NCBI GenBank assembly: GCA_019638675.1
Contig: JAHBTE010000001.1
Span: 2,450,605-2,514,604, forward strand
Length of the DNA: 64,000 bases
Direction: 5' to 3'
Origin: Fimbriimonadaceae bacterium
GTDB taxonomy: Bacteria; Armatimonadota; Fimbriimonadia; Fimbriimonadales; Fimbriimonadaceae
Under the pieces are notes generated by a model. That model saw only the letters and a program-made list of their open reading frames with translations, searched no databases and was not told where the DNA came from. This document shows positions 1-64,000 of this stretch, piece by piece. The position numbers and the translations under genes are program-made. The stretch's first letter is position 1; the number at the start of each line of letters is the position of its first letter.

Positions 1-1201
1 CTGGGCGGCTTCGGCGACCGTTATCGATCAACGCGTCAACGGATTCTTGCAACAGCCGCTTTTCGTGGTTGATGATTGATTCCGGAGCTTGGATTTCGAT
101 AATCCGCTTCAACCGGTTGTTTCGGTTGATGATTCGGCGATAGAGGTCGTTGAGGTCACTGGTTGCAAAGCGTCCACCATCCAGCTGAACCATTGGACGC
201 AGTTCAGGAGAGATGACAGGCACGACTTCCAACACCATCCATTCCGGCTTGGATTTGGATTGAGTAAGGGCTTCAACGAGTTCGAGTCGCTTGATTGCGC
301 GCAACCGGCGTTGACTGGTGGTCACGCGGATTTCAGCGCGAAGATCCTTGACTTGCTGTTCAAGGTCAACTCGCTTGAGAAGTTCTTTACAGGCATCGGC
401 ACCGATATTTGCGTGAACCAATTCGCTGATGTCGCGCTTCATGCGGCGACCAACTGAATCGAGCATTTTGCTGATGGCGCGCCACTTGTCTTCTTCGATC
501 AACTGATAAAGCTCAAGCTGAGAAAGGATGCTTGCCGCGATATCGAGGTCTTTCACTCGCTCATCCGCATCTCGGTACTCCGCCCGGATTCGGTCGTAGT
601 TCGCCTTCATCCGTTCCTTGACGTAGCTTTCATCGAAGTACTCGTCTGGGTTGTTGATCATCTCGGTGGCAAGTCGCTGCAGACTTTCCATTTCGAGCTC
701 GCGCATTTGAGTTTGAATCGCGATTTTTTCTTGCTCAACGTGACCCAAGATTTCTGGCATCAGCTCATCGATGGTTTCCTTTTCGATGTCGATGATGATG
801 AAGCTGGCAAAGTAGATAACCTTTTCAAGCTGGCGAGGGCTGATATCGAGGATCAAAGCCAGCGGGGATGGAACACCCTTGAGGTACCAGATGTGGCAGA
901 CAGGTGCCGCGAGTTCAACGTGGCCCATGCGCTCACGTCGGACTTTGCTTCGGGTGACTTCAACGCCACATCGTTCGCAAATAATGCCCTTGTACTTGAT
1001 TTTCTTATACCGGCCACAAGCACATTCGTAATCTTTAACTGGCCCAAAAATCTTTTCGCAGAAAAGACCATCCCGTTCGGGCTTGAATGTGCGGTAGTTA
1101 ATGGTTTCCGGCTTCTTGACCTCTCCATGAGACCAACTTCGGATATCTTCGGGAGCGGCGATTCCAATACGAATCTTGTCAAACAGGTTGCTATCAGCCA
1201 T
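1..1201 (-). CDS. rpoC: RNA polymerase beta' subunit, N-terminal part (cut by window edge)
   Basis: Encodes the first 400 codons of the beta' subunit, the clamp and DNA-binding side of bacterial RNA polymerase; the catalytic part lies beyond the left edge. The reading frame is open from the ATG at 1201 ([10 protein letters not shown]) to base 1. The family's N-terminal zinc site is visible as Cys60, Cys62, Cys75 and Cys78 (CAC...ICERC), followed by RRERMGH. Near the edge the frame reads DNGRRSRP, the conserved segment just before the double-psi barrel. Unusually, rpoB is not directly upstream: 1.67 kb with other genes, one of them on the opposite strand, separates them, so rpoC should have its own promoter. 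Identity is certain from the sequence; separate transcription is inferred. Confidence 0.98.
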
Positions 1202-1523
1202 GGTGTCCAATGTGCTCTGACCACATGAACAATCCCCACACAATCATCGCTGGAGTCTAGAACAGTCGAGAAAAGGGGGTTGGTGAGGTCGGAGCGAACA
1301 AAAATTATAGCTTGAAATGCACCCAATTACCGGGTCTAACAGGCACAAACAACCACCTTTCCGCCAAAGGTCCCAAAGCGGGCTTTTGCGGGTTCACAGG
1401 CGGCGTACTTTTGCCTGCCCTCATACTACTCAAAAAGTTACGTTTTTGTTGGTGATTTAATCGAAATTATTGGGAATGTGCGGGGCGCATTCGACCGGAT
1501 GAACACGCCCCTCCATTTCTCTC
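1202..1523. other. Intergenic region upstream of rpoC
   Basis: No gene is seen in these 322 bases between the rpoC start and the stop of the DUF1328 gene. It holds the probable rpoC promoter (see the next entry). The rest, about 1335-1520, has no clear repeat, hairpin terminator or reading frame. Confidence 0.6.
1304..1309 (-). promoter_or_regulatory. Candidate -10 box of rpoC
   Basis: A perfect TATAAT on the minus strand, about 95 nt upstream of the rpoC ATG. No good -35 hexamer is seen at 17 nt spacing. Its importance comes from context: rpoB upstream ends in a strong terminator and a plus-strand gene lies between, so rpoC needs its own promoter. Confidence 0.45.
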
Positions 1524-1694
1524 CTAGACGCCGGAAGAGGCGCTGCGACCAGTGATCAAGCTGATCACGAACAAGATCAGGAAGATCACGAACAGCACAT
1601 AGGCAATTGTCGTGGCAACCCCTGCGATTCCGCTCAAACCGAGCAGACCAGCAACGATTGCGATGGCGAGGAATATCAGTGAGTTTCTCAGCAT
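1524..1694 (-). CDS. DUF1328-type small membrane protein (56 aa)
   Basis: A 56-residue, almost wholly hydrophobic protein: [19 protein letters not shown], then a Gly/Ala-rich stretch, then a second hydrophobic helix and a short polar tail (TGRSASSGV). This two-helix layout, and the 'G..G.A.....I' spacing in the middle, match the YtjA/DUF1328 family of small inner-membrane proteins of unknown function. It is too short for most gene callers, but start, stop and hydrophobicity are clear. It sits alone between rpoC and pnuC, and the start is 126 bp from the divergent pnuC start. Function is not known; the family assignment is by pattern only. Confidence 0.8.
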
Positions 1695-1819
1695 AGTTTT
1701 GTCCTTACAGTTGTCACTTTACGAGTTCGGATATGTTGATTCCTAACGACTCCCGGCGTGATTTCATAAGGAAAACATAAAGTCCGTTCAATGCATGATG
1801 TGAAGGTAAAACCGTAGCC

Positions 1820-2533
1820 GTGAAGCTGAACACATGGCAGGTATCTGTGCTCCTCGCGATTCTTGCCGCCATTGTGTGTATCGCGGCGCAAGGAATTTCT
1901 CCTTTGCTCGCTGGTCAGCCGATTCTCCTCTTCCCCACTGACCTCTACAACCAAATCGAATTCATTGGCTTCGTTTCAGGCGTGGTTGGCGTTTATCTGA
2001 TGGTCAAAGAATCAGCCTGGAATTACCCCGTTGGCTTGATCTGGGCGATTGCTTACGGCATCTATTTTTTCAGCGTCGCCAAGCATTTCGGCGAAGCATC
2101 GCTGATGCTCATCAACGCCGTTTATTTGATTGATGGATGGATTAAGTGGGCGCGAAGATCCGAACAGCCCCAACTACCAATCACGCGGCTTTCTCTTAAA
2201 AACTGGGGCGTGATTATCGGAACGATGATCATCTTCATCCCGGTGCTGATCGCCATGCTTAAATCAGTGCGCGGGAATTTTGTTTACTTTGATGCGACGA
2301 CTACTTCACTTGCCCTCGCCGCGCAGTATTTGACTAACCGCAAGATTTTTGAGAGCTGGTATTTCTGGATCGCCGCAAACATCGTGATCATCCCGGTTTT
2401 TATCTACCGCGAATACTATCCGACCGCGATTTTGTACACTGTATTCACGGTGATGGCGGTGTTCGGTATTAAAGAGTGGCGTCAGTCGATGACGTCGCAA
2501 TCAAAGGTATCTACTCAGTTGCTCCACGACTAA
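1820..2533 (+). CDS. pnuC: PnuC-type nicotinamide (riboside/mononucleotide) transporter
   Basis: Multi-pass inner-membrane transporter of the PnuC family, which imports nicotinamide riboside or related vitamins for NAD synthesis. Seen directly: about seven hydrophobic segments, the family's core around residues 65-110 (WNYPVGLIWAIAYGIYF, then INAVYLIDGWIKW) and the second half motif near residues 180-230 (ESWYFWIAANIVIIPVF, then FGIKEWR). At 237 aa it has normal family length. The start is GTG at 1820, 7 nt after a TAAAAC -10-like box, so the mRNA may be nearly leaderless. It lies on the opposite strand inside the rpoB-rpoC gap. Substrate (riboside, thiamine or riboflavin) cannot be decided from sequence alone. 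Confidence 0.9.
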   Translation: MKLNTWQVSVLLAILAAIVCIAAQGISPLLAGQPILLFPTDLYNQIEFIGFVSGVVGVYLMVKESAWNYPVGLIWAIAYGIYFFSVAKHFGEASLMLINAVYLIDGWIKWARRSEQPQLPITRLSLKNWGVIIGTMIIFIPVLIAMLKSVRGNFVYFDATTTSLALAAQYLTNRKIFESWYFWIAANIVIIPVFIYREYYPTAILYTVFTVMAVFGIKEWRQSMTSQSKVSTQLLHD

Positions 2534-2810
2534 TCAACAACTTTGTAATTCGATCATCCTTGCACCTTCGCGACGCTTCTAATGCGCTGTCCATGCTGTC
2601 GAATCGTGTATTTGGGTCTGCTCCAATATCCAAATACCTCTTCACTACATCGTAATCACAATGTTTGGCGGCAAGTACCATTGGTTCATCGATAAATAAA
2701 TAATGCCAAGAACTATAACCACCAACCGCACAAAGTAAAACGCATGCAAGAAAAGCGATAAGGCACCCTCTAGCAAATTTTTTATCAAACTTTTCAAACA
2801 TCCATTTCAC
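2511..2810 (-). CDS. Small membrane-anchored ankyrin-repeat protein
   Basis: A 99-aa protein with one N-terminal transmembrane helix (residues about 14-35) and a short outer part containing about two ankyrin-like units: VLAAKHCDYDVVKRYLDIGADPN and ALEASRRCKDDRITKLLISRGA. The 'A....DY..VK.LLD.GADPN' pattern is the ankyrin consensus. The 3' end overlaps the convergent pnuC by 23 bp. It lies just downstream of the rpoB terminator. A protein-binding role is likely from the fold; no partner is suggested by the neighbours. Confidence 0.7.
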   Translation of the reverse strand: MKWMFEKFDKKFARGCLIAFLACVLLCAVGGYSSWHYLFIDEPMVLAAKHCDYDVVKRYLDIGADPNTRFDSMDSALEASRRCKDDRITKLLISRGATE

Positions 2811-2821
2811 ATCTTACACAA

Positions 2822-2859
2822 ACAAAAAGTGGGCCGGTTCATTATGAACCGGCCCACTT
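2822..2859 (-). terminator. Rho-independent terminator of rpoB
   Basis: A perfect 14-bp stem (2827-2840 with 2846-2859) and a 5-nt loop, followed on the minus strand by TTTTTGTT. It begins 12 bases after the rpoB stop codon and should end the rpoB transcript before rpoC. Confidence 0.9.
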
Positions 2860-2871
2860 CATTTATCAGAC

Positions 2872-5800
2872 TTAGTTGAAGAATCCGACCGAACGAGCCA
2901 GTCGAACGTCATCGTTGCCGGTGAGTTCATCCAGATCCTTCAAGCTGAGTTCCTTGTTCGACTTATCTTCCACTGCGACCTTGAGACACAGGGAGCGGAG
3001 TTCGTTGACAAGAATCTTGAACGATTCTGGGATGCCTGGTTCTTGGATCGATTCACCCTTAACAATGAGTTCATAAGCCTTAACCCGACCCATAACGTCG
3101 TCTGACTTAATGGTTAGCAATTCTTGCAATGTATATGCCGCGCCGTAAGCTTCAAGCGCCCATACTTCCATTTCACCAAATCGCTGACCACCGAACTGTG
3201 CCTTACCACCGAGCGGTTGCTGGGTAACCAAGGAGTAAGGGCCAATTGAACGTGCGTGAATCTTTTCGTCAGCCAAGTGCTCAAGTTTAAGCATGTAGAT
3301 ACAGCCAACTGTTACCGGATTAGGAAGCTCATCACCTGTCAAACCATCGCGAACGATTGACTTGCAGCTGTGAGGATCGAGACCAGCGCGCTTGAACACG
3401 TTTTTCTCAATGCTTTCCATAATTCCGGCATACACTTCTTTATCAGCTTTGTATGCTTTACCTGGAACTTCGTTGACTTCTTCAGCTTCGAACTCTTCCG
3501 CATCAATCGCCATCAACTCTTCCATAGACCGAGTTGAAGGAGCGGCGGTGATACGAGAAACTCGCTCAAGTGAGTCTTGGTCGAGGCTCTTGAGTTTTGC
3601 TTCAACCAATGACAGCATATCGCTGAGAGTGGCATCGTTTGCAAAGCGGATGTTCAACATCAACTCGGAGTTCACATAAGCCTTGAGAGCCTTGGTTCGC
3701 AGGTGCTCAGCCAATCGTTCAACTTCTTGTAGAATCTCATGCTCGGTTGCACCTTCGAACGCTGGGCATTCGTAGCGGCAACCCAAGTGGTGGCCAACGT
3801 AACCGAGGTGGGTTTCCAAGATTTGACCGATGTTCATCCGGCTCGGAACACCAAGCGGATTCAAGATGATGTCAACTGGTGAACCATCCATCAAAACCGG
3901 CATATCTTCCACTGGCAAGATTCGGCTGATAACACCCTTGTTACCGTGGCGACCCGCCATCTTGTCACCAACCATGATCTTTCGCTTGGTGGCAACGTAA
4001 GCTTGAACAGTCATGTTCGTACCAGCTGGCAATTCGTCACCAGGAATTTGAAGCAACGGCTCTTCCGTTCGATCGCAGATCAAGCGGTCGCGCTTTTTGC
4101 TTTCCTTGTAAACATAGTTGATGCTTGGGCTGAGATACTTGAATCGGCTGAAGACTTTAACGTCAATTACAGTTCCCTTTTCACCGTGTGGCAAGGTCAA
4201 ACTCACGTCGCGGGTTTCTTCTGCTTTCTTACCAAAGATCGCAATGATCAGCCGTTCTTCGGCGGTCATTTCGGTTTGGCCCTTAGGAGCAACCTTTCCG
4301 ACCAGAATATCTTCTGGTCGAACTTCCGCGCCGATTCGGATGATTCCGTTTTCGTCAAGGTCGCGCAGAGCGTCTTCCCCAACGTTTGGAATATCGCGGG
4401 TGATTTCTTCTGGCCCGAGTTTGGTATCTACGGCTTCAGCTTCGTGTCGTTCGATGTGAATAGACGTATAAACGTCATCTTTCACCAAGCGCTCACTGAG
4501 AATGATCGCGTCTTCGTAGTTGTAACCGCCCCATGGCATAAAGGCAACAATCAAGTTCTTACCAAGTGCCAACCGACCATCGTCCGTGTTCGCACCATCG
4601 GCAAGCGCATCGCCTTTAAGAACCTTTTGACCAGGGAAAACGATTGGACGGTGGGTGAAACAAGTGGACTTGTTGCTTTGGAACATATGGAGCAACTCGT
4701 AGGTGTCCACAGTTCCGTCTTCGGTCTTAATCGTGATCATCTTGGATGTCACGGTTTCGATCACACCACTTCGGCGAGCGATCACGCTCGCGCCGCTATC
4801 AATAGCCGCTCGCTTTTCGTAGCCAGTACCAACAATCGGAGCATCGCTTCGCAGAGTTGGAACCGCCTGACGTTGCATGTTCGCACCCATCAGAGCGCGG
4901 TTTGCGTCGTCGTTTTCAAGGAACGGAATCAAGCTGGTCGCAACTGAGATGATCTGAACTGGGCTGACGTCCATCAGATCAACGCGGGTTGGAGGAACAG
5001 CCGGGTAGCTCGCGCCGCCGAACTGCTTGTCACCACCGGGGCAACGCACCGTTACTCGGTCGCCAACGATCAGGCCATTTTCGTCAAGCTGAGTATCCGC
5101 CGGAGCAATGCGTAGGTGGAAGTCTTCTTGAGCCGTCAGGTAGACAACTTCGTCGGTTACTCGACCTTCAATCACCTTTCGGTAAGGAGTCATGATGAAT
5201 CCAAATTCATCAATCCGACCGTGGGTGGTGAGCTGAGAAATCAAACCAATGTTCGGACCTTCCGGCGTTTCAATCGGACAAATCCGACCGTAGTGGCTTC
5301 GGTGAACGTCGCGGACTTCCAGCTTTGCGCTGTTTCTTTGCAAACCACCAGGGCCAAGGCTCGAAAGACGACGCTTGTTCGTCAATTCGCTCAATGGGTT
5401 GGTTTGATCCATGAACGTGGAAAGCTGGTTGGAGCTAAAGAAGCTCTTGATGCTTGCGCTGACCGGCTTAACACTCAAGATGATGCTTGGCAGGAGGTTA
5501 TCTTGGTCAGCCGAGGTCATTCGTTCTCGGGCAACCTTTTCCATCCGCACAAAACCGAGTCGCAGTTGGCTGGCTAGGAGTTCACCAACACTTCGGACAC
5601 GCTTGTTTCGCAGGTCGTCAATGTCATCGTGATCCGCTTCCTTCTTGAGGTACGGCTCCATTTCAATGAGCGTGCGAGCGAGGTCATCGCTGGTGAGGTT
5701 TCGGGTGTTGCCCAGAACATCGAGCTTCAAGCGGTTGTTCAAGAAGCGGCGACCGACCTTACCGAGGTCGTAGCGTCGCATATCAAAGAACAAGCTGAAA

Positions 5801-6891
5801 ACAAGTTGTTTAGCCGCATCATCGTTTGCCGCTTCACCTGGTCGCATTCGCTTGTAGATATCAAGGATTGCTTCGCGGGTGTTAGCTACTTTATCTGCGG
5901 CAAGGGTGGTTTCGATGTAGTCAGGAAGTCGAAGCAAGTAAACCTTGTCGATCTTCATATCAACGAGCTTGACGGCCGTGTCATGCTCGATCTTCTGCAT
6001 TGCACCAACGATTACTTTCTTACCTTCGGTGAGTTCTTCAACGGTGCGCGCACCTTCCAAATCTTCAACCGTTGGATTTTCGATCTCAAGTTCTTCGCCG
6101 AAGTACCAGTACATGTCTTCGGTAGAACCGAGCGGGCTTTCCATCATGCACTCAAGTTGCTTGACTTCATCGCCCAACCCAGCGAATACACGCTTGGTGA
6201 GAATGATTCCCTTATCCAAAACGACTTCGCCGGTATCTGGATCAGCCAGAGGTTCTGCCAACCGCTTGCCGAGAGAGTTTTCGATCTTGCGGACTTGGCG
6301 ATCCCGCCCTTTATCAAAGCCGTGGAGAGCCTTGACCAGCTGGGTGATCGGCAACTTTTTGGTTTGTGAAATTTGAGTGTTGACAACACCGTTGGAATCG
6401 TTTTCGACTTCCAACCAAGGGCCTTCCATTGGGATGCACCGCGCACGGGCGATCATCTGCATGGATGTGTCAACGTCTTCTTCGAAGTAAATCCCGGGTG
6501 ATCGGCTGAGCTGGCTAACAATGACCCGCTCGCGGCCGTTGATGATGAAGGTTCCCTTGTCGGTCATCAATGGCAAATCGCCAAGATAAACTTCGGATTC
6601 GATAACTTCGCGATCTTTTCCACCAAATCGGACGGTTGCCTTGATTGGTGCTTCGTAGGTGAGATCGCGGTCGCGGCAATCCTGCATGCCGTACTTGGGT
6701 TCGCCCAAAACGAACTCCGTAAATTCAATGTAGTTGCTCTGTGTAAAATCCCAAATCGGGCTAAAAGTGGTAAAAAGTTCGGGCAGGCCTTCTTCCAAGA
6801 AAAACTTGTAGCTGTTGAGCTGAAGTTCAATTAGGTTAGGTACCTCGAGCGATCGGCCAATGCGCTTCGAGGATGGTTGAATGACTCTCAT
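2872..6891 (-). CDS. rpoB: RNA polymerase beta subunit
   Basis: Full-length beta subunit (1339 aa; E. coli 1342), part of the catalytic core of RNA polymerase. Seen: N-terminal MRVIQPSSKRIGRSLEVPNL, the rifampicin-pocket region with SSNQLSTFMDQTNPLSEL and THKRR-like NKRRLSSLGPGGL near residues 490-520, then SHYGRICPIETPEGPNIG, the NYEDAIILSERL segment, GDKMAGRHGNKGV, and the C-terminal GGKAQFGGQRFGEMEVWALEAYGAAYTLQELLT. A GGAG box lies 4 nt before the ATG. There is no rplJ/rplL upstream and no rpoC directly downstream, unlike most bacteria. Identity is certain. Confidence 0.99.
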   Translation of the reverse strand: MRVIQPSSKRIGRSLEVPNLIELQLNSYKFFLEEGLPELFTTFSPIWDFTQSNYIEFTEFVLGEPKYGMQDCRDRDLTYEAPIKATVRFGGKDREVIESEVYLGDLPLMTDKGTFIINGRERVIVSQLSRSPGIYFEEDVDTSMQMIARARCIPMEGPWLEVENDSNGVVNTQISQTKKLPITQLVKALHGFDKGRDRQVRKIENSLGKRLAEPLADPDTGEVVLDKGIILTKRVFAGLGDEVKQLECMMESPLGSTEDMYWYFGEELEIENPTVEDLEGARTVEELTEGKKVIVGAMQKIEHDTAVKLVDMKIDKVYLLRLPDYIETTLAADKVANTREAILDIYKRMRPGEAANDDAAKQLVFSLFFDMRRYDLGKVGRRFLNNRLKLDVLGNTRNLTSDDLARTLIEMEPYLKKEADHDDIDDLRNKRVRSVGELLASQLRLGFVRMEKVARERMTSADQDNLLPSIILSVKPVSASIKSFFSSNQLSTFMDQTNPLSELTNKRRLSSLGPGGLQRNSAKLEVRDVHRSHYGRICPIETPEGPNIGLISQLTTHGRIDEFGFIMTPYRKVIEGRVTDEVVYLTAQEDFHLRIAPADTQLDENGLIVGDRVTVRCPGGDKQFGGASYPAVPPTRVDLMDVSPVQIISVATSLIPFLENDDANRALMGANMQRQAVPTLRSDAPIVGTGYEKRAAIDSGASVIARRSGVIETVTSKMITIKTEDGTVDTYELLHMFQSNKSTCFTHRPIVFPGQKVLKGDALADGANTDDGRLALGKNLIVAFMPWGGYNYEDAIILSERLVKDDVYTSIHIERHEAEAVDTKLGPEEITRDIPNVGEDALRDLDENGIIRIGAEVRPEDILVGKVAPKGQTEMTAEERLIIAIFGKKAEETRDVSLTLPHGEKGTVIDVKVFSRFKYLSPSINYVYKESKKRDRLICDRTEEPLLQIPGDELPAGTNMTVQAYVATKRKIMVGDKMAGRHGNKGVISRILPVEDMPVLMDGSPVDIILNPLGVPSRMNIGQILETHLGYVGHHLGCRYECPAFEGATEHEILQEVERLAEHLRTKALKAYVNSELMLNIRFANDATLSDMLSLVEAKLKSLDQDSLERVSRITAAPSTRSMEELMAIDAEEFEAEEVNEVPGKAYKADKEVYAGIMESIEKNVFKRAGLDPHSCKSIVRDGLTGDELPNPVTVGCIYMLKLEHLADEKIHARSIGPYSLVTQQPLGGKAQFGGQRFGEMEVWALEAYGAAYTLQELLTIKSDDVMGRVKAYELIVKGESIQEPGIPESFKILVNELRSLCLKVAVEDKSNKELSLKDLDELTGNDDVRLARSVGFFN

Positions 6892-6920
6892 AATTCTCCG
6901 GACAGAATCGGGGAAGGAAA

Positions 6921-6926
6921 ATCATA
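6921..6926 (-). promoter_or_regulatory. Candidate rpoB -10 box
   Basis: TATGAT on the minus strand, about 30 nt upstream of the rpoB ATG, with the GGAG ribosome-binding site between. No convincing -35 hexamer is visible, so this is tentative. Confidence 0.4.
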
Positions 6927-7097
6927 CCTGCAACCCCCGGTGGAAATTGGGTCGTTTTGAGTTCAACTAGGCCCTTTGCAGAAGCTCATGGATTGTTCAC
7001 AAATTTGTCTACGATCAGCACGCCTTTGGCATAAAATGTTTCTATCAGATTAGCCGCCGATACCCCCTTACCAGAGATCCCTGGATACACTGTCCGA

Positions 7098-7523
7098 ATG
7101 ACAGCTCAAGGCGGTCTTTTGGTCGTAAAGGATACGATTGGCATCCAAAGAAAACGAAGAATCTCGTTGTTTTTATGCGCTGGATTTATTGGTCTATTTT
7201 TAACTACATATCAATGGACAGCACCCATCGCATTTTGTGCTGGAATCGCCGCTTTTGTATTCGGTTGTGGGGCGATACCGCCATTAGGAAATGCTTTTCT
7301 GATTGAACCCAATGCAAAAACTATCAAAGTCAACAGAAAAGTTCTTGAACTAAAATCCGTTGCTTTGATTGAGGTTTCACCGCTTGCCGAGGCAACATAC
7401 GTAGTACTTATACATTTTGAAGATAGTTCATGGCTCGCACTTTGCGAAGCTGCAAAAGCCGAGCAGCTCACTAGACTTGCAAATTTAATTCGGCAAATTT
7501 TAACGCCAGACCAAGAAAAGTGA
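7098..7523 (+). CDS. Two-TM small membrane protein with PH-like C-terminal domain
   Basis: A 141-aa protein with no recognised name. It has two adjacent transmembrane helices (residues about 22-40 and 44-62), then a strand-rich part (FLIEPNAKTIKVNRKVLELKS) and a final amphipathic helix (AEQLTRLANLIRQILTP). The same layout occurs in the next gene and in five more at 30.9-33.9 kb, so this is one of a divergent paralog family; the strand/helix order recalls bacterial PH-like domains. A TACACT -10-like box lies exactly 6 nt before the ATG, so transcription probably starts at the start codon. Expressed protein is likely; function unknown. Confidence 0.7.
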   Translation: MTAQGGLLVVKDTIGIQRKRRISLFLCAGFIGLFLTTYQWTAPIAFCAGIAAFVFGCGAIPPLGNAFLIEPNAKTIKVNRKVLELKSVALIEVSPLAEATYVVLIHFEDSSWLALCEAAKAEQLTRLANLIRQILTPDQEK

Positions 7524-7687
7524 TTCGCACCGGCAAAATGCGCCACCCACAATTCCCATTTTATTTCTTAAAGTAGGGCGAATTTTAACTATTCTATTAA
7601 ACTAAAGTTATTAAACTCACTCCGGATACAAACCTGCCCGAAATCAAGGGTTACATAATCAAAATCACTCCCAACGGCGGCCTTTCG

Positions 7688-8098
7688 GTGGGAAGTAACC
7701 GAACAGCCGAACTCAAATCTGCCTGGATACTGACTGCGTTAGGTTGCGCCCTAGCCGCTTGGGTGCTGCCAACTATGTTTGGAATCCTTTGTCTCCTAGC
7801 AGTTATTTTTGGAATTTTTGGTTTGATGTCGATGATTCGCTTGCCAGAACATTTTATTGATCCTACAGAATTAACTTTTAGAATTGGTAACAATGTGATC
7901 GCTCAAGGGCCGATTGAGTGTATCCAGGTCATGCGAGAACCGATCGGTTACAGCGTCGGGATTGTAAAAAATAATTGTATCCACAAGCACGTTATGCACG
8001 TCGAACGCTCGCAAGCTGAACATCTTGCAAATCTGATTCGCTATGTTCTAACTCCCGAGCCAGAACAAACGAACGAAACATCCCCGTCTCAAATCTAA
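7688..8098 (+). CDS. Two-TM small membrane protein, tandem paralog of the 7098 gene
   Basis: Paralog of the preceding gene: two transmembrane helices, strand-rich middle, and a nearly identical last helix (AEHLANLIRYVLTPEPE against TRLANLIRQILTPDQE). The GTG at 7688 is the only usual start codon, but homology continues upstream in the same frame: the codons before it read ITPNGGLSV, matching TAQGGLLVV of the first gene. Upstream DNA also resembles the first gene (GGATACA). Either the start codon has been lost, a rare ATC/ATA start is used, or the protein now begins at 7688 without the first eight or so residues. The next gene starts 2 bases after this stop. Confidence 0.6.
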   Translation: MGSNRTAELKSAWILTALGCALAAWVLPTMFGILCLLAVIFGIFGLMSMIRLPEHFIDPTELTFRIGNNVIAQGPIECIQVMREPIGYSVGIVKNNCIHKHVMHVERSQAEHLANLIRYVLTPEPEQTNETSPSQI

Positions 8099-8100
8099 TC

Positions 8101-8562
8101 ATGGAACCAGAACTACAAAGGAGGCTCATGAAGTATTCGCTGGTTGGGATCGGCGTATTTTTGCTAATCTCAATGGTCATCGCGGTAGTGCAAAACATTG
8201 ATGAGCGCAACGGTTACTATGTCGAAACCAATATCCGGGGCTTAGAATATTTTTCGATGAATTACTCACGGGAGTATGTTGAAGTCAATTGGCGCTCTCG
8301 TTGCGGCAACTGTGATACGTCCCAGCCAATTTTGGTCAGCGGCAAGCCAGAAATAGTCGGTGATAAAGTCATCTTGCACGACAGAAGCTTTCCAAATAAA
8401 ATTAATGGAGAGCTGAAAATCCTGCCCGGACAAGCCTTTGCTTACGACTTCAATCCCCCAGATTCGGAGCCAATTACGCTGAATTTTGAGCGTGAAGAGG
8501 AACCTCGCCCTTGGCGACGAATCCTGATCCACCTCGGTTTCCCACCAAGCGCAATTCCGTAA
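8101..8562 (+). CDS. Membrane-anchored hypothetical protein (153 aa)
   Basis: Not recognised. It has one N-terminal transmembrane helix (residues about 14-30, LVGIGVFLLISMVIAVV) and a probably extracytoplasmic domain with a CGNC pair near residue 70 and an acidic, proline-containing tail. It starts 2 bases after the previous stop and is likely cotranscribed. An AGGAGG lies only 3 nt before an internal ATG at 8128 (MKYSLVG), so the true start may be there; either start keeps the membrane helix. Confidence 0.6.
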   Translation: MEPELQRRLMKYSLVGIGVFLLISMVIAVVQNIDERNGYYVETNIRGLEYFSMNYSREYVEVNWRSRCGNCDTSQPILVSGKPEIVGDKVILHDRSFPNKINGELKILPGQAFAYDFNPPDSEPITLNFEREEEPRPWRRILIHLGFPPSAIP

Positions 8563-8583
8563 AAATAACAGGCTAATGGACAG

Positions 8584-8622
8584 AATTCCCTCCCCAATTC
8601 TGGGGAGGGTTGGGCGGGGTTA
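8584..8622 (+). repeat. Solo copy of the CTCCCC...GGGGAG palindromic repeat
   Basis: ATTCCCTCCCC-AATTCT-GGGGAGGG followed by TTGGGCGGGGTT. It is the same element as the copies at 16.68, 30.7, 34.6, 35.1, 35.75-36.0 and 36.4-36.6 kb. It lies between convergent genes, where its hairpin could also act as a weak terminator. Confidence 0.85.
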
Positions 8623-8646
8623 ATCAGTTGTAAAGGTCTCTCAAGA

Positions 8647-9504
8647 TCAGGCCGCTTTCGCCCGCATCGTACGAAGCTTTGCCACCCGTTCTTCAACCGG
8701 CGGATGGGTCATGAACAATTTGGCGAAGCCACCCATTCCCTTCAACGGATTCACGATGTACAAGGGAGCGTGAGCCGCATCGGTTTTAGTAGGAACCATG
8801 CTCGTGCCGCGCTCCAGTTTGAGCAACGCGTTGCTCAATCCATCAGGAGTTCCCGCGAACTCGGCGCCCCATTTATCTGCTTCAAATTCTCGCGCCCGCG
8901 AAACCGCGAACTGCATAATCATCGCGGCAACCGGAGCCACAATCGCCATGGCTAACAGAGCAAGGATGTTGTTGCCTTCCCCATCGTCACGACCACCCAG
9001 GCCACCAAAGATCGCGGCGAATCGAGCGAATCCGGCAAGCATAGTGATCGCACCCGCAATTGTTGCGACCACTGTCATGGTCAGCGTATCTCGGTTGCGA
9101 ATGTGAGCGATTTCGTGCGCCACCACTCCGAACACTTCATCAGGGGTGAGCAGATTTAGGAGCCCGGTGTTCACGGCAACCGCGGCATGTGATGGGTTTC
9201 GTCCGGTTGCAAATGCGTTCGGACTAGGGTCGTTCACTAAATACACTTTCGGCTTCGGAATTTTTGCTCGCTCAGCCAACACTTCCACCATCTGATGAAG
9301 ATCTGGGGCTTGCGCGGGAGAAACCTCTTGCGCGCGCGCCATGCTCAAAGCCAGCTTATCGCTATACCAGTAGCTTCCAACGTTCATAATGAGCGCAATC
9401 ACGAATGCAATGACCATTCCCGTATTTCCGCCGAGGATCTGACCCATCAGCACGAAAATACCGGTCAATGCCGCCAGCAGAACTGTTACCTTGAGTGTGT
9501 TCAT
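8647..9504 (-). CDS. htpX: HtpX-type membrane zinc metalloprotease (M48)
   Basis: Inner-membrane protease of peptidase family M48B that degrades damaged membrane proteins. Seen: two N-terminal transmembrane helices (residues about 4-20 and 26-46), the zinc site HEIAH around residues 130-134 in VFGVVAHEIAHIRNRD, two further membrane helices, and the third ligand Glu in REFEADKWGAE near residue 205. The C-terminal FMTHPPVEERVAKL is typical of the family. Length (285 aa) matches HtpX. It stands alone. Regulation by heat or envelope stress is known for the family; nothing in the DNA shows it here. Confidence 0.95.
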   Translation of the reverse strand: MNTLKVTVLLAALTGIFVLMGQILGGNTGMVIAFVIALIMNVGSYWYSDKLALSMARAQEVSPAQAPDLHQMVEVLAERAKIPKPKVYLVNDPSPNAFATGRNPSHAAVAVNTGLLNLLTPDEVFGVVAHEIAHIRNRDTLTMTVVATIAGAITMLAGFARFAAIFGGLGGRDDGEGNNILALLAMAIVAPVAAMIMQFAVSRAREFEADKWGAEFAGTPDGLSNALLKLERGTSMVPTKTDAAHAPLYIVNPLKGMGGFAKLFMTHPPVEERVAKLRTMRAKAA

Positions 9505-9616
9505 TTCGTTTCTTCAAGTTCTCACAATGCCATTGAAGAACTTGATCTATTCAACGCCTTTGAACTGAAATTTGATGCCAGATAGTCCCAAATACTCGGG
9601 GCTTGTGGCTATCCGT

Positions 9617-10633
9617 TTACTCAAATCGAAATACGAAGGCTTGCTCTTGCCCGCGCGGGGTTGCCGCCAAAACGATCACCGTGGAATTAATAGCATCAAT
9701 CACTCGAACTGGTTTATAGCTTTCACCAGCAAACTGAATATTTTCGATAGGTGTTTCCCCAGATTGATCAAGGGAAACTAACTCTTCTGTACGGTTGTAG
9801 TTCGGCTGCATGACATACTTCTTGGCGAGAATCTTGGTTCGCCCAGGATTCACGGCAAGCGGCAACATCGCGGTCATTTGATTTCCCCGCTTTTTGGGTG
9901 GAAACAGTTGAACACCCCCGCTTCGGGCATCCATGACAAACGGCGTCCAATCTGGAAATGTGCCGTCCGATTCGCTCATCAACGGAAGATTGGAGTCGTT
10001 CTGATCAGATGTTGCCCCGACGATATGTCCGTCATCAACAAATAAAGCAATTGAGCTCCGTTTCAACCCTCTCGTCATCGCAACCGCTTTGCCCGGATCT
10101 AAGCGATAAATCATTCGGGCAACGTAGCGCGTACCTGACTCATAGAGAACTTCACAGACATTCACGATGTCCACCTTGTCTGAAGTGTGAAAATCAATCA
10201 AATGACGGCTGGTAATTGACTTCAAAAAAGGATCTTTTGATTCAAATTCTAAATTTGATCTTGAACTCAGCTTTTCGAGAGTTAGGAGATCTTTTGCCTT
10301 TACCGTCACTGGCTTTTCTTCAAGTAACTTGAGTTGACGATCTGCAAGTTCAACTTGCCTAACAAAATCCGAATCCTGTTGATAAACAAACACTTGGCCG
10401 GCAATCCGAGCCAGTTGCAGATTGTCTTGCTTCAGATTTTCTGTTGCAATCAGCTCGCCCCTAAGGCTAAAACAAGTCAGCTGATTCCCTTTAATTTGAA
10501 CCATGGTACTTGCGTTTAATAAGAGCGAATCCGCTTCGCATGGCAGAAATTGAGTTGCTTTAGCAACGTATAAAAGGTGAACAGCAGCAATCATTAAAAA
10601 CCCTCTTAAATTCATTAACGTGGCAGCAACCAT
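9617..10633 (-). CDS. Exported hypothetical protein (338 aa)
   Basis: No family was recognised. A signal-peptide-like N terminus (MNLRGFLMIAAVHLLYVAKA) begins at the internal ATG at 10615, seven codons into the frame; the ATG at 10633 lies only 3 nt from a CATAAT box, so 10615 may be the real start. The rest is strand-rich, with repeated short 'I..N.L......G..' units that suggest a beta-propeller-like or sensor-like fold. The start region is shared with the divergent gene at 10672 through an AT-rich near-palindrome (CATATAATTATG), which could serve promoters in both directions. Confidence 0.65.
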   Translation of the reverse strand: MVAATLMNLRGFLMIAAVHLLYVAKATQFLPCEADSLLLNASTMVQIKGNQLTCFSLRGELIATENLKQDNLQLARIAGQVFVYQQDSDFVRQVELADRQLKLLEEKPVTVKAKDLLTLEKLSSRSNLEFESKDPFLKSITSRHLIDFHTSDKVDIVNVCEVLYESGTRYVARMIYRLDPGKAVAMTRGLKRSSIALFVDDGHIVGATSDQNDSNLPLMSESDGTFPDWTPFVMDARSGGVQLFPPKKRGNQMTAMLPLAVNPGRTKILAKKYVMQPNYNRTEELVSLDQSGETPIENIQFAGESYKPVRVIDAINSTVIVLAATPRGQEQAFVFRFE

Positions 10634-10671
10634 ATAATTATGCTCTGACTATTCATTTTCTGAATTTTTAC

Positions 10672-11340
10672 TTGGTACCAGGCGAATTCCATCTTTATCG
10701 CTACAATAAACATGGAGTGAAACAGCCTGCATCCATCATCGCAATCGCCGGATTAAGCGCGTCGGGCAAAACCACTCTCGCGCAAGATTTAGCTGAGGTT
10801 CTGAACGGAACTCTCATCAAGATGGATGACTATTACCGCGATCTGCCCGATCACCTCCACGAAGCGGCTGATTTGAACTGGGATTGCCCCCAGATGTTCC
10901 ACCTCGACCATTGGCGGAACGACCTCACCCAACTTGCTAATGGCGTTGCTACTCAAACTCCTATTTACGATTTTGTGACGAGCAAGCGAATTCGTTCACA
11001 AACCATTTCGCCGCAATCGGTGATCATCGCAGAGGGCCAATTTTCACTTCTTCCGGAAGCTTTGCCTTCTATCCCTTGCCTCAAGATTTTTGTTGATTTG
11101 CCCGTAGATCAAGCACTCAACCGCCGACTAGAGCGTGATCAACGAGAGCGAGGCAGAACTCCAGAATCAATCCTGCGCCAGTGGAACAACCATGTGATGC
11201 CATCCTGGACAGATCACGTTCAGCCAAGCTCGCTGAATGCTGATGTCCATGTCACCGGCAGTGACCCACGTTCGCAGAATATTCACAAAGTCAAGCAAGC
11301 CTTAAATCATTTGCAAGCACAATTCCGGTTCTTAGCCTAG
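10672..11340 (+). CDS. Uridine kinase-like P-loop kinase
   Basis: A 222-aa protein of the uridine kinase/phosphoribulokinase superfamily. Seen: Walker A GLSASGKTT near residues 28-36, the KMDDYYRD segment (the family's DDFY, substrate-binding region), a DxP-containing loop, and the lid region RRLERDQRERGRTPES with several arginines. It probably phosphorylates uridine or cytidine (salvage of pyrimidines), but other superfamily members act on pantothenate or sugars. The start is TTG at 10672, about 30 nt after TATAAT at 10633-10638; GTG at 10717 is an alternative that shortens the N terminus by 15 residues. Confidence 0.8.
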   Translation: MVPGEFHLYRYNKHGVKQPASIIAIAGLSASGKTTLAQDLAEVLNGTLIKMDDYYRDLPDHLHEAADLNWDCPQMFHLDHWRNDLTQLANGVATQTPIYDFVTSKRIRSQTISPQSVIIAEGQFSLLPEALPSIPCLKIFVDLPVDQALNRRLERDQRERGRTPESILRQWNNHVMPSWTDHVQPSSLNADVHVTGSDPRSQNIHKVKQALNHLQAQFRFLA

Positions 11341-11392
11341 AATTCTGGGAACAACTTTAGCTAACATCTCCGTAGCCTTTCTGGTAATTGCC

Positions 11393-14300
11393 ATGACATT
11401 TCTCCCAATCATCGCGGCGGCTGGGCTCTCTGCCTTGCAAATCCCGCCCACCGCACCACATGAATTCATCGGCGCTCATTCGTTAGCGCTCAGCCCAGAC
11501 GGAAAAAATCTCGCATTCTCCTACCGCGGAGACATCTGGGTTTGCAACAGCGACGGAGGCAAAGCCACACCTCTCACTGATAACGTCGAAATGGACGACA
11601 ATCCAGTTTGGAGTCCAGATGGAAAGTGGATTGCATTCGCAACGGATCGCAACGGCAACTGGGATATTTACGCAGTGCCGCTTGAAGGCGGTGAAACCGT
11701 TCAGCTCACTTTTGGTAGCTTCACCGAGATCCCTTGCTCCTGGGAAGGCAACCTCATCACGATGGATGCCGCAATTGATAAAGGTAGTGCAGGGATTTAC
11801 ACATTAGATGTCACCAATCTGCGGTTAAACGAACTGTTTGTTACGAACTTCCGGCTTGACACACCTGTTCTTTCACCTGATGGAAAAACGGTTGCCTTTA
11901 CCCACAAGTCGATGTTTCCGTTTTACCGACCTCGATACGAGGGTTCCGGTGCTGCTCAACTCTGGACAATTGGAGCAGATGGCAAAAACCGCAAGATGAT
12001 CCGCTCAACGCGGTTCCAGCACCTCTGGCCGCAGTTCGGGCCAGATGGAAACATCTACACAGTCACGGTTACTGAGAAAACCCCGAGTTCACACAATATT
12101 GATGAACATCCGACCATGTTCGTGGATAACGTAAACCGAACTCCGAATATCTACCGCGTGGATATGAATGGCAAAGCCACTCGCATCACGAATCAAGTCG
12201 GTGGTGATGGAACACGATATCTTTCAGTTGCTAGCAAAACCGGGGAAATGGTGTTTGAATCCGATGGTCGCATCATGAAGGTCACTCCGGGCAAAGGAAA
12301 CGACGGAGCAAGCGTCAAGGCGATTACCGTCACGGGAATTCTCGATGACAAAGGTCGAAACACGAGCCGAAACGTCATCACCAGTGGCGCAGCCGAGGCG
12401 ACTGTTTCACCTGACGGCAAAAATGTCGTTTTTCAAGTAAATCGTGAACTGTTCAGTGTTCCAACCACCAAAGGCAAGGGGCCAAACGGAGCCGACGCCA
12501 AGCAAGTCACTGACTTCGCTGGTTCGGATACTCAACCGATCTACTCGCCAGATGGAAAGTTTGTGTACTTCACCAGCGACCGGGACGGAGCGCTTTCGCT
12601 CTACAAATACAACGTCGCCGATGACTCAATCGCGATTGCTCACAAAACGACCACTGATATTCAGGGGATCTCGGTCACCCCAGACAAGAAATCTCTTGTT
12701 TACTGGGTGAACGGACGTCAGGGTGGTCTTTTCACTCTTGCATTTGACACAGGCAAGACCACGCGAGTTCTGGATAAGCCATATCTTCAACAATATGCGT
12801 TTTCTCCTGACATGCGTTACATCGCATACGTTAAAACCCTCATTAACTCAGGGTTTAAGTATTGGGAAAATAAAACTAACGTTTGGCTTAGAGAAATTGC
12901 AACTGGTAAGGAAATCAACGTTACAAAGCTTAATTCGACGGACAATTCGCCTGAATGGTCTGCCGACGGCAAGTACCTTTACTTCTACAGTGATCGTGGC
13001 CCAACAGGAATCTTTATCTGCCCCGCGCAGCAAGAAGATGCTCCAAGCAACATCATTGAACTCAAGTACACAAAACCTGAAGGAACCGTAACCGTTGATT
13101 TTGACTTCAACCATCCCGAAGACCGCATCCGTCCGTTTGTGAACGGAGCTCAACCAGGCCAACTGTACAGCGATAAAGAAAAGGGAGACCTTTACTTTAT
13201 CAAGGGTAATAACATCACGCGGGTTGGTTACGATGGTGAAAAGGAAGCTCAAGTTTCCCGAACTGGCGCAACCTCGTTTGAAGTTCTTGGTGATACCAAC
13301 AGTCTGTTCTACGTGACAGGCGGCGTTCCAACCATTCAAAACATTCGACAGCCGAACATGCCGACAACTGCAGTGGAATATCGCGCAGTTTGGATGCGTG
13401 ACTTGGTTGCGGAACGAAAGGCCGCGTTCCATGAGTTCTGGCGAACTTACAACCAAAACTTCTACGATGAATATTTCCATAGACGCGACTGGGCGAAAAT
13501 CCGCGACCGGTACCAACCACTACTTGATGGCGTTGCTCACCGACGCGAAATGTCTAACCTGCTCAACTTTATGGTAGGCGAGCTCGAAAGTAGCCACTCC
13601 GAAGTCAGCCCGGCATTTGGAGGAGAACGGTCAGAAACCACCGCTCACCCAGGCTTTACGATTGATTACAGCTACACAGGCCTTGGTGTCCGAGTCAAAG
13701 ATGTTCCGGCAAACTCGCCTGGCTCTTACGCAAAAACCAAGATCAATCCCGGCGACTACGTGATGAAAGTCAATGGTCAAAGTGTTCGAGCTGATCAGAA
13801 CTTCTTCAAAATCCTGACTGCTGAGCAAGGCCGCGACATGACCTTTATGGTGAACTCCAAACCATCCATGGATGGAGCCCGTGAAGTCAAGTACCGAGCG
13901 ATTTCTGCTGGCGCTTTCGGGCAAATCCTTTATAACAACCGTATTGAGTGGCGACGTGAATACGTTGAAAAACTCAGTAACGGCCTGGTCACTTATGTTC
14001 ACATCGCAGGGATGGGTGGAGGAAACCTCAACACATTCAACGCAGAGATGTGGGAGTACATTCAGGGCAAAGAAGGCGTGATTATTGACGTCCGTGAAAA
14101 CGGTGGCGGAAACATTGCCGACGTTCTCATTGATGCTCTCGAGCGCAAAATGCATCTGCGGTACGTTCCACGAGACCAAGATGAAGTTCCAGGTCCAGGT
14201 CAGCTCTGGGGCAAACCCACAGTGGTGATGCATGCTGAAACTAGCTTCAGCAACGCGGAAATGTTCCCTGCGGCCATGAAAACTCTTGGGCTCGCCACTC

Positions 14301-14542
14301 TGGTTGGAATGCAAACTCCTGGCTACGTGATCTATACCTACGGCGGAGTTCTTGTCGACGGTACGGTCATCCGACTCCCATCCACTGGCTCTTACCGTGT
14401 GGACGGATCGCCACTTGAAAATATCGGTGAAAAGCCTGATATCGAAGTGGATATTGATCCTGATCAATACTTCCGTAACGAAGATCCTCAGCTCAAGCGA
14501 GCGGTTGAGGAAGTCATGAAGCAGATCGGCAAGAAAGGTTAG
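11393..14542 (+). CDS. Tricorn-type protease (beta-propeller, PDZ, S41 domains)
   Basis: A 1049-aa homolog of the Tricorn protease, which cuts oligopeptides made by larger proteases. N-terminal residues 1-16 may be a signal peptide. Residues about 25-600 carry repeated 'LSPDGK..AF' and 'SPDGK.I.F.SDR.G' blades of WD40-like propellers. A core domain follows with GELESSHSEV (probable catalytic His near residue 733), a PDZ domain (residues about 760-850) and the S41 fold with DVRENGGGN and SFSNAEMFP, whose Ser near residue 950 is the expected nucleophile. Length is close to archaeal Tricorn (1071 aa). It is followed by a strong terminator and appears to be a single-gene unit. Confidence 0.93.
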   Translation: MTFLPIIAAAGLSALQIPPTAPHEFIGAHSLALSPDGKNLAFSYRGDIWVCNSDGGKATPLTDNVEMDDNPVWSPDGKWIAFATDRNGNWDIYAVPLEGGETVQLTFGSFTEIPCSWEGNLITMDAAIDKGSAGIYTLDVTNLRLNELFVTNFRLDTPVLSPDGKTVAFTHKSMFPFYRPRYEGSGAAQLWTIGADGKNRKMIRSTRFQHLWPQFGPDGNIYTVTVTEKTPSSHNIDEHPTMFVDNVNRTPNIYRVDMNGKATRITNQVGGDGTRYLSVASKTGEMVFESDGRIMKVTPGKGNDGASVKAITVTGILDDKGRNTSRNVITSGAAEATVSPDGKNVVFQVNRELFSVPTTKGKGPNGADAKQVTDFAGSDTQPIYSPDGKFVYFTSDRDGALSLYKYNVADDSIAIAHKTTTDIQGISVTPDKKSLVYWVNGRQGGLFTLAFDTGKTTRVLDKPYLQQYAFSPDMRYIAYVKTLINSGFKYWENKTNVWLREIATGKEINVTKLNSTDNSPEWSADGKYLYFYSDRGPTGIFICPAQQEDAPSNIIELKYTKPEGTVTVDFDFNHPEDRIRPFVNGAQPGQLYSDKEKGDLYFIKGNNITRVGYDGEKEAQVSRTGATSFEVLGDTNSLFYVTGGVPTIQNIRQPNMPTTAVEYRAVWMRDLVAERKAAFHEFWRTYNQNFYDEYFHRRDWAKIRDRYQPLLDGVAHRREMSNLLNFMVGELESSHSEVSPAFGGERSETTAHPGFTIDYSYTGLGVRVKDVPANSPGSYAKTKINPGDYVMKVNGQSVRADQNFFKILTAEQGRDMTFMVNSKPSMDGAREVKYRAISAGAFGQILYNNRIEWRREYVEKLSNGLVTYVHIAGMGGGNLNTFNAEMWEYIQGKEGVIIDVRENGGGNIADVLIDALERKMHLRYVPRDQDEVPGPGQLWGKPTVVMHAETSFSNAEMFPAAMKTLGLATLVGMQTPGYVIYTYGGVLVDGTVIRLPSTGSYRVDGSPLENIGEKPDIEVDIDPDQYFRNEDPQLKRAVEEVMKQIGKKG

Positions 14543-14550
14543 GCCGATAC

Positions 14551-14590
14551 AAAAAATCCCCGCTCTAAGTTGAGCGGGGATTTTTCTTTT
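14551..14590. terminator. Bidirectional Rho-independent terminator
   Basis: A 10-bp stem (14556-14565 with 14572-14581) and 6-nt loop, with a T-run after it on the plus strand and an A-run before it. It lies between convergent genes and can serve both. Confidence 0.9.
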
Positions 14591-14591
14591 A

Positions 14592-14972
14592 CTACGGCAG
14601 AATCATCCAAGCAACGCCATCCCACCGATCTAAGTGGGCTTCGACTAGATTAGAGTCGCCAATAAACTGGACATCGAGCGTGACTTCATCGTGCCAGCCA
14701 GAAACAAGCCCTATATTCGTGAACCGCTTTGTAAATGAAGTGCGCCGAACCCCGTCCGGATAAATCGTCACACCTTGCTTGCGTTCCGCGAGCCCGCACT
14801 GGCCAGCAATCTGGCTGATGGATTCAAATTCAACTGAAGAAGACGGCATACTGCCGTACCAGCATTCTTCGGCTTGCTCGATAGATAACCCACCCGCGTA
14901 GTTGTAGCCGCACACAGCAATCGCGATTGACATTGTAGCCAACAGCCCGTATTTCGTCCACTTGGCAACCAT
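14592..14972 (-). CDS. Exported or membrane-anchored hypothetical protein (126 aa)
   Basis: Not recognised. An N-terminal hydrophobic segment (YGLLATMSIAIAVCGYNYAGG, residues 8-28) is a signal peptide or anchor; the Cys at about residue 21 does not sit in a good lipobox. The rest has four cysteines or so and ends in strand-like segments (VTLDVQFIGDSNLVEAHLDRWDG). It converges with the Tricorn gene and shares its terminator. Confidence 0.6.
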   Translation of the reverse strand: MVAKWTKYGLLATMSIAIAVCGYNYAGGLSIEQAEECWYGSMPSSSVEFESISQIAGQCGLAERKQGVTIYPDGVRRTSFTKRFTNIGLVSGWHDEVTLDVQFIGDSNLVEAHLDRWDGVAWMILP

Positions 14973-15052
14973 AGCTTAATTACCTGGTGGTTACAGTATG
15001 CGTTGCAGAACGATAATCTGTTTGTGCAGATTGCGATAATTGATATTGAGTG

Positions 15053-15071
15053 CCACGGGTGAAACCCGTGA
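15053..15071. terminator. Short perfect hairpin, possible terminator
   Basis: A 7-bp perfect stem (CACGGGT/ACCCGTG) with a 3-nt loop, 8 bases past the amidohydrolase stop codon. It lacks a T-run, so it may only protect the 3' end of the operon mRNA. Confidence 0.35.
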
Positions 15072-15078
15072 TTCAAAA

Positions 15079-16563
15079 CTAAATCGTTCTCTTTCCTTCT
15101 TTGTAAACCGCAACAATCTCCCCATCGGTTCCCCCCTGACGCACCTGGAAATCTGCCCGATATCCAACCTCAATCTTCCCAAGCTCATCTGCTTCAAAAT
15201 TGGCTACCGCCCCGCCGTGCGTGTAGAGGTCAATCCCTTCTTCAATCGAAACGGCTTCCGCCTCTGAAAACCCTTCTGGGCGGTTGGTTGCCGAACGAAT
15301 CCCGTTCCAAGGATCGCCGGCAACAATTGGACGATCTGAGTTAAACGAAAGCGATATGCCTGCGTCCAAAACGCTTCGGACGCGTTTGAGATTTTGCCAA
15401 ATCCCATCTGGCAACTGCGCTCGGTACGCATGACCAAACCGATACAAGAACTCAGGTTGCATCGTCACGTGCGAACCCAGTTTTGCCATGCGCTCAATTT
15501 GAGCATCGCTTAAAATCATCGCGTGCTCAATCCGGTGAATCTTTGGATCGCGGGTTTTTTCATACGCTTCCATCACCAAGTCGGTGGAACGGTCGCCAAT
15601 CGTATGTACGGAACACCGCCAACCTGCGGCATCAATATCGGCAATGATCTGCGCAAGTTTTTCGGGTGAATAAATCAGTCGCCCCTGCCCGCCCGTCGTG
15701 ACAAATCTATCGTAAATCGCGGCGGTTGCGCTCCCGATTGCGCCATCAGCAAATACTTTGAGCCCCAGCACTTTACACTTGGATTCATCCATCGCCGAAA
15801 TCAATTCTTGGAGCAAAGTTGGTTCAATCGCGCCATTTCCTAGAACTTCGCGCCACTGCATATACATCCGTAGCCGAATCTTGCAGCCTTGCTCACTCGC
15901 TAATCGGTAAGCCTGAAGTTCTTTCGCCAAATCCCAGCGACCGGTCATCATGTCAGTCGCGCTAGTGATCCCATACCCGGCCATGGATTCCCCAGCGCGC
16001 AGAATTCCCGCGACCATTTCATCAAGGCTTGGCTCAGGAGCCTTGCTCGTCACTCGTTCGTGGGCTTTTTCGAGCAGAACCCCTGTGAGTTCGCCGTTTT
16101 CATCGCGGACGTACTCTCCGCCTTCCATGTCCGGAGTTTCGTGTTCGACTCCAGCGGCTCGCAATGCCGCCGTGTTTGCCACGCTGGCATGACCGTTTGA
16201 ATGCCGGAGCAAGATCGGCACTTCGTTGGAAACCATATCGAGTTGATGGCGACTGAGGTGCGATCCCCAGCGGTTCTGATCGTACTGAGTTGCGTGGAGC
16301 CATTGCCCAGGTTCGATATTGGGAAGCCAGTCTCGAACCGCGTCCAAAACTTCTCCTTCCGTCCAGCAGTCGCTTAAGTTTAGTTTGAGCAGGTCAAGCC
16401 CAGTTGGCAGAATGTGGCAGTGGGCGTCAATAAATCCGGGCATGATCGTATGCCCAGCCCATTCTCCGCCTTTTAAGTCGCCCCCGACTTGGCTGAATCG
16501 CCCATTTTCAACTGCAAACCCGGTCACATCTCCGGGCCACACTTTTGCATCACTCACTACCAT
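15079..16563 (-). CDS. Amidohydrolase of the YtcJ (Amidohydro_3) family
   Basis: A 494-aa metal-dependent hydrolase of the TIM-barrel amidohydrolase superfamily. Seen: metal-binding HxH in GFIDAHCHILPTG (near residue 48), LGLKVFADGAIGS (the family's Lys-equivalent strand), VHTIGDRST and HRIEHAMIL with later histidines, and FNSDRPIVAGDPW with the C-terminal Asp. These are the YtcJ subgroup features. Substrate is unknown; members act on amides, hydantoins and related compounds. It is the last gene of a five-gene overlapping minus-strand operon and overlaps the oxidoreductase upstream by 14 bp. Confidence 0.9.
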   Translation of the reverse strand: MVVSDAKVWPGDVTGFAVENGRFSQVGGDLKGGEWAGHTIMPGFIDAHCHILPTGLDLLKLNLSDCWTEGEVLDAVRDWLPNIEPGQWLHATQYDQNRWGSHLSRHQLDMVSNEVPILLRHSNGHASVANTAALRAAGVEHETPDMEGGEYVRDENGELTGVLLEKAHERVTSKAPEPSLDEMVAGILRAGESMAGYGITSATDMMTGRWDLAKELQAYRLASEQGCKIRLRMYMQWREVLGNGAIEPTLLQELISAMDESKCKVLGLKVFADGAIGSATAAIYDRFVTTGGQGRLIYSPEKLAQIIADIDAAGWRCSVHTIGDRSTDLVMEAYEKTRDPKIHRIEHAMILSDAQIERMAKLGSHVTMQPEFLYRFGHAYRAQLPDGIWQNLKRVRSVLDAGISLSFNSDRPIVAGDPWNGIRSATNRPEGFSEAEAVSIEEGIDLYTHGGAVANFEADELGKIEVGYRADFQVRQGGTDGEIVAVYKEGKRTI

Positions 16564-17884
16564 TGTTGATCTCCTCTACTACTCGTTCGGCGCTTTCGAG
16601 CGCACCTTCAATAAATCCCATCCAATCACACGCCCAGTCACCTGCGAAGTGAATCTTTCCATAAGGTTTGAAACGTCCTGACTCCCTCCCCAAATCTGGG
16701 GAGGGGCTGGGGAGGGGTTTATGTGAATAAGGCGCATTTCCAACTGGATAATAAGGAAACGCGCCGCCTGCATATTCATCTGAAACCCAATCGTGAACCG
16801 CACCAGCTGTAAAAGATTCTTGAGCCTCTGGATGCACCTGAGCAATTGACTTCAAAACCACATCAACTGGGCTGGATTGCTCCATGAGCTGAATCGCTTC
16901 TGCCCCGCAAACATAGACCCCGAGTGCATTAAGATTTCCGCGCCCGATTTCCCAAGTTTGCTGAAATGCAAGGTCACCCAACATCCGGCCTGTCCAGTTT
17001 TTATCGCGCCACCATGCGTTTTTAAACTGCAAAACGAGTTTTACAGCTCGTGCCATTTTTGCCGACGGGAGATGGAAAACCCACGAAAGATCGAACGAAA
17101 CAAAACTACCTTCTGGCGGTGCAAGAGAAATTTGAGATTCGACGTCGAGAACCTTTTCTACAGCGCTGGTAGGTAATGCCATAACAACTCGGTCAAAAAT
17201 ATGAGTTGAGCCGTTCCTTTCGATCACTTCTCCTTGATCAGAAACGTGTTGGATCGGCGAATCCAGCCTCACATCTTGTAATTTCGCCGCCATGCGTTCG
17301 CAAAGTTTTCCTCCCCCGCCAGCAATGCGGTAGAGGCTCATGTCCCCGTCTTCACGGTCAAGATAATGCGCGTAGCTTTCAAGCCATCCGTGCAAGCTGA
17401 CTTCGGAAGTGTCTTCACCTTCATCACTGCGCGTAAACGATTCCACCCACCAGCGACCTCGCACACTTTCACAAATTGAATCTAGCCAAGCCCCGAGAGG
17501 TTGATCCTCCCCTATTTCTTCTCCATTTTTGCGCTTGGCAATCAGGGATGCAGCCTCTTCATGAACCAAGTTAGCGTCCCGAGCCGCATCGGGCCAGACT
17601 TGATTCTCCGTCGCGAATTCGCCTTGATAAACCACCAACCCCGGCCATTGCGAGCTCTTTTCCGGAGCAACTCCGAACTCCCGGAGCAAACGAATCACCC
17701 GGTGATGATCTGCGTCAATCCATTCGCCGCCTGCCTCGTAGTAGCCATCGCCCATCTCGATGGTTTGCATTCGCCCGCCGACGCGGTCGCGTGCTTCAAA
17801 AACTGTGACTTGATGTCCGGCTTTTTCGAGAAGCATTGCGGCTCTCAGGCCCGCGATCCCGGCCCCTACAACCCCGACCTTCAA
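16550..17884 (-). CDS. FAD-dependent amine oxidase-like oxidoreductase
   Basis: A 444-aa flavoprotein. The N-terminal dinucleotide fold reads GVVGAGIAGLRAAMLLEKAGH and FEARDRVGGRM, and the C-terminal FAD motif is KIHFAGDWACDWMGFIEGALESA; both are typical of the monoamine oxidase/phytoene desaturase group. Between residues about 388 and 405 it contains KPLPSPSPDLGRESGRF, which is the translation of an inserted intergenic-type palindromic repeat (16681-16718) that keeps the frame. Related enzymes go almost directly into the VGRIHFAG motif. The ATG overlaps the stop of the upstream gene by 4 bases. Substrate is unknown; amines, or pathway intermediates of the neighbouring prenyltransferase, are possible. 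Confidence 0.88.
   Translation of the reverse strand: MKVGVVGAGIAGLRAAMLLEKAGHQVTVFEARDRVGGRMQTIEMGDGYYEAGGEWIDADHHRVIRLLREFGVAPEKSSQWPGLVVYQGEFATENQVWPDAARDANLVHEEAASLIAKRKNGEEIGEDQPLGAWLDSICESVRGRWWVESFTRSDEGEDTSEVSLHGWLESYAHYLDREDGDMSLYRIAGGGGKLCERMAAKLQDVRLDSPIQHVSDQGEVIERNGSTHIFDRVVMALPTSAVEKVLDVESQISLAPPEGSFVSFDLSWVFHLPSAKMARAVKLVLQFKNAWWRDKNWTGRMLGDLAFQQTWEIGRGNLNALGVYVCGAEAIQLMEQSSPVDVVLKSIAQVHPEAQESFTAGAVHDWVSDEYAGGAFPYYPVGNAPYSHKPLPSPSPDLGRESGRFKPYGKIHFAGDWACDWMGFIEGALESAERVVEEINNGSE
16681..16718 (-). repeat. Palindromic repeat inserted in frame in a coding sequence
   Basis: ACTCCCTCCCC-AAATCT-GGGGAGGGG followed by CTGGGGAGGGGTT is the same element as the intergenic copies elsewhere in the window. 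Here it lies inside the FAD oxidoreductase gene without breaking the frame. Confidence 0.85.
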
Positions 17885-18150
17885 GGTTCTTCCGCCTTCG
17901 CCTTCTGACCCGCTCGCATCGCAAAGTCAAGAATTTGGGTTGCTACCACTAGGCCCGCCAGAACCCCTACGATCCAAATGGGCCACTCTAACGAAAATCC
18001 GATCATCGCAATCGCTAACACAATAAATGCGAAACCCATCAATTTGGCTCTCACTGGCTCTTTTTTGAAACGGAAAACCCAACTCACGGCAAGCAACAGT
18101 GAGATCGCCGCGCCCCACTGCAACAATCCTGTCAACTCTTTAATGTCCAT
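17881..18150 (-). CDS. Small three-helix membrane protein (89 aa)
   Basis: Not recognised. Three hydrophobic segments (about residues 8-25, 37-53 and 57-75) and a basic/acidic tail (RAGQKAKAEEP). It overlaps the upstream aldo/keto reductase-like gene by 11 bp and the downstream oxidoreductase by 4 bp, so it is an integral operon member. It may be a membrane anchor for a neighbouring enzyme, but no direct evidence shows that. Confidence 0.75.
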   Translation of the reverse strand: MDIKELTGLLQWGAAISLLLAVSWVFRFKKEPVRAKLMGFAFIVLAIAMIGFSLEWPIWIVGVLAGLVVATQILDFAMRAGQKAKAEEP

Positions 18151-18985
18151 TGAGATCCTTTAGATACTTCTGGCGTGCCGCTTCCCAATCGTGGCGTTCC
18201 AGAGGTTCACACCATGAATCTGGATTTTTGTATGTTTGCCAAAGCGATTCTAAGTCTATTCCCAATTTTGAGGAATCCTGCGCCGCTTGGGTTGCCGTTT
18301 CCATTTCGTTCACGCTCATTACTCCCAGCAAAACGGGATTGACTCTCAGGCGATCTGCGAGCAACGCCCCGCCAAGTTTCCATCCTGTATTTGGCATCGC
18401 AAAAAACGGTACGCCTGCTCCCCAGTCGAAAACTGACTCTTGAACAACACCAACCCGCCGGTCTGAAGCCGTTGCGACGACGCCTTGATAATCTTTTTCA
18501 GTGCGCGGGTTGTGAGGTACTAGCACCACGTCGAAGGCATCGTGAAACCGCCATAAGCTAGCGACTCCTAATGCCGAACCTGCCACATGCAGACCAATGG
18601 AACCAATCAACCCTTCTTCTTTAGCCGACTGAAGAGCCGCCAAAGCTCCATTGATCTGATGCTCTTCCCAAGCCCGTGCGACACTCAGGAAATAGATCGA
18701 AACAACCCCATCTGGTGACCCAGCAACCGCCGCAATGATCTCACCAGTCATGTGGTTCATGGCCTGTTCTTGGTTGTGAGCGTTGCCCACTTTTGCTCCA
18801 CCGCAGACCACCCAATCGCATTTGGCATCGCGCAGTTCTGCCGCCCATAACGGATTTGCCATCACAACTCCGGGGTTTGACCGCAGGTATTCGCAGATTG
18901 CTAATCTATTTTTTTCGTCACATCCGAGCAATCGCCACCAAAGCCGAGGAAATACACGGTTCGTCCGTCCAAGCAGCTCGCTCAA
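18140..18985 (-). CDS. Aldo/keto reductase-like protein
   Basis: A 281-aa protein with the TIM-barrel pattern of aldo/keto reductases: AALQSAKEEGLIGSIGLHVAG matches the family's 'L..L...GKIR.IGVSN' segment, DAFDVVLVPHNP matches the following strand, and the C-terminal PVLLGVMSVNEMETATQAA matches the NADPH-binding 'IPG....E.L..N' segment. The N-terminal third is divergent, and the usual catalytic Asp-Tyr-Lys-His set could not be placed by eye, so it may be a non-classical member. It overlaps the prenyltransferase stop by 4 bp and is translationally coupled to it. Confidence 0.65.
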   Translation of the reverse strand: MSELLGRTNRVFPRLWWRLLGCDEKNRLAICEYLRSNPGVVMANPLWAAELRDAKCDWVVCGGAKVGNAHNQEQAMNHMTGEIIAAVAGSPDGVVSIYFLSVARAWEEHQINGALAALQSAKEEGLIGSIGLHVAGSALGVASLWRFHDAFDVVLVPHNPRTEKDYQGVVATASDRRVGVVQESVFDWGAGVPFFAMPNTGWKLGGALLADRLRVNPVLLGVMSVNEMETATQAAQDSSKLGIDLESLWQTYKNPDSWCEPLERHDWEAARQKYLKDLNGH

Positions 18986-19872
18986 CGTAGAATCACCCAG
19001 TCAAGTAGCAGAAACACAAATACTCCCATAGAAATAAACCCGTTCAATGTAAAAAAGGCCAGATTCACTTTGCTGAGGTTATTGGGTTTCACCAGGCTTT
19101 GCTCATAACCAAGCAAGCATCCCGCGAAAACGACTCCAATCCAGCCTAGCCAGCCAGTGCCCATCAACCAGACGGCTAACCCCAATAATCCGAGAGCCAA
19201 CACATGAGAAGCCCGGCTGACCAGTAAAGCCTTATTCGTTCCTAAGGTTTGAGGCAAACTCCGCAATCCGTTATCTGCATCAAATTTTTCGTCCTGCAAC
19301 GCATAAATAATGTCAAACCCCGCTGTCCAGAACATCACCGCTCCCGTCAGAGCAACCACCGGCCATGTGACATCTCCGCGCACTGCAACCCAAGCGGCAG
19401 CGGGAGCTATCCCTAACCCCAAGCCCAAAACGTAATGGCAAAGAGGGGTGAATCGCTTAGTCATCGAATATCCAAGCGTGACAAGTAAAGCAATTGGCGC
19501 AAGATAAAGCGACAACTGATTTAGCATCGCGGCGGCGAGCAAAAAGATCAAAACACTTCCGTAAAAATAGAGATTCGCCGTCCGTAAGCTCAGTAGCCCG
19601 GCTGGAATTGCCCGCACTTTAGTTCGCGGATTCAGCGCATCAATATCTCGGTCTGCGATGCGGTTCCAAGCCATCGCCGCACTCCGGCAACTCACCATCG
19701 CCACCACGATCCAACTAAATATCCAACCGCCGGGCCAGATCGAGCCAGACTTCGTCCAAGAAGCCCAGATCATGCCGATCAATGCAAACGGTAACGCGAA
19801 TATCGAGTGTTCGATCTTGATCATTTCCAGATAAGTTCGAAACCCGCGCCAGCCGGTTACCGTAGTCGCCAT
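18982..19872 (-). CDS. ubiA: UbiA-family polyprenyltransferase (UbiA/MqnP type)
   Basis: A 296-aa membrane prenyltransferase with about eight hydrophobic segments. Both Mg-diphosphate motifs are present: NRIADRDIDALNPRT near residues 67-81 and DIIYALQDEKFDADNGLRS near residues 187-205. These are the 4-hydroxybenzoate-prenyltransferase version, which is also used for the MqnP step of the futalosine menaquinone pathway; many non-proteobacteria with this protein make menaquinone, so MqnP is quite possible. It is the first gene of the five-gene overlapping operon that continues leftward to 15079. Which aromatic acid is prenylated cannot be decided here. Confidence 0.88.
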   Translation of the reverse strand: MATTVTGWRGFRTYLEMIKIEHSIFALPFALIGMIWASWTKSGSIWPGGWIFSWIVVAMVSCRSAAMAWNRIADRDIDALNPRTKVRAIPAGLLSLRTANLYFYGSVLIFLLAAAMLNQLSLYLAPIALLVTLGYSMTKRFTPLCHYVLGLGLGIAPAAAWVAVRGDVTWPVVALTGAVMFWTAGFDIIYALQDEKFDADNGLRSLPQTLGTNKALLVSRASHVLALGLLGLAVWLMGTGWLGWIGVVFAGCLLGYEQSLVKPNNLSKVNLAFFTLNGFISMGVFVFLLLDWVILR

Positions 19873-19988
19873 TAACAGGAAGTCTACTAAAATCCTAGGT
19901 CGGGCTATCGGTCTTTAACCTGCATTTTGAATTTTCCCCGGGACGCTCGGGCAAGTTCTCAACTATCTATTAACTTTAGGGTAAATTT

Positions 19989-22900
19989 ATGCGTCAATTG
20001 AGGCGCCATCCTTGCGAGCACGCCTCATTTCCGCGTTCAGAGGGCACTTCCAACATAATGCAGAACAATCTCACTCTCAAAAGGTGGCATGGCAAAAGCA
20101 CAAAACTTTTTGCGACCATCTTCACTTTTTTGAGTCTGCTCATCCCCACGATGGCTATGGCATCCGGGGCTGAAGCAAACATCAAACTCGAATTTTCGCA
20201 GAGCGACAAACTCTTCCTCTACATCTCTCTTGCTTTTGGCCTCATCGCCCTGTTCTTTGCCTGGTTCTTCTGGAACAAGGTTCAAAAAACGTCTCCAGGC
20301 AATGAAAAAATGCAGGAAGTAGGCGAAGCGATTCGCTCCGGGGCGATGGGCTATCTCGGCCAGCAGTTCCGAACGATGGGAATCTTCGTAATCTTGATTG
20401 CCGTCGTATTGTTCTTCATGTACCAGGGATCATACGGTCCTCTGGTTGCCGCTCTCACGGCTGTGTGTTTTGTTCTTGGTGTTGGAGCCAGCTACATCGC
20501 TGGCTACATTGGAATGAAAGCCGCAGTCAACGCCAACATGCGCGTTGCCAACGCCGCACTCACCAGCTATAAGTCTTCTCTTGAAATTGCTTTCCAATCC
20601 GGCTCCGTTGCTGGTCTTGTCACCGTCGGAATGGGCTTGCTCGGTGCAACTACCATCTTCCTTGCCCTCCCACAAGACGCAACTAAACTTTTAATCGGAT
20701 TCGGTTTTGGCGGTTCGCTCGCTGCTCTCTTTATGCGGGTTGGTGGTGGAATCTTCACCAAAGCAGCGGACGTTGGAGCAGACCTGGTTGGAAAGGTCGA
20801 AGCTGGCATCCCAGAAGACGATCCTCGAAACCCAGCCGTTATTGCTGACAACGTTGGTGACAACGTCGGCGACTGCGCAGGTATGGCTGCAGACGTATTT
20901 GAATCTTACGAAGTCACCTTGGTTGCGGCAATCGTTCTTGGTGCCGCTACTGCCGCACTCTTCCCGACTGAAATGTGGATGAAGTTGATCCTGTTCGCGC
21001 TCATGGCGCGAGGTGCAGGTGTCATCGCTTCTATCTTCGGTATCTTCATGGTCAAGGGTTCGGATGACATCAACGTTGATCCGCTCAAGTCCATCCGAAA
21101 GGGCTTCTACAGCTCAGCTTTCATTGCGGCTGCGGCAACCCTCGGTATTGCTGCATGGATGCTCGGGGCCTTTGATCAATCTCAGGCGATCAAGACCAGT
21201 GAGTTGGTTTCGCAGACTAAATATGATCGTGATGCTGCTCTCGCAATTTTGAAAGCCCAAAAAGCTATTGCGGCCAAAGAAAAGATTGCTGAATACGCGG
21301 TGACCCCAGAAAAGGTTCTCGAAGATCCTGGAGTTAAAGCTCTCAATCTTCCGGAGGAACAAGCACAGTTCCAAGTTCAAGGCATTTTGAGCGGCGGAGA
21401 AGCAGCCGTTCCTGAAGTTGATGGATTCGAAGGATTCCATCAGTTGAATTTCAACGACTCAAGTCTCGCACTGCTCAACTATGCTGCTCCCGATCCGAAT
21501 CAGGATCCAACCGCAACCGAACCTAAATACGTCACTTTCCAAGAGGCGTACAAAGGCAAGGAAATTAGGCTCTACGAAATTGAGATCGTTTCCACTCCGG
21601 CTGGTCCAGACGGGAAACCAGTAACAGGTGCAGAGCCTCAAAAGCAAACTTTCCAATTTGGACCGATTGAAAAAGAAAGCTTTGAAAAGCAAATTGACGA
21701 AACTAGGAAATCAAATCCGTCAGTTCAATACAACGTCAATGCAGAATTTCCGGTCACATTCTATGTGAACTCAGCTAATCAGTTGGTTGCTGGTGTTGAT
21801 GCAGATCCGAAAAAGTTGAACCTCAGCACTGTTCGGTCTGGTCCGCTTGCTTTTGGCGATACGGTTGCCAACGTTGAGGCCTTTTCTAAAAAGCAACAAT
21901 CTGATCCTACTGCGGCTGGTAGCCCTCCACCACAGATTTCACCTAAATTGGCGTTTGTCAAACACCAAACGGCTGAATGGTGGCGATTCTTCGTCTGCGT
22001 TATTTTTGGAATCATCATGGCGTTCGTTTTCGAAGCCCTGACCGATTATTACGTTGGACTCCACAAACGACCAGTTCAAGAACTTGGTCAAGTTTCAACC
22101 GCTGGCCCTGCTCCGATGATCATCACTGGCTTTGCCTACGGTCAAGAAAGCTCGGTCTTTAGCGTCTTCGCTATCGTGGCTTGTCTGCTTGGCCCGCTCA
22201 TGATCTTCCCGCCAGACGCATTTGGTGGTTATCTCTTGAGCTTCTACGGCATCGCCCTCGTTGGTCTTGGGTTGCTGACCACCACTGGATTCATCCTCGC
22301 GATGGATACCTTTGGCCCGATCAGCGACAACAGCCAAGGCGTGTTTGAAATGTCTGGTGCTGGTGAAGAAAGTCCTGAAGGTGCTCGACGGGTTCAACTC
22401 CTCGACGCGGCTGGAAACACCACCAAGGCTCTCACCAAAGGCTTTGCCATCGCAACTGCAGTTGTTGCCGCGGTTGCTCTCTTCCACGCTTACGTTGATG
22501 AAGGAAAGCTCTCAACAATTGGTATGCGCTTGGAGATTCCAGAAATCTTCCTTGGCCTTCTGATTGGTGGTGCGGCTCCGTACCTCTTCTCTGCCTTCTC
22601 CATCAACGCGGTCGGACGCGCTGCATTCGAACTCATCAATGAAGTTCGAGCGCAGTTCCGCAACGATCCAGGCATCATGGCAGGAACCAGCAAGCCCAAC
22701 TACGCAAAGTGCGTGGCGATCGTAACGAAAGCCGCACAAACCGAGTTGCTTGGCCCTGGAATCCTCGCAATCTTCTTCCCCGTTATCGTTGGTTTCGGCC
22801 TTTCCATCGGAAAACCGCTGACCATGGTCAACGGAGTGGAATACAACCTCGTCGGTGCCCAAGCACTCGGCGGATTCCTTGCCGGTGCAATCCTCTCTGG

Positions 22901-23276
22901 TCAGCTAATGGCGGTACTACTCGCTAACTCTGGCGGTATGTGGGACAACTCCAAGAAGCTCATCGAAGATGGTCTTCATGGTGGTAAAGGAACCGAAGCT
23001 CACAAAGCCGCTGTCGTCTGCGACACGGTCGGTGATCCGTTCAAGGATACAGCTGGCCCTGCACTCAACCCACTCATCAAGGTTATGAACCTTGTTGGTC
23101 TGTTGCTTGCTCCTGCAGTCATCATGAAGCGACCTGAAGCCGTGACTATCGGAATCACTGTTGTGGCGGCAGTTATGCTCGTTATCGCAATCTGGTGGTC
23201 CAAGCGCGGCGGAATGGGTTCCGGCATGGCTAAAGCCGAAGCTGATCCAACCCCTGCTGCACCATCTGGCGAATAA
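19989..23276 (+). CDS. hppA: Membrane proton-pumping pyrophosphatase with a large insertion
   Basis: Membrane-bound inorganic pyrophosphatase that couples PPi hydrolysis to H+ (or Na+) export. Seen: DVGADLVGKVEAGIPEDDPRN near residue 262, DNVGDNVGDCAGMAADVFESY near 285, and GDPFKDTAGPALNPL near 1017. The motif GNTTKALTKG carries Lys where K+-dependent enzymes have Ala, the signature of the K+-independent H+-PPase group. At 1095 aa it is 300-400 residues longer than usual because of about 260 extra polar residues (about 398-660) between two membrane helices. The first 23 residues are not signal-like; the ATG at 20058 (MQNNLTLKRWHGK), followed by a hydrophobic segment, may be the true start. 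A terminator follows. Confidence 0.95.
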   Translation: MRQLRRHPCEHASFPRSEGTSNIMQNNLTLKRWHGKSTKLFATIFTFLSLLIPTMAMASGAEANIKLEFSQSDKLFLYISLAFGLIALFFAWFFWNKVQKTSPGNEKMQEVGEAIRSGAMGYLGQQFRTMGIFVILIAVVLFFMYQGSYGPLVAALTAVCFVLGVGASYIAGYIGMKAAVNANMRVANAALTSYKSSLEIAFQSGSVAGLVTVGMGLLGATTIFLALPQDATKLLIGFGFGGSLAALFMRVGGGIFTKAADVGADLVGKVEAGIPEDDPRNPAVIADNVGDNVGDCAGMAADVFESYEVTLVAAIVLGAATAALFPTEMWMKLILFALMARGAGVIASIFGIFMVKGSDDINVDPLKSIRKGFYSSAFIAAAATLGIAAWMLGAFDQSQAIKTSELVSQTKYDRDAALAILKAQKAIAAKEKIAEYAVTPEKVLEDPGVKALNLPEEQAQFQVQGILSGGEAAVPEVDGFEGFHQLNFNDSSLALLNYAAPDPNQDPTATEPKYVTFQEAYKGKEIRLYEIEIVSTPAGPDGKPVTGAEPQKQTFQFGPIEKESFEKQIDETRKSNPSVQYNVNAEFPVTFYVNSANQLVAGVDADPKKLNLSTVRSGPLAFGDTVANVEAFSKKQQSDPTAAGSPPPQISPKLAFVKHQTAEWWRFFVCVIFGIIMAFVFEALTDYYVGLHKRPVQELGQVSTAGPAPMIITGFAYGQESSVFSVFAIVACLLGPLMIFPPDAFGGYLLSFYGIALVGLGLLTTTGFILAMDTFGPISDNSQGVFEMSGAGEESPEGARRVQLLDAAGNTTKALTKGFAIATAVVAAVALFHAYVDEGKLSTIGMRLEIPEIFLGLLIGGAAPYLFSAFSINAVGRAAFELINEVRAQFRNDPGIMAGTSKPNYAKCVAIVTKAAQTELLGPGILAIFFPVIVGFGLSIGKPLTMVNGVEYNLVGAQALGGFLAGAILSGQLMAVLLANSGGMWDNSKKLIEDGLHGGKGTEAHKAAVVCDTVGDPFKDTAGPALNPLIKVMNLVGLLLAPAVIMKRPEAVTIGITVVAAVMLVIAIWWSKRGGMGSGMAKAEADPTPAAPSGE

Positions 23277-23294
23277 TTCCTTTCGCTTAACTCA

Positions 23295-23330
23295 ACCGCC
23301 CGTTGGATTTTCCAGCGGGCGGTTTTTTGT
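23295..23330 (+). terminator. Rho-independent terminator of hppA
   Basis: Stem CCGCCCG..TGG/CCA.CGGGCGG with a short loop, followed by TTTTTT, 19 bases after the stop codon. Confidence 0.9.
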
Positions 23331-23616
23331 TCGCTAGGTTTGTGAAGGAAGCTATCTAATTTCACCCCTAAGATTTGGGAGTGTTGGGCGCGAATAGTGA
23401 ACAGAAGCAATTCCCTACCTTTGTGTCCCAAAGGTAGGGGCACGATCAAGGATCACGTCCCACGGTAATAGCATCAAGCGCGGTATTATTTTCTCGGCTC
23501 AGGGCAACCTGCGCTAAATTCTCACGGAACCTCGTGCCCCCTGGGTCTGATTCACTTCAGTAAAGGGCGGAATGAGACGAAGTTCCGGCGGCAAAACCCA
23601 CAAAGGAAAAAAGAAT
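23331..23616. other. Intergenic leader region upstream of rpsB
   Basis: No gene is seen. It holds a degenerate copy of the CTCCCC/GGGAG repeat (about 23360-23392), a separate perfect 11-bp inverted repeat (23413-23423 with 23429-23439, CCCTACCTTTG/CAAAGGTAGGG), and a TATTAT -10-like box at 23484-23489. If that box is used, rpsB has a leader of roughly 125 nt, long enough for S2 autoregulation, but I could not match it to a known rpsB leader. Confidence 0.5.
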
Positions 23617-24546
23617 ATGCCCGAACTCAGTATGAAAGACCTGCTTGAAGCAGGCGTCCACTTTGGACACCAAACTCGTCGTTGGAACCCCAAGATGAAG
23701 CGCTATATTTACGGCGCGCGCAACGGTATCTACATCGTTGACCTTCACCAAACCATCAAGCTGTTCCAAGATGCGCTCGACTTCGTTCAATCCATCGTTC
23801 AAGATGGCGGAAGCGTCCTCTTCGTTGGTACAAAAAAGCAAGCGCAAAGCGCGATCAAAGAAGCGGCAACCAAGTCTGGTCAGTACTTTGTCACCGACCG
23901 CTGGTTGGGTGGAATGCTCACTAACTGGGAAACCATCAGCCAACGAATCGTCCGGTTGAAAGAACTTGATCGAATGGAAGCCGAAGGCTACTTGGCTCGA
24001 CTTCCTAAAAAAGAAGCTCTCAAGCGAATTGAAGAACGAGACAAACTGCAGCGCTACTTTGAAGGCATCCGCGATATGCAGGACATGCCAAAGTGCATGT
24101 TTGTTGTTGACCTCAACAAAGAATCCATCGCGGTTTTGGAAGCTCGAAAGCTCGGAATTCCCATCGTTGCAATCGTCGATACCAACTGCGATCCAGATGA
24201 TGCCGATTGGGTAATACCTGGCAACGACGACGCGATCCGATCGATCCGACTTGTAACGCAAAAGTTCTGCGAAGCAATCCTTGAAGTTAAGCCGATCAGC
24301 GAATCAATGACCGAAGGCGAAGGTGATGACACTTCCTTGGTAGAAGGTGATGAAGATGGCGAAACTCCGGTGCACTTTGGCGAAGTGGAACAAGAATTCC
24401 TCCGCTCCTACGACGAAGCGAGTAAGGCCAAAGTCGAAGCCGCTCCAAAAGCTGAAAAAGCAAGCGTAGAACAAGAGGCCCCAGCAGCACCTGCAGAGGC
24501 AGAAGCCGAACCAGTTGCCGCCACGACCGAGGAAACAAAAGACTAA
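23617..24546 (+). CDS. rpsB: 30S ribosomal protein S2
   Basis: Ribosomal protein S2 of the small subunit. The start is set at ATG 23617 ([19 protein letters not shown]) because an AAAGGA box precedes it; the frame is open back to 23572 but the extra residues are basic and not S2-like. Seen: [27 protein letters not shown]-type [19 protein letters not shown], and [15 protein letters not shown]. After the S2 core (about 235 residues) there is an acidic, Ala/Glu-rich extension of about 75 residues, which makes this longer than most S2 proteins. First gene of the rpsB-tsf-pyrH-frr-uppS operon; 5 bp to tsf. Confidence 0.98.
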
Positions 24547-24551
24547 CTGAC

Positions 24552-25394
24552 ATGGCAATTACAGCAGCAGACGTAAAAAAACTTCGAGATCTCACTGACG
24601 CTCCGATGATGGACTGTAAAAAGGCATTAGAGGAAGCAAGTGGCGATATCGATCGCGCGAAAGACATTTTGCGTGAAAAAGGTGCAGCGGCTGGTCAAAA
24701 GAAGGCCGGTCGGGCAACCAAGGAAGGCATCGCAAAGGTCGCGGTTTCTGATGACAGCAAATCCGCAGCCGGCATCATCGTGGAATGCGAAACCGACTTC
24801 GTCAGCCGCAACGATGATTTCAAGGCTATGGTGGATACCATGGTCAATGGAATGCTTGCCGCTGGTCGAGCTGGTGGAGACGTGGAAGTCAACGGTCAAA
24901 CCATTGATGGACATATCTCTGATGCAGTCGGACGAATCCGCGAAAACATTCAACTTCGCGCCGCTGAGTTTTACAAGGCTGGCGAAGGTGAAAAGCTTGC
25001 GGCTTACAACCACCACGATGGCAAATGGGCTAGCGTAATCGTTTATTCCGGAGACGGAGACGATGCCGCAAAGCAAGTCGCAGTTCAAATCGTTGCGTTC
25101 AAGCCTAGCTTCCTCACCAAGGATGAAGTCCCCGCCGACGTCATCAACAAGGAAATGGAAGTCCAAAAGGCTCGAGCAATCGAAGAAGGAAAGACTCCTG
25201 AAATGGCTGAGAACATCGCAAAGGGTCGAATCAACAAGGAGTTCTACAAAGAACAAGTTCTTTTGGAACAACCGATTTACCTTGACCAAAAAATGACGGT
25301 CAGCGATTACCTGAAGCAAAACGGTGGCATCACCATCAAGAGCTATTCCCTCCTCGCGGTTGGAATGAGCGGCGAAGGCACCGAAGAAGACTAA
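24552..25394 (+). CDS. tsf: Translation elongation factor Ts
   Basis: Nucleotide exchange factor for EF-Tu. N-terminal UBA-like domain (VKKLRDLTDAPMMDCKKALEEA, residues 9-30), then AGRATKEGI, the core VECETDFVSRNDDFKA (about residues 76-91), and the C-terminal FYKEQVLLEQPIY. Length 280 aa fits the family. It lies 5 bp after rpsB and 11 bp before pyrH, in the usual order. Confidence 0.98.
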   Translation: MAITAADVKKLRDLTDAPMMDCKKALEEASGDIDRAKDILREKGAAAGQKKAGRATKEGIAKVAVSDDSKSAAGIIVECETDFVSRNDDFKAMVDTMVNGMLAAGRAGGDVEVNGQTIDGHISDAVGRIRENIQLRAAEFYKAGEGEKLAAYNHHDGKWASVIVYSGDGDDAAKQVAVQIVAFKPSFLTKDEVPADVINKEMEVQKARAIEEGKTPEMAENIAKGRINKEFYKEQVLLEQPIYLDQKMTVSDYLKQNGGITIKSYSLLAVGMSGEGTEED

Positions 25395-25405
25395 AATAAA
25401 CACAT

Positions 25406-26131
25406 ATGGGCGATGCAGTCAAATTTAAACGCGTCCTCCTCAAAATCAGCGGTGAAATGCTGGGAGGAAACGCCGGGTACGGATTAGAAGTCGATACCCT
25501 TGATTACATCGCCCAGGAAGTTAAAGCCGTCCACGAACTCGGAGCCGAAGTCGCTATCGTAGTTGGGGGCGGCAATTTTGTACGTGGATCAGCATTCAGT
25601 GAAAGCGGTGGCATCAATCGCACAGTCGCTGATCACATGGGAATGATGGGAACCATCATGAACGGCCTCGCTCTTCAATCTGCCATCGAAAAGGCCGGTA
25701 TTCCCACACGAGTTCAATCTGCGCTTGATATTTCTGCAGTTGCCGAGCCATTTATCCGGCGACGCGCGATCCGCCACATGGAAAAACGGCGTGTCGTCGT
25801 TTTCGCAGGTGGAACCGGAAACCCTTACTTCACCACCGATACTGCTTCAGTATTGCGCGCTTTAGAAATCGATGCTGATGCCCTTCTTAAAGCTACCAAG
25901 GTAGACGGCGTTTACAATAAAGATCCCCGCAAGCACCCAGACGCGGTGAAATACGATAACCTGACTTTCACCGATGCAATCGACCAGAAATTGGCGGTTA
26001 TGGATCAAACTGCATTCACTATGTGCCGCGAGCACGGAATGCCCGTCGTCGTACTCGATTTACTCAAACCAGGCGGCATGGCCCGAGCTGTCAAAGGGGA
26101 ACAAGAGGGCACGTTAGTCCAAGGAGGATAA
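25406..26131 (+). CDS. pyrH: UMP kinase
   Basis: Converts UMP to UDP in pyrimidine nucleotide synthesis; member of the amino-acid-kinase fold. Seen: VLLKISGEMLGG at residues 9-20, VVGGGNFVRG near 50, DHMGMMGTIMNGLAL near 73, the FAGGTGNPYFTTDTAS loop near 132, and VDGVYNKDPRK near 164. 241 aa is the normal length. Third gene of the operon; 7 bp to frr. Confidence 0.98.
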   Translation: MGDAVKFKRVLLKISGEMLGGNAGYGLEVDTLDYIAQEVKAVHELGAEVAIVVGGGNFVRGSAFSESGGINRTVADHMGMMGTIMNGLALQSAIEKAGIPTRVQSALDISAVAEPFIRRRAIRHMEKRRVVVFAGGTGNPYFTTDTASVLRALEIDADALLKATKVDGVYNKDPRKHPDAVKYDNLTFTDAIDQKLAVMDQTAFTMCREHGMPVVVLDLLKPGGMARAVKGEQEGTLVQGG

Positions 26132-26138
26132 CAAGAAT

Positions 26139-26693
26139 ATGAGTGAAATTCTCACAGAAGCCGAAAGGAAAATGAAATCAGCGGTTGAAGCAACCGGTCA
26201 CGACTTTGGTCGAATCCGAACTGGTCGCGCAAGCACAACAGTTCTCGAACCTATCCTGGTTGACTACTACGGCACACCGACTCCGATCACTCAATGCGCT
26301 AACGTGAGTGTTCCTGAGCCACGACAGATTTTGATCTCCCCCTACGATAAGTCCATGATCGGGCCAATCGAGCGGGCAATCCAACAAAGCGACCTCGGGG
26401 TGAATCCTAATAACGATGGAAACGGCATTCGTCTCAACTTCCCTCCTATGACCGAGGATCGCCGAAAAGAACTTGTGAAGCAAGTCGGTCACCGAGCGGA
26501 AGAAGGCTGTGTTGCCATCCGCAACGTACGACATCACGCCCTCAACGAACTGCGTGAGCAGCAAAAACAAAAAGAAATCACCGAAGACGATCTAAAAGGA
26601 TTGGAAAAGCGACTGCAAGACTTAACCGACAAATACGTGGCGGAAACCCACGACTTGCAGAAGAAAAAAGAAGTCGAAGTGATGGAAATCTGA
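26139..26693 (+). CDS. frr: Ribosome recycling factor
   Basis: Splits post-termination ribosomes together with EF-G. All landmarks are present: RTGRASTTVLEPILVDYYGT near residues 27-46, ISPYDKSMIGPIERAIQQSDLGVNP near 68-92, LNFPPMTEDRRKEL near 105 and the helical C-terminal arm. 184 aa, normal length. An AGGAGG at the end of pyrH is followed by the ATG. Fourth gene of the operon. Confidence 0.98.
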   Translation: MSEILTEAERKMKSAVEATGHDFGRIRTGRASTTVLEPILVDYYGTPTPITQCANVSVPEPRQILISPYDKSMIGPIERAIQQSDLGVNPNNDGNGIRLNFPPMTEDRRKELVKQVGHRAEEGCVAIRNVRHHALNELREQQKQKEITEDDLKGLEKRLQDLTDKYVAETHDLQKKKEVEVMEI

Positions 26694-26701
26694 GGCCAAA
26701 T

Positions 26702-27454
26702 TTGGCTTCTACCGCGCTCAACTCCGTTCAGCAGAACGCCCTTACTATGGGAATCAATCTCGATTCCCTGCCCGCCCACGTAGCCATCATCATGGACGGC
26801 AACGGTCGCTACGCAAAAAGCCAGGGCCTTATGCGTTTATGGGGCCACCGAGAAGGCTATAAAACACTCAAGAACGTTCTTCTCTGCGCGGCTAATCTCG
26901 GCATCAAATACCTGACGGTTTACGCTTTCTCAGCCGAAAACTGGCGACGACCCGAGGATGAAGTCGGTGGTTTGATGAAGTTGATTGAAGAAGCCGCTCG
27001 CTATGAACTTCAAGGTCTGGTTGAGAACAATGTTCAAGCCCAGGCGATCGGACGACTTCACGAAGTGCCGCAGGGCCTCCAAAACGCTCTGGCGGAAATG
27101 AAGGAGAGCACTAAGAACAACACGGGAATTAAATTCACGCTGGCCATCAACTACGGCGGGCGGGCAGAAATCGTTGATGCAGTGAAAGCTTTGATTGCAG
27201 AAAATCCCGCCGAAATCACCGAAGAAGAACTCGCTAAACATCTCTATGACCCTTCCATCCCCGAGCCAGATTTAATGATCCGCACTGCCGGTGAACTGCG
27301 CTGGTCGAACTTCTTGATTTGGCAAGCGGCGTACTCAGAACTGTTCGTCACCGATGTCACATGGCCAGAATTTGGTGAGAAGCAACTGCTTGAATCGGTT
27401 GCGCACTATCAAAAGCGGGTTCGCAAATTTGGTGGTTTGGCCGATTCTCAGTAG
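26702..27454 (+). CDS. uppS: Undecaprenyl diphosphate synthase (isoprenyl transferase)
   Basis: cis-prenyltransferase that makes the C55 lipid carrier used for peptidoglycan. Seen: HVAIIMDGNGRYAKSQG (MDGNGR with catalytic Asp), WGHREGYKTL, YAFSAENWRRP, INYGGRAEIVDA, and the C-terminal RTAGELRWSNFLIWQAAYSEL. MDGNGRY instead of the usual MDGNGRW is a minor change. The frame opens at TTG 26702, 8 bp after frr; ATG 26747 (MGINLDSLP) is an equally good start and fits the usual N terminus. Last gene of the rpsB operon. It supplies the carrier for the dcw products encoded at 47-57 kb. Confidence 0.97.
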   Translation: MASTALNSVQQNALTMGINLDSLPAHVAIIMDGNGRYAKSQGLMRLWGHREGYKTLKNVLLCAANLGIKYLTVYAFSAENWRRPEDEVGGLMKLIEEAARYELQGLVENNVQAQAIGRLHEVPQGLQNALAEMKESTKNNTGIKFTLAINYGGRAEIVDAVKALIAENPAEITEEELAKHLYDPSIPEPDLMIRTAGELRWSNFLIWQAAYSELFVTDVTWPEFGEKQLLESVAHYQKRVRKFGGLADSQ

Positions 27455-27589
27455 GCCCAACACACTCAAATGACAACCTTTGACTACCCAATTTCGTCTG
27501 TATGTCGTATCCTACGTGAAGATAGTTACCGATACAACTGAGGGAACCTATGCAATCACTGGCTCAACAAATAGAGGAAGCGAATAGCG

Positions 27590-28444
27590 ATGAAGCTGAC
27601 CCATCTCCACAAATCCAGCTCTCAATATTCTGAGAAGCGGACGAGCCGTGCATTATTCCGATGGTTTGTTCTCTCTCAACTTATTCTGTGGACACCTTCA
27701 GTTAATCTTCAAGCTTCCGCCGATCATCTTGAGGAAACGGAGGAGCTAGTAACTTCTATCCCGGTACAAACTGAAACCGAACGCCGTAATATCGTCAACG
27801 ATTTCCTTCGTTCTCTAGAATTCAACAAATCTGAATCCAAAGAAATTGTTCAGCGGAATATTGAAGCCATTCGGCTGGCCTCTAAGGCGTACGACGTTCC
27901 CGATTGGATGATCGCAACCATTATCTATGTTGAAACCGCTCAGGGCATCCCCGCCGCATGGCGGTGGAACGATTCCGCTTCTCGCGATTTATTTGTTGGA
28001 TTCGGCAGACGAACAAGCATGGGCGTGATGCAGGTTCAGCAAAATCCAGAAGAACTTGGCTTGGACGACCACTGGCAACGCATGATGTTCGCCCGGGAAT
28101 ACCAAGCAAACGAAGATTTACAGATTCTGGACGGGGCGAACCATATCGCCGCGGCTCTCAACCAACCCAACCGGAGCGACTGCCGCAATCCCGGTTTTGT
28201 TTGGAGCACTCACAAGCTCCGAGTTGTGGCTCACGAGTACAACACAGGGCCAGTCAACTGGAAAAACACTACTTGGCAAGAGGCGGTCACTTACGAATAC
28301 GGCGAGCTATTTACCAAATTCCTTCCCGATGCTTACCGCGCGCTCTATGGCAACGATCTGAGCGAGTGGCCTCTACTGGATGTTCCCGAGGAGTTGCTCG
28401 TACCGATCGAAGAAGAGCCTGAGCCCGTGCAAGACTCCTTATAA
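27590..28444 (+). CDS. Exported lysozyme-like (SLT-type) transglycosylase homolog
   Basis: A 284-aa protein with an N-terminal signal or anchor segment (residues about 25-43) and a lysozyme-like domain: YDVPDWMIATIIYVETAQG with the likely catalytic Glu near residue 111, TSMGVMQVQ near 143-151 (the family's 'S..G.MQ' element) and VAHEYNTGPVNW near 216-227 (usually AYN.G). It probably cleaves peptidoglycan outside the membrane. A GAGGAAG box precedes the ATG by 9 nt. The last residues (LLDVPEELLVPIEEE) are repeated in a decayed copy at 29.27 kb. It follows the uppS operon but is 135 bp away and may have its own promoter. Confidence 0.75.
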   Translation: MKLTHLHKSSSQYSEKRTSRALFRWFVLSQLILWTPSVNLQASADHLEETEELVTSIPVQTETERRNIVNDFLRSLEFNKSESKEIVQRNIEAIRLASKAYDVPDWMIATIIYVETAQGIPAAWRWNDSASRDLFVGFGRRTSMGVMQVQQNPEELGLDDHWQRMMFAREYQANEDLQILDGANHIAAALNQPNRSDCRNPGFVWSTHKLRVVAHEYNTGPVNWKNTTWQEAVTYEYGELFTKFLPDAYRALYGNDLSEWPLLDVPEELLVPIEEEPEPVQDSL

Positions 28445-28816
28445 ATCCTTCTGCTGATACGGCAAAATTATCTTGTTATTCCAAATTCCAAAAGTCAATC
28501 CAATCACGGCAGTTATCGCAAACATAATAGCCTGATACAATTCACCCCAAGGAATAAAGGCTAAGATCGGCATGAACAGCACTTGCCAAAAGAAAATTAA
28601 CTCCATTGTAAGTCGTAGCTTTACTACTCTATCTAGCTCAGAAAATCCATTATTCGAAAAAATCCCAAGAATTGTAAACCAGCTCCTGCGCGTACTCAGA
28701 ACCAAGCATGCTATCCCAGATGCTGATCCGATTGCGCCGCTAATCGCCCAATGATTAGGAAATTCTCCGCTAATCATAACAAATGGAAGCAGAAGCAAGA
28801 CAAGGACATAAAGCAT
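28439..28816 (-). CDS. Four-helix membrane protein (125 aa), paralog of the 28849 gene
   Basis: Not recognised. About four hydrophobic helices. It resembles the next gene upstream in layout and in patches (LVLSTRRSWF...ELDRVVKLRLTMELIFFWQVLF against LSLESGYKAL...KQFEVSRAAQWLLYAELICLMQLVL), so the two are tandem paralogs. Its 3' end overlaps the transglycosylase-like gene by 6 bp on the opposite strand. No function can be given. Confidence 0.6.
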   Translation of the reverse strand: MLYVLVLLLLPFVMISGEFPNHWAISGAIGSASGIACLVLSTRRSWFTILGIFSNNGFSELDRVVKLRLTMELIFFWQVLFMPILAFIPWGELYQAIMFAITAVIGLTFGIWNNKIILPYQQKDL

Positions 28817-28848
28817 ATTCCTTGCCTAAAGTACGCTGTCCGCTTGCA

Positions 28849-29220
28849 TCAAGTTACGTTAAGCCTATCTAAGACTTTGCGATTGATGAGGGCAAAACAA
28901 AAGCTCATCAATGTGGCAATAAACAACATCGGATATACATCCTGGACTGGCTCCCAACCCAAAGCGAACGGATTAACCAAAACAAGCTGCATCAAACAAA
29001 TCAATTCCGCATACAAAAGCCACTGCGCTGCCCGGCTGACTTCAAATTGCTTGCACTTAGTTTTAAATCCCCGATCAATCATAGTTCGCAACGCTTTGTA
29101 GCCCGATTCCAGGCTTAACACGCCGAAAATAAGAGCCACCAGAGAAGCAATCACCAACTCGTTCCGGCCAGTATCAAACAAGTGAAACACCACCTGACCG
29201 AGCAAAAGCATCAAAGTCAT
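28849..29220 (-). CDS. Four-helix membrane protein (123 aa)
   Basis: Not recognised. About four hydrophobic helices with a basic loop (RTMIDRGFKTKCKQ) in the middle. It is upstream of its paralog by 32 bp and probably cotranscribed with it. The pair is bracketed by the intact end of the transglycosylase gene and a decayed copy of that end, as if the pair had been inserted there or left by a duplication. Confidence 0.6.
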   Translation of the reverse strand: MTLMLLLGQVVFHLFDTGRNELVIASLVALIFGVLSLESGYKALRTMIDRGFKTKCKQFEVSRAAQWLLYAELICLMQLVLVNPFALGWEPVQDVYPMLFIATLMSFCFALINRKVLDRLNVT

Positions 29221-29258
29221 TACAGTTGCATTGAGTACAAATTAAATCGCTAGCTGGT

Positions 29259-29339
29259 TGCGAATAACCTCTGCTGGATGTTCCCGAAGAGTTGCTCCTT
29301 CCGGTTGAGGAAGAGCAACAAGAATCAAATCTTAATTAG
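29259..29339 (+). pseudogene. Decayed duplicate of the 3' end of the transglycosylase-like gene
   Basis: In one frame it reads PLLDVPEELLLPVEEEQQESNLN then TAG, against PLLDVPEELLVPIEEE at the end of the gene at 27590-28444. The codon aligned with Trp is TAA here, and homology fades upstream of about 29259, so this is a non-functional remnant. Its end overlaps the stop of the DUF1385 gene on the other strand. Confidence 0.7.
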
Positions 29340-30600
29340 GTTCGGGAGCGGCACTCACCGCAGGAACATCGGTGTTTTCACAAACTCCTGAATTCTCTGC
29401 TTCCAAAACTGCATTCAAACTCCGAATCGCCACTTCAATGTGTTTTTCTTCCGGCTCTTCGGTGGTGATGAGCTGAGTTGCCAGGCCTGGCTTGAGCAGA
29501 ATATTCACCCAGCGGGCATCCTTCATCTTGCCCGCCGCGCGAATCACTTCATAGCTGATTCCAGCGATGATTGGCATGATAATCAGCAGTTCCAGAGTCA
29601 AGCGGAACAACACGGCCGCCCCGCCCGTGATTTGGTAGGTGCCGAACGTTGGGTACCGCGGAATCCACACAGACATCAAAAAGCCGATGATCACCACTAT
29701 GATCGCAAAGTTTGTTCCGCAACGCGGGTGCAAGCGAGTCTGAGCCATGCAGTTAGCTGAGTTCAGTTCTTGCTCAGCTTCGATGGTGTTGATTGCTTTG
29801 TGTTCGGCTCCGTGGTACCGGAAGGTATCCAAAATCGCAGGTAACCGCCGGATGAGAGCCAGGTAACCAATAAACATGATCACCTTCAAACTTTCCGCGA
29901 CGAAGTTGGTGAAAACCCCTTGCATGTAAGTCGCTTTCGCCAATTCGCTCGGTTTGTAGCCGGTGACCCATTCAGCTGTACCTTCGGGAACGGCTTTGAA
30001 TAAAAAGAACCCGAATCCCAAGCTGAAAACTATCGCCACGCCAATCGCCAGCTTTTCGTTTGTGCTTAGCGCGTATTTGATCGGCTTCCAGAAAACAGTG
30101 AACAGCAAACATAGAACTGCCGCTACTGCTGCGACCATTGGAGCCAGCATCGTATTGGGGTCAAACTTTGCGCCACTCAGCACTGGGCTCCACTTGCCAA
30201 ACAACAGCGCGGCAATTACGCCGAGCACGAGAGTTGTGAGAGCAAGGTTGCGAAACTCCTTGGGAGTCGCCTTCGCCATCTCCTCGTTTTCAGCCGCGAC
30301 TCGCTCGCGATCTTCTTCCGCAACGTATCGCTCATCCAACTGCACAGAACTAGCGAAGTTCATCGCCCGCATGCCCAGGGCCATAGTATCAAGAAGTGCC
30401 AACGTTCCGCGGAGAAACGGCTTCTTTAAAAAGTCGAGTTTGCCGATCCAAGTTTTGGTGAGGGGTTCGGTTTTGACGATGATTTCGTTGTTCGGTGCGC
30501 GGCACGCCACCGCGTAATAGTTCGGCGAACGCATCATCACGCCTTCTGGCACCGCCATCCCTCCAAACTGCAAATACTCGGCCTGCGGTTCCTTCGACAT
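29332..30600 (-). CDS. DUF1385 (YqhQ-like) membrane protein
   Basis: A 422-aa multi-pass membrane protein of the DUF1385 family, function unknown. The family signature near the N terminus is FGGMAVPEGVMMRSPNYYAVACR (residues 12-34), followed by PFLRGTLALLDTMALGMRAMNFAS. A conserved block, FRYHGAEHKAINTIEAEQEL...RLHPRCGTNFA, lies near residues 258-295. The protein is longer than YqhQ (about 320 aa) because of an extra stretch with roughly three membrane helices at about residues 115-235. It stands alone on the minus strand. Confidence 0.85.
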   Translation of the reverse strand: MSKEPQAEYLQFGGMAVPEGVMMRSPNYYAVACRAPNNEIIVKTEPLTKTWIGKLDFLKKPFLRGTLALLDTMALGMRAMNFASSVQLDERYVAEEDRERVAAENEEMAKATPKEFRNLALTTLVLGVIAALLFGKWSPVLSGAKFDPNTMLAPMVAAVAAVLCLLFTVFWKPIKYALSTNEKLAIGVAIVFSLGFGFFLFKAVPEGTAEWVTGYKPSELAKATYMQGVFTNFVAESLKVIMFIGYLALIRRLPAILDTFRYHGAEHKAINTIEAEQELNSANCMAQTRLHPRCGTNFAIIVVIIGFLMSVWIPRYPTFGTYQITGGAAVLFRLTLELLIIMPIIAGISYEVIRAAGKMKDARWVNILLKPGLATQLITTEEPEEKHIEVAIRSLNAVLEAENSGVCENTDVPAVSAAPEPN

Positions 30601-30927
30601 GTGTTTACAGTGTACCTATCGGCACTTTCGCCTCCCGGCTCTATGCTGGGCGCGCAATTCCTTGCCAAGCTTTTGGGGTTACTCGCATTTATTCCCGCCC
30701 TGAAGATCGGGGAGGGTGGATGCGTCAGCAGACGGGAGGAGTTGAAAGCTTTAGCAGATACTGCCAACCCCTCTCTTTATCTCTCCCCAACCTTTGGGGA
30801 GAGAATCCCATGCCGAGATCCTTCAGACTCAGCAAACGTTGAGATTGCAAATTCCCTGCCGAAGCATGGAGAGGGTTGGTTGGGGTTGATCTCGCGAAAA
30901 CTGAGGAAGACCAATCATAATATTTGC
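30601..30927. other. Intergenic region with a repeat cluster
   Basis: The frame of the next gene is open through this stretch, but the bases are non-coding repeat (30691-30891), so I do not count it as protein. The first 90 bases hold no clear signal besides the divergent start of the DUF1385 gene. Confidence 0.6.
30691..30891. repeat. Cluster of three GC-rich palindromic repeats (two forward, one inverted)
   Basis: Forward copy at 30691-30743 (ATTCCCGCCCTGAAGATC... GGGGAGGGTGGATGCG...), inverted copy at about 30768-30808 (AACCCCTCT...CTCTCCCC..GGGGAGAG), and another forward copy at about 30850-30891. The forward-spacer-inverted arrangement is the same as at 35111-35226, so the pair acts as one composite unit. 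Confidence 0.8.
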
Positions 30928-31425
30928 GTGAGCATCGCGAGCTACGATATTATTCATACAGATTCAGGCACGGAGTTTCAACCGACAAAGTTAGAACTAC
31001 GGGTCTGGAAAAGCATAAGACAAATATTTGCTCTAATGGTAGTTCTTGGGTTCATTCTTGATATATACGTGTTCCGAAGACCCTATCCAGATTGGCTTTG
31101 GGGAAATCTGAAATATTGCTTTTATTTGGCACTTGTTTTCGCTCTTCATAAAGACTCGGAGCCAAAGCCGTTCATCATCGACCGCACTAACCAAACAATC
31201 ACTTACCGAGAAAACACTATCCCGTTCGATGATCTTCTTCACTTCACGGTCGAAGCCGCTACCTTCCGCGATAAAGTGGTGATGGTGACAAAAACTACAA
31301 GGATCGATCTGACAGGCGGGCTATCTACCAAGAAAGCGGAAAAGCTCCGCGATACTTTGGTTGAAGCGATCCCCTTCACCCTCCCCCGCATTGAGTTTCT
31401 CGAATCGAAGGTCGTAACAAATTAG
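30928..31425 (+). CDS. Two-TM PH-like small membrane protein (paralog family)
   Basis: 165 aa from the GTG at 30928 (VSIASYDIIHTDSGTEF). Two membrane helices (about residues 34-50 and 56-72), then FIIDRTNQTITYRENTIPFDDL, a strand-rich part and a last amphipathic helix (KKAEKLRDTLVEAIPF). The layout matches the genes at 7098, 7688, 31463, 32359, 32886 and 33418. The longer frame back to 30601 is repeat DNA. A CATAAT box ends 6 nt before the GTG, suggesting a leaderless mRNA. Function unknown. Confidence 0.7.
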   Translation: MSIASYDIIHTDSGTEFQPTKLELRVWKSIRQIFALMVVLGFILDIYVFRRPYPDWLWGNLKYCFYLALVFALHKDSEPKPFIIDRTNQTITYRENTIPFDDLLHFTVEAATFRDKVVMVTKTTRIDLTGGLSTKKAEKLRDTLVEAIPFTLPRIEFLESKVVTN

Positions 31426-31462
31426 AGCAACTCAGGGTGCCCCTTTCTCGTACAATGTAAAC

Positions 31463-31978
31463 GTGAAAGTCAGCGGCTACGAGGTTACTGAAACAAGTGA
31501 CGGACTGATTCTGCAAAAAAACAAGCCGAGTTACTTGCTGATAATAGCCACAGTCGCAATAATCGGGTTAATAATGTGGATACCCGTTTGGAATGGCAGA
31601 AAAACCTCCCAAGAAGCGTTATGGGATGCGCTGTTTTATATTGTGGGATTCGCCATAGTATTGCTACTATCTCGGCCGTGGCTCCGCAAAAAGCAAGTTC
31701 GAGTCAGCCTTGAAGAGCGAGCAATCTTCCTTAACGATCAAAAAGTTCCCTTCGAGGAAATTACTGCAATTAGCACAGAGCGTGCCTGGTTCTATCACGA
31801 TGTAACGGTCTGTACCCAAGACAAGCCAATTGTTATTCTCCCATGGGTCACTCAATACAACGGAACGAGACTATGCGAAATCATCTGCATACGACTCCCC
31901 GAAAAAGAATCTCTTCGACTCATGCCTTGGGGAGTCTCGACCTGGGCGGATTCCCAGCGTCAAACCCCGACTCAATAA
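31463..31978 (+). CDS. Two-TM PH-like small membrane protein (paralog family)
   Basis: 171 aa. N terminus MKVSGYEVTETSDGLIL resembles the start of its neighbours, then two membrane helices (about residues 27-43 and 53-70), VSLEERAIFLNDQKVPFEEI and a strand-rich end. Here the final helix is poorly conserved and the protein ends in a polar tail. Start is GTG, with TACAAT exactly 6 nt upstream, so the mRNA is probably leaderless. Function unknown; see the family finding. Confidence 0.7.
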   Translation: MKVSGYEVTETSDGLILQKNKPSYLLIIATVAIIGLIMWIPVWNGRKTSQEALWDALFYIVGFAIVLLLSRPWLRKKQVRVSLEERAIFLNDQKVPFEEITAISTERAWFYHDVTVCTQDKPIVILPWVTQYNGTRLCEIICIRLPEKESLRLMPWGVSTWADSQRQTPTQ

Positions 31979-32095
31979 ACTCTGTTTCTCACTTTTGTTA
32001 AGATTTGCCCCACACCTGGGAACTTCCCCCCTTTTAACACGTCATAATAGGCTAGGAAGCCCCCAAAAGGGCAATCCAAGGAGCACAACACATAA

Positions 32096-32293
32096 ATGGG
32101 TTCAGTCCATGATAAGTTGGAGCTCTCGGAGGACGAAGCATTTGCTCTTCTCACCCTGGCAATGACCAGCGAGATGGCACTTGATCCAGATTCCGAAAAA
32201 GCGGTTAAAAAGCTGGTTGAATACTGCAAGAAACATCAACGCAATCATAATCAACAGCCAGTTCTAGACTGCGAGCTCGTAGGAGCGGGGTAA
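32096..32293 (+). CDS. Small helical protein (65 aa), possibly TerB-like fragment
   Basis: Not firmly recognised. A short, charged, helical protein: KLELSEDEAFALLTLAMTSEMALDPDSEKAVKKLVEYCKKHQ. The 'LS..EA...L...A..AD......E...L' rhythm recalls the first helices of TerB-like domains, but it is too short for a full one. AAGGAG lies 14 nt before the ATG, rather far. The stop codon is in the loop of a terminator-like hairpin (32282-32303). Confidence 0.55.
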   Translation: MGSVHDKLELSEDEAFALLTLAMTSEMALDPDSEKAVKKLVEYCKKHQRNHNQQPVLDCELVGAG

Positions 32294-32313
32294 TCCCCGC
32301 TCCCAACTATTTT
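32282..32313 (+). terminator. Probable Rho-independent terminator
   Basis: 9-bp perfect stem (GGAGCGGGG/CCCCGCTCC) with a 4-nt loop that contains the stop codon of the 65-aa gene, followed by a weak T-run (CAACTATTTT). Confidence 0.7.
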
Positions 32314-32358
32314 AGAGGGGTGCTTTTTTGATACAATTATGTTTGAAGCATTAGTGAG

Positions 32359-32889
32359 ATGGAATACGGGAATTTTAATGTTATGATTTCTCCTGAGCGT
32401 GTAGAAATCCGCGAAAGAACTGGATGGAGAATCTTCTTCACAGGAATTCTCGCGCTATGCGTTTTCGGACAGATTTATCGAGTTCTCACAGATCCTCCCA
32501 CCCCTCAGCCAGGCAATATTAGTGGATATGTGCTTGAATATTTAAAACCTTTTATTTATATTGGGTTTGCATACGTACTTGGCTTCTTTCACCGCCCTCT
32601 ATTGATTGAGATCAATATTGCGAACAACGAGATCATTTATGAGGGGCGAAGTGTTCTTCCCCCGTCGCAACTCATGGTCACGCACAGGCAAGAAGCACTT
32701 TCCTCCCAGCTCATGATGCAACTTCCTGATGGTCATCTCCACACATTCACTTTCATGGGACGAAAAAAGGCGAAAAAGCTTTTAGATGCGCTGAATGAAG
32801 TTCTTCCCCCAGAAAAAGAACGTTGGAAAGAATTTCAACGAGAATTCAATCTTCGCCGAGTGGGACAGAGTGCTGAGACCATGTTATGA
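32359..32889 (+). CDS. Two-TM PH-like small membrane protein (paralog family)
   Basis: 176 aa. Two membrane helices (about residues 24-42 and 60-76), LLIEINIANNEIIYEGRSVLPPSQL, a strand-rich domain and a clear last helix (RKKAKKLLDALNEVLPPEKERW). A TACAAT box at 32332-32337 would put the transcription start about 15 nt before the ATG. It overlaps the next family member by 4 bp (ATGA), so the two are translationally coupled. Function unknown. Confidence 0.7.
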   Translation: MEYGNFNVMISPERVEIRERTGWRIFFTGILALCVFGQIYRVLTDPPTPQPGNISGYVLEYLKPFIYIGFAYVLGFFHRPLLIEINIANNEIIYEGRSVLPPSQLMVTHRQEALSSQLMMQLPDGHLHTFTFMGRKKAKKLLDALNEVLPPEKERWKEFQREFNLRRVGQSAETML

Positions 32890-33410
32890 GCACTTCAACA
32901 CTAGATAAAAATGCGCTTAAGCCTCTTACGGAAGAACTCGGCTTAGAATTTTTTCTTAACGATTTTACAGATTTGGTATTTGGTGCTTCCCAAAAAGCGA
33001 ATGCACTTTTTATTCGATCACTTTGGTTACTTCTACTGCTACGTTACACAATTCCAGCAATCGTCTCGATCTATCAGAATCAGCCTTATCTGACTACACT
33101 TCACTTTTCGTTCATCGACTTCTGTTGGCTGCTCATCGTATTAACCGCAACCTGCTACATTCGTCCTCACCACTCAATCATTACTCACGATGGGCTTTAT
33201 AAACCGTTCCCTAACGTCAAAGGTCAACGCATAATTGGAATTGGGATCGGACGCACTTGGTCTTGGCGGTATAGAGTAACTGTTCAGACTGAGCTACGCG
33301 AACATATACTGGTCGAATTTATTAATCGCAGATCAGCAGAACGACTTGAACAAATCATTCGCGAATACTTCGCGGCCATCAACCATCCCGCCGGAATCTC
33401 GTACAACTAA
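32886..33410 (+). CDS. Two-TM PH-like small membrane protein (paralog family)
   Basis: 174 aa, second gene of the coupled pair. Two membrane helices (about residues 45-63 and 78-95), a strand-rich domain with GIGIGRTWSWRYRVTVQTEL and the last helix RRSAERLEQIIREYFAAI. Its N-terminal 40 residues are soluble, unlike the other members. The next member follows after 7 bases. Function unknown. Confidence 0.7.
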   Translation: MSTSTLDKNALKPLTEELGLEFFLNDFTDLVFGASQKANALFIRSLWLLLLLRYTIPAIVSIYQNQPYLTTLHFSFIDFCWLLIVLTATCYIRPHHSIITHDGLYKPFPNVKGQRIIGIGIGRTWSWRYRVTVQTELREHILVEFINRRSAERLEQIIREYFAAINHPAGISYN

Positions 33411-33417
33411 TAAATCA

Positions 33418-33897
33418 ATGCTTTCAAAAGTCATTGCGAACCACAAAATATCTCAGACTCAACCCGATCTACTTCTGCGCTATATCCCTCAATTCAGATG
33501 GTTTATGATTTGGATTCTCTTCGGCCATGCCGCCGGCACGCTTGTGGCAGGCATGGCTCTCAACAAGCTATTTCCAAATATTATTTTTGCGATTCTCACC
33601 GCCAGCGTGGGTTTCATCCTGCTTCTGCAAAAGGTGGTTGAGATCAAGTTCTCGCCAAGCACCAACGAAGTCTTTGTGAACGGGGTTTTGCGGGGCGAGT
33701 GCGACAAGCTCATGCTATTAGAAGAAAAAGCTAGTCTGGGATCTAAGCTCAGCATCTTTACGACGGACGAACTCATCCACTCTGCAACTTACACCTCAAA
33801 AAAGCAGATCGCAGAACTCAAGGCGCTCATCGAAAGCTACCTTCCACCAATAGAAGAACGCATCGAAAATATGGGCGAGTGGCACGAGGCCAACTAG
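33418..33897 (+). CDS. Two-TM PH-like small membrane protein (paralog family)
   Basis: 159 aa from the ATG at 33418 (MLSKVIANHKIS); the frame is open further upstream but that part overlaps the previous gene. Two membrane helices (about residues 29-46 and 51-68), VEIKFSPSTNEVFVNGVLRGE, a strand-rich domain and the last helix KKQIAELKALIESYLPPIEE. Likely cotranscribed with the two genes before it. Function unknown. Confidence 0.7.
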   Translation: MLSKVIANHKISQTQPDLLLRYIPQFRWFMIWILFGHAAGTLVAGMALNKLFPNIIFAILTASVGFILLLQKVVEIKFSPSTNEVFVNGVLRGECDKLMLLEEKASLGSKLSIFTTDELIHSATYTSKKQIAELKALIESYLPPIEERIENMGEWHEAN

Positions 33898-34036
33898 CCA
33901 CCTTTACGAAATCCTTACGCCATTCCGCCGGATTCCAACACATTCCCCCACCCGCCAACGCGTAGAACTAAACACAGACGCGGCGGATGAGTTCACCCAC
34001 TTTCCACATCCGCCCGTCAAACCCAGGAATTAAGAT

Positions 34037-34513
34037 ATGGCACAACGCGAAGACTACCGAAATACTTCTCACACAGAACAACGCGAACAAAGCGGTTATC
34101 AACAAGCGGGCGGCCCAGATCACACCACTTTGGTTCCAGAAGAAGAAATCAACCCCCAACTCCGCAAGGATGATACAGAACCCGAGTACCAAGGCGACGA
34201 CCTTGACCCACGGCTTTACCCGCAGGATAACGAAATCAACCGACGGGCTCGCAATGAAGGCAATATGCCGGGCAACGAAGCCGAAGACCCCAACCAAAAG
34301 CGGAATCCTGATTCAACCGGAAACATGCCGGGGAATGAAGAACCCCCGACTTCTGAAGAAGGCCCGTGGAGCAACGACCAACCAGATTACGGCGAATTCC
34401 AACCTGACCGTCCGCACAGACCAGGCGAAGGTGAACAAAACCCGCTCCGGATGGGCGACGGTCAAAACCCTAAAAATCCCACTCCACAAGGCACAGTCAA
34501 CGAGTCTGAATAG
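34037..34513 (+). CDS. Hydrophilic, probably disordered protein (158 aa)
   Basis: Not recognised. Rich in Asp, Glu, Asn, Gln, Pro, Gly and Arg, with almost no hydrophobic residues, and a repeated GNMPGNE motif near residues 74 and 93. Such composition recalls stress-related hydrophilins, but no motif fixes a function. Frames on both strands are open here, yet this is the frame with a terminator directly after the stop (34535-34574) and a simple, hydrophilin-like composition; the competing plus-strand frame (33987-34541) is rich in Lys/Thr/Ser and looks less natural. No clear ribosome-binding site. Confidence 0.6.
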   Translation: MAQREDYRNTSHTEQREQSGYQQAGGPDHTTLVPEEEINPQLRKDDTEPEYQGDDLDPRLYPQDNEINRRARNEGNMPGNEAEDPNQKRNPDSTGNMPGNEEPPTSEEGPWSNDQPDYGEFQPDRPHRPGEGEQNPLRMGDGQNPKNPTPQGTVNESE

Positions 34514-34534
34514 GCTCGGGCTGAGCGCAAAAAT

Positions 34535-34574
34535 GCGGTGAGTCCTTCCCGCCCGAAGGACGAGCCGCTTTTTT
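34535..34574 (+). terminator. Rho-independent terminator after the hydrophilin-like gene
   Basis: Stem GCGG..TCCTTC/GAAGGA..CCGC with a 6-nt loop, followed by TTTTTT. Confidence 0.85.
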
Positions 34575-34614
34575 GCGCGCGCGATATATTTCCACTTCAA
34601 TGAATGCTGTTTTG

Positions 34615-34667
34615 ATTCCCGCCCCGAAGATCTGGGAGGGTGGATGCGCTAGCAGACAGGAGGGGTT
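34615..34667 (+). repeat. Palindromic repeat, 'GGATGCGC' variant, solo forward copy
   Basis: ATTCCCGCCCCGAAGATC, then TGGGAGGGTGGATGCGCTAG and CAGACAGGAGGGGTT. Nearly identical to 35111-35164, so it duplicates along with the ncRNA unit. Confidence 0.85.
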
Positions 34668-34682
34668 CATTCCTACCCGCAA

Positions 34683-34750
34683 AGATATTCACACTGTGTG
34701 GAAATCTTATTAGAATTTATCGACACAATTCGTCAATAACATCGTAGAAT
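34683..34750 (+). promoter_or_regulatory. Promoter and palindromic operator of ncRNA copy 1
   Basis: Imperfect palindrome AGATATTCACAC-TGTGTGGAAATCT at 34683-34707, then a TCGACA (-35-like, 34720-34725) and TAGAAT -10 (34745-34750). The same three elements, with the same 19-nt spacing between boxes, precede copy 2. A 25-bp palindrome just upstream of a promoter is a good place for a dimeric regulator. Confidence 0.6.
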
Positions 34751-34756
34751 ACAAAC

Positions 34757-35054
34757 GTGAAGCCAACCAATAGAAGGCGGAACAAAGGAAGACCTCACCT
34801 CTGAGAGAAACCGGATTCGGTATTCGTGCCGTTTCTATCAATCGGATGGTGAAGAATCCAAAATTAGGTAACGGCTTTTTAGCCGGAACCAAACAAAGCG
34901 TAGCAGAGAGACTTGTTCTCAAAAGAAGCAAAGGTTGCGATTTATCGTGGACTGGCGCGGATTGAACTGTTGCGAGAAACGAGGAGCGAGAAATTGCAAG
35001 TCGTTTCGCAAAATTGAGTAGTCCCTGCCGCTTGCGGCGGGGCTTGCTCTTTTT
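34757..35054 (+). ncRNA. Candidate structured ncRNA, tandem copy 1 (about 298 nt)
   Basis: A transcription unit without a convincing protein: TAGAAT -10, 298 nt, then a terminator (stem 35023-35030 with 35035-35042, followed by a T-run). It aligns along its full length with copy 2. Stems kept in both copies: TTGC+GAAACGA/TCGTTTC+GCAA (34976-34982 with 35001-35007), the hairpin CGGCT/AGCCG (copy 2 has AGACT/AGTCC, with a G-C to A-T swap in the middle), ACCG/CGGT (copy 2 has AATGC/GCATT) and the inner GCGA/TTGC. A possible long-range pair joins GAATCC with GGATT. It matches no RNA family I recognise (not RNase P, tmRNA, 6S or SRP). The 5' end also forms a leaderless GTG frame (MKPTNRRRN) of 15 codons. 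Confidence 0.6.
35021..35054 (+). terminator. Terminator of ncRNA copy 1
   Basis: 8-bp stem CCCTGCCG/CGGCGGGG (one G-T pair), loop CTTG, then CTTGCTCTTTTT. A second small hairpin (GCTCT/AGAGC) follows. Confidence 0.75.
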
Positions 35055-35110
35055 AGAGCGCAGCGATTTTGCTTATCTTCTTTATGTTTGTGAAGATGTG
35101 CGCACAACTC

Positions 35111-35258
35111 ATTCCCGCCCCGAAGATCGGGAAGGGTGGATGCGCTAGCAGACAGGAGGGGTTGAAGGTTCAAGCAGATGCTGCCAACCCCTCACTTAAT
35201 CTCTCCCCAAACTTTGGGGAGAGAATTCGGAAACCCGCTCCCCAGTATTGGGGAGGGA
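35111..35258. repeat. Composite palindromic repeat (forward, inverted, extra solo hairpin)
   Basis: Forward copy 35111-35164, spacer with GCAGATGCTGCC, inverted copy about 35186-35226 (AACCCCTCA...CTCTCCCC..GGGGAGAG), then a simple CTCCCC-AGTATT-GGGGAG at 35238-35255. Same composite layout as 30691-30808. Confidence 0.85.
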
Positions 35259-35287
35259 GATAAACACCGGCCTCGCATGGGGCTGCC

Positions 35288-35356
35288 GAGATATTCACAC
35301 TATGTGGAAATCTCAATAGAATCTTTAGACACAACTCGCTCATTCCGTCGTAGAAT
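35288..35356 (+). promoter_or_regulatory. Promoter and palindromic operator of ncRNA copy 2
   Basis: Palindrome GAGATATTCACAC-TATGTGGAAATCTC at 35288-35314, TAGACA at 35326-35331 and TAGAAT at 35351-35356. In the arms the outer pair changed from A-T to G-C relative to copy 1 while symmetry was kept. Confidence 0.6.
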
Positions 35357-35362
35357 ACAAGT

Positions 35363-35660
35363 GTGAAGCCAACGAATAGAAGGCAGATCAAGGAGGAAAT
35401 CTTCCATGAAAGGAAATGCAAATAGCATTCGTGCCGTTCGCACCAATCAGGGGATGAAGAATCCAAAGTTTGATAAAGACTCTTGTAGTCCGAATCAGCT
35501 AAGACGCGACAGAGAGACTCGTTCTCATATGAAGCAAGGCGGCGATAATAACGCAGGCTGAGTGGATTGAACTGTTGCGACGAAACGAGGAGCGAGCAAT
35601 CGCAATTCGTTTCACAAATTGAGTAGCGACCTCGCCGTTTTCGGCGGGGTTTGCTCATTT
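35363..35660 (+). ncRNA. Candidate structured ncRNA, tandem copy 2 (about 298 nt)
   Basis: Paralog of the RNA at 34757. Same promoter, same length to the terminator (stem 35630-35637 with 35642-35649), same conserved blocks: GTGAAGCCAACNAATAGAAGGC at the 5' end, ATTCGTGCCGTT, GAAGAATCCAAA, GAGAGACT, GATTGAACTGTTGCGA and GAAACGAGGAGCGAG. The best conserved blocks lie after the stop codon of the possible 51-codon frame (ATG 35405 region, AGGAGG upstream), which argues for RNA function. The alternative is that each unit also encodes a short peptide (IRAV...KNPK shared). Confidence 0.6.
35624..35660 (+). terminator. Terminator of ncRNA copy 2
   Basis: 8-bp stem CCTCGCCG/CGGCGGGG with a TTTT loop, followed by TTTGCTCATTT. 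The T-G pair has moved one position relative to copy 1, but the stem is kept. Confidence 0.75.
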
Positions 35661-35746
35661 ATTAGGTGCTTATTGTTCTACAAACCGAGCACTCTTATCA
35701 TTTCTTCCCCAAACTAAGAATTAAGAATTAGTAGCTATGTGCCCGA

Positions 35747-36012
35747 GTTCCCTCCCCAAGATTGGGGAGGGCAGGGCGGGGTTGACCTGCAAAGCTCAAC
35801 TCAATAGCAACCCACCTCTTAATCTCCTCCCAGACTTGGGAGGAGGACTCAATTCCAAATTCTGCTGGGATCAAGCTCTCATCTTTGCGAAAAGTTGAGA
35901 GCCGACGGGTTCCCTCCCCAAGATTGGGGAGGATTGGGCGGGGTTGACCTGCAAAGCTCGGTTAAGTAGCAACCCTCCTCTTAATCTCCTCCCATACTTG
36001 GGAGGAGAACTC
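35747..36012. repeat. Two tandem composite palindromic repeats
   Basis: Unit 1 at 35747-35853 and unit 2 at 35908-36012. Each has a forward palindrome (GTTCCCTCCCCAAGATT-GGGGAGG), GGGCGGGGTTGACCTGCAAA, a short spacer, and an inverted half (CAACC...CTCCTCCCA-ACTTGGGAGGAG). Unit 2 ends 30 bases before the DUF559 gene. Confidence 0.9.
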
Positions 36013-36042
36013 AACCAGCTAAGTGTCCGCTAAAATAAATTC

Positions 36043-36405
36043 ATGCGCCGGCCAGCTTCGGAAAAATCAAAATCCCACGCAAAGCATCTACGCAAATCTA
36101 TGACCAAGCCCGAGGTCTTCCTCTGGACAGAATTCCGCAAGTGGCGCGAACATGGCATCAATGTCCGCCGCCAAGTGCCAGTCGGCCACTATATTGTTGA
36201 TTTTGTACACCTCGATTCTCATCTTACGATCGAAGTCGATGGGAAAAGCCACGACGAATCCCGCGAGAATTATGACGCCGAACGCCAAGCCTATTTGGAA
36301 TCCCTTGGCTATCAAGTTCTGCGTGTTTCAAATGACGACGCCCTATTTAGAACTCAAGAAGTTGTCGAACATATTTGGAACGTCATTCAGAACTCTAAAT
36401 CTTGA
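36043..36405 (+). CDS. DUF559 (VSR-like) endonuclease-domain protein
   Basis: A 120-aa protein of the DUF559 family, which has the fold of very-short-patch-repair and other PD-(D/E)XK nucleases. Seen: TKPEVFLWTEFRKW, NVRRQVPVGHYIVDFVHLDSHLTIEVDGKSH (candidate catalytic Asp and Glu in IVDF and IEVDG), and ERQAYLESLGYQVLRVSNDD. This is a complete single-domain member. It is bracketed within 30 bp by composite palindromic repeats on both sides, which suggests that protein and repeats belong together. TAAAAT ends 6 nt before the ATG (leaderless pattern). Nuclease activity is inferred, not shown. Confidence 0.9.
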   Translation: MRRPASEKSKSHAKHLRKSMTKPEVFLWTEFRKWREHGINVRRQVPVGHYIVDFVHLDSHLTIEVDGKSHDESRENYDAERQAYLESLGYQVLRVSNDDALFRTQEVVEHIWNVIQNSKS

Positions 36406-36419
36406 TCTGTGTTTTTTGG

Positions 36420-36618
36420 GTTCCCTCCCCAGGGCGGGGTTGACCTGCAAAGCTCGGCTTAATAGCAACCCACCTCTTCATCTCCTCCCATACTTGGGAG
36501 GAGAACTCAATCCCAAAATCCATCTAATACGAGCCTTCAATTTGAAAAAATGTTATGTCTCTCCGAGTTCCCTCCCCAAGCTTGGGGAAGGTGGATGCGA
36601 CAGCGGGCAGGAGGAGTT
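36420..36618. repeat. Truncated composite repeat plus a solo copy
   Basis: 36420-36512: the forward half lacks its palindrome centre (GTTCCCTCCCCAGGGCGGGGTTGACC), while spacer and inverted half are intact. 36567-36618: a solo forward copy of the GGATGCG variant ending in GGAGGAGTT. The internal deletion removes exactly the piece from one palindrome arm to the tail. Confidence 0.85.
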
Positions 36619-36668
36619 AAGTAAAATTGCCTTGTCTCATTTGTGACACCTAGTGTTATACTAACTAC

Positions 36669-37652
36669 ATGAAGGCATGGCATATTATTGGCCTTATAGT
36701 CTTGGGTGCTGTTATCCGCTCAGCGTTTATCCCACCTGAGCCTGACCCTTATCCATCTTCCGTGCCTAGCCTAAGCACAGTCCCACCCATAGATCTATAT
36801 TCGAGCACCGCAACTAACGATAACTCCCAAGCCAATGAAGTCTCAAGTGAAACCGTTCCAGATAATACTGATATTGAGCTTGAAATCAACACGGATTCTG
36901 AAGACCTTCCTTCTGATGAGCCATCTATAACTTTTGATACTGCTCCCGAACCGTCTGCTTATCAGCAATTTGGTAAACCCCGAACTGCAATTCTCCGAGA
37001 AGCTAGAAGAGTTTCTGAGGAACTGATCAATACCAAATTTTATTCGCCTTTAATCCTAACCGATGGAAAGGTTGCTTTTTTACTTTCCGAAGCTCGATCT
37101 GAAATTTCTGCTAACTCGCTTTGGGTATGTTCACGGTTGGAATTTAAGAATGGTACATGGATTGCATCAAAAACAGAAGTATCAGAAAACTCCGAAGATT
37201 TAAGTGCTCTGGCCAAAGGCATTAGTTCACCTGAAAGCGAACTAAGCGTCGAACCTGCTATTTTAACGGGTTTAGCAGAAGCTTACTTACCAACTCGCTC
37301 ACGTGCGGATTCTAACCTAGAGAGTTATCGATCAAGCTATAGCTCGTATTCTGCTGATCAGTTAAAGGATGTCTACGCAGAGAGACTAAAAGAAATCACT
37401 GAATCCTACGAAGAGCGTTTGGCAGAACTTTCAGCAAGTTTGAGCCGATCCTCCTATGGTTCATCTTCTAGTTATCGCTCGTCATCAGACTATCATGTTA
37501 GTTGGGAGTACAAACCTCATGTTGCTGAGAATGGAAGTTATTATGGAGAGATTTCAGACATCACCTATCGACCGAAAACGGTTCATGTAGGCGGCTACTT
37601 CCGACGGGATGGTACTTATGTTCGAGGCCATTATAGAAGTAAGGGCCGGTAG
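36669..37652 (+). CDS. Anchored Ser-rich hypothetical protein (327 aa)
   Basis: Not recognised. N-terminal membrane anchor (WHIIGLIVLGAVIRSAF, residues 4-20), a Pro/Ser/Thr/Asp-rich linker (about 21-100), a globular part, a charged coiled-coil-like helix (LKDVYAERLKEITESYEERLAELS, near 230-255) and a Ser/Tyr-rich stretch. The end reads VHVGGYFRRDGTYVRGHYRSKGR, a short basic tail motif found at the end of many exported proteins. TATACT ends 6 nt before the ATG (leaderless pattern). Codon use and AT content are slightly different from the housekeeping genes. Confidence 0.65.
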   Translation: MKAWHIIGLIVLGAVIRSAFIPPEPDPYPSSVPSLSTVPPIDLYSSTATNDNSQANEVSSETVPDNTDIELEINTDSEDLPSDEPSITFDTAPEPSAYQQFGKPRTAILREARRVSEELINTKFYSPLILTDGKVAFLLSEARSEISANSLWVCSRLEFKNGTWIASKTEVSENSEDLSALAKGISSPESELSVEPAILTGLAEAYLPTRSRADSNLESYRSSYSSYSADQLKDVYAERLKEITESYEERLAELSASLSRSSYGSSSSYRSSSDYHVSWEYKPHVAENGSYYGEISDITYRPKTVHVGGYFRRDGTYVRGHYRSKGR

Positions 37653-37659
37653 TAATCGG

Positions 37660-38121
37660 TTAGAGCAAGTCCGCTAATGTCCAAACTTTGTCCTCTGCAA
37701 CATTAACTCCCTCTTCAAACTTGAAAAAGGTTCTGACTGTATTTGCCTCATAATTTGTGCTCCTTACTTCTTTAGGTGCTCCTCGCACACTGTCCCATTT
37801 CGTTAGAACGATCTTGGGCTCAGCTGGTACGGTGACCACCGGTGGAAATTGAAACTCCATAGACTTGAGTTCATGATATATTGTTTTACTCAGGGTTAAC
37901 CAATCTTCGAAATTGCGACTTTTATCATCTGTAACGTAATAGAGATATGTATGCCATTCATCGTAAATGTCTACCCAATAGTATGGCCGTGTTTTTGGTT
38001 CTTTTCTATCACCTGGATTTAGAAAACTGCCAACATACTGATTATTGAAAGACAAATGTTGGATAAGCTGATTTAAACAGGGGATGATCAATTCAGGTGA
38101 AATGAAATCTTTTACTGACAT
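37660..38121 (-). CDS. Hypothetical cytoplasmic protein (153 aa)
   Basis: Not recognised. No signal or membrane segment; aromatic-rich (YYWVDIYDEWHTYLYYV near residues 47-63). It starts inside the last codons of nrdA (10-bp overlap, ATGTCAGTAA), so it is translated from the nrdA message. Such coupling hints at a link to nucleotide metabolism, but nothing in the protein supports a specific role. Confidence 0.6.
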   Translation of the reverse strand: MSVKDFISPELIIPCLNQLIQHLSFNNQYVGSFLNPGDRKEPKTRPYYWVDIYDEWHTYLYYVTDDKSRNFEDWLTLSKTIYHELKSMEFQFPPVVTVPAEPKIVLTKWDSVRGAPKEVRSTNYEANTVRTFFKFEEGVNVAEDKVWTLADLL

Positions 38122-41100
38122 GCCTCACACTCCTCGCCGTTCATCATCGCCTGAATCGAGCAAGCCGCGCGTTCGGCTTCGGTGAACTCACGAACTGGCG
38201 CAGAAACAACCGCTTCCCCACCAACAACCTCTGCCTTTTTGACCGCGACGGTGGCCTTTTCGATATTAGAAGCCCCCAGCGTGCGGAGGTAGTAGGTGGT
38301 TTTGAGGCCGACGTGCCAAGCCCGGCGGTACATGTGCGAAAGAGTCTTCAAATCCGCTTGACCAAGGAACAGGTTCAGCGACTGCGACTGGTCAATCCAC
38401 TTTTGACGGCGCGCGCCCGCATCAATGATGTATTCGTACGAGATTCCGAACGCCGTGGTGTACTTGGCCTTGAGGGCATCAGGAATTCCATCCACATCTT
38501 TGAGCTCGCCATCGAAGTATTTGACCTGGTCAATAAGTTCGGGAGTCCATAGGCCACGCGCCTTGAGGTCTTCCACCATGTAGGGGTTGACCACCACAAA
38601 GTCGCCGCTGAGGTTGCTCTTGACGTACATATTTTTGTACAGAGGCTCGATGCAGGGGCTGGTGCCCATGATGTTGGCGATGGTCGCCGTGGGGGCGATA
38701 GCCAGCACGTTGCTGTTGCGCATGCCTTGGCTCTTTATCTTCTCGCGCAGTTCCGCCCAATCGAGGCGTCCGCCGCGTGGAACTTCCACCGGAACCCCTC
38801 GTTCGCGTTCCAGCAGTTCCAGCGTATCTTGCGGCATCAGGCCACGATCCCACTTGGAACCTTTAAACGTGGAATAGCTTCCCCGCTCGGCGGCGAGGTC
38901 GGAAGACGCTTCGTAGGCGTAAAACGCAATCGCTTCCATCATTTCGTCGTTGAACTCCACCGCGTCTTCGCTGGCGAAGTCGAGACCCTTTTTATAGAGA
39001 GCGTAGTGCAAGCCCATCACACCCAGGCCGACCGGTCGGTGGCGGGTGTTACTGGTTTTTGCCGCTTCGGTTGGGTAGAAGTTGATGTCAATCACGTTAT
39101 CCAGCGCACGCACGGCTACGCGGATGGTTTCGCGCAGTTTGGTGTGGTCTATTTCGCCGGTTGGGGTGAGGTGGTTGTCGATCAGAATCGAACCCAGGTT
39201 GCAGACCGCAGTTTCATCCGCACTGGTGTTGAGGGTGATTTCCGTGCAGAGGTTGCTACTGTGAATGACCCCGACGTGATCCTGCGGCGAGCGCAAGTTG
39301 CACGGGTCTTTGAACGTGATCCAAGGATGCCCGGTTTCGAACAGCATCTTGAGCATGGATTTCCACAGGTCAAGGGCTTCTACTTCTCGACCCCAGATTT
39401 CGCCCCGCTTGGCCATTGCTTCGTACTCGACGTATTTTTCTTCAAACGCCTTGCCGTACAGGTCGTGTAGGTCTTTGACTTCGTTGGCGCGGAACAGAGT
39501 CCAGTTTTCGCGGGCTTCCATGCGCTTCATAAACAAGTCGGGAATCCAGTTCGCGGTGTTCATGTCGTGGGTGCGGCGGCGTTCGTCGCCCGTGTTGCGG
39601 CGGAGTTCCAGGAAGTCGTAAACGTCGTTGTGCCAGCTTTCTAGGTAAGCACAGCCAGAACCGGCGCGCTTTCCGCCTTGGTTAACGGCGACCAGCTGGT
39701 CGTTGTGCATTTTGAGGAACGGAATGATGCCTTGGCTTTCACCGTTGGTGCCTTGAATGTAGCCACCGGTTCCGCGAACGCTAGTCCAGCTTCCGCCGAG
39801 TCCGCCCGCCCACTTGCTGAGGAACGCGTTTTCGGCGATTCCTCGGTACATGATGCTTTCGATGGTGTCATCCACCTTGTACAGGTAGCAACTGCTGAGT
39901 TGGCTGCGCAGGGTTCCGCTGTTGAACAGGGTCGGGGTGCTGCTGCAGAACCGTCGGCTTTTGTAGAGGCTGTACAGTTCAATCGCCCGATCTTCGCGGT
40001 TGGGTTCATCTTTGAACAGTCCCATTGCCACCCGCATCCAAAAGATTTGCGGAGTTTCGAGCCGCACCGACTTCTTGCCAGTTTTATCGGTGATAAGGTA
40101 GCGGTCGTAAAGGGTTTGCACGCCGAGGAAGTCGAAATCCAGGTCGGCGGTCGGGTCGAGCGCATTGGCAAGCTTGGCGAGGTCGTAACCCTTGAGGTCG
40201 GGCGATAGGCGATCGATTTCTACAGCGCGGTTGATGTACCGAGTGAATGCCTGAGCGTGGAACTGCTTGAGCTTTTCGATTCCATCGCGCACGATGTCCC
40301 AACCCAGAACTTCTTCGTAGATGTAGGTGAGGAGAATCCGCGCGGCGAAGAACCGGAAATCCGCATCCTTTTCCATGAGCGTTTTCGCGTTCATCACGAT
40401 GAGCTTGCGGAGGTCGGCGGCGGGGATATCGGCGGTGATGGAGCGGCGCAGTTCGACTTCGATGCGGTCGCGCGGCATATCGATGCTCAAACCGATGAGC
40501 GCGAAATCGATGCGGCGGCGGAGGTCTTCGCCATCCCAGAACTGGCTGTGGCCCGCTTCATCCAAAACCGAAACCATCTCGAACTGGTCGCTGGCGGCGG
40601 CAACCGATTGTTCGTTCAGGCGCATCATCGCCCGTTGCGCGCGGTAAGTGATGTACGATTCTGCAACCTTGAAGTGACCGCCGCGCATGAGTTCTTCTTG
40701 TACGAGGTCTTGGATCGTTTCGATACCGACGTATGCGTTTCCGGCGCTGAGAACCTTTTGACTGACTGCTTCGGCGATTTCTACCGCTGGTTCGCTGTTG
40801 AGGCCAACGCTGAGGAACGATTTTCGGACAGCGATTTCAATCTTGTCTTGATTCCACGGCACAACCTGGTTGTTGCGGCGGATCATACGGACGTTAGAAA
40901 CTGGGTTTTCCGATTTGGGCAATCGGCTGCGCTGGCTAACGAGAGATTTGGCGACTTCAAATGCGCCAGCTTCGATAAGAACGGCTTCGATGAGAACCGA
41001 TAGGTCGTATTCGGTGATTGAAAGTCGGTCGCCACCGAGAGTGCCGAGCCGGTCGGTCACATCGCGCGCAATTTTCACAGCGAAGTTTCGGTTTTCGGTT

Positions 41101-41333
41101 GTGTCTAAATCACTGCGTCCTTGACTGAGGAGTACGGCCGCCATTGCATCGCCTACAATGTCGCCAACTACGCCTACTTCAAAATTTCGATCTCCACCTT
41201 TGGAAACCAGGACAATTTCTTTTTCCACGGAAAGCTCTCGCTCAATCTCTTCTGCCCAATTGAGTTTTGGTCGCTCGATGCCGCTCATCAGGGCAAATCT
41301 TTTCAGTTCAATATCATTTAGCGTATTGCTCAT
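38112..41333 (-). CDS. nrdA: Class I ribonucleoside-diphosphate reductase, alpha subunit
   Basis: Makes deoxynucleotides for DNA synthesis. 1073 aa, longer than E. coli NrdA (761) because of extra N-terminal sequence: a degenerate ATP-cone-like region (1-130) and a good ATP-cone (VRMIRRNNQVVPWNQDKIE, near 150-240). Catalytic parts: SSNLCTEI (near 693) with the Asn-Cys-Glu set, FNSGTLRSQLSSCYL with the partner Cys, PTATIANIMGTSPCIEP, and the Tyr-Tyr pair in LKTTYYLRTLGA (near 1012), which marks class I radical transfer. The C-terminal tail ends in GEECEACQ (CxxC for reduction). No nrdB lies in this window. Its leader is unusually long and hairpin-rich. Confidence 0.96.
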   Translation of the reverse strand: MSNTLNDIELKRFALMSGIERPKLNWAEEIERELSVEKEIVLVSKGGDRNFEVGVVGDIVGDAMAAVLLSQGRSDLDTTENRNFAVKIARDVTDRLGTLGGDRLSITEYDLSVLIEAVLIEAGAFEVAKSLVSQRSRLPKSENPVSNVRMIRRNNQVVPWNQDKIEIAVRKSFLSVGLNSEPAVEIAEAVSQKVLSAGNAYVGIETIQDLVQEELMRGGHFKVAESYITYRAQRAMMRLNEQSVAAASDQFEMVSVLDEAGHSQFWDGEDLRRRIDFALIGLSIDMPRDRIEVELRRSITADIPAADLRKLIVMNAKTLMEKDADFRFFAARILLTYIYEEVLGWDIVRDGIEKLKQFHAQAFTRYINRAVEIDRLSPDLKGYDLAKLANALDPTADLDFDFLGVQTLYDRYLITDKTGKKSVRLETPQIFWMRVAMGLFKDEPNREDRAIELYSLYKSRRFCSSTPTLFNSGTLRSQLSSCYLYKVDDTIESIMYRGIAENAFLSKWAGGLGGSWTSVRGTGGYIQGTNGESQGIIPFLKMHNDQLVAVNQGGKRAGSGCAYLESWHNDVYDFLELRRNTGDERRRTHDMNTANWIPDLFMKRMEARENWTLFRANEVKDLHDLYGKAFEEKYVEYEAMAKRGEIWGREVEALDLWKSMLKMLFETGHPWITFKDPCNLRSPQDHVGVIHSSNLCTEITLNTSADETAVCNLGSILIDNHLTPTGEIDHTKLRETIRVAVRALDNVIDINFYPTEAAKTSNTRHRPVGLGVMGLHYALYKKGLDFASEDAVEFNDEMMEAIAFYAYEASSDLAAERGSYSTFKGSKWDRGLMPQDTLELLERERGVPVEVPRGGRLDWAELREKIKSQGMRNSNVLAIAPTATIANIMGTSPCIEPLYKNMYVKSNLSGDFVVVNPYMVEDLKARGLWTPELIDQVKYFDGELKDVDGIPDALKAKYTTAFGISYEYIIDAGARRQKWIDQSQSLNLFLGQADLKTLSHMYRRAWHVGLKTTYYLRTLGASNIEKATVAVKKAEVVGGEAVVSAPVREFTEAERAACSIQAMMNGEECEACQ

Positions 41334-41739
41334 TTCCGTTTACGTAATCCCAGTTTTTTAAAACGCCAGCGATGGCGGTAGCCTGGCCTCGGTGAGTAAA
41401 AAGCTCTTGGGTTTTAAGCCCAAGAGCCGAATCTTCCCCAGTGGAACCCTTGTCATCCCTACTCCCTCGTTGGAATAGCCCATTACTGGATGAAAGCGTC
41501 GTCCCAGCGGCGCGAATCCGTTCGGCCCTCGCTACCGGCGCGCAACAATGAAAATTCGTTGCGAACCGCTACATTCTGTGGTCAAGACGGGCATGAACCA
41601 CAATATGGAGCGACTTTTTCTACTTTTTCTTTCCCAGACTTGTCCCCAACTTTTTCCCGATTTGGGATGAAGAGACTGGCTATTTCTATTCTACGCGCAG
41701 AATGTAGACATTTGTATATATTTCAACAAAATAGGTCGA
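41334..41739 (-). promoter_or_regulatory. Long structured leader upstream of nrdA
   Basis: About 400 bases without a gene. Read on the minus strand it has several inverted repeats: CGCAAC/GTTGCG near 41550-41572, GTGGT/ACCAC near 41577-41600, then a strong 9-bp hairpin followed by TTTTTAC (41403-41411 with 41419-41427) and a second small one followed by TTTT (41364-41368 with 41373-41377). Two terminator-like hairpins within 95 nt of the start codon suggest transcription attenuation. A GGCCAGGCTACCGCC stretch looks a little like a B12 box, but the rest does not fit. A CACAATAT half-site near 41600 might be part of an NrdR box. Confidence 0.5.
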
Positions 41740-41778
41740 TAAAAAATAAGTGGGCTTGCCGAAACTCGGCAAGCCCAC
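41740..41778 (-). terminator. Rho-independent terminator of ftsZ and the dcw operon
   Basis: 13-bp perfect stem (41750-41762 with 41766-41778) and 3-nt loop, followed on the minus strand by TTATTTTTTATC. It starts 24 bases after the ftsZ stop. Confidence 0.92.
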
Positions 41779-41801
41779 CGGATCAGGATAAGGAAGCTAA
41801 C

Positions 41802-43079
41802 CTACTTATCTTTATTGCGGCGATGTTCGCGCAAGAATGCAGGAATATCGATTTCGCTATCCGATTCTTCGTAAACGTCGGCTGGTTGTTCGGCCGCTAC
41901 TTCTCGCTGAGCCGCACGGTTGCGATCCCAGATGTCGCGGATTGCGTTTCCGGTTGGCGATTGGTACCGCTTCGATTCAGGAGCTTGCGGTGCCGTACCG
42001 TCTAGAGTTGCTTCGCCTCGATTCTCAGTTTGAGTTGGAGCCTCAGGTGCTGGCTCGACCACTGCAGTTGGCTGAGCAACTGGGGTGTATTTCACAACTC
42101 GGCTTGCGCCATTGCCTTTTGCTTCGGTTGGATCAAATCCTGTTGCAAGTACGGTAATGCGAACTTCGCCTTCCAGCCGTGGGTCAACCACTGTGCCAAA
42201 GAAGATGTTTGCTTCTTCTTGGTCACAAAGTGAATTGATGTATTCCATTGCTTCGCTGACTTCGCTCAAGGTGAGGTCTTCGCCGCTGGAAATGTTCACG
42301 AGCAATCCTCGCGCGCCGTTAATTGTTTGCTCGAGCAGTGGGCTCGAAGTTGCTTGTTCTGCGGCTTGCAGAGCGCGATGGTCGCCAACTCCATAACCGA
42401 TTCCCATAAGAGCTGGACCAGCATCCACCATAACTGCCTTAACGTCGGCAAAGTCAACGTTGATTTGGCCAGGAATCGTGATGATGTCGCTGATGCCTTG
42501 TACGCCTTGTCGGAGAACGTCGTCCGCAACTCGGAACGCATCCTGCAGTGAAGTTCGTCGCTCCACGACATCAAGCAGTCGGTCGTTAGGAATCGTGATC
42601 ATCGTGTCCACTCGACCGATGAGTGAAGTCACGCCGTTTTCGCTCATGCGCTTGCGACGAGGGCCTTCAAAACCGAATGGCCGGGTGACGATTGCAATCG
42701 TGACCGCACCGAGTTCTCGGGAGAGGTCGGCGATTACTGGCGATGCACCAGTGCCTGTTCCACCGCCCATACCAGCAGTGATGAACACCATATCGGCGCC
42801 TTCCAAAACTTTACGGATTTCGTTCTTGGTTTCTTCAGCCGCGGCTTTACCCACTTCTGGGTCGCCGCCTGCTCCCAATCCTCGACTAAGATTAGGGCCA
42901 AGTTGAATCTTCTTTGTTGCACGGGCTTGATCCAAAACTTGGGTGTCTGTGTTCATAACTATGAACTCGACTCCTTGAATTCCCGCTTCGATCATCCGAT
43001 TTACAGCGTTGCAGCCACCGCCGCCAACCCCGATTACTTTAATTACTGCGCCGTCTATATTTGCCATGTCCTGATCCAT
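41802..43079 (-). CDS. ftsZ: Cell division GTPase FtsZ
   Basis: Tubulin-like GTPase that forms the Z ring. Seen: VIGVGGGGCNAVNRMIEAGI (residues 17-36), the tubulin signature GGGTGTGASPVIA near 106-118, RPFGFEGPRR, NVDFADVKAVM and, at the C terminus, the partner-binding peptide DIPAFLREHRRNK preceded by a flexible linker. 425 aa, normal. The frame starts at ATG 43079 (MDQDMANIDG); ATG 43067 is an alternative. Last gene of the dcw operon, 20 bp after ftsA; followed by a strong terminator. Confidence 0.99.
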   Translation of the reverse strand: MDQDMANIDGAVIKVIGVGGGGCNAVNRMIEAGIQGVEFIVMNTDTQVLDQARATKKIQLGPNLSRGLGAGGDPEVGKAAAEETKNEIRKVLEGADMVFITAGMGGGTGTGASPVIADLSRELGAVTIAIVTRPFGFEGPRRKRMSENGVTSLIGRVDTMITIPNDRLLDVVERRTSLQDAFRVADDVLRQGVQGISDIITIPGQINVDFADVKAVMVDAGPALMGIGYGVGDHRALQAAEQATSSPLLEQTINGARGLLVNISSGEDLTLSEVSEAMEYINSLCDQEEANIFFGTVVDPRLEGEVRITVLATGFDPTEAKGNGASRVVKYTPVAQPTAVVEPAPEAPTQTENRGEATLDGTAPQAPESKRYQSPTGNAIRDIWDRNRAAQREVAAEQPADVYEESDSEIDIPAFLREHRRNKDK

Positions 43080-43099
43080 GTGTTAGTAAATTGATGTGA

Positions 43100-44353
43100 C
43101 TACTTTTTGCCACCAAATCTTGAAATCAACATCCGAAAACGATCGTTCCAGCCCCCCGATCCACTGATCGGCGCAAGATCTTCTTCGTCAGTCTCTAAAG
43201 CGTACCGCGCAACGCCCACAATTGTTGCAAGCATAGGTGATGCGACCTGCCCGCTAAACCTTCCGGCCACCTTAGGTTGTGCAACTTTGCAACGTTTTCC
43301 ATGCAAGTTTTGCTCACAAAGTTGCTCAGTTCCGCGCAGAATGCTTCCGCCACCTGTTAAAACCACCATAATTGGAATTTCTTCTAATGGGGAAAATTCT
43401 TCGATTTTCCTGACTGCCATTTCAAAGATTTCCCGGGTGCGGCTCTCAATGATCTCAGCAAGCACTCTTCTTTGCATTGGGCGAGCCTCAGTCATGCCAG
43501 TTTGGAGTACGGAAACCTTCTCATCTTCCGGTATTCCTGCGGCTAACGCTTCGCCAAATTCGGTTTTTAGGCGTTCGCCTTCATCCCAATCCACGCTGAG
43601 GAGTTGGCAAATATCGCGAGTAACATGAGCCGAACCCATTGGCAAAACAGTCTGAAAAGCATAAGTTCCTTCTAAGAAAATGCCGATATTTGTCCGCTCT
43701 GCCCCGATATCAATCACGGTCGCGCCGAGTTCCATCCCGTCCGAACTCAGTGTGCCAAGTCCGCTGCCAAGTGATGCCGGAATAATCCCCGCCACTTTTC
43801 GGCCGGTCGCGGCAACCACACTGTCGTAGTGGTTCAGATCGTTGATATCGCTACTGACAATGTGAGTTGAAACCTCAAGCCGCGATGCCCCAACCCCGAC
43901 CGGAGAATGAATATGCCCTTCTCCATCAATGACGAATTCGCTCGGGATAGCCAAAATCTGTTCATGCCCGCCCGGAAGCCCGACTTTTCGGCTGGTTTGA
44001 ACAAGCTGGTGAACATCTTGCCGTTTAACCGCACGGCCATTTGGGAATATCGGAGTCATCGCCTGTCCAGTTGTGCTGAACATCGTTGGCGAACTCACAC
44101 TGAGCCAAACTGAATCAATCGGAACCTTAATGTGCCGCTCTAACTTGCCCAATACATTAGCAAGCGCTTCACCCGCCGCTTCAACATCTTCGATTTTGCC
44201 CCGCTCAATCCCCGCCGCTGGCACGTAAGCAAGCGATACAACTTCTAATCGGCCTCTTTCGTCCGGGCGCGCAACTATAGCCGCAGTTTTTGCCGACCCA
44301 ATATCTACTGCCACAATGGCCCCTTGCAAGTTCATCCTACTGTTCCTAAACAA
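43100..44353 (-). CDS. ftsA: Cell division protein FtsA
   Basis: Actin-like protein that ties FtsZ to the membrane. Seen: IVAVDIGSAKTAAIVAR (phosphate-1 loop, residues 13-29), ATVIDIGAERTNIGIF (phosphate-2, near 215), and VVLTGGGSILRGTEQLCEQNL (adenosine motif, near 335). The C-terminal RFRMLISRFGGKK is the amphipathic membrane-binding helix. 417 aa, normal length. It sits between the small basic protein gene and ftsZ. Confidence 0.98.
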   Translation of the reverse strand: MFRNSRMNLQGAIVAVDIGSAKTAAIVARPDERGRLEVVSLAYVPAAGIERGKIEDVEAAGEALANVLGKLERHIKVPIDSVWLSVSSPTMFSTTGQAMTPIFPNGRAVKRQDVHQLVQTSRKVGLPGGHEQILAIPSEFVIDGEGHIHSPVGVGASRLEVSTHIVSSDINDLNHYDSVVAATGRKVAGIIPASLGSGLGTLSSDGMELGATVIDIGAERTNIGIFLEGTYAFQTVLPMGSAHVTRDICQLLSVDWDEGERLKTEFGEALAAGIPEDEKVSVLQTGMTEARPMQRRVLAEIIESRTREIFEMAVRKIEEFSPLEEIPIMVVLTGGGSILRGTEQLCEQNLHGKRCKVAQPKVAGRFSGQVASPMLATIVGVARYALETDEEDLAPISGSGGWNDRFRMLISRFGGKK

Positions 44354-44365
44354 ATCCAGCGCAAA

Positions 44366-44767
44366 CTATGCGCTTTCACTTTCAGCTTTCGCCGCCGATT
44401 CTCGTTCGACCATGCGTTTTGCTTTCTGGTCAGACATTCTACTGACAAATACCCGTCTAATTAAACTCAAATTTGTAAAAATCCTTGTTCCGAACACAAC
44501 GGCGACGGCTAAGAGTAAGTTTAGGCCGATTCCTAGGCCAAGCCAAACAAAAAAGATTGCCAATAAAATGTTGAACAAAAAGCCCGAGCTGAATATATCG
44601 GCCTGGAACTTTCCTTCTAGATAACTGCGCGAACCACCACAGATCGAATCCAGCCCCGCCAAAACCGCAACGCTTAGATATGGGGCGAGTGCGGGCGGAA
44701 CGACTGACGAAAGTTGAGCCCCTAGCAACAGCCCAACAAACAACGCAAGAATCGGGATCAGAATCAC
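44366..44767 (-). CDS. sbp: Small basic protein Sbp (DUF1290)
   Basis: A 133-aa protein with three to four membrane helices of the DUF1290 family. The family's central motif is LDSICGGSRSYLEGKFQADIF (residues 39-59), followed by SGFLFNILLAIFFVWLGLGIG and VVFGTRIFTNLSLIRRVF. In Gram-positive bacteria it lies, as here, between ftsQ and ftsA next to DUF881 genes. Function is not well known. It overlaps the DUF881 stop by 4 bp. Confidence 0.9.
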   Translation of the reverse strand: MILIPILALFVGLLLGAQLSSVVPPALAPYLSVAVLAGLDSICGGSRSYLEGKFQADIFSSGFLFNILLAIFFVWLGLGIGLNLLLAVAVVFGTRIFTNLSLIRRVFVSRMSDQKAKRMVERESAAKAESESA

Positions 44768-45519
44768 TTCTTCACCTCAGGAACCTTGGCGATCTTGAAC
44801 GTAGCTGAGCCATCAAATGCTGGCAGAAGCAGTTCTTTAGCTGGTTCAACCTTCACCATCGCTGGGTCAACACTTCGGAGCTCTTCCAGGATTCCGCCGG
44901 GCATATTCATCGCTCCAAGCAGAGTTTTTGAATCACCAATCGCCTGAACCGTGATTGGCGAAGCAATTTTTTGGGCATCCACCATGATGGTTGTGCCCAC
45001 ACATCGGAGATCCGTCCGCGGGCCAACCCGCAGGCCATTTACTGCTATCGCCTCTGCCCCAGCGTTGAATAACTCGTTGACCGTTTTCAACACATCTAAA
45101 TAGTGAACAATCGCCGCATCAGCAACAAGGAAGTCATCGACCGGCTTTTTTGAATCAGAAAGTGTAACTATCAGACCCTCGCCTTGCAAAGGAGTCAATC
45201 CGGCAAAGATTTTAGTTTCTTGCAAGCTGTCGTTAATTTCTTTGCTTGCGTTGCCTTGCTCAGCGAGTTTGGTTTCAAGAGCGGTTTTTTCTAGTCGGAG
45301 TTTGGCAACTTCATCTTTGACTTCTTGAAGTTCAGCCGCTAAATCCAAGTTAGCGATGCTCCCCCCGCGCATTTCGGGCGGAAGTTGCTGCATTCCCAAC
45401 CTTTTTGCACCGTCAGCTAAAAACGCCATGCTGAGCAACATCCCTAAGGTCAACGTCAACAAGCTCATGGGCAATACCCAGCGGTTAGTTGATTGACGAC
45501 GGTTGGCAAAGGGATTCAT
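44764..45519 (-). CDS. DUF881 (YlxW/YlxX-like) membrane-anchored protein
   Basis: A 251-aa protein with one N-terminal membrane helix (residues about 15-35), a coiled coil (LAAELQEVKDEVAKLRLEKTALETKLAEQ, near 57-85) and the DUF881 domain: GEGLIVTLSDSKKP, INELFNAGAEAIAVNGLRV, CVGTTIMVDAQKIASP, and MNMPGGILEELR. These are the usual DUF881 landmarks. Proteins of this family sit in dcw clusters of Firmicutes and Actinobacteria and are thought to act in division. It lies 4 bp after ftsQ. Confidence 0.88.
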   Translation of the reverse strand: MNPFANRRQSTNRWVLPMSLLTLTLGMLLSMAFLADGAKRLGMQQLPPEMRGGSIANLDLAAELQEVKDEVAKLRLEKTALETKLAEQGNASKEINDSLQETKIFAGLTPLQGEGLIVTLSDSKKPVDDFLVADAAIVHYLDVLKTVNELFNAGAEAIAVNGLRVGPRTDLRCVGTTIMVDAQKIASPITVQAIGDSKTLLGAMNMPGGILEELRSVDPAMVKVEPAKELLLPAFDGSATFKIAKVPEVKK

Positions 45520-45523
45520 GGTT

Positions 45524-46306
45524 CTAATCTGTATAAGTTGGGCGGTCTGGCGCGCTCACATTCACAACCTTAACACGTTTCATTCGGTCTGCGTCATCTC
45601 GAAAAGCACGCTCGAGAACTTCAAATTTCCGGTCTAAATCGTCGTCGGTTCCAAGAATGATTTTGGGGCCAGCGGCTACATCCAAGGATAGAACGGATTG
45701 ATCGTCCAGTACAAGGGTAGAGGGTAGTTCGGGAAGCACACTTGAGACTCTTGTCACGACTTTTGCCACCGATGGCAGGGGCCAAGCCGCCCCAATCGCC
45801 AGATTCACTTGGTTTGCAGTTTTCGGCAACTTGAGTTGAGGCATCACTTGCTCAGATGAATTCCCTCGGTAAAGCACTCCGTTCTTATCCAAATAGGTTT
45901 CCCAATTTGGCGGAGCCTGACCTTCTTTAACCTCTCGAAATACTTTGGCGACTGGCACGCGATTGGTTACTGTGACTTTGCCTCGCCCAAAAATGTTCGA
46001 AACCACACTCGCGGATTCGATACGGTTATCCGCGAGGATCGCCGTGGCCATAGAAGCCCGGCTTTGCTGAACCCATGGCACCGTTCTAAAAACTTGAAGT
46101 CGCTTTTCTATATCTGGGATTTGGTTAGCATTTGCGCCAGTAACTTCAACAGACCGGAGCCCGGTTACGCTACTGAAGCCAACCCCCAAGCCAATATTCA
46201 CAATAGCTAGAATCCACAAAATGCCCTTAGCGTTCCAGTTCCTTCGAACTCTCCGCCTTTTTCTTTTAACTTTGGAGGTTTTGGGTTTAGCCTTTTTTGA
46301 GGGCAT
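45524..46306 (-). CDS. ftsQ: Cell division protein FtsQ/DivIB
   Basis: A 260-aa bitopic membrane protein of the divisome. Very basic N-terminal cytoplasmic part (KKAKPKTSKVKRKRRRVRR), one helix (about residues 27-45), a POTRA domain starting at LRSVEVTGANANQIPDIEKRLQ, and the FtsQ beta domain (FREVKEGQ..., YLDKNGVLYRG). It overlaps the end of murC-ddl by 20 bp. Sequence conservation of this family is low, so position in the cluster adds weight. Confidence 0.9.
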   Translation of the reverse strand: MPSKKAKPKTSKVKRKRRRVRRNWNAKGILWILAIVNIGLGVGFSSVTGLRSVEVTGANANQIPDIEKRLQVFRTVPWVQQSRASMATAILADNRIESASVVSNIFGRGKVTVTNRVPVAKVFREVKEGQAPPNWETYLDKNGVLYRGNSSEQVMPQLKLPKTANQVNLAIGAAWPLPSVAKVVTRVSSVLPELPSTLVLDDQSVLSLDVAAGPKIILGTDDDLDRKFEVLERAFRDDADRMKRVKVVNVSAPDRPTYTD

Positions 46307-48560
46307 CTTGGATCATCCAGTCGACCAATTGATTAAAGCTCATCCCATCTGCACTCGCGGCCTTGCGAACCAAACTCGTTCCCGTCATACCAGGCAAATT
46401 ATTAAGCTCCAACACAACAATCCTATCCTCAGTGACGAACATATCAGTGCGAGTGATTCCCGCACAGCCTAAAGCCTGATGAGTTCTCAGTGCGTAATCC
46501 TGCGCAAGTTCAATTTGAGCTTGGGTCATCTGCTGTGGCGGGCAAAGCTCTTCAGTCGCTCCTGGCGTGTATTTGTTGGCGAAATCGTAACTCCCCTCAT
46601 TCGGAACGATCTCAACGGGCAACAAAGCACGATCTCCCAAAACGGGAACGCTGATCTCTAGTCCATAAATGTGCTCTTCGATCAGCACTTCATCGCCTTG
46701 TTCAAACGCTTTGGCGATCGCCGCTGGAAATTCATTTCGGTCCTTCACGAAACTTAATCCAACCGTTGATCCCTGCGAGTTTGGCTTCACAACCGCTGGT
46801 ACCGGAAAATCAGGGATAGGATCGTTTTGTCTGAGCAGGATTCCGACAGGAACAGGGATACCCGCCGATTCAAGCACTCGTTTAGTCGCTTGCTTATCCA
46901 TCGCCAAAGCGCTGGCTTGAATTCCCGAGCCGGAATAAGGCACGCCGAGCATTTCTAGCAGACCTTGAATTGTTCCATCTTCAGCACCCTCACCGTGCAA
47001 CGCGAGCAAGACAACGTCCGGACGCTCTGGCCCGATCAATTTGCTCAAATCGCCTTTACCTAGTGCCAAGGCATGGATATCGACAAGTTCGCAAGGATAA
47101 CCGAGTTCCTTTACCGCCTGAAAAACTCCGCGACCGCTAAGAATCGAAACTTCGCGCTCTGCACTTACCCCGCCAAAGGCCACCATCACCCGGGTAATTC
47201 CTTTAGCGTTCCGCTCCATCTCTTTCTGGAAATCACCCGCGAAGTCAGCGATGTTTCCCGCGCCCATGCCAACTACAACGTCGCCTGGTTGCACCCATTT
47301 CGCTACCTTCATCGGCAACTGCTGTCGAGCTGGTACATAACGACCTGGCTTCTTGCATTGTTCGAGCACCCGCCAACTGCTTACACCAGGAATGGGGTCT
47401 TCCCTTGCCGGGTAAATGTCCGTCATTACGACCAAATCCGCAATGTCCAGCGCGGCGGCAAATTCTTTGATCAGCGGTGCGGTTCTTGAGTACAAGTGTG
47501 GTTGAAAAACAACGACGAGCCGCCTGCCTTTGCCATTTTCAACCCAACCCTTACGGATCGCCTCCAAAGAGAACGTCACCTCGGTTGGATGGTGGGCATA
47601 GTCATCTAATATCGTGAGTTGGCCAAATCCAGGCATTTCGCCATCGAAGTAAAGTTGCTGACGCCGCTCGGCTCCGCCAAACCCAGCGATTCCTGATTTT
47701 GCATCTTCACCACCCCCAACTGCCTGAATCGCTGCCCAGGCCGCTGAAGCGTTGGCTACGTTATGCGCCCCCTTTTGGCGTATCTCATATTTGTCACCTA
47801 ATCCCGTTTCCGGGTCGAATCCTACTGTTTCGCAACGCACTCGCTCGGCAATTTCGCAAGCTCCCTTATCTCGTACGTTATAGATAAGTTTTTGCGCTCT
47901 ATTTGCAAACCGAGTCACTGAATCGCGTAAGTTTTCCCACGAAACATGGAAATCTATATGATCCAATTCCAAGTTCAACAAAACCGCTATTTCTGGATCA
48001 AAGTCATGGAGACTGTCATAAGCTTCGCAAGCCTCTACAACACTCCATGATCCATTTCCCGCGTGTACAGAACTTCCTAATTCTGGAATCTCGGCACCCA
48101 CCACAACCGTTGGGTCAAGACCCGCGGCTCGCAATCCCGCTGCTATCATTCCCGTGGTCGTTGTCTTCCCATGGCTGCCTGTCACCGCGATTGTTTTCGA
48201 GCCCTCTAACAACCAACCGAGTGCCTGTGACCGGCGAAAAATCGGTAATCCCAGTTCTTTCGCTCTGGCAACTTCAGTCGAAACATCAAGAGGAATCGCA
48301 TCCGTTAAGATCACTGCGTCGTCCGGCGAAATGTTTTCGCCGCTGTGACCGATCCAGACTTCAATCCCCTCCGACCGTAATGCTTCAATAACGTGCGAAG
48401 GAGTTGAATCCGTGCCACGCACTCTAAAGCCCCGACCGTGAAGCAACCGAGCGACCCCAGCCATCCCAGCGCCACCTATGCCAACAAGAAAAAATGACCT
48501 GAAATTCGCTAGCGAACTTCTATCTCCAAACGCGGTGGCAATCTCCTGTTTTGTGCGCAT
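46287..48560 (-). CDS. murC-ddl: MurC-Ddl fusion: UDP-MurNAc:L-alanine ligase and D-Ala-D-Ala ligase
   Basis: 757-aa bifunctional enzyme. Residues 1-450 are MurC: FLVGIGGAGMAGVARLLHGRG (24-44), VTGSHGKTTTTGM (ATP loop, near 125), EACEAYDSLHDFDPE and DDYAHHPTEV. Residues about 455-757 are Ddl: VAFGGVSAEREVSILSG, LALHGEGAEDGTIQG, PAVVKPNSQGSTVG, LELNNLPGMTGTSLVRKAA. The joint is only a few residues (NAKGITRVMVAFGG). Such fusions are known in Chlamydiae; here it merges the first amino-acid addition with synthesis of the D-Ala-D-Ala used by MurF. It lies 3 bp after murG. Confidence 0.96.
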   Translation of the reverse strand: MRTKQEIATAFGDRSSLANFRSFFLVGIGGAGMAGVARLLHGRGFRVRGTDSTPSHVIEALRSEGIEVWIGHSGENISPDDAVILTDAIPLDVSTEVARAKELGLPIFRRSQALGWLLEGSKTIAVTGSHGKTTTTGMIAAGLRAAGLDPTVVVGAEIPELGSSVHAGNGSWSVVEACEAYDSLHDFDPEIAVLLNLELDHIDFHVSWENLRDSVTRFANRAQKLIYNVRDKGACEIAERVRCETVGFDPETGLGDKYEIRQKGAHNVANASAAWAAIQAVGGGEDAKSGIAGFGGAERRQQLYFDGEMPGFGQLTILDDYAHHPTEVTFSLEAIRKGWVENGKGRRLVVVFQPHLYSRTAPLIKEFAAALDIADLVVMTDIYPAREDPIPGVSSWRVLEQCKKPGRYVPARQQLPMKVAKWVQPGDVVVGMGAGNIADFAGDFQKEMERNAKGITRVMVAFGGVSAEREVSILSGRGVFQAVKELGYPCELVDIHALALGKGDLSKLIGPERPDVVLLALHGEGAEDGTIQGLLEMLGVPYSGSGIQASALAMDKQATKRVLESAGIPVPVGILLRQNDPIPDFPVPAVVKPNSQGSTVGLSFVKDRNEFPAAIAKAFEQGDEVLIEEHIYGLEISVPVLGDRALLPVEIVPNEGSYDFANKYTPGATEELCPPQQMTQAQIELAQDYALRTHQALGCAGITRTDMFVTEDRIVVLELNNLPGMTGTSLVRKAASADGMSFNQLVDWMIQDALKKG

Positions 48561-48563
48561 ACC

Positions 48564-49652
48564 TTAGCCAGAACCAACTTTTTCAATCATGTCTAATATG
48601 CGGGTGCTGGCATCTGGTACGTCCCACTTAGCGAGAGCCTCTCGGGCAGCTTTTTGCCGATCGTTATCATATAGCCAGCCTAGAATTCGGCTTTCCAGCA
48701 CCGATGCATCTAAATTACTTTCTTGAACTATCTCCGCCGCCCCAATCTTTTCAAATTCCCGAGCGTTCATGTACTGGTGGTTGTTAAAGGCACCTGGATA
48801 CGGCACCAAAACCGACGGTTTTCGGAACGCCGCAAGTTCAGCCATTGTCCCCGCCCCGCTCCGGCAGACCGCCAGTTCGCACCCGTACATCGCATCCGCC
48901 ATATCCTGCGATTCTAAATACGACTTAATCACGTATTCTTTACTGATTCCCATTTTGTCTAGGGAATTCATCGTGTTCTGAAAGTGGTCAACGCCCGTAA
49001 CGTGCAACCAGCGAACATCTTTATCCGCCATCCGTAATGCTGTTCCCAAAGCGCGATCATTCAACGCCGCACTCCCCTGCGAACCACCCATCACTAAAAC
49101 CTGCGGCGAATCGCTGGTGTTTTCCATTAGCCTTGCTTGCTGAGATGCCGCTCGCATCGCTTTGCGAATCGGCATACCCACTCTAACCACTTTGCTGGGA
49201 TCAAAAAACTGCTTACTCGATTCAAACACCGTGCAAACAAACTTCGCTTTGCGGCTCATGATCTTATTGGTTCGACCTGGAACCGTGTTCTGCTCGTGGA
49301 GAATCACCGGAATCCCTAGCTTATGAGCCGCGCTCACAACTGGCACCGAAGCATAGCCGCCTGTCGAAAAAACTGCATCCAGTTTGAGGTCGCGCATATA
49401 CGCTAAAGCTTTGCGCGTAGATTGAGCCAAAGTCAGCAGGCTTTTTAATCCGCGTAGTGAACTGATTCGGTAAACAGGGCCAGATTCAAACCCTTGAAAC
49501 TGCATTCCTACCTTGTTGCAAGCGTTCGACTCCTGTCCACGGTTAGAACCTAAATAGCTGACTTCATGCCCGCGCGTTTGCGCATCGAGCGCCACTTCCA
49601 AGGCAGGATAGATATGTCCGCCGGTGCCGCCCCCGGTGACTACAATCCTCAT
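48564..49652 (-). CDS. murG: UDP-GlcNAc transferase MurG
   Basis: Adds GlcNAc to lipid I to give lipid II on the inner face of the membrane. Seen: VTGGGTGGHIYPALEVA (residues 4-20), FSTGGYASVPVVSAAHKLGIPVILHEQNTVPG (near 95-125), VLVMGGSQGSAALND and CRSGAGTMAELAAFRKPSVLVPYPGAFNNHQ near 262-292. 362 aa, normal. It overlaps ftsW by 4 bp (ATGA). Confidence 0.97.
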   Translation of the reverse strand: MRIVVTGGGTGGHIYPALEVALDAQTRGHEVSYLGSNRGQESNACNKVGMQFQGFESGPVYRISSLRGLKSLLTLAQSTRKALAYMRDLKLDAVFSTGGYASVPVVSAAHKLGIPVILHEQNTVPGRTNKIMSRKAKFVCTVFESSKQFFDPSKVVRVGMPIRKAMRAASQQARLMENTSDSPQVLVMGGSQGSAALNDRALGTALRMADKDVRWLHVTGVDHFQNTMNSLDKMGISKEYVIKSYLESQDMADAMYGCELAVCRSGAGTMAELAAFRKPSVLVPYPGAFNNHQYMNAREFEKIGAAEIVQESNLDASVLESRILGWLYDNDRQKAAREALAKWDVPDASTRILDMIEKVGSG

Positions 49653-50866
49653 CTGACCGAAGCCGCCCGAGTTCTCGCGCTGATCACGGCTTTATCTGGG
49701 TTGACTGGCTCAGACCCTTCTTCAATTCGGATATTAGGCGACATGATGATGGACTGCGCCATTCCAATTCCCATCCATAGGGCTAGCAAGCTTGATCCGC
49801 CTGCGCTGAAGAACGGAAGCGGAACCCCCATCGCCGCGACGGAACCGTTCGCCATAATCACGTTTGCGACGGTTTGAACCGAAATCCAGCAGGCCATTCC
49901 CATCATGAACAGCCTTTCATATCGGCTGACACGAGTCATCCCCTGCGCGTACAACCGCCAGGAGATTGTTCCGAGCAAAGCAATTGCGAATAACGAGCCG
50001 AGCAAGCCCATTTCTTCGCCGATTGTGGAGAGGATAAAGTCGGTTGTCGGTTCCGGGAGTGTGTGCTTCGCTCGTCCCTGACCAAGGCCAACTCCAATTA
50101 CTCCGCCGGAAGCCAATGCGGTTTCTGATTGCGTGGTCTGGAATCCAATTGATTCAATTTTGTTTTCCGACCAGCGGCTAGTGTGGTTAGTGATTCTCTC
50201 TAAACGGTATGGCTCTTTGATGACCAGCATTAGCACCACGGCTCCGCCTAGGGCCGCTAATGTGAACAGTGATTTTCTTGAAACACCGGCCACGATCAGC
50301 ATCAAAAAGCTTCCGGCGACGATCACCATGGCGGTAGCCAAGTCCGGTTCGACTTCAATCAGCAGAACCGAAAACATGACAGCAACAAATGGCCAGCCTC
50401 GTTTGAGTTTGGGCCACCAAACGCGGTCTAATCTCTGCGCCCAGTTTTTGATCTTTGGTTGTTTCCAAGGTTGGAGTTTTGCAAGCCCGGCTGAGAGGTA
50501 CATCACACAAACAAGCTTTGCGAGCTCAGACGGTTGGAATGAAAATGGGCCGAGTTTGAACCAACGCGTCGCGCCGTTGATGGTATTGCCAACGAACAAA
50601 ACTGCAACAAGCATCAACACCGTAAACAACATTGCCAAGCCGGCCCATTTAGGCCAAACTTTTGGCGAGACTTTGCTGATTCCGATTCCGAAAACAACCC
50701 CCAAAACGGCAAAAACTGTTTGAGAAATAAACTGCCTTGGCAACAGTTGCCCCATTGCGGCCGCACCTGCATAGCCCGCATCCCACACGGCTAAAACCCC
50801 GAACAAGGTTGCAATAATCGCCGCTCCGTAAAGAACGTAATCTGGGTTATTTGTCGTCCGTTTCAT
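49649..50866 (-). CDS. ftsW: Division glycosyltransferase FtsW (SEDS family)
   Basis: Polytopic membrane protein that polymerises lipid II at the septum together with FtsI. About ten helices; SEDS motifs seen: GATRWFKLGPFSFQPSELAKL (near residues 98-118), VEPDLATAMVIVAGSF (the catalytic Asp region, near 172-187), and GQGRAKHTLPEPTTDFILSTIGEEMG near 255-280. 405 aa, normal. It overlaps murD by 20 bp. Confidence 0.97.
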   Translation of the reverse strand: MKRTTNNPDYVLYGAAIIATLFGVLAVWDAGYAGAAAMGQLLPRQFISQTVFAVLGVVFGIGISKVSPKVWPKWAGLAMLFTVLMLVAVLFVGNTINGATRWFKLGPFSFQPSELAKLVCVMYLSAGLAKLQPWKQPKIKNWAQRLDRVWWPKLKRGWPFVAVMFSVLLIEVEPDLATAMVIVAGSFLMLIVAGVSRKSLFTLAALGGAVVLMLVIKEPYRLERITNHTSRWSENKIESIGFQTTQSETALASGGVIGVGLGQGRAKHTLPEPTTDFILSTIGEEMGLLGSLFAIALLGTISWRLYAQGMTRVSRYERLFMMGMACWISVQTVANVIMANGSVAAMGVPLPFFSAGGSSLLALWMGIGMAQSIIMSPNIRIEEGSEPVNPDKAVISARTRAASVR

Positions 50867-52232
50867 CTTCGAGCCACTCCTTGGCTACCTTTCTAAATGC
50901 TTCGCCGCGCTCTTTGAAATTTGCAAATGGGGCCGAACTTGAACACCCGGGAGCAAGGAGAATGATCTCGCCCGCCGTGGCATTTTTTGTCGCCGCATCA
51001 AATGCAGATTCTAAGCTCGGGTATTCGTCTAACTTGCCTCCAAGCAAGCTGTTCAAAATACCAGCGTCACTCCCGTAAAGATACACTTTTTGACCGCTCT
51101 CTTGCAAGTAGTCTCGCACGGGAGAAAAGTCCATGTTTTTGGTGTTTCCTCCCATTAAAACATGAAGTTTCTGCCTAAAACTTTTACAACTTTGGATAAC
51201 CGCCATTGGGTTAGTACACATCGAGTTATTGATCACCCGAATGCCATTTCGTTCGCCAAGCGGTTCGAGTCGGTTAGCCAGCGGTCGGAATTCCAGCAGT
51301 CGGTCGAGCATCTGCCGATCTGGTTCGCCCACATGAGCGCAAGCCATTTCCCATGCCATCATCGCATTGGTGTAGTTCATTTCGCCCACAAATGGCAGGT
51401 CTTCCAAGTTCACTTCCCACTTGCTGAACAAAATGCTGTTATCATGCCTCAAAGTATTGGGGTTTGGACGGGAGCCGCCCATCGGTTGGAATTCCTGAAT
51501 CTTCGCGTTGCCATACATTTCGGGTCGGAGCGAATGTTCGTCGTAGTTATAAACTCCGATCTGCTCGCCTGCCATGTTTTTGAACATATTGCGCTTGGCA
51601 GAGTTATATTCATCAAAACTCTTGTACCGGTCGAGATGGTCCTCGGTAATGTTGGTGAGTGCCGCAACATCGGGTCGGAACGAGATCACGGTTTCTAGTT
51701 GAGCACTGCTAATTTCCGCGACCAAGACTCCGTCGGCTGGGGTGTTGAGTGCCGCTTCGGTCAAAACGTGCTCGGGGTAGCCAGATCCAGCGATATTTCC
51801 GCAAAGCACCGCGCCGTGATCTTGCAAACACTTGTAGAGCATCACCGTTGTAGTGCTTTTTCCATTGGTGCCAGTAATTGCCAGCATCGGAGCCTTAGCA
51901 ATGCGGTAAGCAAACTCGACTTCACCCATGATCTTGCCGCGCATCTGGCTCATCACCGGATGCCCTGGCGGCAATCCCGGAGATACCAGCACCCATTCAA
52001 AATCATCCTCCAGTTGGCCCGTCCATCCGGTCACGACTTCGATTCCCTGCGCCGAAAGTCGGTCAAATGCTGCCATCACGCCCGGAACATCGCCCGTTTT
52101 TTCATCGAAACCAATCGGGATTGCGCCAATCGCTTTGGCGGCTTCGCACATCGCGATTCCACTCACGCCCAGACCGATCACTGCCAGTCGCTTGCCAAAA
52201 AACTGCTCTCGGTTCTGGTCGGGCCGGCTCAT
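50847..52232 (-). CDS. murD: UDP-MurNAc-L-alanine:D-glutamate ligase
   Basis: Adds D-Glu to UDP-MurNAc-L-Ala. Start set at ATG 52232 (MSRPDQNREQFFGKRLAVIGLG) because it overlaps the mraY stop in ATGA style; the frame is open 20 codons further, but those overlap mraY. Seen: VIGLGVSGIAMCEAAKA, VSPGLPPGHP, ITGTNGKSTTTVML (ATP loop), NITEDHLDRYKSFDEY, and INNSMCTNPMAVIQS. The last reads NNSMCTNP where the family usually has NDSKATNP, a notable change of the Lys position. Confidence 0.95.
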   Translation of the reverse strand: MSRPDQNREQFFGKRLAVIGLGVSGIAMCEAAKAIGAIPIGFDEKTGDVPGVMAAFDRLSAQGIEVVTGWTGQLEDDFEWVLVSPGLPPGHPVMSQMRGKIMGEVEFAYRIAKAPMLAITGTNGKSTTTVMLYKCLQDHGAVLCGNIAGSGYPEHVLTEAALNTPADGVLVAEISSAQLETVISFRPDVAALTNITEDHLDRYKSFDEYNSAKRNMFKNMAGEQIGVYNYDEHSLRPEMYGNAKIQEFQPMGGSRPNPNTLRHDNSILFSKWEVNLEDLPFVGEMNYTNAMMAWEMACAHVGEPDRQMLDRLLEFRPLANRLEPLGERNGIRVINNSMCTNPMAVIQSCKSFRQKLHVLMGGNTKNMDFSPVRDYLQESGQKVYLYGSDAGILNSLLGGKLDEYPSLESAFDAATKNATAGEIILLAPGCSSSAPFANFKERGEAFRKVAKEWLEDETDDK

Positions 52233-53215
52233 AGCCACTTCCATGCAAGGGCCAGAACAACCAAGACCGCTTGAACCAAGTGGAACATCCATACAATGCG
52301 CGTATGGGGCCAGCCAAGGTCTTCAAAAGCATGATGAATGGGTGTTTTGAAGTTGAATGCTCGCTTTTTAAACACTTTCACCCAGAAAATTTGAAGCGGA
52401 ACGGGAATTATCTCAGCAAACATGATTCCGAGCATCAGCATCATTGGGCCTGCGATATGCATCGGGAATCCCATGCCCGACTGCATTGGGGATTCCAGGA
52501 TTGAAGCAACGAGAAACGCGAACACTGCGCCTATTGGCAAAGCCCCTACATCACCCATAAAAACTCTTGCAGGGGGTGCATTATAAAACAAAAATGGCAA
52601 ACATGCCACACCTAATGCGGCGGCGATCAGAACCTGCATTTCTGATTTGCCATCAAAAATCCTCATGTATAGAATGTGCTCGCCGTCAGGGCCAGACTGC
52701 CTTACATTCCACAGTACGAATCCCAAGCACAGAATCACTGCGAGACCACCAGCTAACGTATCAAGACCATCGCTGAAGTTGTACGCATTGCTCAAAAACA
52801 GAACCAAAAACAAGAACAATCCCATTTGCAAAGGATCAGTCCAGCCTGTCAAAAACGCCGCACCAATCGCCGCACCGATCTCAAGCCCAAGCTTCGGCAT
52901 CCAACTCAGCCCGCGGCTACCTGGCTTCAACTTAGGAACCAAATAGTCATCAGCAAATCCAACCGCCGCGAACCCCAAAATCAAAACAAGAAGCCCTAAA
53001 TACTCAGCCCGCCAGGTGCAAGCCATCCCACAAAGCAAACCGATCAGGATAATAATCCCGCCCATAGTGGGCGTGCCTTGTTTGTGCTGATGCCCTTCCA
53101 AATGCGCGCTCACATTCTGCGCGCTTTTGAGCCTAATCAGCATCTTGAATACAAGCGGAGCCGCAATTCCCGCCCCAACCAGCGAAGCCAGAGCGGCTAG
53201 CGCGACTTCACGCAC
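52229..53215 (-). CDS. mraY: Phospho-MurNAc-pentapeptide transferase MraY
   Basis: Integral membrane enzyme that makes lipid I from UDP-MurNAc-pentapeptide and undecaprenyl phosphate. About ten helices. Seen: HKQGTPTMGGIIIL (residues 45-58), FADDYL (near 88-93, with catalytic Asp pair), NAYNFSDGLDTLAGG (near 138-152, Ser where most have Thr), PARVFMGDVGALPIGA near 214, and the HHAFEDLGWPHTRIV end motif (histidines). 328 aa. It overlaps murF by 8 bp and murD by 4 bp. Confidence 0.97.
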   Translation of the reverse strand: MREVALAALASLVGAGIAAPLVFKMLIRLKSAQNVSAHLEGHQHKQGTPTMGGIIILIGLLCGMACTWRAEYLGLLVLILGFAAVGFADDYLVPKLKPGSRGLSWMPKLGLEIGAAIGAAFLTGWTDPLQMGLFLFLVLFLSNAYNFSDGLDTLAGGLAVILCLGFVLWNVRQSGPDGEHILYMRIFDGKSEMQVLIAAALGVACLPFLFYNAPPARVFMGDVGALPIGAVFAFLVASILESPMQSGMGFPMHIAGPMMLMLGIMFAEIIPVPLQIFWVKVFKKRAFNFKTPIHHAFEDLGWPHTRIVWMFHLVQAVLVVLALAWKWL

Positions 53216-54560
53216 GCCAGCCCTCCAGTGCTTTTTCTAACCCCAAAGCCCGACTGCCCTTGATCAAAACCGTGTCTCCGGTGCGTGCCCCGTTCAAAAA
53301 TGCGCGAACCACCGAAAGGCTAAGGTCAGAAACACTCACTAACCTTTCCTCATTCATGCCTGCTTGCCGCGCCTCATCATAAATAAAACGGGTTGGGCCA
53401 CCGGTAAGGAGCGCAAGATCGATATTTGCCGCCGCAAGGGCCAAGCCTACCGCTCGATGACCCGCCTCGGTGTAGTCACCCAATTCCTTCATTTCGCCCA
53501 AAATCGCAATGCGCCGAGCCTGCGCGGGGCCTTGGGCGAGAGCCTCCAGAGCCGCGACAGTTGAATCCGGGCTTGCGTTGTAGGTGTCCATCAAAACCGT
53601 GACTCCACCGCGATCCAATATTTCTAATCTCATCGCCGGGAGATCAGCTTCTGCTAATGCTTCAACCGCCTCGCTGAACTTCACACCCACACTCACTGCG
53701 ATTAAAACGGCGGCGGCGGCATTCAACGCTTGGTGACGTCCGAATGTGGGGAGATTGACTTCTGCTTCTTCACCCTTATATGCAAATCGAACCGTGCACT
53801 TGCCCCATTCCAAGCTCCGATAACCAATCACGCGGCAATCGGCATCTTCCGAAGTGCCAAAACTCAGAGTCGGGCAAGGAGCCTTTTGCTTGAGTTCATC
53901 GTAGAAATCGTCTTCATGCCAAATAATCGCGGTTCCATCGGGTGGCAAATTGGCGAAAAGTTCTGTTTTGGCTTCTAAAATCCCTTCTCGAGTTCCCACT
54001 TTTTCAATGTGGGCCGTGCCGACAACCGTGATGACTCCAATCGTTGGCTTAGCAATTTCCGCCAGGTGAGCAATCTGCCCAAGCCCTCGCATCCCCATTT
54101 CCACGATCACACTTTTTTGTTCATCAGTCAATCCAAACCACAAAAGTGGACTCGTGTACTGAGTGTTTTTGTTGCCTTCTGATTTCAGAACCTTTCCGAG
54201 TGGGCTCAATGCGGCGGCGGCAAATTCCTTGGTTGTGGTTTTGCCGTTGCTTCCCGTGATTCCAACCACCGGCCCACTGAATTCTGCTCGAACCGAACGA
54301 CCAAACATCGCTAGAGCATCTTCGATACTCTCCACCAAAATATGCGGTTCGGTCATCGGTCGCGTAACCAACGCGCCAACCGCCCCGGCTTTCGTCACGT
54401 CACGAACAAAGTCGTGTCCATCCACCCGGTCGCCTTTGATCGCGATGAATAAGAAACCTGGCTTAACTTCGCGAGAATCAGTGGCAAATCCAGTGATTTC
54501 TGCCTCCTCTGGACCGTTCCAAACTCCGCCGCACCGCTCGGCAAACTCAGCGACTTTCAC
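53208..54560 (-). CDS. murF: UDP-MurNAc-tripeptide:D-Ala-D-Ala ligase MurF
   Basis: Adds D-Ala-D-Ala to the UDP-MurNAc tripeptide, completing the pentapeptide. Seen: GFATDSREVKPGFLFIAIKGDRVDGHDF (N-terminal UDP-binding domain, residues 24-52), GITGSNGKTTTKEF near 98-111, GMRGLGQIAHLAEIAKP, GRHQALNAAAAVLIA and VLMDTYNASPDSTVAAL (the family's 'DxYNANP' element) near 320. 450 aa, normal. It overlaps murE by 4 bp. Confidence 0.97.
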   Translation of the reverse strand: MKVAEFAERCGGVWNGPEEAEITGFATDSREVKPGFLFIAIKGDRVDGHDFVRDVTKAGAVGALVTRPMTEPHILVESIEDALAMFGRSVRAEFSGPVVGITGSNGKTTTKEFAAAALSPLGKVLKSEGNKNTQYTSPLLWFGLTDEQKSVIVEMGMRGLGQIAHLAEIAKPTIGVITVVGTAHIEKVGTREGILEAKTELFANLPPDGTAIIWHEDDFYDELKQKAPCPTLSFGTSEDADCRVIGYRSLEWGKCTVRFAYKGEEAEVNLPTFGRHQALNAAAAVLIAVSVGVKFSEAVEALAEADLPAMRLEILDRGGVTVLMDTYNASPDSTVAALEALAQGPAQARRIAILGEMKELGDYTEAGHRAVGLALAAANIDLALLTGGPTRFIYDEARQAGMNEERLVSVSDLSLSVVRAFLNGARTGDTVLIKGSRALGLEKALEGWRA

Positions 54561-56047
54561 GCAAGAGCCTCCCGCGCAATTTCGCGATCATCTAAATGGA
54601 TTTTTGTGCGACCAATGATTTGATAATCTTCGTGGCCTTTGCCCGCAATTACTACCACATCACCCGGATTTGCCAGTTCAATCGCGCGGAAGATCGCTTT
54701 CTTACGATCTTCAACTGCCTCATAATTTCCGCTTAGTCCCGCTTTAATATCAGCAAAAATGCGCAAGGGATCTTCGGTGCGAGGATTATCACTCGTCACC
54801 ACAACTTGATCGCTCAGCGAGCAAGCCGCTTGTGCCATTTTCGGACGTTTGCTTCTGTCGCGATCTCCACCGCACCCAAATACAGTGATGATTCTGCCCT
54901 CTGTGAGCTCGCGCACGGTTCTCAGCAGTTGGCTGAGCGCATCCGGCGTGTGGGCATAGTCAACCAGAACGGCAAACCCTTTGTCATTTGCGATTGGCTC
55001 AAATCTTCCCGGAGATGGTTTAACGCTTGCCAAAGCGCCTTTCGCTTCATCAATGGAATAACCTAACGCAACCAAAGTAGCCAAGGCTGCCGTTCCGTTT
55101 TCGGCATTGAAGGCTCCGCCCAAAGGAATCCGAACCCTTTCGTGCATCTCATCGCCCATCTGCAAACCGAGATCAACGTGGTCAACGGCAATCGTCGTTG
55201 GAACTGCCACCAAATCTGCATCAAGTCCACCAAACGCAAATGTTCGGCACGGGAGTTCACGGAGCCACTCTGCGCCTCGTTCATCATCCTGATTGATGAC
55301 ACCTACGAACGGTTTGTTGGAAAACGCCGCCCACTCCGTGAAGAGCAACTTTTTTGCAGTCGCGTAATGCTCCATCGAACCATGAAAATCTAGGTGATCC
55401 TGGCTCAAATTGAGATAAACACCGGCATCCAAGTTCACGCCCGCCATGCGACGTTCTTGCAAAGCGTGACTGCTTGCTTCTAAAACAAAATCCGTAATTC
55501 CCGCACGCTTTGCACGGTCGAGCAAGTTCCAAAGCTCAACTGGAAACGGAGTCGTGTTCGCCCCGGTTTCAATTCCATCTGGCCCTAAGTAGCCGAGTGT
55601 TCCAAGATAAGCCGCTTTTCGCCCGAGGGCCGTCAAAGCTTGCTGGAGAATCCAGGTGGTGGTGGTTTTCCCATTAGTGCCAGTAACGCCGATGACCCGC
55701 ATCCCAGCACTTGGATCACCTAACGCCGCGCGGCATAAATGCCCGACAACAAAATTAAATCTGCTTCCGCGTGGCTCCACCCAAATTGCGGCTAATCCAA
55801 GGCCCGCCGCATATTTCATTGCCGAGCTGGAATGAACCACCGCCGCAGTGGCACCAGCCCGAGCGACCTCCGGCAAAAACGAATGGGTGTCTCGGCTCGC
55901 GCTCGGCATACAAACAAACAGATTCCCAGGCTGAACAGCCCGGGAATCTGCCGTAACTCCAATTACTTCTGGGTCGCCTTGAATCAGAACCTCGGCGGGC
56001 AACAATCCCGCGATTCGCACTAATTCCGAAACCCGAACGCCACTCAC
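54557..56047 (-). CDS. murE: UDP-MurNAc-tripeptide synthetase MurE (meso-DAP type)
   Basis: Adds the third peptide residue. The motif SDNPRTEDP near the C-terminal third contains DNPR, which marks enzymes that add meso-diaminopimelate rather than lysine. Also seen: GVTADSRAVQPGNLFVCMP, GVTGTNGKTTTTWIL, LEASSHALQERR, NLSQDHLDFHGSMEHY, VDYAHTPDAL and AGKGHEDYQ. The start is taken as GTG 56047 (VSGVRVSELVRIAG), 10 bp after the ftsI stop; the frame stays open to 56116 but that would overlap ftsI by 59 bp. Confidence 0.95.
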   Translation of the reverse strand: MSGVRVSELVRIAGLLPAEVLIQGDPEVIGVTADSRAVQPGNLFVCMPSASRDTHSFLPEVARAGATAAVVHSSSAMKYAAGLGLAAIWVEPRGSRFNFVVGHLCRAALGDPSAGMRVIGVTGTNGKTTTTWILQQALTALGRKAAYLGTLGYLGPDGIETGANTTPFPVELWNLLDRAKRAGITDFVLEASSHALQERRMAGVNLDAGVYLNLSQDHLDFHGSMEHYATAKKLLFTEWAAFSNKPFVGVINQDDERGAEWLRELPCRTFAFGGLDADLVAVPTTIAVDHVDLGLQMGDEMHERVRIPLGGAFNAENGTAALATLVALGYSIDEAKGALASVKPSPGRFEPIANDKGFAVLVDYAHTPDALSQLLRTVRELTEGRIITVFGCGGDRDRSKRPKMAQAACSLSDQVVVTSDNPRTEDPLRIFADIKAGLSGNYEAVEDRKKAIFRAIELANPGDVVVIAGKGHEDYQIIGRTKIHLDDREIAREALA

Positions 56048-56057
56048 GGTAGTTACT

Positions 56058-57851
56058 CTACCGCTCCGCCGCAGGAGTGACTGGAACCTGAGCCATTCGC
56101 TCGGCATCGGGAGCAATGTTGTATCGCCGAATCACCTGCTTGGCCATGTCCACAAACACTGGCCCCGCAACTGTCGCCCCGTAGTAACTTCCGTTCCTCG
56201 GGTTATCAATCATGACTAAAACCAACGCTTTGGGCTGCTCTGCCGGAACGAATCCCACAAAGTTGGAAACATAGCCACCATTGCGGCTACCTTTCTTTTC
56301 CGCAGTTCCGGTTTTGCCCGCGAGTTGATAACCAGGAACCCGCAGACCCTTTCCAGTTCCGAAATCTTTCTCAATCGTCGAAACCATTACGCCGCGAACA
56401 TATTCAGCAACTTCAGGCGAAACCATTGTGGATTCGGTCTTAACCGGAGTTTCTTTTTCGCCTATCTTGGCAATCAATCGCGGTGCCATACGAACGCCCC
56501 CGTTACCCAACATACTGTATGCACTCGCTAACGCAAGCGGAGTCATGTTCATCGCCTGGCCAAACCCGTTAATGGAAACCTGAAGTCCCTTTGCCGGATC
56601 GTTTTCGTTGTACATCCCTTTTGTTTCCCAAGGAAGTCCAACTTCAGGCTTTTTTAGCAATCCTAAATCATTGAGATAGCTGTGCATATGATCCCAGCCG
56701 ATCTGTTTCGCCCAGGTAGACGCGGCAACGTTGCAACTTTCGGCAATTGCCTTTTCCCAGTCGATATCGCCATGCGCCCCGTGCGAACAACTTACTGCGT
56801 GGCTCTTGGTCACTTGCAAACGACCGTTGCACTGCAGATGATCGTGGTATCCAACTTTTCCTTCTTGCAAAACCTTCGCCAAGGTCATGATCTTAAAGGT
56901 TGAACCCGGTTCAAACAAACCCCGGTAAGCGACGTTTAAATCGGTTCCTGGCTGAATATTCGCATCGGGATTAAAGCTCGGCCAGTTTGCCATCGCCAGG
57001 ATGTTTCCGGTCGAAGGCTCAATGATCACTACCGAACCACTCGCCGCCTTGTTCAACTCAACCGCGTGGCGTACGGCCATCCCCGCTGCAAGCTGAAGCT
57101 CCGAATCAATCGTCAGCGTCACATCTTGACCATTTACCAATTGAGTGAGGTCTTCACTAACCACTGGCATAAACAAGCCTGTGCGATCTATGTAGCCCTT
57201 TGCGCGACCGTTCTGACCGCTAAGCACATCGTTCATGCTCAGCTCCAAACCGTTGAGGGCCTTACCGTCGCGCACCAGCCCGAGGATTCCACTCGCTTTC
57301 TCTTCCAGCGGATAAGAACGCCGCAGAATTCGGCGCAGGCTCAAACCGTCCGCTCGCCAATCTTTGATAAGTTTGCGAACCATAGTCGCCTTACCGCCAG
57401 AAATCGGCTCTGACCAAATCCGGCTTTTTTCACCGAGGAGCGAAGGTCGACGCAGGTCGTCAATCGAAATTCCCGTTGCCGCAGAAAGCTCAGCGAAAAA
57501 TCCTGGTGACTTCGGTAAGCGGTCGTAGAAAAGCCCGAATTCGAAAACGTCTTGGTTCTGTACCAGAACCCGACCATCGCTTGCGTAAATCACGCCACGT
57601 TGGGCTTCTTGCTTCTGAGTGATTTCGTATCGCCCGCGCTCCAATGCGAGGTTCATCACCTCTTGACGGCGAAAAACTTGAACGTTTGCTTGGCTAACGC
57701 CTGCTAATACGAATCCAGAGGCTAATGCCAGTCCAACAACCCGAGCATTGCCTCTTTCGCTCTTGTTAGAGCGTGCCAACTTCCTCAACCCCTTTGCCAT
57801 AAGCCGGAACAAATCCTCTGGTCTTGGCCCAATCACCAACGACCGAAGCAT
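56058..57851 (-). CDS. ftsI: Septal transpeptidase FtsI (PBP2/3 class B)
   Basis: Class B penicillin-binding protein that crosslinks septal peptidoglycan with FtsW. Seen: one N-terminal membrane helix (VVGLALASGFVLAGVS), the pedestal domain with RGVIYASDGRVL, and the catalytic motifs STFK (SxxK, near residue 312), SCN (near 368) and KTGT (near 515). The ATG at 57800 (MAKGLRKLARSN) is a more likely start than 57851, giving 580 aa; both overlap ftsL, by 35 or 86 bp. The C terminus ends in a short Pro/Ala tail without a PASTA domain. Confidence 0.95.
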   Translation of the reverse strand: MLRSLVIGPRPEDLFRLMAKGLRKLARSNKSERGNARVVGLALASGFVLAGVSQANVQVFRRQEVMNLALERGRYEITQKQEAQRGVIYASDGRVLVQNQDVFEFGLFYDRLPKSPGFFAELSAATGISIDDLRRPSLLGEKSRIWSEPISGGKATMVRKLIKDWRADGLSLRRILRRSYPLEEKASGILGLVRDGKALNGLELSMNDVLSGQNGRAKGYIDRTGLFMPVVSEDLTQLVNGQDVTLTIDSELQLAAGMAVRHAVELNKAASGSVVIIEPSTGNILAMANWPSFNPDANIQPGTDLNVAYRGLFEPGSTFKIMTLAKVLQEGKVGYHDHLQCNGRLQVTKSHAVSCSHGAHGDIDWEKAIAESCNVAASTWAKQIGWDHMHSYLNDLGLLKKPEVGLPWETKGMYNENDPAKGLQVSINGFGQAMNMTPLALASAYSMLGNGGVRMAPRLIAKIGEKETPVKTESTMVSPEVAEYVRGVMVSTIEKDFGTGKGLRVPGYQLAGKTGTAEKKGSRNGGYVSNFVGFVPAEQPKALVLVMIDNPRNGSYYGATVAGPVFVDMAKQVIRRYNIAPDAERMAQVPVTPAAER

Positions 57852-58176
57852 TGCTCAGACGATCTAAACGATCGCGAAGGCGCACGATATCGGTTTCAGC
57901 CGCTCGCGCTCGGGTTGTAGCCGCCGCAGTTTGGCGACGAGCGATTTCATTAAAGGAGCTTCCAGTCAAAACAGAAAATCCGAACACAATCGCCGCAACC
58001 ACCGTGAACATCACCACTTGACTCACTGCAAACTCAATGGCATTCATGCCCGCCTTAGCCTTCTTTCGTGGCTTGACGGCAACGGATGCCGCCTCAGTTG
58101 GTCGGGGCCGTGGAGCGGGTTTGCGCTTAGTTTGGGTGTATTGTTCTCTAACTGTAATATAAGGTGCTGCACTCAT
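57766..58176 (-). CDS. ftsL: FtsL/DivIC-like division protein
   Basis: A 136-aa bitopic membrane protein. Basic, proline-rich cytoplasmic N terminus (KRKPAPRPRP), one helix near residues 51-70, then a heptad coiled coil (TRARAAETDIVRLRDRLDRLSNASVVGDWAKTRGFV). The end 'A...GF.PA' is common in FtsL and DivIC. Sequence similarity in this family is weak, so the call rests on topology and on its place between rsmH and ftsI. It overlaps rsmH by 4 bp. Confidence 0.85.
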   Translation of the reverse strand: MSAAPYITVREQYTQTKRKPAPRPRPTEAASVAVKPRKKAKAGMNAIEFAVSQVVMFTVVAAIVFGFSVLTGSSFNEIARRQTAAATTRARAAETDIVRLRDRLDRLSNASVVGDWAKTRGFVPAYGKGVEEVGTL

Positions 58177-59108
58177 GATTGTTTTGGATCCTCCGTGATC
58201 CGGCGCACAGCTCGCATGATTGCGCTCCGTGCCTTTTTGTTCGCTGCGACTTCCGCATCTTGCGGTCGCAACGGTTTTTTGAAAACTGATTCAAAGCTTC
58301 CGGTGGAAACCAGATTTTTGATTGCGTGTTTTGCCGCTCGGTCTTCGCCGCTGTGATAGCTCAGAATCACCATCACGCCATCCACCGCCAAAGCTAGACC
58401 AGCATCAAAAATCGCTTCTTCTAATTCATCCAGTTCGCCATTAACCAGAATGCGAATTGCCTGGAACGTGCGGGTCGCTGGATGAATTCTTTTGTCACGC
58501 TTCGCCGCCGGGATAGCCGCCAAAACGCAATCGACTAAGTCCGCCGTCGTCCGCAGCGGCTTTGACTTTCGCCGCTCGACGATCACCTGGCTGATCTTCC
58601 GTGCCCATCGCTCATCGCCAAAGTTCCACAGAGCGCTTTCCAATTCGCCTGGAGAAATGCGGTTCAGCAACGCGCTGGCTGGTTCGCCACTACTGCGATC
58701 CATGCGCATATCGAGATCACCATCTTGCTTAAAGGTAATCCCACGCGCTGGATCTTCGATCTGCGCGTTGTTTAGCCCGAGATCGAGCAGGACCGCGTCC
58801 GCAACCGGAGCGCGGCCTGACTCGTTGCACGCACTTTCCAACTTGGCCCGAAGTTGGCGATAATCGCACTGAAAAAGCTTGATTTCCACATCCCGAACAT
58901 CGCTGAGTCGAGATTCTGCTTCGGCGAGCATTTGGGAGTCCCAATCTAGACCGATCAACATTCCACCGGGAGCAATCCTTTCGGCGATCATCTTTGCATG
59001 ACCGGCTAAACCAAGAGTTCCATCTACCGCAGTCACTCCTGGCTTGAGGGGCAAGGTTGCCAAAACTTCTGCCGCCATTACCGAAACATGAGTCATGGTG
59101 TAGTCCAT
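58173..59108 (-). CDS. rsmH: 16S rRNA C1402 N4-methyltransferase
   Basis: SAM-dependent enzyme that methylates C1402 of 16S rRNA (formerly mraW). Start taken at ATG 59108 (MDYTMTHVSVMAAEVL), 1 base after the mraZ stop (TGATATG). Seen: HVSVMAAEVL, VDGTLGLAGHAKMI (SAM loop; many have VDGTLGxGGHS), GLDWDSQMLAEA, DAVLLDLGLNNAQIEDPARGITF and LSYHSGEDRAAKHA (the family's 'SFHSLEDR' with Tyr for Phe). About 311 aa. Confidence 0.96.
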   Translation of the reverse strand: MDYTMTHVSVMAAEVLATLPLKPGVTAVDGTLGLAGHAKMIAERIAPGGMLIGLDWDSQMLAEAESRLSDVRDVEIKLFQCDYRQLRAKLESACNESGRAPVADAVLLDLGLNNAQIEDPARGITFKQDGDLDMRMDRSSGEPASALLNRISPGELESALWNFGDERWARKISQVIVERRKSKPLRTTADLVDCVLAAIPAAKRDKRIHPATRTFQAIRILVNGELDELEEAIFDAGLALAVDGVMVILSYHSGEDRAAKHAIKNLVSTGSFESVFKKPLRPQDAEVAANKKARSAIMRAVRRITEDPKQS

Positions 59109-59109
59109 A

Positions 59110-59622
59110 TCAGTAAGCCCCCTCATCAATCATTTGTCGGCGAAGCGTGGACATGTAATTGCGGCGTGCCGCGTTATAGCCCAGGCGATCTTTGTCGTAC
59201 TTCTTAAATTCTTCAACTGGCCAGATTTCCGCAACGTCACCAGCTGAGATGATAATGACGTCGCTATTCAAGGCGAGGCCCGCTTTCTCGCGCGCGACCG
59301 CAGGAATCACAAAGCGACCGGTTTCTTCGCACTCGATTCCGGTAAAGCTGTTGCCCATGATTTCCAGCGCATATTCGCGCCGAACATCTGAGTGCTTGCT
59401 GTAGCGGTTGATCTCCGCCCATATTTCCAAGTAATTCGCGTTAGATGTTGCTTCCAAGCAACCCTTTTTGCCGATCATCAGCACGAATGGATTACCGACG
59501 GCAAGCCGCACAGATTTAGGCAATAGAAGGCGACCCTTCTTATCTATCGTGGTTTCGTCTCGGCCAGAAAGCAGACTCTGGACGGCAATAAAGCTTTGAT
59601 CTAAGCCGCCATCCAGTTCCAT
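59110..59622 (-). CDS. mraZ: Transcriptional regulator MraZ
   Basis: First gene of the dcw cluster; MraZ is an AbrB-fold DNA-binding protein that represses its own operon in studied species. 170 aa, a little longer than most (about 145-150). Both SpoVT-AbrB repeats are visible: TTIDKKGRLLLPKSVR near residues 24-39 and TGRFVIPAVAREKAGL near 101-116. A GAGGG lies 11 nt before the ATG. On the minus strand upstream there are two GGACGGG copies about 22 nt apart, possible MraZ sites, but not in the usual tight repeats. Confidence 0.95.
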   Translation of the reverse strand: MELDGGLDQSFIAVQSLLSGRDETTIDKKGRLLLPKSVRLAVGNPFVLMIGKKGCLEATSNANYLEIWAEINRYSKHSDVRREYALEIMGNSFTGIECEETGRFVIPAVAREKAGLALNSDVIIISAGDVAEIWPVEEFKKYDKDRLGYNAARRNYMSTLRRQMIDEGAY

Positions 59623-59758
59623 AGTAGTTCACACCCTCTTTGAGAAATCTGGGCCGGCTACCCTCCTGGCGCCGACCCAAACTCGATTGCTTTTCCGGAC
59701 ACCCCGTCCAGTCCTCCTTACTTCTCCCGTCCCTGGTTTCCGTTTTGGATTGATTGGT

Positions 59759-59787
59759 AGTATGCGGGAATTTTTGGGAAATTGCAA
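59759..59787 (-). promoter_or_regulatory. Candidate promoter of the dcw operon
   Basis: TTGCAA (59787-59782) and CATACT (59764-59759) separated by 17 nt on the minus strand, with a likely start near 59752. This gives a leader of about 130 nt before mraZ. No other promoter-like pair was seen inside the cluster, where genes overlap or nearly touch. Confidence 0.55.
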
Positions 59788-59933
59788 CACAAAACTGCAA
59801 AAAGTTATAAAAAACTTACGAATTAGTGGAAATAGTATTTGTATGTCTACTATAAATTTATAAATGTCCACACTTATTTAAGTTTTGACTCTCGCAGTTA
59901 GTCCTGAATGCCAAAATTAGGTATAGGTTGTTT

Positions 59934-61748
59934 ATGGCTTTGTTAATCAAATTGAGAACGCTTCTGTTTTGCGTTCTCCTTATTGCGCTGAGTTCAATTG
60001 GACTTGGCGCGGCTTACAATAGCCATTCTGAAAACCCTGTTCTTGCTCAACTTCCAAGGCCGAATCCCAATCAATCCCAATTTTTTGGCAAAGTCACGGC
60101 GGTTGATCAAATGCGTATGCTGGTTACCCTGCAAACTGAGGCCGTTACCCAACCTGATGGCACGGAGCTCAACTTTGGTACGCCTCAAGAACACATCTTC
60201 TCGCTCACATTTGTCACACCCGTAAACCATGTCAATACTCCCCAGCGATGGCTGTCTTTAAGCGAACTGAGTAAAGGCCAGCAGTTGGTAATTTACGGAA
60301 AACCGAACGGCAATTCAGTCATCGCCGATTCCGTTGTTGTGCCGTTCAACGACCCTAAGATGCCAAAGCCAACCTTTGTCACTCCTTCTGGACTTAATCC
60401 CGTGGAGTACGACAAAGTCTGTCTTGACCCAATAACAATCCCGATGATCTTCCCTCTTGCCGGAAAGGTCAACTGGTCGGATTCATTCCTGGCATCGCGT
60501 GGAGGCGGTAGCCGCCGACATCACGGTCAAGATCTCATGGCAGCGAAGCTGACGCCCGCCATCGCCTGTTTTGATGGCACTGTATTTATCACTCTTGGCA
60601 AGGCGGGTAACGCCGGAAACATGATCACCATTGAAGGTAATAACGGGTGGACGGCTCAGTACTATCATATCAATAACGACACCCCCGGAACCGACGATGG
60701 CAAAGGCACGGCCGATTACGCTATTGCTCCTGGGCTCAAAAATGGCCAGCAAGTTTCGGCCGGGCAACTCATTGGCTGGTGTGGGGACAGCGGCAACGCT
60801 GAGGGCACTGGCCCGCACGTTCATTTCGAAATCTGGAACCAATTCACGGGTGCGGTTTATAACGCTTATGAGTCACTCAAAGCCGCAAAGCGATTAGACA
60901 AACCCACCGTTTTCGCGCCTGCCCCTGATCTCGTTATTCCAAAAAATCAGACACGTTACGAAGGTGTCATCCGCCAACTTGACCGTGAACGAAATGTGAT
61001 CGTCATTGATCTCCTTGCTTCCGCCAAATCGGGCAAATCACTCGAAAGTGTGACCAAACCTACACGGCAGTTCCTACGGGCTAATCAAGTCTCCACCTTC
61101 TATGTATTTGGAATGAGCGAACCCCTCACATTTAATGATTTGCTCGTTGGGGATAGGATTACTGCGATCTCGCAAGCCACTCAGCCGGGCAAAGCCGATA
61201 ATCTCACCAAAATCTATGCCTTGCGGATGAATCCTTTGCAAGCCGCGATTGCTCAGCAAAACCAATCTCAAGAGCAAACTCAAGCTCCGAGCGAACAACT
61301 CGAAAAACCAAATAATGGAGTCATTCTTTTTGGCCCTCAAGATGATTTCCTCATGGCGCTCAGCAAAACGGTTCTCGACGAGATCAACCCCATACGCGCG
61401 AAAAAGAACCTGCCTCCTATCCAGTTCGATGCCACCTTGGCTCGCTCCTGCCAAACCTGGACAGTGAACATGGTTGATGGAGATTTCTACGACTTGCGCG
61501 ATTCTCGCACGGGCAAAACCCTAGCTAATCTTGCCGAACGAGAGGGTGTTACTCATTCCCTTACCGGGATCATCTGCAACGTAGTTTCGGTTAAAGCGAT
61601 CGCGAATGAAATCATCACGAATTACCCTGATCTGGTCAACAATCCCAAGTCAGTGACGATTGGAATCGGTCACACCTACTTGGATGAAGATCCTGGCCGA
61701 ATCACTCACCAGCATTACTGGGCGATCTTAATTGGCAAAGCTGACTAG
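59934..61748 (+). CDS. Exported M23 peptidase with C-terminal CAP-like domain
   Basis: About 604 aa. Signal peptide at residues 1-25. Two short strand-rich domains (about 40-120 and 335-440, the second starting TRYEGVIRQLDRERNVIVIDL) flank an M23/LytM metallopeptidase with HHGQDLMA (near 197) and GPHVHFEIW (near 294), the expected zinc ligands His, Asp and His. The C-terminal part (about 470-604) resembles a CAP/SCP domain: LDEINPIRAKKNLPPIQFDATLARSCQTW and a late IGIGHTY. It probably cuts peptidoglycan peptides outside the cell. The start is set at ATG 59934; TATAGG lies 6 nt before it. The frame also opens at TTG 59928. Confidence 0.85.
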   Translation: MALLIKLRTLLFCVLLIALSSIGLGAAYNSHSENPVLAQLPRPNPNQSQFFGKVTAVDQMRMLVTLQTEAVTQPDGTELNFGTPQEHIFSLTFVTPVNHVNTPQRWLSLSELSKGQQLVIYGKPNGNSVIADSVVVPFNDPKMPKPTFVTPSGLNPVEYDKVCLDPITIPMIFPLAGKVNWSDSFLASRGGGSRRHHGQDLMAAKLTPAIACFDGTVFITLGKAGNAGNMITIEGNNGWTAQYYHINNDTPGTDDGKGTADYAIAPGLKNGQQVSAGQLIGWCGDSGNAEGTGPHVHFEIWNQFTGAVYNAYESLKAAKRLDKPTVFAPAPDLVIPKNQTRYEGVIRQLDRERNVIVIDLLASAKSGKSLESVTKPTRQFLRANQVSTFYVFGMSEPLTFNDLLVGDRITAISQATQPGKADNLTKIYALRMNPLQAAIAQQNQSQEQTQAPSEQLEKPNNGVILFGPQDDFLMALSKTVLDEINPIRAKKNLPPIQFDATLARSCQTWTVNMVDGDFYDLRDSRTGKTLANLAEREGVTHSLTGIICNVVSVKAIANEIITNYPDLVNNPKSVTIGIGHTYLDEDPGRITHQHYWAILIGKAD

Positions 61749-62044
61749 CCGGAAATCTGGTTTATTCGGCGAGCGAGTTCAAAATCATAAGCGGTCAATC
61801 CCCCGCCCGCATCGTGGGTGACCATGCTCACTTTGACTTTTCCGTAGCCGATCATTAAGTCGGGATGATGGTTGAGCATATCGGCAGTGTGGGCAACTGC
61901 CACTCCAAACACGACACCAGAAGAATAAGTCTCAAACGAAAATTCACGAGTTAGAGCACCCTCAATCACTTGCCAGCCTGGAACAGTTTCTAACTCGCGC
62001 GCAATTCCCTCTTCATCTAACTTGTTGTAACTCAGTTCAGCCAT
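61745..62044 (-). CDS. phhB: Pterin-4a-carbinolamine dehydratase
   Basis: Recycles the oxidised pterin formed by aromatic amino acid hydroxylases. 99 aa, normal length. Seen: GWQVIEGALTREFSFETYSSGVVF and the family's catalytic region MLNHHPDLMIGYGKVKVSMVTHDAGGGLTAYDFELARRI (H-H-P-D and the later His-Asp). It converges with the M23 gene with a 4-bp overlap. No hydroxylase is in this window, and many bacteria keep this protein without one. Confidence 0.93.
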   Translation of the reverse strand: MAELSYNKLDEEGIARELETVPGWQVIEGALTREFSFETYSSGVVFGVAVAHTADMLNHHPDLMIGYGKVKVSMVTHDAGGGLTAYDFELARRINQISG

Positions 62045-62073
62045 GCTTTAATCTACTCCAAACGCTTCGCCGA

Positions 62074-62109
62074 TAAATTAAAGTGGAGCATCCGAATCGG
62101 ATGCTCCAC
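62074..62109 (-). terminator. Rho-independent terminator of the prepilin gene
   Basis: 12-bp stem (62083-62094 with 62098-62109) with a 3-nt loop, followed on the minus strand by TTTAATTTA. Confidence 0.85.
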
Positions 62110-62133
62110 AGATTTTCAGAAGTTTGGTTTCCC

Positions 62134-63000
62134 TTAAGGGCAGGTTGCAGTATCTTCTGAGTCGGTAATGCTGGTTCCTGGAACACCGTGAAGGTCGTTG
62201 TAAGGGCCAGTTGTACCGTTAGCGGTGTAACCGGTTGCGGAGATAGGCACGGTTTGCAGAGTGCCTTCTGTTTTACATAGACCGCTTGTACCACAGTTAG
62301 CGGTGTCAACGCGCCAGCTGTAGTAGATCGGAGCTCGACTGCCAGTTGGGGTTGGCTGGTCAGCCGCGATTCCATTGATTGAACTCCACTTGTAGTACTT
62401 GGCATGGCTGTCAGCAAAGTTGATAACAACGCCTTCTGCGTGGCGAGCCATGGCCATAAACGTGTAGAAGTTCAGATCAGGGAAGCTCTTTCGGATGTAA
62501 CCATCAAAGAACATGATGGTGTTTACTGGTTCTGGCAAACCAGCGTGGTTGCTTACAGGGGTGTAAGCGGTTTTGCCAGCGAGTCCGCAGAGGTTTTCAC
62601 CAAAAAGACCAAGGTTTGGAATATAGCTTGCTCGCTCTACGCCACCAGTGGAAACTGCTAGTCCAAGACCAGTCAAACGATCTTTCCAGCTTTGACCAGG
62701 GCCATCAGCAGGACTGATCAAGATTTGCTTGTTCTTCATGTATGGCTGAAGAATGTCGTAAACCGAAATGATTACGTTGTTTGTGCTTGACTGCCGGTAA
62801 GCAGCTTGTGGCAACACGTCGTCGTAGTCAGCAATATAAATGTGAACCGAGGTACCGGTTTGCTTGAGGTTGCTGATAGATTGAGTCTTCTTTGCCGCGT
62901 CTTTCGCTTGAGCGAAAACAGGGAAAAGGATGGCGGCCAAGATGGCGATGATCGCAATAACGACCAACAGTTCGATGAGGGTAAATGCACGTCGCTTCAT
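62134..63000 (-). CDS. Prepilin-like protein (type IV pilin N terminus, DUF1559 type)
   Basis: 288 aa. N-terminal methylation motif [27 protein letters not shown] with the cleavage site before Phe and the conserved Glu at position +5, so it is processed by a prepilin peptidase and assembled by a type II secretion or type IV pilus-like system. The following [23 protein letters not shown] is typical of the many secretion-associated pseudopilins of Armatimonadota and Planctomycetota, and the end (near 205-230) carries [18 protein letters not shown], the family's 'H..G.N..F.DGH' element. A GGAG lies 10 nt upstream of the ATG. It has its own promoter and terminator. Confidence 0.92.
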
Positions 63001-63065
63001 TCGACAATTTCTCCGTAAGCAGAGAGCTCAGAGCAAATATGATTCTGCTCTAGAGGCAAGAGGAA

Positions 63066-63095
63066 ATCATAGCTCATAACTACTATGACTTGCAA
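63066..63095 (-). promoter_or_regulatory. Promoter of the prepilin gene
   Basis: TTGCAA (63095-63090) and TATGAT (63071-63066), 18 nt apart on the minus strand; start near 63059, giving a leader of about 60 nt. An inverted repeat (AGAGCA/TGCTCT near 63028-63053) lies within the leader. Confidence 0.55.
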
Positions 63096-63164
63096 AGAAT
63101 TTTTTGGTTCCCCGCACTCTTACCAGTCACGACGGCAAAAGTGCGGTGATCCGTTCACATTCTT

Positions 63165-64000
63165 TTAAAACGCTCGACTGAAGAAAATTGCGTTCAACCA
63201 GAGTCTACGCTGGGCGGACATAAACCCGCGGAACACGGGATTGTCTGCCATCAAAACAACTCGACCACCGCCCATTCTTTTTGCAAGAACTGCGGCAGAA
63301 CCCCGAGAAGTCTCTAAGACCTTTGGGGAAACGTAGCCCGCTAAGAGCGGAGAATCTGTATAACGAGAGACGGTCACCCCTGCTTCTTTCGGAACAACCC
63401 AGAAACTTCCGCTCTCTCTAAAACTTGATGTCCGATCACATCCAAATGTTAATGGGTGAGTATCATCTAAGACTGTTTCAAAGATCGTGCCCGGAACCGT
63501 ATGCTCGCCTCTCGCGGCCTCCAGTTCTCCGTAAGATAGTCCTTCAAAATCAGATCGAACGCTCTTGGAATCAAGCTTCCAAATCGTTGTTCCGGCAACC
63601 CACTCTGCTCCGCCAGCCGTGGCGACCAGAGTTCCACCGCCTGAAACCCACGCGGAAAGTGTTTCGGCAAATGGTGCTGGATAGCGGCCCCCTGCCAAAA
63701 GCACAACGTTGTAGTTAGCCAAAACGGATTGCGTCGCACTAGAAGCATCAATCACCGAGACTTCCATACTATGCTCGTGGTCGAGTTCCCACCACTGCTC
63801 TCCTGTGTTGTTGCTATCGGTGCCCGATCCGGCGATCAGTGCGATCTTCGGTTGCTCAACCAATGTCAACTGGTTGCCGCCCCAACTCACTATTTCTCCC
63901 GTTTGACCACCGACCATTTCTACCGAATCACCTCTTCCGCGAAGGGCTTTGTTCAGCACTAAGTTTTCGTTTTCTATCAGTACAAATACATCCCCTGGCC
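63165..64000 (-). CDS. C-terminal part of a probable M14 zinc carboxypeptidase (cut by window edge)
   Basis: The frame is open from 64000 to the stop at 63165, so the gene starts beyond the right edge; the GTG at 63959 is internal. The visible part looks like the glutamine-amidotransferase-like domain at the end of many bacterial M14 peptidases: PKIALIAGSGTDSNNTGEQWWELDHEHSMEVSVID, YNVVLLAGGRYP, LSAWVSGGGTLVATAGGAEWVAG and, at the end, GGGRVVLMADNPVFRGFMSAQRRLWLNAIFF. The peptidase domain is not visible, so the name rests on this architecture only. Confidence 0.65.
   Translation of the reverse strand, partial: PGDVFVLIENENLVLNKALRGRGDSVEMVGGQTGEIVSWGGNQLTLVEQPKIALIAGSGTDSNNTGEQWWELDHEHSMEVSVIDASSATQSVLANYNVVLLAGGRYPAPFAETLSAWVSGGGTLVATAGGAEWVAGTTIWKLDSKSVRSDFEGLSYGELEAARGEHTVPGTIFETVLDDTHPLTFGCDRTSSFRESGSFWVVPKEAGVTVSRYTDSPLLAGYVSPKVLETSRGSAAVLAKRMGGGRVVLMADNPVFRGFMSAQRRLWLNAIFFSRAF

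Follow-up and report, generated by a model that had tools for sequence, protein, structure and literature searches.

The 64-kb window (the whole stretch of 64,000 nt that was analysed) carries on its + strand two tandem units that probably represent sibling trans-acting small RNA genes under a shared operator, derived from an old local duplication. The pair is most likely a new family within a known kind of RNA, with membership of the trans-acting class resting on putative target pairing. The two units start 606 nt apart (34683–35054 and 35289–35663) and can be aligned from end to end, as expected from the diverged full-length tandem copies described in the initial annotation: their bodies are identical in 220 of 304 alignment columns (72%), with a blastn identity of 76%. 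Both follow the same plan: a 23-nt palindrome, a promoter-like site, a body of ~300 nt, and a terminator-like hairpin. The body of copy 1, delimited by alignments and the consensus fold, spans 298 nt (34757–35054), with a 5′ end possibly at ~34723. The body of copy 2 (35363–35663) has as its ortholog the single copy of Fimbriimonadaceae bacterium ACE_ARM8.

Both copies contain the arrangement TTCACA-17-TAGAAT, with the first hexamer inside the palindrome. In copy 1, the palindrome GATATTCACACTGTGTGGAAATC (34684–34706) matches at 9 of 11 arm positions and holds the −35-like TTCACA (34688–34693), followed 17 nt later by the −10-like TAGAAT (34711–34716). In the palindrome of copy 2 (35290–35312), 8 of 11 arm positions match; TTCACA lies at 35294–35299 and TAGAAT at 35317–35322. 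The scan that identified both −10-like elements found four promoter-like sites where 1.0 was expected. A second TAGAAT, 34 nt beyond the first (34745–34750 in copy 1 and 35351–35356 in copy 2), is shared unchanged by the three known sequences, so that the copy 1 RNA possibly starts at either ~34723 or ~34757. Since 15 centres of odd-centred palindromes with at least nine arm matches occur in the 64-kb window, the copy 1 palindrome is unremarkable by symmetry alone; its putative operator role draws on its position over the −35 box and on its conservation. With up to three mismatches allowed, the palindrome is present only in the three units among the 8 genus genomes, which implies that the putative regulator is either dedicated to these sites or tolerant of others. 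A DnaA box was considered and rejected: near-matches to the DnaA-box motif occur twice in each unit, once within the palindrome, but the window holds 34 of them. A terminator stem is formed in both copies. That of copy 1 (35016–35054; 6 + 8 pairs, then TTTTT) was flagged by the terminator scan as an intrinsic terminator, whereas that of copy 2 (35621–35663), which ends in the weak tail ATTTATT, was not; the scan flagged one further site inside the body, and the two terminator-like sites found do not exceed the 1.3 expected. The initial observation of two copies, each with its own palindrome, promoter, and terminator, is partly confirmed. Homology, a promoter-like site, and a terminator-like stem are seen in both units, but with the copy 2 terminator not flagged they are candidate stand-alone RNA genes.

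The consensus fold computed from the two copies reaches −70.4 kcal/mol, against an average of −37.8 when columns are shuffled (z −7.3; 0 of 300 shuffles as good), and it stays well outside the shuffled range when the terminator is left out (z −5.3; 0 of 300). Regional z values are −6.9 for P2, −3.9 for the P3 region, −4.9 for P4, and −7.1 for the terminator. For the 5′ 106 columns the fold is barely better than in shuffles, 14 of 300 of which equal it (z −1.8), and this 5′ third is conserved, not demonstrably structured. Single-sequence folds compared with dinucleotide shuffles gave z −3.4 (1 of 200 as good) and z −2.9 (0 of 100). Helix P2 (GGU-GGCU/AGCC-ACC) lies at 34867–34890 in copy 1 and, by pair-by-pair comparison, at 35472–35496 in copy 2. 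P3, an 8-bp helix absent from the initial annotation, pairs CGTAGCAG or CGCGACAG with the invariant CTGTTGCG: in copy 1 (34899–34974) it is formed by CGUAGCAG (34899–34906) and CUGUUGCG (34967–34974) and encloses a small hairpin, P3a, and in copy 2 (35505–35579, again compared pair by pair) by CGCGACAG (35505–35512) and CUGUUGCG (35572–35579). P4 (GAAACGA/UCGUUUC) spans 34976–35007 in copy 1, where a direct reading gives an inner GCGA-GAAA-UUGC tip with a GNRA-type loop, and 35582–35613 in copy 2, where the tip loop is GCAA.

All 44 named pairs are formed in copy 1 and in copy 2, as are 43 of 44 in ACE_ARM8, in which one outer pair of the P2 helix is broken. Two pairs, both in P2, have changed compatibly on both sides, and six show compatible one-sided changes (three in P3, one at the P4 tip, and two in the terminator). 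The compensated stems proposed in the initial annotation fared unevenly against this count. (C)GGCT/AGCC(G) against (A)GACT/AGTC(C) contains a true two-sided change, of one pair, and the second such pair lies in the same stem-loop. Pairing is likewise kept between GCGA/TTGC and GCGA/TCGC and where a G-T moves within the terminator stem, but through a one-sided change in the former and two one-sided changes in the latter. GAAACGA/TCGTTTC is unchanged, as stated. ACCG/CGGT and AATGC/GCATT had to be withdrawn: by hand reading, these hairpins occupy different alignment columns and are thus different helices, not a case of covariation. When the partners are slid, pairing drops from 99% to 33–46%, although this control favours any structure drawn from the same sequences. 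The covariation is equalled in 46 of 500 letter shuffles and comes from three sequences, two of them near-identical; taken alone it is therefore weak. Minimum-energy folds of the ~300-nt forms contain P2, P3, and P4 in both copies. In partition functions of the 332-nt forms, the P4 tip has a probability of 0.8–1.0 in all three sequences and P4 itself is supported, with weak outer pairs in copy 1; the probability of P2 is ~1 in copy 1, 0.04 in copy 2, and ~0.5 in ACE_ARM8, and that of P3 is 0.01, 0.05, and ~0.8, respectively. This difference between the two lengths suggests that the fold may depend on the true 5′ end.

Comparison with ACE_ARM8 shows strong purifying selection on copy 2, the copy for which selection between species was measured, copy 1 having no ortholog. 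Only 9 of 298 sites differ in the copy 2 body, none of them in the last 156 (35505–35660), compared with 111 of 476 four-fold sites of the neighbouring ribonucleotide reductase (RNR) gene (Fisher p 1.4e-16) and 17 of 176 sites of the aligned flank (p 0.003). The palindrome and promoter sites differ at 6 of 74 positions. The alignment between copy 2 and ACE_ARM8 collapses right after the terminator stem.

The conserved product could in principle be a protein. Copy 2 contains a 51-codon open frame (35406–35561) with AAGGAGG ahead of its ATG, and the frame is intact in ACE_ARM8 with 94% of residues identical; differences between the two fall 1, 2, and 5 on codon positions 1, 2, and 3 (p 0.09 for five of eight at third positions). 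By this reading, which we regard as unlikely, copy 2 and its ortholog would serve as mRNAs for a 51-residue protein, or have a dual function, and copy 1 would be a relative that has decayed or acts as RNA alone. An mRNA for a small protein should keep its frame across homologs and show third-position bias, but copy 1 has CTG at the start position and a one-base frameshift, which makes a shared protein unlikely, and the differences between copies 1 and 2 up to the shift fall 6, 12, and 7 on codon positions 1, 2, and 3. Codon-like constraint, which the initial annotation had named as evidence against its own proposal, is thus not apparent as a third-position excess between the copies. Moreover, the best conserved blocks lie beyond the stop of the small frame, as that annotation had noted: of the 97 columns downstream of the final sense codon, 0 differ between species and 17 between the copies, compared with 54 of 153 between the copies within the frame. 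The frame matches no Pfam family at E 0.1 and has no relative in viral contigs, and a protein search of the genus returned convincing matches in the window genome and ACE_ARM8 only. Two weaker matches (E 0.45 and 0.64) were rejected since both fall within longer unrelated frames, antisense to one of 564 aa in G006 and in an open frame of 322 aa in G005. A 162-aa frame on the minus strand over copy 2 was also set aside; counted by hand, the differences between copy 2 and ACE_ARM8 fall 3, 7, and 5 on its codon positions, and it has no counterpart in copy 1. The selected product appears better explained as an RNA than as a protein, which between species applies to copy 2. A structured RNA of no known family, as originally proposed, finds support in the column-shuffle test, the compatible pair changes, the few substitutions in copy 2, and the lack of an Rfam match.

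A search of the whole 64-kb window with Rfam 15 at the gathering threshold returned 0 matches, and a permissive search of 34500–35800 returned five, each far under its own threshold, which agrees with the initial failure to place the RNA in a known family. A structured RNA that binds a protein (a titrating or scaffold RNA, acting for example on CsrA or RNA polymerase) rather than pairing with mRNAs is a further possibility, to which we give little weight. The strongly kept helices and the GNRA-type tip loop would suit such an RNA, and a CsrA gene is present in all 8 genomes of the genus. RNAs of the CsrB/RsmZ type are long, structured, and in some species encoded more than once in the genome, which resembles the present pair, and CsrA-titrating RNAs contain many GGA motifs in loops. 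However, the two RNAs contain eight and six GGA motifs against shuffled means of 6.7; GGA is therefore not enriched, and with no Rfam match either, CsrA titration was rejected.

6S RNA has a long closing helix with a central bubble. Its model, RF00013, has no match in the window, and at E 0.1 recognised no 6S RNA in 8 of 8 genus genomes, which would also suit a protein-binding RNA here, although it detects 6S in just 5 of 14 control genomes; the 6S RNA of this lineage may be too diverged for recognition. Like the present RNA, 6S RNA is a structured stand-alone RNA, and two are found in some species, such as B. subtilis and L. pneumophila (PMC4211561), but the present RNA occurs in two species only, a distribution unfit for a 6S substitute. 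Dual-function short mRNAs are similar in that copy 2 and ACE_ARM8 carry the 51-codon frame with a ribosome site, and dissimilar in that copy 1 lacks the frame and conservation peaks beyond it. A bolder alternative, which we consider improbable, is a new Fimbriimonadaceae class of structured RNA that acts through its fold (as a protein-binding, catalytic, or dual-function RNA with the 51-residue peptide) and would answer to a regulator of its own, with the two palindromes as the sole close operators in the genome.

Sibling small RNAs are the comparison that we prefer. Established tandem siblings include OmrA/OmrB, PrrF1/PrrF2, and AbcR1/AbcR2; the AbcR1 and AbcR2 RNAs of Agrobacterium are >65% identical with similar predicted folds (PMC4211561). 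The present genes are also related and adjacent, with identity in 72% of columns (76% by blastn) as against >65% for AbcR1/AbcR2. They differ in their length of ~300 nt, compared with 88 and 82 nt for OmrA and OmrB (PMC4211561), and in having no Rfam family. In a term search, the main text of a survey of 104 candidate structured RNAs (PMC2864571) contained no words beginning with Armatimonad- or Fimbriimon-, nor OP10.

The RNA appears so far to be restricted to the window bacterium and one close relative, judging from the available sequences. In the GTDB contig collection, an exact-pattern search matched a single record, ACE_ARM8 (CP075366.1), treated as the same genome as G003, in which the single copy occupies the same locus, between a 158–173-aa gene and the RNR gene. 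By blastn, 4 of 61 relatives gave matches at E ≤ 0.01, two of which look like chance: 38 bases in G007, which overlap the start of a 238-aa frame and with no further resemblance seen around them, and 26 bases in G046. A covariance model of 196 positions (R1), run with stricter filters at the cost of some weak matches, detected candidates in 4 genomes of the family (85 searched, E ≤ 0.1) and in 3 of the phylum (291 searched, E ≤ 0.01). After inspection, 2 of the 291 were left: the window genome (two copies) and ACE_ARM8 (one). Two matches were rejected: that in G004 (E 0.004) lies inside a 667-aa frame in antisense orientation, and that in G080 (E 0.08) covers the terminator part alone. A second model (R2), with the terminator left out and laxer filters, matched 5 of 39 genomes at E ≤ 1, strongly in the window genome and ACE_ARM8 only; those in G042, G051, and G046 (E 0.04, 0.3, and 0.9) were taken as chance. 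Beside RNR in the six other genus genomes, nhmmer with filters off detected no trace of the RNA in stretches of up to 10 kb, one of just 230 bases. These neighbourhoods have few frames in common with the window or ACE_ARM8 locus, mostly DUF559-like. The six genomes are much more distant, as their RNR stretches are 79–87% identical to that of the window genome, compared with 99% for ACE_ARM8.

The interval between the RNA and RNR harbors an AAA/STAND-like ATPase in ACE_ARM8 (L012:3000-4244) and a DUF559 protein with two other frames in the window (36043–38121), and appears from these sequences to be a site of gene turnover. Upstream, the frames at 32359–32886 and 33346–33894 encode distantly related proteins (24.5% identity over 106 aa, E 1e-6) with no Pfam family. 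Two dispersed intergenic elements were also observed, each allowing up to four mismatches: (i) GGATGCGCTAGCAGACAGGAGGGGTT, with a 26-nt core and three copies in the window (30718, 34642, and 35138), and (ii) the hairpin CTCCCCAAGATTGGGGAGG, with six copies (8590, 16686, 35238, 35752, 35914, and 36572). Two of the GGATGCGCTAGCAGACAGGAGGGGTT copies lie upstream of both RNA units and may have assisted the duplication. That the pair is left over from a mobile or satellite element, which used the RNA for its own replication or immunity, is very improbable: the two-species distribution, the difference in copy number, the repeats around both copies, and the adjacent turnover would fit, but searches of plasmids (copy 1), phages (copy 2), and viral contigs (exact pattern and 51-residue peptide) gave no match, no integrase or replication family occurs among the ten proteins scanned, and strong purifying selection acts at a fixed locus.

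Under the preferred reading of sibling trans-acting small RNAs, an old local duplication would have produced two genes, each probably transcribed alone from a sigma-70-like promoter with its −35 box inside a palindromic operator. A dimeric regulator bound there could switch both genes together; the position over the −35 box would fit a repressor, whereas use of the second TAGAAT would place the palindrome near −62, which would fit an activator. Each RNA is predicted to end at its terminator stem and to fold into P2, P3 with P3a, and P4, in line with the consensus fold. The 5′ segment, conserved but weakly folded, and the unpaired GGAUUGAA, which is invariant, are likely contacts for target mRNAs or for a protein such as Hfq, whose gene is found in 8 of 8 genomes of the genus. 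The stretches in which the siblings diverge would lead them to targets that differ in part.

Literature searches, judged by title, found no publication on small RNAs of the Fimbriimonas/Armatimonadota lineage. The pair provides a defined locus, a fold, a candidate operator, and an ortholog with which small RNA regulation can be tested in this phylum. It also bears on the speed at which structured RNAs emerge or are turned over, copy 2 being 97% conserved between sister species and undetected in six other genomes of the genus.
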